Of a stretch of 35,537 nt of DNA, positions 1 to 35,537 are shown in pieces. Source of the stretch: Oceanispirochaeta sp. (GTDB lineage Bacteria; Spirochaetota; Spirochaetia; DSM-2461); the NCBI RefSeq assembly GCF_027859075.1, contig NZ_JAQIBL010000292.1, positions 1-35,537 of the forward strand, in the 5' to 3' direction. Made by a program: the position numbers and the translations under genes. Below the pieces are notes generated by a model. That model did not search any database. It was not told where the DNA came from and saw nothing but the letters and a program-made list of their open reading frames with translations. Within the stretch, counting starts at the first letter, position 1, and each line of letters starts with the position of its first letter.

Positions 1-1
1 T

Positions 2-937
2 GAACTGGATATTTACAGAAAACTGGATGTTGATAAGATTGTCTGGCTCGGAATTCCTTATAAGGGCGTCGTCCTGAAAGACCCGAATGAGCATCAGGAA
101 GTGAATCATTGGGGTGTCAGATTTGAAGAGATCGAGGCGAATGAGGGCGTTGCCTATGGCGAGGTAAGTTTCAATCCCTTAAAAGATATGAATTCTATTG
201 AGGATCTGGAACAGTATCCCTGGCCTGACCCTGATGACTTTGACTATGAAACCGCTGCCAGGGAAGCAAATAAGCTGGCCCGAGACTTTGTAACTTTAGG
301 ACCCTTGATATCTTTGTTTGAAGTGTATTGTCAGATGCGGGGACTGGAACAGGCTCTGATGGACACGGTGATAGCCCCTGATTTCCTTCACAAGGCACTG
401 GGATTTATAGCGGACTCCCAGGGAGAGATGGTACGGCGATTTCTTAAAGCAGCCGATGGAGCCATCGACCTTGTCTTTATCAGTGATGATATGGGCTCCC
501 AGAACAGCCTTCTCATGTCACCGGATTCATTTGATGAATTTATATTTCCCCATCTTAAAAAATGGTGCGACATGGTTCACTCCTACGGAGCCCGAACATT
601 CTTCCATACAGACGGAGCGTCAGAACCTATCATCCCAAGACTGATAGAGGCCGGTGTAGATGTACTCAACCCGATACAGCATGTCTGTCCAGGTATGGAA
701 TGTACATCCCTTAAAGAAAAATACGGAGATAAAATCATCTTTCACGGCGGTGTTGAAAATCAGAAGATCCTCCCCTTCGGCAGTGCCTCGGAAGTTGTTT
801 CCGAAACAAAACTCTGCCTGAATGAACTTGGCCCCGAGGGATATATCCCCTGTTCATGTCATTTTGCACAGGCCGGCACACCAGAAGAAAATATCATAGC
901 TTTGTTGGATACCGTTAAAAATCATAGAATTTCCTGA
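2..937 (+). CDS. URO-D-fold (uroporphyrinogen decarboxylase-like) protein, 5' end outside window
   Basis: The reading frame is open to the first bases of the window, so the start lies upstream; 311 codons are visible. The sequence fits the uroporphyrinogen decarboxylase/cobalamin methyltransferase superfamily (PF01208): an HTDG motif, the stretch AGVDVLNPIQ, then KIIFHGGVENQ, and a C-terminal GTPEENIIALLD. Members of this type often sit in sugar-use loci of spirochaetes and clostridia, where their reaction is mostly unknown; true HemE is unlikely given the context. In MtaA-type methyltransferases the zinc site begins HxC; here it reads HTD, so the first Cys is replaced by Asp, while CSCH lies near the C-terminus. 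It is followed by the GntR-type regulator on the same strand after about 130 bases. Family assignment is good; substrate is unknown. Confidence 0.85.
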   Translation, partial: ELDIYRKLDVDKIVWLGIPYKGVVLKDPNEHQEVNHWGVRFEEIEANEGVAYGEVSFNPLKDMNSIEDLEQYPWPDPDDFDYETAAREANKLARDFVTLGPLISLFEVYCQMRGLEQALMDTVIAPDFLHKALGFIADSQGEMVRRFLKAADGAIDLVFISDDMGSQNSLLMSPDSFDEFIFPHLKKWCDMVHSYGARTFFHTDGASEPIIPRLIEAGVDVLNPIQHVCPGMECTSLKEKYGDKIIFHGGVENQKILPFGSASEVVSETKLCLNELGPEGYIPCSCHFAQAGTPEENIIALLDTVKNHRIS

Positions 938-1025
938 TGAGAGATCCCTCTGGTGAAACCACGGGAGAGAGACTGCATGTCCTGAGGCACCATCAGGAGC
1001 ATTACAAAAAATCAAATTGTACTGC

Positions 1026-1052
1026 ATAATTATTGACACAATAATTATTGTG
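1026..1052. promoter_or_regulatory. Palindromic operator at the GntR regulator promoter
   Basis: A perfect 16-base palindrome (CACAATAATTATTGTG, 1037-1052) overlaps a second perfect inverted repeat made of ATAATTATTG (1026-1035) and CAATAATTAT (1039-1048). The half-site therefore occurs three times in alternating orientation. It covers the TTGACA hexamer of the likely promoter, the expected arrangement for repression. The most likely ligand is the GntR-type protein encoded just downstream (autoregulation); this is inferred from position. Confidence 0.6.
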
Positions 1053-1061
1053 CCTCATCAT
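1033..1061 (+). promoter_or_regulatory. Candidate sigma70 promoter for the GntR regulator
   Basis: TTGACA (1033-1038), a 17-base spacer and CATCAT (1056-1061, four of six consensus bases). The end of the -10 lies 3 and 6 bases before the two adjacent ATG codons at 1065 and 1068, and no Shine-Dalgarno sequence is present, so a leaderless message starting near 1068 is plausible. The weak -10 keeps confidence low. Confidence 0.4.
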
Positions 1062-1064
1062 AGA

Positions 1065-2174
1065 ATGATGTCAACAATAAAAAGCAGCAAAAAATATATA
1101 CAGATTGCAGAAATGATCCTTGAAGAGATACATAAAGGGAAGTGGAAGGAAGGAGATGCAATTCCCACCGTCAGAACTCTTGCTGAAATGTACAACGTCA
1201 GTCCTCAGACTGCCAACAAAGCAACAACCCACCTTGCCGGAATGGGAATAATTGCCTCAAGACAGGGATCAGGTTCTATCTTAACAGGCAAAAAAAGCAT
1301 CACCACAGGCCCAAAAATCCCGATGCTCATAGACAAGGCAAGATCATCCTATCTTCGGGGGGAAAATACTGCGGTCGGTTATCACGGAAAAGAACTGTAT
1401 CTGAATTATCTTCATGCCATGAATGAGGAGGGAGCAGAACCCGTTTTGATTGTATACAACAAAGGGGAGACAGAGATCTCAGAAGAGACTAGAGGTATTC
1501 TGGAGAGTTGTAAAGGTGTCCTGATACAAGGATCTCTTCCCTCGTGCTATCTGGATTATCTGGAAAAAAACGACATTCCCTCTGTGGTTATCAATAGAGT
1601 CTTGGATCAAAATTTGAAAGGGAGATTTGGTTCGGTCATAATGGATTGCAGCGGCCTGGAGCAGTTATCCGCATATATGTCCAGTTTGGGACATAAAAAG
1701 TACCTGTATGCCTTTTCCAATGAATTTGAAATGACAACTGTTTATGACCACCGACGTACCGTAATACAGAAAAGCCTTAATGGAAACTGCAGAATACCAC
1801 AACCTGAAATCACGGACTTTACTTTCTCTCCTGGATCCAATGAAGATGCAGAGAAACTGAAGGATCTTATCGTTGAGGGATTCACAGCCATCTTTTGCTT
1901 CAATGACATATGCGCCCTCCGGATATACGACCTTCTTCACCAGATGGAGATAAGAATTCCTGAGGAAGTATCTGTCTGCGGCTTTGATGATCTGTTTATG
2001 GCCGAGATGGCAGCACCCCCTTTGACTACGGTCAAAGTAGACAGAAATCTACTACTAAGCAGTTCTCTCGTACTTTTAAAAGAAATCATGACCATGTCAA
2101 CTCCCTGTTCAATTACAAACTCCTGCAGGACAGAACTTGTCATCAGACGATCCTGCTGGCAGAAACCCGCATAA
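1065..2174 (+). CDS. GntR-family transcriptional repressor with LacI-like sugar-binding domain
   Basis: The N-terminal part, about 70 residues, is a GntR winged helix (YIQIAEMILEEIHKGKW, GDAIPTVRTLAEMYNVSPQT, then ASRQGSGS). The rest is a periplasmic-binding-protein-like effector domain as in LacI/GalR, ending with EEVSVCGFDDLFMAEMAAPPLTTV, the typical last strand of that fold. Such proteins release DNA on binding a sugar. The open frame extends upstream to 1017, but that stretch contains the operator and promoter, and the GntR domain begins right after the ATG pair at 1065/1068, so I place the start there. It precedes the oligosaccharide permease genes by about 115 bases and shares CACAAT-type half-sites with their promoter, so it probably controls them and itself. 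Confidence 0.88.
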   Translation: MMSTIKSSKKYIQIAEMILEEIHKGKWKEGDAIPTVRTLAEMYNVSPQTANKATTHLAGMGIIASRQGSGSILTGKKSITTGPKIPMLIDKARSSYLRGENTAVGYHGKELYLNYLHAMNEEGAEPVLIVYNKGETEISEETRGILESCKGVLIQGSLPSCYLDYLEKNDIPSVVINRVLDQNLKGRFGSVIMDCSGLEQLSAYMSSLGHKKYLYAFSNEFEMTTVYDHRRTVIQKSLNGNCRIPQPEITDFTFSPGSNEDAEKLKDLIVEGFTAIFCFNDICALRIYDLLHQMEIRIPEEVSVCGFDDLFMAEMAAPPLTTVKVDRNLLLSSSLVLLKEIMTMSTPCSITNSCRTELVIRRSCWQKPA

Positions 2175-2225
2175 TCCCGGAAAACAAAAGCAGGCCCCGA
2201 GCCCCTAGAAAGAACCATCGAGAAG

Positions 2226-2283
2226 ATTGTATTGCACAATTGTTTGCTTTATAAGTTGACAAATCATCACAATGTGATATTCT
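2226..2283 (+). promoter_or_regulatory. Promoter and operator region of the oligosaccharide transport operon
   Basis: Two overlapping promoters can be drawn: TTGTAT (2227-2232), 17 bases, TATAAG (2250-2255); and TTGACA (2256-2261), 16 bases, TATTCT (2278-2283). Palindromes present are ATTGT-N5-ACAAT (2226-2240), ACAATTGT (2236-2243) and ATCACAATGTGAT (2266-2278). The CACAAT core recurs from the regulator's own operator, so the GntR-type protein is the probable ligand. With the second promoter the message would begin at about the ATG at 2290. Choice of promoter is uncertain. Confidence 0.5.
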
Positions 2284-2289
2284 TGGTTT

Positions 2290-3207
2290 ATGCAGAAGCA
2301 AAAAATCAAAAATAAAAGTCTTGTGAATCACCGGGAACTGTGGATTATGCTGATTCCAGTACTCCTGTACTTCCTTCTATTCAAATACCTGCCAATGGGG
2401 GGCGTTATTATTGCACTGCAGCGATACAGCCCCTTTAAAGGAGTTCTTGGTAGTCCCTGGGTTGGTCTTGAATACTTTCGCCAGTTTTTCACTTCCATTT
2501 ACTTTGGAAGGGTTCTAAAAAATACTCTGATGATCGGTTTATTCGATCTTGTATTCGGGTTTCCAGCTCCGATCATCTTAGCACTCCTTCTAAACGGATT
2601 AAGGAATAAATCCTTTAAGAAGATAACTCAGACTGTGACACTGCTCCCCCACTTTGTTTCTTATGTGGTTGTCGCAGGAATAGCACTGAATATGCTGTCA
2701 CCCAGCACAGGAGTCATAAATGCCTTCCGCGTAAAACTTGGGCTTGAAAGCATCTATTTCATGCAGGAGTCAAAGTATTTCTGGGGGATTTTCACCACCA
2801 TGCGGATAATAAAAGAATCGGGATTTTCTGCCATTATATATCTAGCGGCTCTTTCATCGATTGATCCGACCCTCTACGAAGCAGCTCGCTGTGACGGAGC
2901 GAGCCGTCCTCAGCAACTCAAATACGTTACATTACCCGGAATTATCCCAACCATCATCATCATGTTCATCATTAAAGTAGGAAAAATCATCAGTATAAGC
3001 TTTGAACAGGTTCTATTGCTTCAAAATGACGTCATCCTTGATACATCCGAGGTTATCAGCACTCTTGTCTACAGGAGAGGTCTGGTAAACGCCGATTACA
3101 GTTACGCCACAGCTGTTGGACTGTTTGAAACCTTTGTCGCTCTGGTTCTTGTTCTCTCATCCAACGCCCTTGCAAGGAGAATGAAAAGTGAATCATACCT
3201 CTGGTAG
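2290..3207 (+). CDS. ABC transporter permease, LplB/YtcP-type oligosaccharide family
   Basis: 305 residues, about six membrane helices. The N-terminal LLFKYLPMGGVIIALQRYSPFKG is the hallmark of LplB-type permeases of the carbohydrate uptake CUT1 group. The cytoplasmic loop that contacts the ATPase (EAA loop) reads LYEAARCDGASRPQQLKYVTLPGI, near residues 190-215. It forms the membrane channel with the next gene product and carries oligosaccharides delivered by the binding protein at 4191. No ATPase gene is present; such importers usually borrow a shared MsmX/UgpC-type ATPase encoded elsewhere. No ribosome binding site precedes the ATG, which lies 6 bases after a possible -10 box. Confidence 0.93.
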   Translation: MQKQKIKNKSLVNHRELWIMLIPVLLYFLLFKYLPMGGVIIALQRYSPFKGVLGSPWVGLEYFRQFFTSIYFGRVLKNTLMIGLFDLVFGFPAPIILALLLNGLRNKSFKKITQTVTLLPHFVSYVVVAGIALNMLSPSTGVINAFRVKLGLESIYFMQESKYFWGIFTTMRIIKESGFSAIIYLAALSSIDPTLYEAARCDGASRPQQLKYVTLPGIIPTIIIMFIIKVGKIISISFEQVLLLQNDVILDTSEVISTLVYRRGLVNADYSYATAVGLFETFVALVLVLSSNALARRMKSESYLW

Positions 3208-4087
3208 TAAAACTAACCAGAAGATGGAAATCTTCTGGACCACACTGATTGTTGTAACCATTATCGCAGTCTGTCTGATCATGTTATATCCCTTTTTATT
3301 TACTCTTTCGGCTTCTGTTTCTGATCCTAAATCGGTCATACGAAATCAGGTTAGCTTTTTCCCGAAAGGCCCCTTGAGTTTTGAGGGCTATAAAATACTG
3401 TTTAAGAATGAAAGGATCTGGCAGGGATATGCCAATACAATATTTTATACGATTGTCGGAACCATGGTGAACCTTGCCTTAACCATCCTGGCAGCCTATC
3501 CCATGTCCCGAGTAGGATTTCAGGGCTACAGATTCATCAATATATTTGTTGCCCTGACAATGTTTATTTCAGCCACTGGGATGATGATCCCCTTGTACCT
3601 GGTCGTACGGGGCATGAAGCTTTTAGACTCAAGACTGGCGATACTGATCGTATTCGGAGCCTTCCCCTATTACATCATACTGCTGCGGTCTTTTTTCCAG
3701 CAGATGCCGGAAGAGATGTTTGAAGCCGCCCGTCTGGATGGGGCCAGTGAGTTTACACTCCTCCTTAAAATTGTCCTGCCTCTTTCGGGTGCCGCCCTGG
3801 CTACTATCGGACTCTATTATGGAATCAACAGATGGAATGGCTATTTCTGGGCCATGATTTTCCTGAGGGATGAAACAAAGCATCCACTTCAGGTTGTGTT
3901 GAGAGAACTGATTGTCCTGGCAGCCATGGGAGAAGAGATGGATGCCAGCCTGAAGCGCAGTAATACAAATGCAGAGGTTATAAAATACGGTGCTATTGTA
4001 TTAGCCACTCTTCCCATTGCAGTCATCTATCCCTTTATACAGAAGTACTTTGTAAAGGGAGCGGCCCTTGGATCAGTAAAGGGATAA
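3188..4087 (+). CDS. ABC transporter permease, LplC/YtcP-type oligosaccharide family
   Basis: 299 residues with about six membrane helices; partner of the preceding permease. The EAA loop is MFEAARLDGASEFTLLLKIVLPLS near residues 175-200, and the C-terminal end YPFIQKYFVKGAALGSVKG is typical of the MalG-side subunit of LplB/LplC pairs. The GTG start at 3188 overlaps the upstream gene by 20 bases and is preceded by AAGGAGA (3174-3180) at good spacing, so the two are translationally coupled. An ATG at 3224 is possible but lacks as good a site. Function in oligosaccharide import is secure at family level; the substrate is inferred from the GH88 and GH2 genes. Confidence 0.92.
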   Translation: MNHTSGSKTNQKMEIFWTTLIVVTIIAVCLIMLYPFLFTLSASVSDPKSVIRNQVSFFPKGPLSFEGYKILFKNERIWQGYANTIFYTIVGTMVNLALTILAAYPMSRVGFQGYRFINIFVALTMFISATGMMIPLYLVVRGMKLLDSRLAILIVFGAFPYYIILLRSFFQQMPEEMFEAARLDGASEFTLLLKIVLPLSGAALATIGLYYGINRWNGYFWAMIFLRDETKHPLQVVLRELIVLAAMGEEMDASLKRSNTNAEVIKYGAIVLATLPIAVIYPFIQKYFVKGAALGSVKG

Positions 4088-4132
4088 AGGGGATATCAAC
4101 ATCTCGTCAATCCCCGTCAATCATGGAAAACA

Positions 4133-4152
4133 CCGAATTTGTTCGGGTTTTT
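4133..4152 (+). terminator. Weak hairpin with T-run between permease and binding-protein genes
   Basis: CCGAA (4133-4137), loop TTTG, TTCGG (4142-4146), then G and five T. The stem is only 5 bp, so this is at most a leaky terminator or attenuator inside the operon. Confidence 0.4.
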
Positions 4153-4160
4153 ATATATTC

Positions 4161-4176
4161 CCGGGTATGAACCCGG
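4161..4176 (+). promoter_or_regulatory. GC-rich stem-loop directly before the binding-protein ribosome site
   Basis: CCGGGT (4161-4166), loop ATGA, ACCCGG (4171-4176), immediately followed by the Shine-Dalgarno AAAAGGAG (4177-4184) and ATG at 4191. A stem placed so close could protect the 5' end of a processed mRNA or tune translation of the binding protein; the role is inferred. Confidence 0.4.
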
Positions 4177-4190
4177 AAAAGGAGTACCCT

Positions 4191-5750
4191 ATGAAAAGAT
4201 TATTACTAATGCCTTTGCTTATGGTTTTAACAATCGGGTTTTTGAGTGCAGCCGGAGGGCAGGATAATGCAAGTTCTTCTGACAGTTCTTCTGACGGTAA
4301 GGTAAAACTAGAAGTTTGGGCTGCCAAAGCGGCAGAACTGCAGGTAGATACTGAATCTCTTGCGAACTGGAAAGCGATTGAAGACGCCACCGGTGTAGAA
4401 CTAAACTGGGATTTAATAGGTACAGAAGTTAAAGATGAACAATTCAATCTTATAATGACCTCAGGCGATCTGCCGGATGTAATGGCATACTATGAAGGGA
4501 AATCAGGATTCAGCTCTGTCAATAGATTCGGAATAGAAGGAGCCTTTCTTCCTCTTGAAGACCTGATCAAAGAAAATGCCCCAAACCTCAAAGCGGCACT
4601 GCTGGATGATCCCAAGGTAAGAGAGACAATTCTGGCTTCCGACGGCAATATTTACTATATCCCCATGCTCTCCGCTTTGAATGCAGCAAGAGGCTGGTAC
4701 ATTCGTTATGACTGGCTGGAAGCAGTTGGAAAAGAAGTGCCCACCAATACTGAAGAGCTCTATGATGTTCTTGTGGCCTTTAAAAATGAAGATCCAAACG
4801 GCAACGGAGAAGCCGATGAAATACCCATGATCTTCAGGCGCCGCGGGGATGATGCCTTCTACAACCTGGGAGCCCTGGCATACGCTTTTGATGCCGATCC
4901 AGACTGGGTTATCAGAAATGGTAAGGTTGCATTCGGACCATCCGAAACACAGTACCTTGATTACCTGAACTATATTGCCAGGCTCTATAAAGAAGATCTT
5001 ATCGATGAAGAAATTCTGACCCGTGCAGGAAATCCCAGAAATGACTTGATGGGTAAAAATATGGCAGGGGCCATTCATGACTGGTTTGCCTCAACCGCAG
5101 GACTAAACGACTCTCTTGCTGATGAAATACCCGGTTTTAGCCTACGCCATATGGCTCCTCCTGTAGGAACAGTAAAAAAACCTTTCACCAGAATTCAGAT
5201 GAGTAAGGTTCGTGGAGACGGAGGATGGTCCATTTCCCATTCAAATCCAGATCCCGTTGCTACAATTAAAATGATGGACTTTCTGTTCAGTGCTGAAGGC
5301 AGCAAACTTGTGAACTTCGGTGTTGAAAATGATACATACACTGTTAAAGGTGGAAAGCCTGTTTACACCAAAAAAATCACATCTAACCCGGACACAGGAT
5401 TCCATGAATCACTGGTGACAAATGGAATGCAGTGGAAAATCGGTATGCAGCAGGACATCGAATACGAAAAACAGTTTGCCAATGTTATCGCAACAGAAGC
5501 CCGTATAGATTATATGGAAAACTACATCATTGAAGAGTTCCCTGTTCTCAGTTTTACAGAAGAAGAACAGATGGTGATCGATGATAAATACAGTCAAATT
5601 AAACTCTATTCAGCAGAAATGACTGCCAGAGCCCTGGTAGGAGCTATTGCTCCTTCTGATTTTCAAAAGACATTTAATGAGTTAAATAATATGAGCCTGA
5701 ATGAAGTCACAAAGATTTATCAGACTGCTTACGATAGAAAATTTAAATAA
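4191..5750 (+). CDS. Extracellular oligosaccharide-binding protein (LplA-like, family 1)
   Basis: 519 residues from the ATG at 4191, chosen because AAAAGGAG sits 7 bases upstream and a normal signal peptide follows (MKRLLLMPLLMVLTIGFLSA). An upstream in-frame ATG at 4167 lies in the hairpin loop and is unlikely. The body matches LplA-type solute-binding proteins that serve LplB/LplC permeases: VKDEQFNLIMTSGDLPDVM near residue 90, IPMLSALNAARGWYIRYDWL near 160 and NPNGNGEADEIP near 205. The last, a DPNGNGxxDEIP motif, is common in this subfamily. There is no lipobox Cys, so export via signal peptidase I into the periplasm is expected rather than lipid anchoring. It captures the oligosaccharide for the two upstream permeases. 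Confidence 0.92.
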   Translation: MKRLLLMPLLMVLTIGFLSAAGGQDNASSSDSSSDGKVKLEVWAAKAAELQVDTESLANWKAIEDATGVELNWDLIGTEVKDEQFNLIMTSGDLPDVMAYYEGKSGFSSVNRFGIEGAFLPLEDLIKENAPNLKAALLDDPKVRETILASDGNIYYIPMLSALNAARGWYIRYDWLEAVGKEVPTNTEELYDVLVAFKNEDPNGNGEADEIPMIFRRRGDDAFYNLGALAYAFDADPDWVIRNGKVAFGPSETQYLDYLNYIARLYKEDLIDEEILTRAGNPRNDLMGKNMAGAIHDWFASTAGLNDSLADEIPGFSLRHMAPPVGTVKKPFTRIQMSKVRGDGGWSISHSNPDPVATIKMMDFLFSAEGSKLVNFGVENDTYTVKGGKPVYTKKITSNPDTGFHESLVTNGMQWKIGMQQDIEYEKQFANVIATEARIDYMENYIIEEFPVLSFTEEEQMVIDDKYSQIKLYSAEMTARALVGAIAPSDFQKTFNELNNMSLNEVTKIYQTAYDRKFK

Positions 5751-5760
5751 CCTCCTCTGG

Positions 5761-5791
5761 TCTCCCCGCTGATGACAAGATGGCGGGGAGA
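5761..5791 (+). terminator. Strong 9-bp hairpin after the binding-protein gene
   Basis: TCTCCCCGC (5761-5769) pairs perfectly with GCGGGGAGA (5783-5791) across a 13-base loop, followed by TATTTTC. The T-run is interrupted, so it may act as a leaky terminator or as a 3' stabiliser that raises binding-protein mRNA relative to the distal enzyme genes. Confidence 0.55.
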
Positions 5792-5873
5792 TATTTTCAA
5801 ATTATGATTTAAGCCAACTCAGAACAGGACGACCGCATTTTCAGGTGACCATTTATAGATAAGGAATGCAGAA

Positions 5874-7049
5874 GTGAAAAACAAAAATTTGCCGAACAGC
5901 AAGGATCTTGATGAAATGATCAGTAAGATACTTTCTGTCATGGATCGGACCATAACAATTCATGGAAACCGTCGTCCTGAGATAGGCAGAAAAACACCGG
6001 ACAAAGGCTGGCATTATACAGAGCCCCACTACTGGACGGAAGCATTCTGGCCCGGACAGTTATGGCTGGCCTATGATCACACTAAAGATAAGCGCTTCCT
6101 GACGGCTGCCCGCAGGCATACACCGGCATTTCAGAAAATGCTCGCGACACCGGAGTGGCTCCACCATGATGTGGGTTTTTTGTTTCTGATGAGTTCAGTC
6201 ACGGACTTTTCCCTGACCAGGGATCAGGCAGCCCGGGCCAGAGCCTTGAGAGCGGCAGATGTGCTGAGAAGCCGTTTCCAATGGCATGGCCGTTATATCC
6301 TAGCCTGGAATCCAAAGCCGGAGAATGATGCCTGGAATAAAGTAGCCAGCGGTAAGATGATCATCGACTCGATGGAAAACATTTCTTTGCTGTACTGGGC
6401 CGCAAGAGAGAGCGGTGAAACAGCCTATACTGATATAGCCACAGAACATGCACTGACAATGCAGAAGCATATAATAAGGGACGATGGAAGCACCTACCAC
6501 TGCTTTAACTTTGATCCTGTAACCGGGAAACCTGCCGGAGGCGATACCCATCAGGGCTGGAACATAGAGTCCTGTTGGAGCCGGGGACAAGCATGGGCAG
6601 TTCATGGCTTTTGCCAGACCTACTTGAATACAAAAAAGAGAGAGTTTTTGGAGACAGCCTGCAGATTGGCAGATTATGTCATCCTGAACCTTCCTGAAGA
6701 TAAAGTCCCCCTCTGGGATTTCAAGATTCCTCCGGAAGCACCCCAGGTCAGAGACTCTTCCGCCGGGGCCATTATTTGTTCCGGATTACTCAGCATAGCT
6801 CAGGCACTTAAGCCGATAGACAAGGAAAAAGCCGATTACTACTGGAAAGCGGGAATGGAAATGCTCAGCGGTCTGAAAAAATGCTGTGATATCTGTGATG
6901 ATCCTGAGGCTCAGGGCTTTTTAGGCCAGGGAGCCAGTCATGCCAAAAAGGGGTCCTACTGGTCCTCTGCTATGCTCCCTTACGGAGATTATTATTACCT
7001 TGAAGCGATTTTGAGAGCCCGGGGAAAAAGCGATTTTATATGGACCTGA
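5874..7049 (+). CDS. Glycoside hydrolase family 88, unsaturated glucuronyl hydrolase
   Basis: 391 residues with the (alpha/alpha)6-barrel signature of GH88. The two catalytic aspartates correspond to D99 (HHDVGFLF) and D165 (MIIDSMENISLLYW), matching D88 and D149 of the Bacillus enzyme UGL. The motif THQGWNIESCWSRGQAWAVHG (near 225-245) is equally diagnostic. The enzyme hydrates the double bond of the 4,5-unsaturated uronate left by polysaccharide lyases and so releases that sugar. No signal peptide is present, so it acts in the cytoplasm on imported oligosaccharides. The start is GTG with AAGGA (5861-5865) 8 bases upstream. It is followed 3 bases later by the GH2 gene. Exact substrate (glycosaminoglycan, ulvan, xanthan-like or other) cannot be read from the sequence. 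Confidence 0.93.
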   Translation: MKNKNLPNSKDLDEMISKILSVMDRTITIHGNRRPEIGRKTPDKGWHYTEPHYWTEAFWPGQLWLAYDHTKDKRFLTAARRHTPAFQKMLATPEWLHHDVGFLFLMSSVTDFSLTRDQAARARALRAADVLRSRFQWHGRYILAWNPKPENDAWNKVASGKMIIDSMENISLLYWAARESGETAYTDIATEHALTMQKHIIRDDGSTYHCFNFDPVTGKPAGGDTHQGWNIESCWSRGQAWAVHGFCQTYLNTKKREFLETACRLADYVILNLPEDKVPLWDFKIPPEAPQVRDSSAGAIICSGLLSIAQALKPIDKEKADYYWKAGMEMLSGLKKCCDICDDPEAQGFLGQGASHAKKGSYWSSAMLPYGDYYYLEAILRARGKSDFIWT

Positions 7050-7052
7050 TGC

Positions 7053-9419
7053 ATGTTAGAAATTGAGAATACCACTGATTTAAATGAGAATTGGGACTTT
7101 CACAAAGGGGACCTGGGGGGTATCTGGGAATCAATCAGACCCGTTCAGGCAGGAGATCCTGAGGATTCCCTACTATGGGAGCATGCCTCCCTACCCCACT
7201 GTTTTAATGGAGCCGACTCGGTAAATTCACGAGTTCCCTATTACCAGGGTTATGGCTGGTACCGAAAAGACATACACCCTGTCAATCCTTTTCCCAATGG
7301 CCGGGTCATCCTACACTTTGAAGGGGCCGGACAGGTCAGCGAAGTATACATTGATGACAGAAAAGTAGCTTTTCATAAGGGAGGTTACGATGAGTGGTCT
7401 GTGGATATCACAGATTTTCTGAGTCGTGAAGAACAAGCCCCGGTGAGACTGTCTATCCGCTGCAGCAATGCAAGAGATCTTCAAATTATTCCCTCGAATC
7501 TTTCTGATTTTAATATTTATGGAGGTCTATACCGTAAGGTTAAACTCATATATCAGCCCAGTATCTATGTAGAATCGTTAATTCTGACTCCCCGGGTCAT
7601 TGAAAAAGGGGAGGCCGCAGAGCTCACTCTGTCAGCCGATCTGAGTCAATCGACTGACAGAGTAAAGGCAGTTCTGGAGATCAGAGATCCCCATGGGCGT
7701 TGCCTGATATCGGAACCTTTAGAATCACTGCGGGACAAGATTCAATTCAAGACCATCCTGAAAAAACCTGAACTATGGAGTCCTGAGAATCCTAATCTCT
7801 ATAGCTGCCTTTTGACCATCAGCCTGGAGGGAGAACCAAAGTCACAGGTCTATAAAGATCTGTTTGGCTGCCGTTATTACAGCTTTGAAAAGCATGGTCC
7901 TTTTTTTCTGAACGGCAGAAGACTCCTCCTGAAAGGAACCCATAGACATGAGGATCATGCGGGTATGGCAGCAGCCATGCCGGATCATCTTATAGAAAAA
8001 GAGATGAAGATGATAAAATCTATGGGTGCAAATTTTATTCGTCTGGGTCATTACCAGCAGTCAAGACAAGTGCTTCAACTCTGCGACAGCCTGGGGCTCC
8101 TGGTCTGGGAAGAGATTCCCTGGTGCCGGGGCGGCCTGGGAGGAGCCGAATATCAGAAGATGAGTCATAAACTGCTTGAAAATATGATTATGCAGCACTA
8201 CAACCACAGCTCTGTTATTCTATGGGGATTAGGCAATGAAAATGACTGGCCCGGAGATTTCCCTGACTTTAATAAAATAGAAATTCAAAACTTTATGAGA
8301 CAGCTCCATGAAAAGGCTCATAAATTGGATGATACAAGACTGACATCTATTAGACGATGTGATTTCTGCAAAGAGATACCCGATGTCTATTCCCCTTCGA
8401 TCTGGGCGGGGTGGTATAGAGGGCATTACAGAGAATATAAACAAGCCACTTTAGAACACATTAAAGAAGTGGACCATTTTTTGCATGTTGAATGGGGTGC
8501 ATCAAGTCATGCCGGGCGATTCTCTGAAGATCCCTACGAAGGTCTTGAAAACCTTCAAACCGGTGTAGGAACTGATGAACGGGGCTGCGATGCCTCTCTG
8601 TATGGCGGGATAGCGCGAGTCTCAAAAGATGGCAGCTGGTCGGAAAACTACGCCTGTGATCTATTTGACTGGACCCTGAAAGAACAGGAAACAATGCCCG
8701 AGTTAAGCGGTACTGCTTTCTGGCCCTTCAAAGATTTCGCCACCCCCTTAAGACCGAAAAACCCTATCCCCTATGTCAATCAGAAGGGAGTTGTAGAGAG
8801 AGATCTGACACCCAAAGAGGCCTTCTATGTCGTGCAGTCCTATTGGTCGGATGAACCGATGATCCGGATTTTTGGTCATAAATGGTCTGACCGATGGGGA
8901 AAAGATGGAGAGCTCAAAGAGTTCCGAGTCTATTCTAATTGCAATGGAGTGGAATTATTCCTGAACAATCAAAGTCTGGGTGTAAAAAAAAGAGACTCCC
9001 GGGACTTCCCGGCAGCCGGTCTGCGCTGGCAGGCAGAGTTAAGCTTTGGAAGACAGACTCTGAGAGCCGTTGCTCAGGGCGACAATATTGAAGACACATT
9101 GGAGTTTCATTATCACGGTGATGACTGGGAAAGCCCTTCAACACTCCAGGTTTCTCAATTACAAAGAGATGGCCGGGAAGTCAGCATCACTATTCAGGTT
9201 CTTGATGAGAAGGGGGAAATTTGCCTGGACTTCGAAGAATATGTAAAATTCTCTCTGGCAGGGGACGGTCAGTTAATGGATAATCTCGGAACCTCTCAAG
9301 GTTCGTCAAAAGTCCAGATGTGTAACGGAAAATCGGGAATCAAGATTCAAGCAGAGGAAAATTCGGCTATTCTGGCTGCCATCTGTGAAAAGATCCCCCC
9401 TTTGTTCATTAAAATATGA
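7053..9419 (+). CDS. Glycoside hydrolase family 2 (beta-galactosidase/beta-glucuronidase type)
   Basis: 788 residues with the GH2 order: sugar-binding jelly roll (about 10-170, including QGYGWYRKDI and NIYGGLYRKVKL), immunoglobulin-like domain (about 170-275), TIM barrel (about 280-590) and extra C-terminal beta domains (FRVYSNCNGVELFLNNQSLG is typical of these). The acid/base is E396 in LWGLGNEND and the nucleophile is E480 in HVEWG. No signal peptide, so a cytoplasmic exo-glycosidase acting on imported oligosaccharide. It starts 3 bases after the GH88 stop with no clear ribosome site, suggesting translational coupling. GH88 releases the unsaturated uronate; this enzyme probably removes the next beta-linked residue. 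Galactosidase versus glucuronidase specificity cannot be decided here. Confidence 0.92.
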   Translation: MLEIENTTDLNENWDFHKGDLGGIWESIRPVQAGDPEDSLLWEHASLPHCFNGADSVNSRVPYYQGYGWYRKDIHPVNPFPNGRVILHFEGAGQVSEVYIDDRKVAFHKGGYDEWSVDITDFLSREEQAPVRLSIRCSNARDLQIIPSNLSDFNIYGGLYRKVKLIYQPSIYVESLILTPRVIEKGEAAELTLSADLSQSTDRVKAVLEIRDPHGRCLISEPLESLRDKIQFKTILKKPELWSPENPNLYSCLLTISLEGEPKSQVYKDLFGCRYYSFEKHGPFFLNGRRLLLKGTHRHEDHAGMAAAMPDHLIEKEMKMIKSMGANFIRLGHYQQSRQVLQLCDSLGLLVWEEIPWCRGGLGGAEYQKMSHKLLENMIMQHYNHSSVILWGLGNENDWPGDFPDFNKIEIQNFMRQLHEKAHKLDDTRLTSIRRCDFCKEIPDVYSPSIWAGWYRGHYREYKQATLEHIKEVDHFLHVEWGASSHAGRFSEDPYEGLENLQTGVGTDERGCDASLYGGIARVSKDGSWSENYACDLFDWTLKEQETMPELSGTAFWPFKDFATPLRPKNPIPYVNQKGVVERDLTPKEAFYVVQSYWSDEPMIRIFGHKWSDRWGKDGELKEFRVYSNCNGVELFLNNQSLGVKKRDSRDFPAAGLRWQAELSFGRQTLRAVAQGDNIEDTLEFHYHGDDWESPSTLQVSQLQRDGREVSITIQVLDEKGEICLDFEEYVKFSLAGDGQLMDNLGTSQGSSKVQMCNGKSGIKIQAEENSAILAAICEKIPPLFIKI

Positions 9420-9436
9420 TTGATTAAGGAATACAA

Positions 9437-10249
9437 ATGGAAGTGAATTTCGAGTTCCTCACAATTGATGAAGGAAAGCAGAATCTACTGAAAGCTGATA
9501 CAGAAAGTGGAAAAATACACTGGACAAAATCACTGGCAGACTATCCGACAGCCAGGGCCATGCAGAGACTGAACGACGATAGAGTCCTCATGGGTTACAG
9601 CAGGGGATACTGTATTATTGAGATCAGCACCGGAAAGATCATCAAAGACTGTGCCCGTTGGAGAAATGTGACTTCCGCCTATAGAAATCCCGATGAGACC
9701 ACTCTCATCACGGGACTGAACCTGGAAGATCAAATGGGGGTATGCGTTATTACCCTCGATCAAAATGATGAGGTACTAACGACTCAATCCTGCGAAGGTG
9801 ACTACGTCAGGCTCATGACTGTGTCTGAGAACAGATATCTTCTCTCCACTAATGATCATATTATGATCTGCAATAATAAACTGAAGACACAAAGCATACT
9901 CAGGGCAGAAGGCTTTCTTCATGCCTGGAAAAGTATAGTCTGTCCTGATGGATCAATTCTTGTGTCTGCAGGATATGGAGCCTTTATGGCAAAATTTAAT
10001 GAAAAAGGCGTGCTCCAATCCACATTCGGCAGAGCCGATGAGCTACCTCCTGAAGTGAAACCAAATTTCTATGCCAGCTTCTGCAGAATAAATGACGGCT
10101 CCATTCTTCTTGCCAACTGGCAGGGACACGGGGTAAAAAACGGGAGTAAGGGAAGGCAGCTAATCCGATTCAATTCAAATGGTACATACCTGAATAGCTG
10201 GTCGTTTCCTGATGATATTTCGTCAATGCAGGGATTATTGATTCTCTAA
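9437..10249 (+). CDS. Beta-propeller-like protein of unknown function
   Basis: 270 residues without signal peptide or membrane segment. The sequence shows repeated short beta-strand blades with Asp-Gly type turns: LKADTESGKIHWTK, RAMQRLNDDRVLMGY, YCIIEISTGKI, SIVCPDGSILVSAG, CRINDGSILLANW, and a closing strand MQGLLIL. This resembles a PQQ/WD-like propeller of five or six blades. The start has AAGGA about 8 bases upstream and lies 17 bases after the GH2 gene, so it is the last gene of the sugar operon. A cytoplasmic propeller in this place could be a sugar-binding or lyase-like protein, but I see no catalytic motif and do not assign a function. The same frame stays open for 72 codons beyond the stop codon. 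Confidence 0.75.
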   Translation: MEVNFEFLTIDEGKQNLLKADTESGKIHWTKSLADYPTARAMQRLNDDRVLMGYSRGYCIIEISTGKIIKDCARWRNVTSAYRNPDETTLITGLNLEDQMGVCVITLDQNDEVLTTQSCEGDYVRLMTVSENRYLLSTNDHIMICNNKLKTQSILRAEGFLHAWKSIVCPDGSILVSAGYGAFMAKFNEKGVLQSTFGRADELPPEVKPNFYASFCRINDGSILLANWQGHGVKNGSKGRQLIRFNSNGTYLNSWSFPDDISSMQGLLIL

Positions 10250-10468
10250 AAAGGCGGAACGTTTCTGCTCCCCCTGGCTGAAAGCGAACTATCTGGAACT
10301 GTCAATGTAAGCCCTCTTCAATTTACTGAACAGGATTTCCAGGACAAACAGAATGACCTGCTTTCCCGATATACTGCGGATAAGAAATTCCTGATACTGG
10401 AGATCACCGAATCATCAGCAGCGGCTGCCCTAGTGTTATATAAAAAGAAGTTGTCTGTCCATTTTTAA
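10250..10468 (+). pseudogene. Start-less 72-codon open frame, in frame with the propeller gene
   Basis: Directly after the TAA at 10247-10249 the same frame continues for 72 codons to TAA at 10466-10468. The translation looks protein-like (for example FTEQDFQDKQNDLLSRYTAD, then KKFLILEITESSAAAALVLY), but it has no ATG, GTG or TTG start with a ribosome site. It may be the tail of a decayed gene, or of a formerly longer propeller protein cut by a nonsense mutation. I do not recognise the family. Intergenic chance cannot be excluded. Confidence 0.35.
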
Positions 10469-10474
10469 CTTATA

Positions 10475-10503
10475 TTTACATACTGTCATGACTCATCTAT
10501 CTT
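10475..10503 (+). promoter_or_regulatory. Sigma70 promoter of the chelate-import operon
   Basis: TTTACA (10475-10480), a 17-base spacer and TATCTT (10498-10503). The ATG at 10511 lies 7 bases after the -10 box, with no Shine-Dalgarno sequence, so transcription should begin at or next to the start codon. The spacer carries an 8-base palindrome GTCATGAC (10485-10492), a possible operator. There is no room for a cobalamin riboswitch. Confidence 0.55.
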
Positions 10504-10510
10504 ATTCTCT

Positions 10511-11614
10511 ATGAAAACAATTAAATTTATATTTACTCTCATCCTTATTTGTCAGTCTTTTTTATGGGGAAGCGGTTCCCAGGATACATCCGATTCGATT
10601 TATAAAGAAAAAACAGAGAGTCCCATTATAATTCATGACTCCCTGGGAAGAAGGGTAGTCCTCCCGGAAATTCCTCAAAGAATTGTTCAGACAGGATCCT
10701 CCGCCTTTCTTATGAATGATGCCATCTATTTGTTTCCTGAAGCAGGTGAACGTGTCGTAGCCATGTCAGACAGCAATCAGAAGCGGGGATATTTCCTTCC
10801 CGTCCTGGATCCGGAATATGATAAAAAGATCATACTGCCCCGTACGATTAATATCGAAGAGATAATGGCAGCATCTCCGGATCTGGTTCTAATGAAAGAT
10901 TTTCTATTCAGTAAATATGATAAGGAATTCCAGAAAGTAGGGATTCCTGTCATCTATCTGAACCTGGAATCGCCTGAAGCCTGGAATGCTGATCTTGAAA
11001 TTCTTGGACAAATATTCGGCAATCAGGAAAGAGCTGAAGAGCTGCAAAAACTCTTTTCTGATTACACAATGAAGGTTCTCCGTCCTCTTGAGAGGCTGAA
11101 ACCGGAAGAAAAGAAGAGAAACCTCATCCTCTATTACTCCGAGAAAGACGGAACCGGGGCATTCCAGGTCCCCCCTTTGTCCTATATCCAGACCAGAATG
11201 GTGGAAATGTCAGGGTCAGAACCCGTCTGGGTGAAAGCGGATCTGGGTAAAACATGGACAAAGGTTGGATTTGAACAGATTGCAGCCTGGGACCCTGATC
11301 AGATCTTTTTGATTTCCTATAGGAGTCCTGTCTCAGAAGTCCTGGAGATCATAGAGGACAGCCCGTATTGGCAGGAATTACGTGCCTATAAAGAAGGGGA
11401 GATACATCCTTTCCCCATGGATTTTCATAGCTGGGATCAACCGGATCCACGATGGCTGATCGGCCTGCAATGGATGGCGTCAATTTCACATCCAGAGTTT
11501 TTTCCAGATCTGGATATGAATAAAACAGCTGAAAAATTCTTTGCCGATTTCTATAACATCTCCGCAGAGGATTACCGCAGTAAGATCAATCCCGTCCTGG
11601 AAGGGATTGAATAG
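10511..11614 (+). CDS. FepB/BtuF-type substrate-binding protein (iron chelate, haem or cobalamin)
   Basis: 367 residues: an N-terminal export signal (KFIFTLILICQSFLWGSGSQ), then the two-lobed fold of helical-backbone binding proteins (PF01497). Recognisable parts are IIIHDSLGRRVVLPEIPQRI, the first strand; EEIMAASPDLVLMKD; IPVIYLNLESPEAW; and WDPDQIFLISYRSP near the C-terminus. It binds a metal chelate and docks to the FecCD-type permease encoded 16 bases downstream. Cys14 follows LILI, a poor lipobox, so lipid anchoring is doubtful; the WGSGSQD segment could instead be a signal peptidase I site. The substrate cannot be read from the sequence. Translation probably starts on a leaderless message. 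Confidence 0.88.
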   Translation: MKTIKFIFTLILICQSFLWGSGSQDTSDSIYKEKTESPIIIHDSLGRRVVLPEIPQRIVQTGSSAFLMNDAIYLFPEAGERVVAMSDSNQKRGYFLPVLDPEYDKKIILPRTINIEEIMAASPDLVLMKDFLFSKYDKEFQKVGIPVIYLNLESPEAWNADLEILGQIFGNQERAEELQKLFSDYTMKVLRPLERLKPEEKKRNLILYYSEKDGTGAFQVPPLSYIQTRMVEMSGSEPVWVKADLGKTWTKVGFEQIAAWDPDQIFLISYRSPVSEVLEIIEDSPYWQELRAYKEGEIHPFPMDFHSWDQPDPRWLIGLQWMASISHPEFFPDLDMNKTAEKFFADFYNISAEDYRSKINPVLEGIE

Positions 11615-11630
11615 ACTTGTGGAGAAAAAC

Positions 11631-12617
11631 ATGCCTGTCTGGATTAAGAACCTTCTGCTGATCTTATTATTGACAGTCCTGGTGGTCGGCTCCCTACTGC
11701 TGGGTCGTTATCCAGAGCCGGGTTTTATAAATTTCCAAAGCATTCGCACTGATCCCATAGCTCAGAATATCATTCTGAATCTACGGCTTCCCCGCATAAT
11801 AACAGCTGTGATTTTGGGAAGTACACTGGCGCTGACAGGACTGGTATTTCAGACAATTCTTGGAAACCCCCTTGTAGAAGCGGGATTTTTGGGAATTTCC
11901 CAGGGAGCAGCCTTCGGAGCGGCACTAATGATAATCCTTAATGTGAAAATTCCAATGGCCATCACCCTTTCGGCAGCAGCCTTCTCTTTAGCGGCCCTGG
12001 GGCTCACATGGTCCCTGGCCAGGGCGATCCGTTTCGGTGGCTGGATCATCCGTTTGATTCTGGCCGGAATAATCATCTCGGCGGTGTTCTCTTCGGGACT
12101 TGGGATTTTAAAATATCTGGCAGATCCGAGAAGCCAGCTTCAGGAGATAACCTTTTGGTTGATGGGAGGGCTGTCCGGGATAGGATGGACAGAACTGAAA
12201 TACATGATTCCCTTTACAATCCCGGCCCTTTTCCTGATTTTCCTGTTGCGCTGGCGGCTGAATCTTCTCTCCATGGGAGATCGGACAGCCCACTCAATGG
12301 GGATGTCTCCGGTTCTGGAGAAGAATTTTTTTCTGCTGATTGCGGTCCTTGCGACTGCAGCAGTGGTTTCCTATTGTGGTATTATCGGTTGGATCGGCCT
12401 GATCATTCCCCATATCGCCAGGAGAATATCCGGGAGCGATACATCGAAATCCGTTCCAACAGCAATTTTGACAGGGGGAATCTTTGCTCTTATTTGCGAT
12501 GATGCGGCACGAACGGTCAGCACAGGAGAAATTCCTCTTGGAATACTGACCTCCCTTTCAGGAGCCCTGATTTTTACTCTTCTTATGGTTTTTTCACCCA
12601 GAAGGAAGCATATATGA
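11631..12617 (+). CDS. FecCD-family ABC transporter permease
   Basis: 328 residues, roughly ten membrane helices, family PF01032. Diagnostic segments are LRLPRIITAVILGSTLALTG near the N-terminus, VFQTILGNPLVEAGFLGISQ, WLMGGLSGIGW, and CGIIGWIGLIIPHIAR followed by ICDDAARTVSTGEIPLGILT near the C-terminus. It forms the homodimeric channel for the chelate handed over by the upstream binding protein. The ATG at 11631 is chosen because GGAG lies 7 bases before it; a longer in-frame reading back into the previous gene is not supported. A damaged second copy of its C-terminal segment lies at 23959-24099. Confidence 0.93.
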   Translation: MPVWIKNLLLILLLTVLVVGSLLLGRYPEPGFINFQSIRTDPIAQNIILNLRLPRIITAVILGSTLALTGLVFQTILGNPLVEAGFLGISQGAAFGAALMIILNVKIPMAITLSAAAFSLAALGLTWSLARAIRFGGWIIRLILAGIIISAVFSSGLGILKYLADPRSQLQEITFWLMGGLSGIGWTELKYMIPFTIPALFLIFLLRWRLNLLSMGDRTAHSMGMSPVLEKNFFLLIAVLATAAVVSYCGIIGWIGLIIPHIARRISGSDTSKSVPTAILTGGIFALICDDAARTVSTGEIPLGILTSLSGALIFTLLMVFSPRRKHI

Positions 12618-12627
12618 AGAGGTTCGA

Positions 12628-13422
12628 ATGAGTCATATCATGGAATTCCGGAATGTCAGATTTAATTGGCACCGAAAAGATTCTCCCCTCTTCCCCTCTC
12701 TGGATATGCAGGTACCCGCAGGAATAGCAACGGCTCTATTAGGACCCAACGGAGCAGGGAAAACGACCATTATGGATCTGTCTCTAGGGTGGCGTACTCC
12801 ACAAAGCGGTGAGATCCTGCTCCAGGAATATCCCATCAATCAGTGGAGTCATAGAAAAAGAGGACAGTTTATGGCCCTGGTCCCTCAGGATGAAATTATT
12901 CAATTCGATTATTCTGTTCTGGAATATATTCTTCTGGGACGAAGCCCCTACCTCCCGCCCCTTGGAAATCCGGGCCAGGAGGATAGAAGAATCGCTCTGG
13001 AAGCTCTGGAGGAGGCAGGAATTGATCATCTTGTCAAAAGGAAAGTATCCCGTCTAAGCGGAGGAGAACGGCAGCTGGTTCTACTGGCAAGAGCACTGAC
13101 CCAGCAGCCTAAACTATTGCTCCTGGACGAACCGGCGTCCCACCTTGACCTGCATAACAGGGAAAAGATTCTTCATATATTGGAAAAACTGAAACAGAGG
13201 GGAATCAGCATTTTTTTTACATCCCACGATCCGGAACTTGTCATTCGTCTGGCTGACCATGCCATCCTTCTGAAAAATGGATCTGTGATTCAGTGTGGAC
13301 CTTCAGAGAGTATTCTGAATGATGAAAATCTGACAGACCTCTACAACATTCCGGTAAAAATCGGAACGATAGAGGGACAAAGAGTTCTGATATGGGGGCA
13401 ATCCCGAAGGGAACCCGGATGA
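12628..13422 (+). CDS. FepC/BtuD-type ABC transporter ATP-binding protein
   Basis: 264 residues. Walker A is GPNGAGKTT (39-47), the signature is LSGGERQ (143-149), Walker B LLLLDEPASHLD (163-174) and the switch His lies in FTSHDPE. It belongs to the iron-chelate/cobalamin ATPase family and energises the FecCD permease encoded 10 bases upstream. Its stop codon overlaps the start of the NTPase gene (ATGA at 13419-13422), so the two are translationally coupled. Confidence 0.94.
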   Translation: MSHIMEFRNVRFNWHRKDSPLFPSLDMQVPAGIATALLGPNGAGKTTIMDLSLGWRTPQSGEILLQEYPINQWSHRKRGQFMALVPQDEIIQFDYSVLEYILLGRSPYLPPLGNPGQEDRRIALEALEEAGIDHLVKRKVSRLSGGERQLVLLARALTQQPKLLLLDEPASHLDLHNREKILHILEKLKQRGISIFFTSHDPELVIRLADHAILLKNGSVIQCGPSESILNDENLTDLYNIPVKIGTIEGQRVLIWGQSRREPG

Positions 13423-13958
13423 ACCACTATATCCTTACAGGAAAAAGAGAAGCCGGAAAGACCAGGTTTTGTCAGATCCTCTTTCGTGCAGCAGTTGCAA
13501 GGAAAATGACTGTGGCAGGCATTCTGACCCTGACCCAGAGAGAGGAAGACTTAAGGGCAGTAGACCTTTACACCGAAGAGAGCCGCCGCTTAGCAATTTT
13601 CAACAGAACATCCTTCTCAGTGGAGGCTCCCGGAGATGATAAAACATCTCGCACAAAACAATGGACCTTTGATGCAAGTACTCTCTCATGGGGAAACCAA
13701 CGCATCAGAAAGGCCCCCTCTTCCAACTTATTTATCCTGGATGAAGCGGGAATCCTTGAATTTGAAAGGGATCAAGGATGGACAGCAGGAATGGCAAGGA
13801 TGGATTCTCAGACTGATCACTGCAGTGTTGTTGTCGTTCGCCCTGAACTGATCAATCAAGCCAGGAAACGATGGAGCAATTCTGAAATTCTTTATATAGA
13901 AGAGCAGAAAAACCTCCGGGAAGAAGAATTCATTTCCCAGATTCTTGGAACTTGTTAG
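13419..13958 (+). CDS. THEP1-like P-loop NTPase coupled to the chelate importer
   Basis: 179 residues from the ATG that overlaps the previous stop. Walker A is GKREAGKT (8-15). The Walker B-like FILDEAGILEFERDQGW (105-121) matches the DEIGpMEl motif of the nucleoside-triphosphatase THEP1/NTPase_1 family (PF03266); there Gly-Pro-Met is changed to Gly-Ile-Leu. The central stretch LTQREEDLRAVDLYTEESRR corresponds to the region in that family where substrate sugars or bases contact. Known members hydrolyse nucleoside triphosphates in vitro, with unclear cell roles; some are neighbours of metal or cofactor genes. Its last place in the operon and the ATGA overlap argue for a role with the importer, for example handling the imported cofactor, but this is inference. 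Confidence 0.8.
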   Translation: MNHYILTGKREAGKTRFCQILFRAAVARKMTVAGILTLTQREEDLRAVDLYTEESRRLAIFNRTSFSVEAPGDDKTSRTKQWTFDASTLSWGNQRIRKAPSSNLFILDEAGILEFERDQGWTAGMARMDSQTDHCSVVVVRPELINQARKRWSNSEILYIEEQKNLREEEFISQILGTC

Positions 13959-14086
13959 GGAGTATTCTTTCTATTTTCAATTTTATACTCTGTAAAAACA
14001 ATTTAATCTTCAGCAGAGATTCAGGCAGACTGAGTACAAAATCGCTTAAATTGACCAGGTTAAACAAGACTTGGACTTAAAAACTA

Positions 14087-15211
14087 TCATTCTAAGTCTA
14101 AGTCCGCCAGGTATTCAGGCAGACTTCGGACTTCTTCTCCTGTAGGATAGGTCTTCTCTCTATCCGGATAGGCAACAAGTTGCACTTTCACTGCATCGGC
14201 AATATGAGAGGAAAAATGCCTGAATCCAGGAGACAAATCGGTGTTGGACCGTTTAACTTCATATGCTGCTGCGATGCGGTCATCCATAGACAGTACAAAA
14301 TCCAGCTCTTTACCGTCTTTTGTACGAAAATAGCAGAGACTACATCGTATACCAGCACCGTCTTCCAGAGAATGGGCATATTTTAAAAGAGAACATGCTG
14401 TTAGATTTTCAATTCTCATCCCTTCATCTTTAGCAAGCTGTCCCGTATCATAGAAATAATACTTAGGCTCTTTGAGAATAGACCGAGCAACATTTCTGTG
14501 CCATGGACGTACTGGAAAAATCACATACAGGTTCTCCAGAAGGAGGAGCCAGGATTTTACTGTTTTGGCATCTTTCTGCAAATCCCCGGCTAAAGAAGCA
14601 TAAGAAACAGGAGATCCAACCCGGCTCCGAAGCATTTCCAGCAATGTTTCAATGCTCTGAATATCTGTAATCGCAGTTAAGTCGATCATATCCTGTCTCA
14701 GTATGACATCCAGATGAGACCTCTTCCAACGTGCATAAAAACGACTGCTATTTTCCAGAAAAGGTTCCGGAAATCCACCGACTTTCAGAATACGCTCCAT
14801 TGCTTCACGAGGCTCCAAAAATGAGGAAGCTTCCTTAATATCCAATGGATGGAGGCGGTGGGAAAAATAGCGTCCTGCTAATGAATCTCCGACTTTACGG
14901 AATGCCTCCATGCGAGCGCTGCCGGTTACAACCAGAGCAGGAGGAATACCTTCGGTATCGTATATTCCTTTCAAAAACAGTTTCCATTGATCCATTTTGT
15001 GAAGTTCGTCAAAAATAATAAGCGGTTTTTTTCTGTCCCAAGTTTTCGATTTTAAAATAAGCCTTTGAGCAGGCTCGTCATAATTGAAATAATCGAACTC
15101 AGAACATAGCATTTTTGAAAGAATTGTTTTACCTGACTGCCGGGGCCCGGAAATCAGCACAATTTTTTTTTTCATATCTTCTAAGACTTGATTGGTAATA
15201 GAACGTTTCAT
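14087..15211 (-). CDS. AAA_14/DUF4143 family ATPase
   Basis: 374 residues. N-terminal AAA domain: Walker A GPRQSGKT (22-29), Walker B PLIIFDELHKM (63-73), a sensor-like VVTGSARMEAF, and LAGRYFSHRLHPLDIKEASS, a hallmark of this family. The C-terminal DUF4143 part ends with GKELDFVLSMDDR and AYEVKRS, an ELD...EVK pattern like the PD-(D/E)XK nuclease fold (about 302-320). Such proteins are numerous in bacteria and archaea and have no settled function. The ATG at 15211 has no ribosome site and lies 6 bases after a -10 box. The gene stands alone, convergent with the chelate-import operon. A second family member lies at 20829-21983. Confidence 0.88.
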   Translation of the reverse strand: MKRSITNQVLEDMKKKIVLISGPRQSGKTILSKMLCSEFDYFNYDEPAQRLILKSKTWDRKKPLIIFDELHKMDQWKLFLKGIYDTEGIPPALVVTGSARMEAFRKVGDSLAGRYFSHRLHPLDIKEASSFLEPREAMERILKVGGFPEPFLENSSRFYARWKRSHLDVILRQDMIDLTAITDIQSIETLLEMLRSRVGSPVSYASLAGDLQKDAKTVKSWLLLLENLYVIFPVRPWHRNVARSILKEPKYYFYDTGQLAKDEGMRIENLTACSLLKYAHSLEDGAGIRCSLCYFRTKDGKELDFVLSMDDRIAAAYEVKRSNTDLSPGFRHFSSHIADAVKVQLVAYPDREKTYPTGEEVRSLPEYLADLDLE

Positions 15212-15213
15212 AT

Positions 15214-15275
15214 GACTATTCTACATCAGATTCCCGAATAGTCAAGACTTTTACGGAATTGACTCCTGAATAGTC
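15214..15275 (-). promoter_or_regulatory. Promoter with three GAATAGTC repeats before the DUF4143 ATPase
   Basis: Read on the minus strand: TTGACT (15245-15240), a 16-base spacer, TAGAAT (15223-15218), then ATG at 15211. The octamer GAATAGTC (plus-strand reading) occurs at 15236-15243 and 15268-15275, 32 bases apart, and as its reverse complement at 15214-15221. One copy overlaps the -35 and another the -10 and start, as expected for an operator. The 6-base gap from -10 to ATG points to a leaderless transcript. Confidence 0.6.
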
Positions 15276-15361
15276 GGGATATTATGTACACCTTAGTATG
15301 AAACATCCTAATGCTTTTTCAAATGCTCAGGATAGGTCTTCTCCAAGATATCAACTCCATT

Positions 15362-17614
15362 TTAAGAGCTGTGATGTTTCCTCTTCATCAATATCTGATA
15401 AGTAAAATACACAAGGGCGAGGGCATTGTCATAAATAAGAGAATCTTCCTGCCCTGAAAGCCCCTTCATCCTCAAAGCCTCTTCTTTTACAGCTTTTTCA
15501 AGGTGTTCAAACGGGTTTAACAAAGAGATTTCATTTTCGGTGGACTCCTCCAGGGAACAAAGGCAGAATTCTCCTATCTGAGCCCATTTCCTATCACGAA
15601 ACCAGAGAACCAGGTTGCGGTGATTATTATAGAAAACGAGTAAATCTCTTGTTTGGTCCAGAAAGTCCCTCACACCATTGCCTTTACTCAGATTTTTAGA
15701 ACTGTACACAGCCGAAAGAGATGGGGTCGACTCAAACAGATCAGCGGCAAGAGAATAGTAGGTTTGGCGGAAAATACCATCACTGAAGCTGCCGGCAGCA
15801 GTAAATATTTTTTCGAACACCGAACCGGTGGTATCCATATTTTTCAGCGCGATGAGATAATTGATTTTATCCATGGCTTGTTCAGCCTTATCAGCCAGAA
15901 TACTAATTCGTTCTATCGATTGTACGTGACCGATTCTACCAAGTGATTTAGCCGCTGTAGAGCGGACCGCCGAATCGGGATCATCCAAAAGTGACAGCAG
16001 TACATGTTCCGAAGCCTCAGCTTCATAAGCTCCCAGGGCAAAGATGGCCTTGAGCTGATGGTAGGAGCCTGAGTCAGATGCTTCGCGAAGCAAATCCTCG
16101 AGAAGTTCGACCCGAGGATGGGAGAATAGAGATTTGATTGCCTCTCCTTTACTCGAAGACAGTGGAGATGAGATGATAGCCCTTAATTCTTCTGTGGCAA
16201 TGGGAGCATCATTCTGGCTGATGGACATTATAACAGTTCGTTTTTTTACTGGATCATCGATAGCCTTATACTTTCCAATATAACTGTAGGCTCTCAATCC
16301 CTCCAGGGAAAAGAATATTGCTGCTGTTTCTTTTGCAGAGAGACTTCCCTTATCGATCAATCTCAAACTATAGAAAATAAGAAGAAGACTTAAAACGAGA
16401 GCAAAGAAAAAGAGAAAGCTGAAATTGTTGGGGAGACCCATTGTGGAACTCTGCCCCCAGTCAATGAGAACCCCTCCAAGAATACCACTGAAGAAGGAGA
16501 AGAAAGCCATAACAAAATTGATCATTGAATTATAACTGAATGATTCATTCTCAGGCATGGAATTCACAAGGACCCGCGCGACCAGTACATTCGTTGCCAA
16601 AAGGAAAAAATTAGAAAAGAAACCCAGGATGAAATAAGCAAAAATAGGCAAACTGCGGCCATTTGAAAGAGGCAGCAACATCCAGATGATATAAGATAAA
16701 GAGAGGAGAATATTGACACCTATCAAGAGTGGTCGGCTACCGATTCTATCAGCGAAAGTTCGTCCAAAAAGACCTGCCATTATATTGGCCAAAGCGATAA
16801 CCAGTGTGTAGAGAAAGACAAAGTTGGCATCAAATCCTGCTTCCTTTCGAACAAATACAATTGTAAGTCCATTGACAACCATAACGGCAATGGACAACCA
16901 TTTCAGCATCAGAGGGAAACGCTTTTCTTTACTTGATAGAGATTCTTTGAATATGACAAAGAGATTCCTCCCTTTCTCATATTCAACAGTCTCTCGGCAG
17001 GTCACCTTTTTCAGTTGATACGCCGCGGAACTATTGAGAATGACGCCAATGATCTGCAGAAGTAATATGCCTGCCACACCGGTAAAAAACTGGATGGATG
17101 TAATCATAAAGCTTATCAGTTTGGAAACAACAGAAGCAGCCTGATTGACAATGTTCCCCTGAGCCAGGACTTCTCCTCTGTTTTGAGAAGTCGTGACCAT
17201 TTTGACAAGAGGATTCCAGATAACCACTCCGACCATTCTTGCAGCACAGAACAGGGTGTAAACAATCAGAATCAAGAGGACTGCCGGCCGGCCTTCAAGA
17301 AAGAACAACAATAAATACAACAGGACAATAAGTCCGCGGATAAACCAGGCTGTAGCCTGTACTGTAACCAGATTTTTTCCCGCCAGAAGTCTTGGAAGAG
17401 CCACCAGAATAAAGCCTGTAAGGAAAATTACAGAGGAGATATATCCCAATTCAATATTGGATGCGCCGAAGTGTATGGCCAGAAGATAGACAGGAGTTTC
17501 TCCCATAAAGTTGAAACCCATTCCGTTGAGGGCCTGGAACCTGTAAATTCGGCGTCGGCCATCTTTTCTCTCATCTTCCGAAAGATATTTTGTCAGCAAA
17601 TGAGAACTCCCCAT
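15362..17614 (-). CDS. MFS transporter fused to a C-terminal HEAT-repeat domain
   Basis: 750 residues in two parts. Residues about 25-420 form a major facilitator with about 12 membrane helices, including NIMAGLFGRTFADRIGSRP (276-294), the loop that carries the conserved GxxxDRxGxR motif. Residues about 450-740 are soluble; EHVLLSLLDDPDSAVRSTAA (536-555) followed by KSLGRIG is a textbook HEAT repeat, with less perfect copies on both sides. MFS proteins are normally 400-500 residues, so the tail is an added module, probably cytoplasmic and used for protein contacts. No substrate can be named. A -10 box lies 11 bases before the ATG and there is no ribosome site. The hybrid kinase is the upstream neighbour on the same strand, 97 bases away. 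Confidence 0.85.
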   Translation of the reverse strand: MGSSHLLTKYLSEDERKDGRRRIYRFQALNGMGFNFMGETPVYLLAIHFGASNIELGYISSVIFLTGFILVALPRLLAGKNLVTVQATAWFIRGLIVLLYLLLFFLEGRPAVLLILIVYTLFCAARMVGVVIWNPLVKMVTTSQNRGEVLAQGNIVNQAASVVSKLISFMITSIQFFTGVAGILLLQIIGVILNSSAAYQLKKVTCRETVEYEKGRNLFVIFKESLSSKEKRFPLMLKWLSIAVMVVNGLTIVFVRKEAGFDANFVFLYTLVIALANIMAGLFGRTFADRIGSRPLLIGVNILLSLSYIIWMLLPLSNGRSLPIFAYFILGFFSNFFLLATNVLVARVLVNSMPENESFSYNSMINFVMAFFSFFSGILGGVLIDWGQSSTMGLPNNFSFLFFFALVLSLLLIFYSLRLIDKGSLSAKETAAIFFSLEGLRAYSYIGKYKAIDDPVKKRTVIMSISQNDAPIATEELRAIISSPLSSSKGEAIKSLFSHPRVELLEDLLREASDSGSYHQLKAIFALGAYEAEASEHVLLSLLDDPDSAVRSTAAKSLGRIGHVQSIERISILADKAEQAMDKINYLIALKNMDTTGSVFEKIFTAAGSFSDGIFRQTYYSLAADLFESTPSLSAVYSSKNLSKGNGVRDFLDQTRDLLVFYNNHRNLVLWFRDRKWAQIGEFCLCSLEESTENEISLLNPFEHLEKAVKEEALRMKGLSGQEDSLIYDNALALVYFTYQILMKRKHHSS

Positions 17615-17625
17615 TTTTTTAAATG

Positions 17626-17631
17626 ATTATA
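17626..17631 (-). promoter_or_regulatory. -10 box before the MFS-HEAT gene
   Basis: A perfect TATAAT on the minus strand, 11 bases before the ATG. No convincing -35 is seen at 16-18 bases, so an activator or extended element may be needed. The 5' leader would be only about 3-5 bases. Confidence 0.4.
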
Positions 17632-17711
17632 CTGCTTTTCGACAACTTTATCCCAGGATATTTTTACAGCGATCAGGAGCGGCACAGTGTATTTAAATTC
17701 CACCGGGAAAG

Positions 17712-20384
17712 TTAGCTTAGAACCCTGTCTAACAGTTCGTGCAGCTCTCTTAAAGTATAGGGTTTTTTGATAGCTCCGGCAAAACCATATCGGCTCCAGT
17801 CTGCCATAACCGGATCATCAGAGTAGCCGCTGGAAACAATAATTTTCATATCAGGATTTATTTCCAGAATTTTGCCGGACGCTTCTTTTCCGCCCATTCC
17901 ATTCGGAACGGTCAGGTCCATAATCATAAGATCTACGGCCGGGCCTGATTGACCGGATTTTTTATAAAGCTCTATGGCTTCCTGTCCGTCCCGGGAAACC
18001 AGCACCTGGTGCCCCAGACTTCTCAGCATGGTGTCCAGTATATTCCGGATCATCTCCTCATCATCCATAACAAGGATACAAATATCTTCCTTTCCAGGAC
18101 TCAGCTGTTCCGGCGCTTTCCCCTTTGTAGGTTCCTCTGTGACTGCCGGAAGAAAAATCGTAATACTCGTTCCGGAACCATGCCGGGATTCGGCAAAAAT
18201 TTTTCCGCCGTGTTTAGTTACAATTGAATGGGAAATCGCAAGCCCCAGACCGCTTCGCTGTTGTTCAGTTGAAAAATAGGGATCGAAAATTTTCTCTAAA
18301 AGTTCTTCGGATATGCCGGGACCTTGATCTGAGAAGTCCAGCCTTACGTATAGACGCCCCGGGGCAAGATGCCTTTCATTGGTTTCTTCAGGTAAAGCGT
18401 TATACCCCTTTATGTCAATCTGCCCTCCCATGGGCATGACATTACAGGCGTTGAAAACGATATTCTGCACAACCTGTCCCATCAGGGCTTTGTCCGCCTC
18501 TATAGGAAGGATATCAGGGGCAAAGCTGCAGCGGCAGACCGTTTTTTCACTGGTCAAAGCAAGATCTGCGGAATTCCGAACCAGTTCACCCACAGAAAGG
18601 CGCTCTTTGAAGGGTTCGCCCCCCTTGGCAAAGGTCAGCAACTGGGAAGTCAGCCCTTTGGCCCTGTCGGAGGCTTCTAACGCCCGATTCAGCAGTTCCA
18701 AAGTTGCCGGATCCATCCGCTTATCCCCAAGGGCCATCTCAATATTACCCAGAATGACCATAAGAATATTGTTAAAATCGTGGGCGATTCCGCCGGCCAG
18801 GGTACCGATAGATTCCAGTTTATTAACCCGGATCATCTCCTGTTCCATCTTAAGCTGACTGGTAATATCCCGGAAAACCACAATAACCCCTAAAATGTGC
18901 CCTTCCGCATCCTTAATCGGTGCACCCCGGTCAGCGATACTGTATTCCTGACCGGTTTTTGAAATAAGAATGGTATTTCGGTTTAAAGAAACAGGATTGC
19001 CCGATGATAATACCCTGGCAACCGGGTTTTCCGGTGCCTGCCGGGTTTCCTGATTGATAATCTTAAAAACCAGAGCTGAGTCCTGTCCTGCGGCATCATG
19101 ATTGTTCCATCCAGTCAGCACTTCGGCGGCTTTATTAAGAAGAACAACCCGGCCGTCAGCGTCGGTGGTGAACACCCCGTCCCCTATGCTTTTCAGGGTA
19201 ATCATTAATTGCTCGGTTTCCTTGAGCAGCCGGGCTTCATTCTGTTCCAGTGTTTTCCGATTTGTCTCAAGGCTCCCGGCCATTTCATAAAAGGCCCTGT
19301 TCAGAGTACCGAATTCATCATTCCGGAAGACCTGGTCCGGCTCCTCCAGAATATCCCCCCGACCCAGCCGCATGGTCAGCTCAACCAGATCCTCAATCGG
19401 CTTGATCACCACCCTTTTTCCCAGACTCCAGGCCGCCAACAGGGAAAGAACAATAAACAGGAGCATAAAAATAAGGTTTCTTGTCAATTGTTTATAAATC
19501 GGCTGAAGGATCTCCTTCTCCGGAACTCCCGCCCAGATATAACTGTAGGGAGTAGAATCGGGTGAAAGGCGGACGGGTTCAAATCCATTGATCCTGCGGA
19601 TGCCGTCAGACCCCTGATTCTTGAAAATACCCGCATTCATTTCCCCCGCGGCCCAGTTCCATGCATCTTCCTTGATTGGCTGTCCCAGGGGGTTTGTTTT
19701 TTCATTGGGAGGATAGTAGAGAAGCCGCTTGCCCTGGTAATCAGTAATAGCCACAAAGGATTTTTCTGTTATGGCTATTCCTTCATAAAACCGGGAAAAC
19801 TGTGATAACTTAACAACAGCCGTCAGAACGGCGGTGGGTCTATCATTATCATCCAGGATGGGGAAGGCATAAGGAAAGGAGGAAGTTTGAGAACTAGTCC
19901 TTGAAACTATATATTCACCCGCCGCAAATTTCCTATGTGCCAACGCCTCATGAAAATGTTTCCTGTCACCCAAATTGTTGGAATTCACAGGGACTCCCGA
20001 TGCCACGACTTTACCGTCAGTATCAACCAGAGTGATATTCAAATAATCAGGATTTTCTTTAAGCACATCCTTCAGGATTTGGGAACATCCCCGGACATCC
20101 TTTTTTTGAAATTCCGGAAACAGAGATAGTGTTGCAAGCAGCTGTTTTGCAGACCTGGTCATATCCACCTGTGCATCAGACATGGTATGGACCAGGAAAA
20201 GCACATTATTTTCTGCGTCTGTCATGGCTTTTCTTCGCTGTTCCATTCCGGAGATAAGGAGAATGATAAGAGCAGGGATAGTCGCTATCAGAATGAGTAA
20301 TGACAATTTCCGGCCGATAGTATTTCTTTTTTTCATTTTTACCTTACCTGCACCTCTTGCTATGGCTTTTTGTACTTCATGCAT
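17712..20384 (-). CDS. Membrane hybrid histidine kinase (dCache-HAMP-PAS-HisKA-HATPase-REC)
   Basis: 890 residues. TM1 is about 28-46, then an extracytoplasmic Cache-like sensor (about 50-300), TM2 about 304-322, HAMP about 324-376, PAS about 390-505, and the dimerisation helix with phospho-acceptor H525 in GGIAHDFNNIL. The ATPase domain follows (N645; FSDQGPGIS; GLGLAIS), then a receiver domain with acidic pair D774/D775, phospho-acceptor D823 in LMIMDLTVPNGMGG and K at AIKKPY. Cache domains bind small ligands such as organic acids or amino acids. It has no adjacent response regulator with an output domain, so signalling passes through its own receiver to a partner elsewhere. The start may instead be the Met at 20336 (residue 17), which has AAGGT just upstream and gives a more normal N-terminus. 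Confidence 0.92.
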   Translation of the reverse strand: MHEVQKAIARGAGKVKMKKRNTIGRKLSLLILIATIPALIILLISGMEQRRKAMTDAENNVLFLVHTMSDAQVDMTRSAKQLLATLSLFPEFQKKDVRGCSQILKDVLKENPDYLNITLVDTDGKVVASGVPVNSNNLGDRKHFHEALAHRKFAAGEYIVSRTSSQTSSFPYAFPILDDNDRPTAVLTAVVKLSQFSRFYEGIAITEKSFVAITDYQGKRLLYYPPNEKTNPLGQPIKEDAWNWAAGEMNAGIFKNQGSDGIRRINGFEPVRLSPDSTPYSYIWAGVPEKEILQPIYKQLTRNLIFMLLFIVLSLLAAWSLGKRVVIKPIEDLVELTMRLGRGDILEEPDQVFRNDEFGTLNRAFYEMAGSLETNRKTLEQNEARLLKETEQLMITLKSIGDGVFTTDADGRVVLLNKAAEVLTGWNNHDAAGQDSALVFKIINQETRQAPENPVARVLSSGNPVSLNRNTILISKTGQEYSIADRGAPIKDAEGHILGVIVVFRDITSQLKMEQEMIRVNKLESIGTLAGGIAHDFNNILMVILGNIEMALGDKRMDPATLELLNRALEASDRAKGLTSQLLTFAKGGEPFKERLSVGELVRNSADLALTSEKTVCRCSFAPDILPIEADKALMGQVVQNIVFNACNVMPMGGQIDIKGYNALPEETNERHLAPGRLYVRLDFSDQGPGISEELLEKIFDPYFSTEQQRSGLGLAISHSIVTKHGGKIFAESRHGSGTSITIFLPAVTEEPTKGKAPEQLSPGKEDICILVMDDEEMIRNILDTMLRSLGHQVLVSRDGQEAIELYKKSGQSGPAVDLMIMDLTVPNGMGGKEASGKILEINPDMKIIVSSGYSDDPVMADWSRYGFAGAIKKPYTLRELHELLDRVLS

Positions 20385-20712
20385 TTGACCGGTAATAATT
20401 GTGGTGTAATACCATTAAATCATTTCTTTCTGGATTTACTCTGAACTGGCATCTGTTTCTCATCACTGGTTGTATTATATCATAGGGATAAAACGTTTGT
20501 CTTTTTTAGAATAATTCTATTTTATCATTATTGATCTTCAATACCTCAATGTTTTACTTATAAATTATTTTTCCGCACTAAACTGCCGATTCCAGGAAAT
20601 CGATTTTTTCAGGCACAGGGATATGAATAAAAGAGCCATTCATCAGGAGGAGGGAGTGTTTTTAATGAACAACATTTTTGTTAGGCATAAGGATTGAAAA
20701 GTATAAGTCTTG
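20385..20712. other. AT-rich intergenic stretch without recognisable gene
   Basis: About 330 bases between the kinase start and an ssb fragment. I see only a 24-codon frame near 20624-20698 without homology signal, and no tRNA, repeat or strong hairpin. It may hold the kinase promoter and further decayed sequence. Confidence 0.5.
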
Positions 20713-20820
20713 ATGTTTCTCACAGGCTTCCGCCGCCCTGGACCAGACTTCTACATCGTAGTTGGACACTTCTTCCTGCCGGATGCCGTTTGATTTACAG
20801 GAACAGGTGCTGGTTATGGT
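20713..20820 (-). pseudogene. Internal fragment of ssb (single-stranded DNA-binding protein), copy A
   Basis: On the minus strand this encodes KSNGIRQEEVSNYDVEVW followed by SRAAEACEKH, which aligns in frame with YKSEGIRQSEVSYFDVEVW and SKVPEACEKH of the SSB remnant at 31.5 kb. Similarity covers roughly 35 codons and then stops exactly after the EKH codons, where unrelated sequence follows. Neither the start nor the C-terminal half of SSB is present. The same truncation point occurs in copy B at 22354. Confidence 0.75.
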
Positions 20821-20828
20821 TTAATTGA

Positions 20829-21983
20829 TTACACCGCTAGAATATCCAGCTTCAAAAAATCATCAAGAGATATAACCCAGACATTTTCCCTCAATGGGTA
20901 CTTCTCTCCTTCCGGTATGATAACCCAGGCACTTTCCGGTTTAATATCATCAAGAGCAGTCCAGAAACCTCTACTTACTTTAGGTGCTAAGGAAACTTTA
21001 AACTCCAGCGCTATATGTCTTAATCCAGTACTTAAAATCAGATCAATTTCAGCACCCTGAGATGTTCTATAAAAAGAGCCCTGCCATTTCCTGTTTTCAG
21101 AAAGTATATTTTCAATAGCATATCCTTCCCAGGAATTACCGAGAACAGGATGTCCCAACAGATTCTGGAAACTTCGAATTTCAAGCAGACCATGCAGAAT
21201 CCCGCAATCCCTAATATAAAGTTTGGGAGATTTAATCAGTCTTTTTTTAATATTGCTTTCAAAAGGCTCCAACCTTCTTAACATAAATGTCTGCTGCAGA
21301 ATATCAATCCAACGATTCACAGTAGCCCTACTAACCCCCAGGGATTCGCTGATTTTTGATGTATTAAACAATTGTCCCTGAGAGTGAGCACACATTTTCA
21401 GGAGGCGGATGACCTGCATTGAAGAGAGTTGAAATCCCAGAGAGATAAGATCTCTCTCAACATAAGTTTTCAGGAAATTCTCTCTCCATAAAAAAGAAAG
21501 ATCATCATCAGAAAGAAGGCTTCTGGGAAATCCCCCTTTCAATAATTGGTCTTTATAGTTCTCCCATTCTGAAATCTCCGAAACGGTAAAAGGCGTCAAC
21601 TCAAGAAATGATATTCGCCCTGCCAAGGTTTCAGATCCCTGCCTTAATAGCTCAGGTGATGCAGAACCAAGGAGCAGGATTTGTCCATTACACCATTTCT
21701 CATCAACAATAGATCGTAATACAGGAAAGAGTTCCGGTCTTAATTGAACTTCATCAATACAAACCTGTTTACTTCCTGTTGATTTAAAAAATAGTTCAGG
21801 ATCATCAAGTTTTCTCAAATCTGAAGGACGTTCCAAATCAAGGTAAATCCAGGATTCGGGATTATGACTGATAATCATTTTTGCCAGAGTTGATTTTCCA
21901 CATTGTCTGGGTCCCGAAAGAGCAACAACCGGGAATGAATGAATATGTCTATTGACTTCAGCCTGTAATCGTCTTTCAATCAT
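20829..21983 (-). CDS. AAA_14/DUF4143 family ATPase (second copy)
   Basis: 384 residues from the ATG at 21983, which has GAGAG about 8 bases upstream; the frame is open further to 22064 but that part overlaps the promoter. Walker A is GPRQCGKST, the Walker B-like segment is QVCIDEVQLRPELF, then LLGSASPELLRQGSETLAGR and LELTPFTVSE, all typical of the family. A winged-helix-like middle segment (SKISESLGVSRATVNRWIDI) precedes the DUF4143 region, and AEIDLILS with ALEFKVS near the end gives the E-D...E-K nuclease-like pattern. Function in the cell is unknown. It is clearly related to the ATPase at 14087 but divergent, so not a recent duplication. Confidence 0.88.
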   Translation of the reverse strand: MIERRLQAEVNRHIHSFPVVALSGPRQCGKSTLAKMIISHNPESWIYLDLERPSDLRKLDDPELFFKSTGSKQVCIDEVQLRPELFPVLRSIVDEKWCNGQILLLGSASPELLRQGSETLAGRISFLELTPFTVSEISEWENYKDQLLKGGFPRSLLSDDDLSFLWRENFLKTYVERDLISLGFQLSSMQVIRLLKMCAHSQGQLFNTSKISESLGVSRATVNRWIDILQQTFMLRRLEPFESNIKKRLIKSPKLYIRDCGILHGLLEIRSFQNLLGHPVLGNSWEGYAIENILSENRKWQGSFYRTSQGAEIDLILSTGLRHIALEFKVSLAPKVSRGFWTALDDIKPESAWVIIPEGEKYPLRENVWVISLDDFLKLDILAV

Positions 21984-22016
21984 AGAGCTCTCTTTAACCA
22001 TGTATTTTGTTATATA

Positions 22017-22044
22017 AGTATAGCATATTTCATGGTAAATACAA
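22017..22044 (-). promoter_or_regulatory. Sigma70 promoter of the second DUF4143 ATPase
   Basis: Minus strand: TTGTAT (22044-22039), a 16-base spacer, TATACT (22022-22017). Transcription would start near 22010, giving a leader of about 27 bases before the ATG at 21983. Confidence 0.6.
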
Positions 22045-22152
22045 TATATACGACCAGGAACCACTAAAAACGCGTCAATTCTGAATCAAGTGGTGAGTGG
22101 TTTGCTGGGATGATATGGAATATAAAAATATTTTAATCATATATCATTGAAA

Positions 22153-22177
22153 GGAGATCCCGTGAAAGAGGATCTCC
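22153..22177. terminator. 8-bp hairpin downstream of the antitoxin fragment
   Basis: GGAGATCC (22153-22160), 9-base loop, GGATCTCC (22170-22177). Read on the minus strand it follows the antitoxin stop codon by about 10 bases and is followed by TTTC, so it may be the old terminator of that gene. The T-run is short. Confidence 0.45.
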
Positions 22178-22186
22178 ATGAAAATT

Positions 22187-22353
22187 TCAGATCAAAACCT
22201 CTTCCCTATTATCCTCAATGGATTCCTTAAGTTCCGATTTCAAATCGTCCAGGTCTATAAGATGGCCGGCAGCTAAATCCTGAATGCCCTTATTCAACTC
22301 CTGTGACAACACTTCATCTGATAATATTTCAAGAGTCATTGCAATGGCTTCAT
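22187..22353 (-). pseudogene. C-terminal fragment of a Phd/YefM-type antitoxin
   Basis: Minus-strand frame ending at the stop 22187-22189 reads [20 protein letters not shown], then [19 protein letters not shown]. This matches the usual tail of YefM/Phd-type antitoxins (a YExLxETLEILSDPEL-like helix, then an IxxGxxxDLDEL segment). The DNA-binding N-terminus is missing, and its 5' side runs straight into an ssb fragment in another frame. No toxin gene is seen next to it. Family call is moderate because only about 55 codons remain. Confidence 0.55.
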
Positions 22354-22399
22354 ATGTTTCTCACAGGCTTCGGCCATCTTGGACCAGACCTCCACATCA
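22354..22399 (-). pseudogene. Internal fragment of ssb, copy B
   Basis: Fifteen to seventeen codons on the minus strand read [17 protein letters not shown], the same segment as in the ssb remnants at 20713 and 31728. It ends after the same EKH codons as copy A. The antitoxin tail abuts one side and the glnQ tail the other, with no spacer on either side. Confidence 0.7.
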
Positions 22400-22595
22400 A
22401 AGGATGAAGGATCTTGCAAATGAAGGAATCACAATGATTGTGGTTACTCACGAGATGCAGTTTGCACGGGATGTTGCCGACCGTGTTATTTTCATAGATG
22501 AGGGAATGTTTGTAGAAGAAAGGACTCCCGATGTGATCTTTTCCTCTCCCAAGCACGAATGAACCAAAATGTTCCTGAAGCGGATTTTACATTAG
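22400..22595 (+). pseudogene. 3' fragment of an amino-acid ABC transporter ATPase (GlnQ type)
   Basis: The frame from the ATG at 22404 gives [20 protein letters not shown], then [20 protein letters not shown] and SPKHE: the switch-His region and C-terminus of GlnQ/HisP-type ATPases. After the TGA at 22560-22562 the frame continues TKMFLKRIL to a TAG at 22593-22595, matching the normal family ending KHERTKxFLxRIL. The TGA is thus a nonsense change at an Arg codon. Walker A, the signature and Walker B are absent, so the piece cannot work as an ATPase. Confidence 0.8.
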
Positions 22596-22664
22596 GGATG
22601 AGTGAATCTTTCGGAATTCTTAAGGCAGATACTATTTTGCCGACTTATTTCGGCAGATTGTCCC

Positions 22665-22910
22665 TTAAATACAGGCAGCGGCTAACAATTCATCTATGAT
22701 AATATTCTCGTTGGGTTTGTGGGCCGGGGAGATGTCTCCAGGCCCGAGAATAACCGTCGGGACCTTCCTCCGGGCTGCACTGATGAGAGCATTGCAACCG
22801 TAAGGTGCCGCATAGTATTCCACTTTTTTTCCACATTCCCTGATGGAGTCACTCACTAATGCTGTAAAACCTTCATCTAACTCTTCTGACAACCATCCGG
22901 GAAGGAAATT
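22665..22910 (-). pseudogene. 3' fragment of an M20-family peptidase/deacylase
   Basis: The minus-strand frame reads YYAAPYGCNALISAARRKVP, then ILGPGDISPAHKPNENIIID. This is the C-terminal catalytic-lobe end of ArgE/DapE/CPG2-type M20 zinc hydrolases (usual form LGPGxxxxAHxPNExxxxDEL). It opens with TTG or runs back to a stop near 22910 and lacks the zinc-binding N-terminal domain. It is a relic. Confidence 0.7.
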
Positions 22911-23075
22911 ATTTCATATTAACGAAGCGGGACTGTCATCGTAAAGGGAGTGTTTATGAAGGATTGTGCAAAATAAAGATTAAAAATAGAATCGGACATA
23001 GATAGAAATGAAAACTGCAGGTGCAGCGAAGAATCAGAGAATTAAGAGAAATCAGAACCAATAAATAGGAACCCC

Positions 23076-23945
23076 ATGAATTATCAGGAATCCCTCAGAG
23101 GCAGATCTATACTATTGATGATATCCTCAGCCCTTTTCTTTTCTGTCATGTCCGCCTTTGTCAAAATGGCCGGAGATCTGCCATCTATAGAAAAGGCTTT
23201 ATTTCGAAATCTTATCAGCCTGATTATAGCCTTTACCATCCTGAAAGTAAGAAAACAGCCTCTTTGGGGGCAGAAAGAAAACAGAAAGATTCTGCTTTTA
23301 AGAGCCCTTACTGGTTCTCTGGGAATTCTGTTTTATTTTTACAGTATCGATCATCTCATTCTGGCAGACTCCTCCATGCTGAACAAGATGAGCCCCTTTT
23401 TTGTCATCCTCTTTGCCAGGATTATTCTGAAAAATCCCATAAAACCTTTTCAGATATTTTCACTGATTCTGGCTGTGGCAGGTTCTTTCCTTATTATCAA
23501 ACCGGGGTTTCAGTATTCCACTCCCCTCCCTGCACTTATCGGACTCTCTTCCGCAGTTTTTGCCGGTCTGGCCTACACAATGGTCAGTTATCTGGGGGGG
23601 AAGGAAAACGCTTTCACCATCGTGTTCTACTTCTCTCTGATATCAACAATAGTGTGCCTGCCCTTTGTTTTCATAAATCCGGTCCTGCCATCACTGCCTC
23701 AGTTCCTGCTACTTCTCGGAGCAGGAATCACTGCAGCGGGGGGACAATTCCTCCTGACAGCGGCCTATAAATATGCTCCCGCCGGGGAGGTCTCGGTGTA
23801 TCAATACTCTCAGATTGTATTTGCCAGTCTGCTGGGCATTCTCTTTTTTACAGAAATACCGGATCTATTCAGTCTAGGTGGGTATATTTTGATTTTTGCA
23901 GCAGGAAATATGATTTCCCGGAAAGGGATAAAAAGCAGAAAATAA
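23076..23945 (+). CDS. EamA/DMT-family membrane transporter
   Basis: 289 residues, ten predicted membrane helices in two repeated halves of five, the usual EamA design and length. Typical segments are EKALFRNLISLIIAF, LGILFYFYSIDHLILADSSM and, in the second half, AAYKYAPAGEVSVYQYSQIV followed by LLGILFFTE. Such proteins mostly export metabolites such as amino acids or nucleotide precursors; the substrate is not evident. AGGA lies about 8 bases before the ATG. It is the only intact gene in a stretch of gene fragments, so it may be retained from an older locus or newly inserted. Confidence 0.9.
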   Translation: MNYQESLRGRSILLMISSALFFSVMSAFVKMAGDLPSIEKALFRNLISLIIAFTILKVRKQPLWGQKENRKILLLRALTGSLGILFYFYSIDHLILADSSMLNKMSPFFVILFARIILKNPIKPFQIFSLILAVAGSFLIIKPGFQYSTPLPALIGLSSAVFAGLAYTMVSYLGGKENAFTIVFYFSLISTIVCLPFVFINPVLPSLPQFLLLLGAGITAAGGQFLLTAAYKYAPAGEVSVYQYSQIVFASLLGILFFTEIPDLFSLGGYILIFAAGNMISRKGIKSRK

Positions 23946-23958
23946 TCAAGCCATCCCT

Positions 23959-24099
23959 ATGATTTCTCAGGAGAACAACAGCTACGATGGCGGTAGAATC
24001 GGTTGGATCGGCCTGATATGCAATAATGCGGCGCGAACAGTCAGCACAGCTGAGATTCCTCATGGAATACTGACATCCCTTCGAGAATCACAGTATTAG
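23959..24099 (+). pseudogene. Internally deleted fragment of a FecCD permease gene
   Basis: The 46-codon frame reads IGWIGLICNNAARTVSTAEI, then PHGILTSL. This joins two segments of the intact FecCD permease at 11631-12617 (IGWIGLI and CDDAARTVSTGEIPLGILTSL) while omitting the roughly 30 codons between them (about 12404-12493), which hold the conserved PHIAR motif. By hand, the downstream part is about 84% identical in DNA to the intact gene over about 64 bases. It is a remnant of a second copy, not a functional gene. Confidence 0.8.
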
Positions 24100-24118
24100 A
24101 AAGCCTGATTTCATAGAA

Positions 24119-25009
24119 TTATTTATTAGTAATATGCATCATTCTGTGGCGGTTTCTATATTCAGAGGGTATGACATTTTTTCTTAACTTGAATTGCCGG
24201 ATGAAGTTTCTATAGGATGAAAACCCTGAATTTCTGGCAATGACCGAAAGTGAATGATCACTGTCGATCAGACCGACAAGTGAATACTCTATTCTTTTGT
24301 CAATAATATATTCGATCATGGAGCGCTTCATAATACGCTTAAAATGCCTATTCAGATAGTCCGGATTGTAACACATCTGATCTGCCAGTCCTTTAACAGA
24401 GAAATTAGGATCTGTAAGATTCTCATAAATCATATGAATAATTTTGTTAACGATGCTTTTATTGTCCATATCTTTGGAATTAGTATTATAGATCTCAAAT
24501 ACCATTTCATTTAACTTTATCATCATTAGTTTCGCATTGGCCTGATATTTTTGATCAGTGAAAGATTTATTTTGCTGCTCGTACAATAATTCATGAAAGG
24601 CCTCCCGGATTACATTGGAATTCTGTAAATTCAGCTGTCTGGGAAGTAGAAGTGAATCATTGAGTCTGGCTTTTGTTATTTCTTTGCTATTCAATATGAT
24701 AGTAGCTTCTTTTTCCGACATAAATTGTGGCGGAGAAGCCGTTTTAAAATGAATCCAATAGTATTTAGCCTTCTCTTTCAGTTTTTCAATACCACAATGA
24801 TTCTTCCCTTCTGATAAAATACAAAAGGTGGAGGGCTTGATGTTTATGGGAGAAGACTCCTCACTCATCATGACTTCTCCCTGATATCCGAGGATTAATA
24901 CTGATGTATCAATGTTGCGTTTTCTGTGAATCCATCCGGGAGGTAAAATCGCGAGACCGCAGTTTTCTGCGTAGAGTCTTGATAGTTCCGGTAAAAGAAC
25001 AAATTCCAT
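24119..25009 (-). CDS. AraC-family transcriptional regulator
   Basis: 296 residues from the ATG at 25009, preceded by AAAGGAG. The N-terminal half is a cupin-like sensing domain (GLAILPPGWIHRKRN, LILGYQGEVMM, YWIHFKTASPPQF). The C-terminal 100 residues carry the two AraC helix-turn-helix motifs: FSVKGLADQMCYNPDYLNRH, then SVIARNSGFSSYRNFIRQF. The gene diverges from the binding-protein gene at 25120 and most likely activates that operon when the sugar is present. The -35 of the operon promoter is weak, which fits activator dependence. Confidence 0.92.
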   Translation of the reverse strand: MEFVLLPELSRLYAENCGLAILPPGWIHRKRNIDTSVLILGYQGEVMMSEESSPINIKPSTFCILSEGKNHCGIEKLKEKAKYYWIHFKTASPPQFMSEKEATIILNSKEITKARLNDSLLLPRQLNLQNSNVIREAFHELLYEQQNKSFTDQKYQANAKLMMIKLNEMVFEIYNTNSKDMDNKSIVNKIIHMIYENLTDPNFSVKGLADQMCYNPDYLNRHFKRIMKRSMIEYIIDKRIEYSLVGLIDSDHSLSVIARNSGFSSYRNFIRQFKLRKNVIPSEYRNRHRMMHITNK

Positions 25010-25032
25010 ACATGCTCCTTTAGAAAGTCGGA

Positions 25033-25092
25033 ATGTGTCACATATTAACATATTTTCCTCTCTTTCGCATCATGAAAAGGTGTAGCTATAAT
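25033..25092 (+). promoter_or_regulatory. Divergent control region with TATAAT box for the arabinofuranoside operon
   Basis: A perfect TATAAT (25087-25092) precedes the Shine-Dalgarno AAAGGAGA (25107-25114) and ATG at 25120. At 18 bases upstream only TTTCGC is found, a poor -35. An 11-base palindrome ATGTGTCACAT (25033-25043) lies between the two genes and is a candidate site for the AraC regulator or a CRP-like protein. Confidence 0.5.
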
Positions 25093-25119
25093 GAGTCTAA
25101 ATGAACAAAGGAGAATCAA

Positions 25120-26466
25120 ATGAGAAAACTAGTTTTTGTTTTTATTTCAGTTCTGTTATTTTTTTCTGGGACCGCACTATTTGCTGAAGGCAAGGCCGAT
25201 ACTTCAGACAAAACCGTTTTAACTTATGTATACTGGGGCAGCCCAGCTGAGGATAAAGCAATAAAAAATGCTCTATCCGCCTTTGAAGGAGCCCATCCGG
25301 GAATTACTGTAGAGCCTATGTATCTACCGGGTGATCTTGATGGTTCCACTTACAATGCAAAAATGAAAGCTCTTGCTGCATCAGGAAAACTACCAGATGT
25401 TGGGTATTTCCGTCCTGAAGAATTCGGAAATTACGCAGAAAAGGACTTTTTTCTAAAACTGGATGACCTTATTGCCAGGGATAATATGGATAAAACCTAC
25501 ATCCCCCAGACCTGGCTTAAGATTGAAGGGAATACTTATGGTGCCTATACTGCCGCTGAGTGTCAGGTCATGTGGTATAACAAAGATGTCCTGAAAGAAG
25601 CAGGAGTACCTCTACCACCAACAGATTATACAAAAGCCTGGACATGGGATCAGTTTGTTGATTACCTGAAAATGATTACCATTGATACAAATGGAAAACA
25701 CCCTGGCGAATCCGGATTTGATTCCGGAAATGTCGCACGTTATGGTGTCAGCTATGACTTATGGTCTGCCATGTATTATCCAAGTGTATGGAGCAATGGC
25801 GGAGGGATTATTTCTGAAGATGGAAAATCAGTCCTCCTGGATAAACCGGAAACAATTGAAGCTTTTCAGAATATATCCGATTTGATGAACGTGTATAACG
25901 TCATGCCTTTAATGAGTGGCGGGACCAATATATCTCCTTCCATAATGATGGCTAACAAACAACTTGGTTTCTGGGTCACCGGTCAGTGGACTTTACTTGA
26001 ACTGGGTGCCATGAAGAATCTGAATCTGGGTGTTGCAGCACTACCTATAATGAAAAAACCTGCCCAGATATATTTGAGCGGTGTCAATGTAGTATTCAAT
26101 TCTTCAAAAAATCCTGAGGAAGCGTGGGAACTGCAAAAATGGATGATGAATCCGGAAAAGACATTAGATCTCTATACATCAGGTCTCTGGATGCCCACAA
26201 AAGAGTCCTTCTACAGCTCAGAGGCTGATCTTGCAAAATGGCTTGATAATGACGTCCATCCAGAAGGTTACCGTGAGGCGGTTGTAAATTCCATGAAAAT
26301 TTCTGTTAATGAACCTATCAAGATCAGGAATATCAACCAGATATGGGGTGATTATCTGAATGCTGCAGTTGAGAGTATCTGGATTGGGAAAAGTTCAGCC
26401 AAGGATGCCTTGACTGAGGCTGCCGAAAAAATCAGAAAATCCGGCTTGCTTCAGGGAACATACTAA
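25120..26466 (+). CDS. Extracellular sugar-binding protein (family 1, UgpB/MalE type)
   Basis: 448 residues: signal peptide MRKLVFVFISVLLFF to ALFA, cleaved probably before EGKADTSD, with no lipobox Cys. The mature part follows the family 1 pattern: VYWGSPAEDKAIKNALSAFE, GKLPDVGYFRPEEF, then WYNKDVLKEAGVPLPPTDYT and TWDQFVDYLKMIT near residues 150-190. It binds sugar in the periplasm for the two permeases encoded after it. The neighbouring GH127 gene suggests an arabinofuranosyl oligosaccharide as ligand. A hairpin with T-run follows the stop. Confidence 0.92.
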   Translation: MRKLVFVFISVLLFFSGTALFAEGKADTSDKTVLTYVYWGSPAEDKAIKNALSAFEGAHPGITVEPMYLPGDLDGSTYNAKMKALAASGKLPDVGYFRPEEFGNYAEKDFFLKLDDLIARDNMDKTYIPQTWLKIEGNTYGAYTAAECQVMWYNKDVLKEAGVPLPPTDYTKAWTWDQFVDYLKMITIDTNGKHPGESGFDSGNVARYGVSYDLWSAMYYPSVWSNGGGIISEDGKSVLLDKPETIEAFQNISDLMNVYNVMPLMSGGTNISPSIMMANKQLGFWVTGQWTLLELGAMKNLNLGVAALPIMKKPAQIYLSGVNVVFNSSKNPEEAWELQKWMMNPEKTLDLYTSGLWMPTKESFYSSEADLAKWLDNDVHPEGYREAVVNSMKISVNEPIKIRNINQIWGDYLNAAVESIWIGKSSAKDALTEAAEKIRKSGLLQGTY

Positions 26467-26480
26467 GAATGAATAAGACG

Positions 26481-26504
26481 GCTCCTTTAGGGGAGCTGTT
26501 TTTT
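26481..26504 (+). terminator. Intra-operon attenuator or leaky terminator
   Basis: GCTCC (26481-26485), loop of 6, GGAGC (26492-26496), then TG and six T (26499-26504). The short stem with a good T-run between the binding-protein gene and its permeases would let only part of transcription pass, giving more binding protein than permease. Confidence 0.6.
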
Positions 26505-26523
26505 ATGGCAGTGGAGGATTATA

Positions 26524-27429
26524 ATGTCATTTAAAAAAAGAGGAATGAATGATAGGAGGCAGAACCTGTGGGGCTGGATCCTTATTTCTCCCCTGGTGAT
26601 GGGATTGACTCTTTGGGTTGTTTTTCCAATGGGATTGAGCATCTTCACCAGCATGACCCGTTGGGACATGATAAGTAAACCTGAGTTTGTCGGATTTCAA
26701 AATTACATTGAGATCTTTACTAAAGATGAGCTATTTCTGAAATCAATCAGAAACACTGTGTATTTCACCCTTTTAAGCGTCCCCATGCAGATGCTTGTTG
26801 CACTCATGGGCGCGCTCCTGCTCAATTCAAGCATCAATGGAAAAGGGGTCTTTCGGACAATCTTCTACCTCCCGTCCCTGATTCCCATCGTGGTCAGCTC
26901 CATCATGTGGTTATGGATGTATAATCACCAGTACGGACTCATCAACTTTTTTCTTAACAATCTTGGATTGGATAAGGTTAAATGGATCGACAGTACAGAG
27001 ATGGTGATTCCCAGTTTGTCTATTATGAATATTTGGAATATCGGGAATGTCATTGTCATATTCCTGGCCGGTCTCCAGGGAATTCCTGATGACCTGATGG
27101 AAGCTGTCGAAATTGATGGGGGTAACAGCTGGCATAAATTTCATTTTGTCATATTGCCCCTGCTCAGTCCCATCATCCTTTACAATATGATTGTAAGCCT
27201 GATCAAGTGTCTCCAACTTTTTGTTGAACCCTATATTATGACGAATGGCGGTCCTGTAAATTCCTCATTAAGCTTTGTTCTTCATATATATAATAATGCA
27301 TTCAAATATGGAAAGATGGGTATGGCAAATGCAATGGCCTGGGTTCTTTTTATTCTCACAATGTTTATTTCTCTGATCATTTTCAAGACATCCGATCAGT
27401 GGACATATTATGAGGGTGATAAAAAATGA
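26524..27429 (+). CDS. ABC transporter permease, MalF/UgpA type
   Basis: 301 residues with about six membrane helices. Typical CUT1 segments are LWGWILISPLVMGLTLWVVF at the N-terminus, RTIFYLPSLIPIVVSSIMW, and the EAA loop LMEAVEIDGGNSWHKFHFVI near residues 195-215. It pairs with the next gene product. GGAGG lies about 7 bases before the ATG. Its stop codon overlaps the next start. Confidence 0.93.
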   Translation: MSFKKRGMNDRRQNLWGWILISPLVMGLTLWVVFPMGLSIFTSMTRWDMISKPEFVGFQNYIEIFTKDELFLKSIRNTVYFTLLSVPMQMLVALMGALLLNSSINGKGVFRTIFYLPSLIPIVVSSIMWLWMYNHQYGLINFFLNNLGLDKVKWIDSTEMVIPSLSIMNIWNIGNVIVIFLAGLQGIPDDLMEAVEIDGGNSWHKFHFVILPLLSPIILYNMIVSLIKCLQLFVEPYIMTNGGPVNSSLSFVLHIYNNAFKYGKMGMANAMAWVLFILTMFISLIIFKTSDQWTYYEGDKK

Positions 27430-28256
27430 AAAAAGCAAAAATATCAAAATATTTTTTCATTTATACAATGCTGGGAATAGGGTCGACCATAAGCCTGATC
27501 CCTCTCCTCTGGCTGATAAGATGCTCTTTTATGTCAACCGAAGATATGTTCAAACTCCCCCTGATCCTCGTACCAAAAAGTTTGAATCTACAAAACTACG
27601 TTGATGTTTTTACCATGGTGCCCTTCGCCCGTTTCTACTTGAATACAATCGTGATTGTTCTGATCAATATTATCGGAGCCCTTATTTCCAATCTGTCAAT
27701 AGCCTATGGATTGGCTAGAATTGACTTTAGGGGAAGGAAATTGATGTTCTCCCTGAGTATTGGAACCTTGATGCTGCCTGCCTATGTTCAACTGATTCCT
27801 CTCTTTTTGGAATGGAACTTTATTGGAGGCATTAATACATGGCTGCCTTTAACGGTACCTGCTTTTTTCGGAAATGCCTTCTTCATATTTATGCTCTATC
27901 AATTCCTCAGGACAATCCCAAGGGATTATGATGAAGCCGCATTTATGGATGGTGCAAATTACCCCGCGATCATCGTCAAGGTCATTTTACCTCTGGCGAA
28001 ACCGGCTATGGCTGTTGTGGCTATTTTCCAGTTTATGTTCACATGGAATGATTTTATGGCACCCCTGCTCTTTCTCAATGATACAAAATTGTTCACCCTG
28101 GCCATCGGGCTCAGGACATTTATATCTACCTTTTATACTCCATGGGGTGTATTGATGGCCGCGGCAACCTTAACGGTTCTACCATTGATCCTGTTATTCT
28201 TCATGGCACAAAAGTATTTTGTTTCCGGCCTGACAATGGGTGGAATCAAAGGTTAA
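27426..28256 (+). CDS. ABC transporter permease, MalG/UgpE type
   Basis: 276 residues, six membrane helices. The EAA loop is DYDEAAFMDGANYPAIIVKV near residues 172-191 and the end MAQKYFVSGLTMGGIKG is the standard MalG-side C-terminus. ATGA overlap with the MalF-type gene shows coupling. As in the first locus, no ATPase gene accompanies the permeases, so a shared ATPase is expected. Confidence 0.93.
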   Translation: MKKAKISKYFFIYTMLGIGSTISLIPLLWLIRCSFMSTEDMFKLPLILVPKSLNLQNYVDVFTMVPFARFYLNTIVIVLINIIGALISNLSIAYGLARIDFRGRKLMFSLSIGTLMLPAYVQLIPLFLEWNFIGGINTWLPLTVPAFFGNAFFIFMLYQFLRTIPRDYDEAAFMDGANYPAIIVKVILPLAKPAMAVVAIFQFMFTWNDFMAPLLFLNDTKLFTLAIGLRTFISTFYTPWGVLMAAATLTVLPLILLFFMAQKYFVSGLTMGGIKG

Positions 28257-28279
28257 TTATTTCATACGGAGATTATAGA

Positions 28280-30202
28280 ATGAAGAAAATCACATTAGAA
28301 AAAATCACCCTTCGTGAGGGTTTTTGGAAGAATAGATCGAATCTGTTATCTGAAGAAATTATACCCTATCAGTGGGATACGTTAAATAATCGAACCCGGG
28401 ATGTTCCTTTAAGTTATGCTGTTGAAAATTTCCGTATAGCTGCTGGAGAATCAGAGGGGACTCCAGAGGGGACTATTTTTCAGGATAGCGATGTCGCCAA
28501 ATGGATTGAAGCAGCGTCGTATTCCCTGATGACACATCCTGATGAGGCAATGGAAAAAAACATAGATGAGCTGATTCGGCTCATTGCAAAAAGCCAGCAT
28601 GAAAATGGGTATCTGAATACATTCTTCACTGCTAAAGGAATCGACCAGAGATGGACCGATTTGGTCATGGGTCATGAGATGTATTGTGCAGGTCACCTGA
28701 TTGAAGCAGCTGTAGCCTATTTCCAGGCGACAGGAAAGCGAAAACTCCTGGATGTCATGAGCAAATATGCCGATCTGATTGTGGTGGAATTTGGTCCGGA
28801 GGAGGGAATGATTCATTCCTATGATGGTCATCCCGAAATAGAACTGGCCCTATACAGACTGTCGGAAGCAACGGGGAATGAAAAATATGAAGATCTGGCT
28901 GATTATTTTATAAATATACGGGGAACTGTAAAAAATTACTATAATGGGGTTGCAGCGAAAGAGGGTATGATTCCGAAATCCAGATGGTTCGAATCAGATT
29001 ACTACCTTGCTCATAAGCCTGTCAGAGAGATGTCTGAAGTAACCGGACATGCCGTTAGAGCCGTTTATCTATTTGCGGGGATGGCCGATCAATATTACAA
29101 AACCCGGGAACCCCAAATATGGGAGACCCTCACGAACCTCTGGGACAATCTTGAAAACAAAAGGGTTTATATAACGGGAGCTATTGGATCTCAGAGCCAT
29201 GGAGAACGCTTCACCGTAGATTATGATCTGCCTGCAGATAGAGGATATACAGAAACCTGTGCTTCTATCGGTCTCGTATTCTGGGCCTGGAGGATGTCTC
29301 TGATCGATGCTGACAGCAAATATGCCGACATGATTGAAAGAGCCCTTTATAATGGAGTCCTCAGTGGAATATCTTTGGATGGAAAGGGATATTTTTATGT
29401 AAATCCCCTTGAAGTTAAGACTGAAATAGCCCAATACAGACATGATCTGGAACATGTGAAAACTCACAGAGTGGGATGGCTTGACTGTGCCTGCTGCCCC
29501 ACGAATGTTGCCAGGCTGATTGGATCGGTAGCCGGTTATATTTACAGCACCCATGAAGATTCCCTTTATATCCATCAGTTTGCAGCCTCATCCGTAAAAA
29601 CAGAAGTGGGGGGTCAGGAAATTACACTGGAACAAACAACCCAATACCCCTGGAGTGGAAGGGTTTCTCTGAAACTGAGTATGAATGAAAGCAGAAAAAT
29701 GAAGTTCTTCATACGAAAGCCTTCATGGTGTGACAATTTAAGCATATCTGTCGGAGGGCTGAAGATTAAGGATTATTCCATAGTCAAAGGGTATATTCTT
29801 TTAGAGAGGATCTGGAATGATAGTGATGAAATCAGATTGGATTTAGAGATGGCCGTCCGCTATATGCAGAGCAATACAAAAGTACATGATAATGTTGGTA
29901 AAGTGGCAATAACTTATGGACCCCTGGTCTACTGCTTTGAAGAATTCGATAACGGCTCAGAGCTGCAGGAGCTGGTACTGGATACGAACGGAAATGCTGA
30001 GATTATCCCGGGAGACCTCGAGCCGTCACCTTCAGTCAATCTGGTTCTGGATGGTTTTCGGAAAAAAAATGGAAATGATGCACTGTATCACTCCCTTGAA
30101 GAACCTCTTGTGGAGAAGGTAAAGATTAAAGCAATTCCCTATTTCCAATGGGGAAACAGGGCTAAAGATCAAGAGATGCGGGTTTGGTTACGTTATAAAT
30201 AG
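28280..30202 (+). CDS. Glycoside hydrolase family 127, beta-L-arabinofuranosidase
   Basis: 640 residues from the ATG at 28280, with GGAG 8 bases upstream; the open frame extends back into the permease gene but that part is not coding. Compared with HypBA1 of Bifidobacterium longum (658 residues), the zinc and catalytic residues are in place at near-constant offset: E309 (acid/base, E322 there), E325 and C327 (TETCASIG; E338, C340) and C405/C406 (DCACCPTN; nucleophile C417 and C418). The enzyme removes beta-L-arabinofuranose from short oligosaccharides. No signal peptide, so it acts in the cytoplasm after import by the preceding transporter. Some GH127 relatives have other specificities (for example 3-C-carboxy-5-deoxy-xylose in rhamnogalacturonan II), so the substrate is probable rather than proven. 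Confidence 0.92.
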   Translation: MKKITLEKITLREGFWKNRSNLLSEEIIPYQWDTLNNRTRDVPLSYAVENFRIAAGESEGTPEGTIFQDSDVAKWIEAASYSLMTHPDEAMEKNIDELIRLIAKSQHENGYLNTFFTAKGIDQRWTDLVMGHEMYCAGHLIEAAVAYFQATGKRKLLDVMSKYADLIVVEFGPEEGMIHSYDGHPEIELALYRLSEATGNEKYEDLADYFINIRGTVKNYYNGVAAKEGMIPKSRWFESDYYLAHKPVREMSEVTGHAVRAVYLFAGMADQYYKTREPQIWETLTNLWDNLENKRVYITGAIGSQSHGERFTVDYDLPADRGYTETCASIGLVFWAWRMSLIDADSKYADMIERALYNGVLSGISLDGKGYFYVNPLEVKTEIAQYRHDLEHVKTHRVGWLDCACCPTNVARLIGSVAGYIYSTHEDSLYIHQFAASSVKTEVGGQEITLEQTTQYPWSGRVSLKLSMNESRKMKFFIRKPSWCDNLSISVGGLKIKDYSIVKGYILLERIWNDSDEIRLDLEMAVRYMQSNTKVHDNVGKVAITYGPLVYCFEEFDNGSELQELVLDTNGNAEIIPGDLEPSPSVNLVLDGFRKKNGNDALYHSLEEPLVEKVKIKAIPYFQWGNRAKDQEMRVWLRYK

Positions 30203-30248
30203 AGAAACTCATTTGTTTCAAAAAATCTTTGATCCTCCTCTGAAAGCA

Positions 30249-30295
30249 TTCTGATTTGAGGTTCCACTGACGACCAGCCCGAACTCAAATCAGAA
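30249..30295. repeat. 12-bp perfect inverted repeat between convergent genes
   Basis: TTCTGATTTGAG (30249-30260) and CTCAAATCAGAA (30284-30295), with GTTC/GAAC extending the pairing after a one-base bulge; inner loop about 16 bases. It lies between the GH127 stop and the stop of the minus-strand surface protein, the place for a bidirectional terminator, but neither side has a T-run. Confidence 0.6.
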
Positions 30296-30303
30296 ATTGC
30301 TTA

Positions 30304-31365
30304 TCAGAAACTATAAGTGATCCCGACGTTACCACCCACCCACATCTGGACCTGAGTGCCTTCATAAGATTCATCGAAAAAAGTATAGGGAATGGGCAGT
30401 GAACCTTCTTCATCACCCATAATCTCATCTGCTACATACACATTGAAAGAGGGACCTGCAAAGATCGACAGATGATCACCAAGACCAATATGGCAATTTA
30501 TATCCAGTTTGTTCAGAAAATTGACTTCCTCGTCCTCGTTGTCCCAATTGTTATTTGAGACAATTTTGCTGCTGCTGACCTCTATCGCCAGCTTGTTGTG
30601 GCCGGAAAGAGGAATGAGCGATCCCCATCCCAACCCGTAACTGAGGATAAGATCATTCTTGTCAAAAGTGTCTCCCTCAATAAATGAAGGCCCGTCCACC
30701 AATGATCCGCCGATTTTAAATATCGTATAAAAGCGCTCTACACCCATCTTATAGCTGAGATTCCCATACAAAGCTTCTCCAGCGGAGGCTTCAATGGCAT
30801 AGTAACCGCCCTTAATGATGCTGATCAGTCCGATTGGCAGAGAATCTGATCCTTCTGCTGCAACATTAATCACACCGAGCTGAATCCCTTTGGACCTGGC
30901 CGCATAATTCAATGTTCCGACCTGGAGGCCCCTCATCTCCCCTGTTGTGACATTGATGGTCGAGACCAGGACTCCTTTGGAATCTCCAAAAACACTGTTC
31001 AAAGTTCCTGACCAGATGAGTCCGGTTGAATCTCCGAAATTAGTGTTGGATACACCGGCGAACTGAAACCCTCTTGTCTCTTCCATATTAATATTTGAGA
31101 CTCCCGCAATCTGCATTCCGCTCACATCATGGGTATTGAAATTTCCGACTCCTCCCAGTTCAAAGGCATCCACCCCGCCATTCATTCCATAGACCATATT
31201 CAGGGAGAAGCTGTTTGTGTATTCCATGGACTCGGTGCCGTTGGTTCCCATGGGGTAAAAAAATGTGACCTGACCTGCCCGGCTTTTTTCTGCATCTTCT
31301 GCACTGAGACTTACTGTAATCATGACTATCAGTACAAGGAAGGATAATCTCGTTTTTTTATTCAC
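30304..31365 (-). CDS. Exported LA_2272-type surface-repeat protein
   Basis: 353 residues from the GTG at 31365, chosen because AGAGG lies 9 bases upstream and a signal peptide follows (NKKTRLSFLVLIVMITVSLSA, cut before ED). Residues about 60-200 are short repeats of the type GxxxxGxxN: GVSNINMEETRGFQFAGVSN, then TGLIWSGTLN, MRGLQVGTLN, KGIQLGVIN. These resemble the LA_2272 surface repeats named in Leptospira. The last 140 residues look like alternating beta strands ending in GGNVGITYSF, where the final Phe suits an outer-membrane barrel. Cell surface location is probable; function is unknown. It stands alone on the minus strand. Confidence 0.75.
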   Translation of the reverse strand: MNKKTRLSFLVLIVMITVSLSAEDAEKSRAGQVTFFYPMGTNGTESMEYTNSFSLNMVYGMNGGVDAFELGGVGNFNTHDVSGMQIAGVSNINMEETRGFQFAGVSNTNFGDSTGLIWSGTLNSVFGDSKGVLVSTINVTTGEMRGLQVGTLNYAARSKGIQLGVINVAAEGSDSLPIGLISIIKGGYYAIEASAGEALYGNLSYKMGVERFYTIFKIGGSLVDGPSFIEGDTFDKNDLILSYGLGWGSLIPLSGHNKLAIEVSSSKIVSNNNWDNEDEEVNFLNKLDINCHIGLGDHLSIFAGPSFNVYVADEIMGDEEGSLPIPYTFFDESYEGTQVQMWVGGNVGITYSF

Positions 31366-31523
31366 TCTTTCATTCCTCTCTATTGGAAATTGGATTAAAA
31401 CCAATTCTGCTGTTTTCTTATATAACAGAGAGGTAAAGAGGATGTGTCACTGTAATTTTTCAATTATTTATCATTCTTATTGAATATTGCTATGAGTGGA
31501 TTCAGCATTAATAAGAGTGCTTT

Positions 31524-31901
31524 TCATTGAGAACCTTCTACGGATTCCTCCAGAGGCTCTTCTTCCGATTCATTCGAGTCTCCCGGTCCCGAAGATACTG
31601 TAAACTGGGGTTTGAACTCCATATGTTCCCCTACAACTTTAACCTTGTAATGGCTGTCACCCTGATCATCGGTCCAGCGGTCCAGCTTCAGCCGGCCCAC
31701 AACACGAACACCACGGCCCTTACTAAGATGTTTCTCACAGGCTTCGGGTACCTTGGACCAGACTTCCACATCAAAGTAGGACACTTCGCTCTGGCGAATA
31801 CCCTCAGATTTGTAAAATCTGTTGCTGGCTACAGAGAACTTGCAGACCCGAGTCCCCTTGGGGGTGCGGTTGGCCTCAGGATCGCGGACCAGATGATCTA
31901 T
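31524..31901 (-). pseudogene. ssb: ssb, single-stranded DNA-binding protein, 5' end lost
   Basis: The minus-strand frame reads HLVRDPEANRTPKGTRVCKF, SVASNRFYKSEGIRQSEVSY, FDVEVW, then KGRGVRVVGRLKLDRW and an acidic tail: an OB-fold SSB nearly complete from the first LVRDPE motif on. Upstream a TAA (31902-31904) closes the frame, and no start with ribosome site and no N-terminal strand (about 10-15 residues) can be found, so a short deletion has removed the beginning. A start at GTG 31784 would give only 86 residues lacking half the OB fold. The normal SSB C-terminal DxDxPF tip is also absent (it ends EEEPLEESVEGSQ). Probably a decayed paralogue and not the housekeeping gene. Confidence 0.75.
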
Positions 31902-31932
31902 TTAATCGTTCTTTATTAACAATAGGATAGGT

Positions 31933-31954
31933 GTTTCCAAAAATAGTTGGAAAC
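31933..31954. repeat. 8-bp hairpin upstream of the ssb remnant
   Basis: GTTTCCAA (31933-31940), 6-base loop, TTGGAAAC (31947-31954). No T-run on either side. The rest of the stretch to 32146 is AT-rich with no gene seen. Confidence 0.4.
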
Positions 31955-32146
31955 CCTCGATTTCCTAAAGATATTCAAAATATGTGTAAAATCTTTTACT
32001 TTTTTATAACATGATCTACTATCCAGAAGATATCTTTTGACCTGATTTACATTTCATTTATTATATTGTCACTAAGGGTCTCATAAAATTGGCATTGTGG
32101 TGGAGCTCCTTTTTATCAGATTTAGAAATTATTAAAAATTATGAAA

Positions 32147-33094
32147 CTAAAGGGAACGAATGAAAGTTTCTCTTTCTCTGAAGTATTGTACTGTGTCGGC
32201 AACCAGTTTATCCATCACTTCGGTATCACATGGCATTGTGGAGAGCACATAAGGATCAGGAAATGGCCCCAAAGGTTCGGGAGTCAGAAATCTTCCCTCC
32301 CTGTTCATCCCCACTAGATAGGAAGCCATAATCACTGTATCAAGGTCCAGCATTCCACGTCCAAGCCCATCACGATTGGTATCAGCGAGATGTAAATTCA
32401 CAAGACGGTTTCCCAACTTTATTATTGCCTCTCCAATATGAGCTTCTTCCAGGGACATGTGATATGTATCAGCATTGACGCAGCTGATGGAGGATTCTCC
32501 TACTCTAGCGATGTAAGCTAAAGCATCATCAACTGAGTTAACAAGGCTGACTTCGGCTGAACGGATCGGCTCAATTCCAGCCGCAACGCCGCTGCCATTA
32601 AAATCCCGGGCACATTCTCTCAAGGCTTCGGCGCTTCTCTCCATCTCCTGAGAATCTGCAGCTTCGGGTCGCCCCACGGCACTGGGGACGACAATCAAAT
32701 ACCGCCCATCCACCGCCTTTAACACTTCGATCTCTTTCCGGATATATGCGATGGCGTTCTTCCGGGATAATGGATCGATACTGGAAAGATCATTTCCCTC
32801 TCCGAACAAGCCACAGGTCCCTGATACCTTCATATTGAAATCAGATAATTCAGAAAGAATCATCTCGGGAGTCATCCCGCTATCCTTGCTTAAGTGATCC
32901 CCTTTGATTTCTACATATTTCAATCCATTAGTGCTCAGCCGCTCCAATGAAACTCTGAACGGCTCGGTACCGAACATCCAGATACTCCAGGAGAGATCTA
33001 TAGTTCGTTCAAATCTGGAAGGATATTTTCTCTTTTCAAAGATAAACTGTTCACGAATTTTTCTATTTTTTGCTTCGAATACTTGTTCGGACAT
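32147..33094 (-). CDS. Sugar epimerase/isomerase, TIM barrel (tagatose/psicose 3-epimerase-like)
   Basis: 315 residues from the ATG at 33094, with AAGGA 7 bases upstream. It is an AP_endonuc_2/xylose-isomerase-like barrel (PF01261). The metal-binding set Glu-Asp-His-Glu appears as E175 (AAGIEPIRS), D209 (NADTYHMSLEE), H235 (NLHLADTNRDGLGRG) and E273 (LTPEPLG); spacings of 34, 26 and 38 are close to those in D-psicose 3-epimerase (about 33, 26, 35). The enzyme would epimerise or isomerise the imported sugar in the cytoplasm. It follows the RbsC-like gene by 10 bases in the same operon. The actual sugar is unknown. Confidence 0.85.
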   Translation of the reverse strand: MSEQVFEAKNRKIREQFIFEKRKYPSRFERTIDLSWSIWMFGTEPFRVSLERLSTNGLKYVEIKGDHLSKDSGMTPEMILSELSDFNMKVSGTCGLFGEGNDLSSIDPLSRKNAIAYIRKEIEVLKAVDGRYLIVVPSAVGRPEAADSQEMERSAEALRECARDFNGSGVAAGIEPIRSAEVSLVNSVDDALAYIARVGESSISCVNADTYHMSLEEAHIGEAIIKLGNRLVNLHLADTNRDGLGRGMLDLDTVIMASYLVGMNREGRFLTPEPLGPFPDPYVLSTMPCDTEVMDKLVADTVQYFRERETFIRSL

Positions 33095-33104
33095 TATGCA
33101 TTCC

Positions 33105-34070
33105 TTATACGACACGTTTCTGATCACTTTGACTCAGAGAGCTTACGGCAATAGCAATTACGATAACAACTCCATTAATTACACCCTGAAGATACGGGCT
33201 CACTTGCAGCATATTAAGGGAGTTGGCAATCACACCCATAAGCAACACTCCGAAAAAGGTACCTACAATACCCCCTTTTCCACCATCCATTGTGGTTCCT
33301 CCGATCACAACAGCTCCGATTGCTGTTAATTCGATACCGGAACCGGTCGATGCCTGTGCAGCCCCGATACGGGAAAGCATCATTGTGGCAGCAAGACCAA
33401 TGAGTCCACCGCTTATCATAAAAAAAATGAGTTTATTCAATTTTATATTTATTCCTGACAAGTATGCTGCTGTAGGATTGCTTCCGATGGAATAAATACG
33501 CCGCCCTAATAGAGTGTATTTCAAAAGAATAAAAACGAAAAAGTAAACAATTAAACTAACGAGGAATAACAGAGGAACGATACCGAAGAACCGTGTCGCC
33601 CCTAGAAATTCAAACTGGCCATAAATGTTCTGAAGTACCGCAGCTGTAAGGGCAAGGGAAATCCCTTTAAATATCCCTGCGGCTGCGAGGGAAATAATAA
33701 AGGATGGCGCCTTGAACATTATAGATGCTGCCCCGACCAGAAATGAGCAAAACATGGAAACAAACAGGCCAGTGAGTACTGCCAGAACCGATGGAACACC
33801 TGACTTGATCATCATTGCCATGATACAGGCAGAAAGACCAAGATTCGCACCTGCAGAAATATCAAAATTTCCTGAAATGATGAGAATAGTTGCTCCTGCG
33901 GCTACGACTCCAAGAGTGGATACCTGCTGGAGAATATTTATAATATTGTTAATTCTAAGGAATCTTGGATTGAGAATAGCTGTAATCAAGGAAATACCTA
34001 GAATTACAATTAAAAGAAAGAACCATTGGTTCTTCCACAAAGAAGACATTCTATGCCGAGAGTGTTCCAT
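33105..34070 (-). CDS. Ribose-type ABC transporter permease (RbsC family)
   Basis: 321 residues with about eight to ten membrane helices of the BPD_transp_2 family (PF02653). Typical segments are GVVAAGATILIISGNFDISA near residue 55 (the family pattern is GGIDLSVG), GRRIYSIGSNPTAAYLSGIN near 190-209 and GAVVIGGTTMDGGKGGIVGT near 255. It forms the channel of a CUT2 monosaccharide importer with the RbsA-like ATPase. The start lies 5 bases after the ATPase gene's stop. Confidence 0.93.
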   Translation of the reverse strand: MEHSRHRMSSLWKNQWFFLLIVILGISLITAILNPRFLRINNIINILQQVSTLGVVAAGATILIISGNFDISAGANLGLSACIMAMMIKSGVPSVLAVLTGLFVSMFCSFLVGAASIMFKAPSFIISLAAAGIFKGISLALTAAVLQNIYGQFEFLGATRFFGIVPLLFLVSLIVYFFVFILLKYTLLGRRIYSIGSNPTAAYLSGINIKLNKLIFFMISGGLIGLAATMMLSRIGAAQASTGSGIELTAIGAVVIGGTTMDGGKGGIVGTFFGVLLMGVIANSLNMLQVSPYLQGVINGVVIVIAIAVSSLSQSDQKRVV

Positions 34071-34075
34071 ATATC

Positions 34076-35537
34076 TTAATCCTTATCAATTCCAATGAAG
34101 TATCGAATCAGTGATTCTTCAGAGAGATTTTTATTGTCTAAAATTTCTACCAGTCTTCCATTCCGCATGATAGCGATACGGTCACTCAGAGACATCAGTT
34201 CCGGCATATCCGAACTCACCATAAGAACAGTTTTGCCACTCAGGGCAAAAGAAACCATCAGTTTGTAGATATCTTGTTTGGCTCCTATATCCACACCTTT
34301 AGTTGGTTCATCAAAAATAAAAATGTCTGCCTTCTGAGACAACCAGCGGGCAATGACTGCCTTTTGCTGATTGCCCCCGCTCAGGCTGACTATTGGATTA
34401 TCCAAATCGGCGACAGCAATACCCAGTCTATCTTTCATATCAAGAGCCAGATTCCTCTCTTTTACCAGATCGATAAAAAAATTGGATCTTGATTCAAAAA
34501 ACAAAGTGGAAATATTTTCCGCCACACTGCGCTCTTTGAACATGGCATAAAGATGGCGATCTTCTGTAACCATGGCAATTCCAGCTTTAATGGCATCTTT
34601 GGGTGAATGGATTTTTTGTTCCACTCCCTTGAGACGAAGAATTCCAGAGTCAGGTTTCACCACTCCGAATATCAGGTTCATCAATTCAGATCTGCCGGAG
34701 CCGACGAGCCCCCCGAAACCCAGGATTTCTCCGGATTGTGCACTGAAACTGACATCTACAACTTCACGACCTGAATTGAAGTTTTCCACCTCAAGAACGA
34801 CCTGTCCAATTTCCGAACTCTGCCGAGTATAGAACTGAGAAGCCTCCCTACCCACCATTTTGCGGATAATCTCTGCCTCATCTGTGTTCTTTCGGGCATA
34901 AGTGCCAACCTGGCTGCCATCTTTCAGAACAAGTATGGTATCGGCAATTTCAAAAACTTCTTCCAGATAATGTGAGATGTATACTATTCCGAGCCCCCGT
35001 CTTTTCAATTCACCGATTAAAGACATAAGAGCCCTGGTTTCTTCCAGACCCAACGAACTAGTCGGTTCATCAAGAATCAGAATTTTAGCCTCATGATGAA
35101 GAGCTTTGACAATTTGCAAGTTCTGCTTTTCAGCCGCGGAAAGTTCCTCCACCAGCATATTTTCATTGATGCCGATATTCAGTCTGTCAAGAATTTCTCT
35201 CGCTCGAATCCGTTGTGCAGAAGTATTGACGAATAAAGGAAATTTACCCTTCTTTTCATATCCTAAAAATATATTGTCCGCCACTGTGAGAGAGTCGATA
35301 AGTTCTACATCCTGATAAATTGTAGCCAATCCCAGTTTCATGGCATCCCGTGGCTTCAACTGACTTCTCTCTTCACCGTCTTGAAAAATCATTATGCCCT
35401 TGTCAGGGGTGATCGCCCCGGAGAGGGATTTGATCAGCGTAGATTTTCCGGCGCCATTTTCGCCGACCAGACAAAGCACTTCTCCGGCATGAAGATCAAA
35501 ACTTACATTTTTCAAGGCACAGTGATTTCCGTAATAC
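34076..35537 (-). CDS. Ribose-type ABC transporter ATPase (RbsA family), 5' end outside window
   Basis: Two fused nucleotide-binding domains. Domain 1 has Walker A GENGAGKST, signature LSAAEKQ and Walker B ILILDEPTSSLG. Domain 2 has the degenerate Walker A FGGLVGSGRSE usual for RbsA/MglA proteins, the signature LSGGNQQKAVIARWL and FIFDEPTKGVD. The frame stays open to the window end; before a TTG at 35515 it reads YYGNHCALKNVSFDLHAGE, matching the normal family N-terminus, so the true start is a few codons outside and the TTG is not the start. It energises uptake of a monosaccharide through the RbsC-like permease; the binding-protein gene is presumably upstream beyond the window. Confidence 0.94.
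   Translation of the reverse strand, partial: YYGNHCALKNVSFDLHAGEVLCLVGENGAGKSTLIKSLSGAITPDKGIMIFQDGEERSQLKPRDAMKLGLATIYQDVELIDSLTVADNIFLGYEKKGKFPLFVNTSAQRIRAREILDRLNIGINENMLVEELSAAEKQNLQIVKALHHEAKILILDEPTSSLGLEETRALMSLIGELKRRGLGIVYISHYLEEVFEIADTILVLKDGSQVGTYARKNTDEAEIIRKMVGREASQFYTRQSSEIGQVVLEVENFNSGREVVDVSFSAQSGEILGFGGLVGSGRSELMNLIFGVVKPDSGILRLKGVEQKIHSPKDAIKAGIAMVTEDRHLYAMFKERSVAENISTLFFESRSNFFIDLVKERNLALDMKDRLGIAVADLDNPIVSLSGGNQQKAVIARWLSQKADIFIFDEPTKGVDIGAKQDIYKLMVSFALSGKTVLMVSSDMPELMSLSDRIAIMRNGRLVEILDNKNLSEESLIRYFIGIDKD

Follow-up and report, generated by a model that had tools for sequence, protein, structure and literature searches.

A THEP1-type NTPase gene overlapping a FecCD-type importer operon and its likely connection to molybdenum cofactor metabolism

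The THEP1/NTPCR proteins (PF03266; structures 1YE8 and 2I3B) are NTPases that carry Walker A and DE motifs, and to our knowledge the role of the THEP1, or NTPase_1, family is unsettled. Among the FecCD-type importers, MolBCA (HI1470-1472) transports molybdate, and we know of no NTPase gene at the HI1470-1472 locus. MobB is a P-loop NTPase that serves as an adaptor in the biosynthesis of MGD, and the gene place overlapping MobA is often taken by MobB. A further set of loci, those encoding YqeB/YqeC, belongs to selenium-dependent molybdenum hydroxylases (Haft and Self 2008, PMC2276186). Peng et al. 2018 (PMC6147048) describe "orphan molybdoprotein" organisms, which have molybdenum enzymes and an incomplete molybdenum cofactor (Moco) pathway, often with no known molybdenum transporter. 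In this report, a 35,537-nucleotide stretch of DNA from Oceanispirochaeta sp. (the window), in which a THEP1-type NTPase follows a FecCD-type importer, is compared with these systems.

The open reading frames and Pfam matches of the window outline an operon of four head-to-tail genes on the + strand that encode a binding protein, a permease, an ATPase, and the NTPase. The periplasmic binding protein (10511..11614; Peripla_BP_2, 75 bits) is followed by the FecCD-type permease (11541..12617; 242 bits), whose real start is probably nearer 11619 than 11541, and by the importer ATPase of the FepC/BtuD type (12628..13422; ABC_tran, 102 bits). The NTPase gene (13419..13958, ATG to stop) encodes a protein of 179 aa. 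At the junction, which reads GGATGAACC, the NTPase ATG and the ATPase TGA have two bases in common, giving the overlap ATGA at 13419..13422. An alternative in-frame ATG at 13392 would yield a 188-aa product; 13419 is favoured because conservation sets in just past it and because the overlap recurs in relatives. A preliminary description of this DNA had placed the NTPase start inside the stop codon of a FepC-type ATPase gene, behind a FepB-FecCD-FepC set, and both statements agree with the direct reading and the family matches. The importer reaches no curated NCBIfam cut-off and is placed in the generic FecCD class. A 30-base leader motif, TTGTC[A/T]GTCCATTTTT-N6-TATTTACA (10451..10480, + strand), lies 30 bases 5' of the binding-protein start and is present ahead of the binding-protein gene in three species of the genus. 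Its exact 15-base core occurs in 3 of 198 loci (L042 and L141 are one contig), and among the 198 loci the motif was not seen outside the genus. The leader may be a promoter/operator-like element. On the opposite strand, an AAA_14/DUF4143 protein is encoded next to the NTPase (14087-15211), followed by an MFS protein with HEAT repeats (15362-17614).

The window NTPase matches PF03266 (NTPase_1) with 27.8 bits, above the curated cut-off of 23.9, and stays below the cut-off of the NCBIfam equivalog PRK13695 (17.4 of 156 bits). Its predicted model (pLDDT 90.9) aligns with the THEP1 of Aquifex (1ye8) at Z 16.0 (rmsd 2.8, 156 residues aligned) and with human NTPCR (2i3b) at Z 14.3, while unrelated folds score lower (Z 8.9 or less), in accord with the THEP1-like identity first proposed for it. 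The Walker A motif is GKREAGKT and the sequence DEAGILEF occupies residues 108-115; G13, K14, D108, and E109 are invariant in an alignment of 19 sequences, and the protein may hydrolyze NTP. The changed motif had been taken as the mark of a distinct subfamily. The tree, the alignment, and the fold support such a subfamily within the THEP1 fold, and the motif itself proves to be a variant at the level of the genus, as DEAGILEF is limited to same-genus sequences and most of the subfamily has DELGPLE. No match to MobB (TIGR00176 / PF03205) at E<=1 or to YqeC (TIGR03172) was found for the window NTPase, and the similarity of its model to the MobB fold (4oyh) is middling (Z 7.5, rmsd 3.6, 93 aligned).

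The NTPases of the window, of two same-genus genomes (G002 and G005), and of locus L082 were aligned into a profile, and a single scan of 84,980 species with this profile returned 18 loci. Two of them are spirochaete contigs that were already known, and the others belong to Anaerolineae and other Chloroflexota, Bipolaricaulota/Acetothermia, Caldisericales, and Azonexus, with several phyla represented. A FecCD permease and ATPase lie immediately 5' of the NTPase and on the same strand in 16 of the 18, of which 14 are new, as L141 and L145 are the spirochaete contigs already surveyed (G005 and G185). In most of the scan loci, and across several phyla, the ATPase stop overlaps the NTPase start (ATGA or GTGA), and in L082, which is the same contig as L145, the importer ATPase and the NTPase form a single fused protein. 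The two exceptions are L142, which has no importer, and L146, where FecCD is replaced by an ECF-type set consisting of fused ATPases (525 aa), a CbiQ-type protein, and a 202-aa protein for which no family match was found. No phage-borne relative was confirmed among 116 candidate stretches. The 16 loci, the overlap, and the fusion identify the NTPase as a dedicated partner of the FecCD importer, and the pairing is not incidental. Further apparent fusions in L101, L092, L134, L088, and L149 were rejected, because their N-terminal parts are translations rich in arginine and proline that match no family; a supposed ATPase-NTPase fusion in L149 was also discarded, as the ATPase gene is separate and in another frame.

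Within the spirochaetes, the window protein has matches in 10 of the genomes when 98 near relatives are searched (its own genome included), and the NTPase family search matches 198 of the 394 genomes of the class. The neighbourhood survey covered the window and 100 of these 198 genomes (nearest kin, then best scores), leaving aside weaker matches, some of which are likely chance P-loops. A FecCD importer within ~6 kb of the NTPase was recorded at 22 of 101 spirochaete loci (window included); the importer is present at 21 of them, and L066 has at least the binding protein before its contig ends. Eleven of the 22 pairs are on the same strand and 11 are convergent. Around the other 79 loci no FecCD importer is present in the stretch covered, which in some cases is cut short by a contig end. 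The question raised in the preliminary description, whether the NTPase always stands beside FecCD-type importers, therefore has two answers: nearly always in the subfamily of the window, and in a minority of loci in the family as a whole. When the presence of the importer is mapped onto a tree of 99 NTPase domains, 6 changes are needed, against a shuffled mean of 20 (none of 500 shuffles was as low), and the window NTPase clusters with those of G002 and G005 and with L082 (support 100/98). Other neighbours were also observed. A YhhQ/Vut_1 transporter gene is near a related NTPase in 28 loci (L108, L058, L087, and 25 others), and MoaA and MoeA are both missing in 21 of these 28 genomes. In family f23 (L073, L077, L083, L095), the NTPase is convergent with the FecCD importer and separated from it by PfkB- and PsuG-like (Indigoidine_A, pseudouridine-glycosidase-like) genes, which are not molybdenum genes. 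L099:5663-6814 and L115:5703-6875, each next to a FecCD importer, encode a divergent NTPase joined in one protein to a class I methyltransferase-like domain; methyltransferase genes are separate in L065, L067, and L078.

The best solved relative of the permease is MolB (HI1471), with 178 bits compared to 160 for HmuU, and in a tree with long branches the NTPase-linked permeases group with MolB, apart from BtuC, HmuU, BhuU, and FhuB (SH-aLRT 93). The permease and ATPase miss the NCBIfam equivalog cut-offs for vitamin B12, Fe-dicitrate, hydroxamate, and F420-0 importers (for example, BtuC with 172 of 334 bits and the F420-0 ATPase with 192 of 372 bits). The binding protein belongs to a family that includes iron-chelate binders. 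MolA is its second match by single sequence, fourth by profile, and third by fold; the nearest folds to its model (pLDDT 86) are 4ovk, 4mo9, and MolA (3psa), and 4ovk and 4hn9 are nearer to it than MolA is.

The window was scanned against Rfam together with 48 loci, among which two contigs each appear twice. The Moco riboswitch RF01055 was found above the cut-off 5' of the operon in three Bipolaricaulota loci (L143, L147, L153), in Anaerolinea (L148), and in the spirochaete G266 (L076), and in L146 it lies directly 5' of the NTPase with its ECF-type importer. This amounts to 6 of 49 sources in about four lineages. No Moco riboswitch was detected in the window, even at a lax threshold, or in its genus, and none of the 49 sources gave a cobalamin riboswitch. 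The P3 hairpin, which Regulski et al. (PMC2408646) tie to Moco and not to the tungsten cofactor, can form in the riboswitch alignments of L143, L147, and L076. Moco genes also adjoin the NTPase. In L149, which has a TonB receptor gene 5' of the operon, MobA (TIGR02665, 222 bits, cut-off 152) overlaps the NTPase stop. L065 and L067 between them have SelD, TusA, Se_S_carrier, XdhC, and a ModE-like domain (63 bits, under its cut-off of 98.5), and by clustering L078 has the gene order of L065. In L087 and its kin, MobB and a related NTPase are divergently oriented. In L148 the Moco riboswitch is separated from the permease by the gene for a DUF364/DUF4213 "heavy-metal chelation" protein (4396-5190), in the position that a binding protein has elsewhere.

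The NTPase also co-occurs with molybdenum enzymes. In the 394 spirochaete genomes, MoCoBD_2 (E<=1e-20) is present in 120 of 126 with NTPase_1 (E<=1e-6) and in 103 of 268 without, with the window genome on the NTPase-absent side at this cut (8.6e-6); the direction was the same at all four NTPase cuts tried. Counted by family, a coarse correction for kinship, MoCoBD_2 occurs in 22 of 24 families with the NTPase and in 10 of 21 without (p 0.002). The six exceptions include three genomes (G059, G167, G255) that carry the highest-scoring, classical NTPase forms. Among 16 non-spirochaete carriers, 13 have MoCoBD_2, three have none that was found, and 11 have MoeA. Of the three candidates named in the preliminary description (cobalamin, molybdopterin, and iron), molybdopterin is the one that fits the riboswitches, the MobA and ModE-like neighbours, and the co-occurrence with molybdenum hydroxylases. 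That description also suggested an action on a nucleotide-linked form of the imported cofactor, which is at present a conjecture.

Neither MoaA nor MoeA is found in 127 of 223 spirochaete genomes with molybdenum hydroxylases (xanthine-dehydrogenase-type), a count that includes the window genome (G000) only through a contig break. Searches for Moco genes used 26 and 53 chosen genomes; MoaC was tested in 25 of the genomes lacking MoaA and MoeA, and only G000 has a (cut) copy. The closed genomes G201, G236, G276, G282, and G392 are among those with neither MoaA nor MoeA, a group that includes closed genomes without MoaC as well. MoaA, MoaC, and MoeA are all unmatched in 11 of the 22 spirochaete genomes with the FecCD-NTPase pair, excluding G000 with its MoaC fragment; 10 of the 11 have MoCoBD_2 enzymes, and in the remaining one, G266 (99% complete), the contig that carries the FecCD-NTPase operon with its Moco riboswitch also has an operon for a DmsA-type enzyme. 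The NTPase occurs in 76 of 130 molybdenum-hydroxylase genomes without MoaA and in 44 of 93 with it, which is no clear difference. The FecCD-NTPase pair is not commoner in the MoaA/MoeA-less group (11 of 127, G000 included, vs 10 of 96, p 0.65), and cofactor import as a statistical trait of Moco-less genomes was set aside as unsupported.

The window genome itself has four MoCoBD_2 matches (E<=1e-20) and genes of the AFOR and DMSO-reductase types. One end of contig G000:C157 (length 3411) carries a MoaC fragment with a MogA-type gene beside it. G002, of the same genus, has these genes in the same order, with MoaA and MoeA coming next, and encodes a TupA-like tungstate binding protein beside its Moco genes. 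The missing MoaA and MoeA had suggested that the species is a Moco auxotroph, which was rejected on the basis of this fragment and gene order; it presumably makes Moco from a cluster that is broken by the contig end. Plain molybdate or tungstate is a possible cargo here, although with the TupA-like protein already in the genus there is no obvious need for another oxyanion importer.

The riboswitches, the MobA, XdhC, SelD, and MobB neighbours, the MolB-near permease, and the co-occurrence with MoCoBD_2 point to a molybdenum context. We consider it rather probable that the NTPase is a coupled fourth component of a FecCD/MolB-type importer in molybdenum (Moco) metabolism and helps to load the metal or cofactor into the maturation of molybdenum enzymes. 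The periplasmic protein would bind the cargo and the permease would pass it at the expense of the ABC ATPase, while the NTPase, translated in step, would sit or dock at the cytoplasmic side of the importer. There it may take up the molybdenum species (molybdate, or molybdenum bound to a pterin) through NTP binding or hydrolysis, in a service comparable to that of MobB for MobA, and on hydrolysis release it to partners of the MobA/MocA or XdhC type. This hand-over would end in the completion of Moco and the loading of molybdenum hydroxylases. The NTPase would thus be MobB-like in manner, though it is no MobB by sequence. Several observations weigh against this reading: the window genus has no Moco riboswitch, and its binding protein is nearer 4ovk and 4hn9 than MolA; 79 of 101 loci have no importer in the stretch covered, half of the 22 pairs are convergent, three of 16 non-spirochaete carriers show no MoCoBD_2, and the f23 genes intervene; and the genus has the TupA-like protein, the kinship correction is coarse, and the window protein has no MobB match.

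The permease nearest MolB, the presence of MolA among the best binding-protein folds, and MoeA in 11 of 16 non-spirochaete carriers, which could use molybdate, are also what would be expected of a plain MolBCA-like importer of molybdate or tungstate, whose NTPase would only tune or stabilize it, for instance as a regulator of the ABC ATPase to which it is fused in L082/L145. This account is somewhat unlikely, as related NTPases occur without a FecCD importer in molybdenum-hydroxylase genomes, beside MobB, or with an ECF importer; the L149 NTPase is overlapped by MobA; a tungstate-type importer is already in the genus; and its use is hard to see in genomes without detected Moco-synthesis genes. 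Those same genomes (11 of the 22 with the pair, 10 of them with MoCoBD_2) would instead be explained if the cargo were preformed Moco or molybdopterin, with the NTPase receiving it or activating it ahead of nucleotide attachment and insertion. G266, with a Moco-sensing RNA on the importer, a DmsA-type operon, and no Moco-synthesis gene found, fits this idea, as do L146, where a Moco riboswitch accompanies an ECF importer, and the TonB receptor gene of L149. We regard it as unlikely, since the pair is not enriched in MoaA/MoeA-less genomes, the window species probably makes its own Moco, and free Moco is oxygen-labile. Its wider form, a Moco/molybdopterin uptake system by which bacteria that have molybdenum enzymes but no Moco synthesis live on the cofactor of others, is likewise doubtful. 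The transporters would be of the FecCD, the ECF, and perhaps the YhhQ type, and in each case the THEP1-like NTPase would accept the cofactor inside the cell; if true, this would answer both the role of THEP1-type NTPases here and the source of the cofactor in orphan molybdoprotein organisms. An ordinary importer of iron, haem, or corrinoid, with molybdenum signals that belong to the relatives only and the NTPase as a passenger, would suit the generic FecCD class, the unmet NCBIfam cut-offs, and the resemblance of the binding protein to iron-chelate binders. The operon and overlap are kept across phyla, however, and Moco riboswitches occur in about four lineages whereas the scans gave no cobalamin riboswitch, making this explanation improbable.

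With an importer operon that extends over several phyla and is accompanied by Moco riboswitches, the widespread THEP1-type NTPases (archaea, bacteria, and human NTPCR) gain a role that can be directly tested. The module also bears on the orphan molybdoprotein puzzle, given the 127 spirochaete genomes noted above. Its parts are known (a THEP1 fold and a FecCD importer), and no earlier description of the conserved combination was found. The literature searched, in which subscription papers were mostly not covered and PMC2408646, PMC3766115, and PMC6147048 were represented in part, yielded neither a link between THEP1-type NTPases and FecCD importers nor one between the Moco riboswitch and FecCD.

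Compared with MolBCA, the window importer has a permease nearest MolB and a binding protein with MolA among its top folds, although the binding protein has diverged from its MolBCA counterpart. L065 and L067, where related NTPases have SelD and XdhC-type genes next to them, recall the YqeB/YqeC loci of selenium-dependent molybdenum hydroxylases (PMC2276186), whereas the NTPase here is of the NTPase_1 type without a YqeC match. With MobB the window NTPase has in common that it is a P-loop NTPase with relatives beside Moco genes, including the one overlapping MobA in L149, and it differs in having no MobB family match and a fold of only middling similarity. It is most like THEP1/NTPCR, with which it shares the fold, the Walker A and DE motifs, and the size; the identity in the structural alignment is 14-16%, and the window NTPase is set apart by being fixed in an importer operon.
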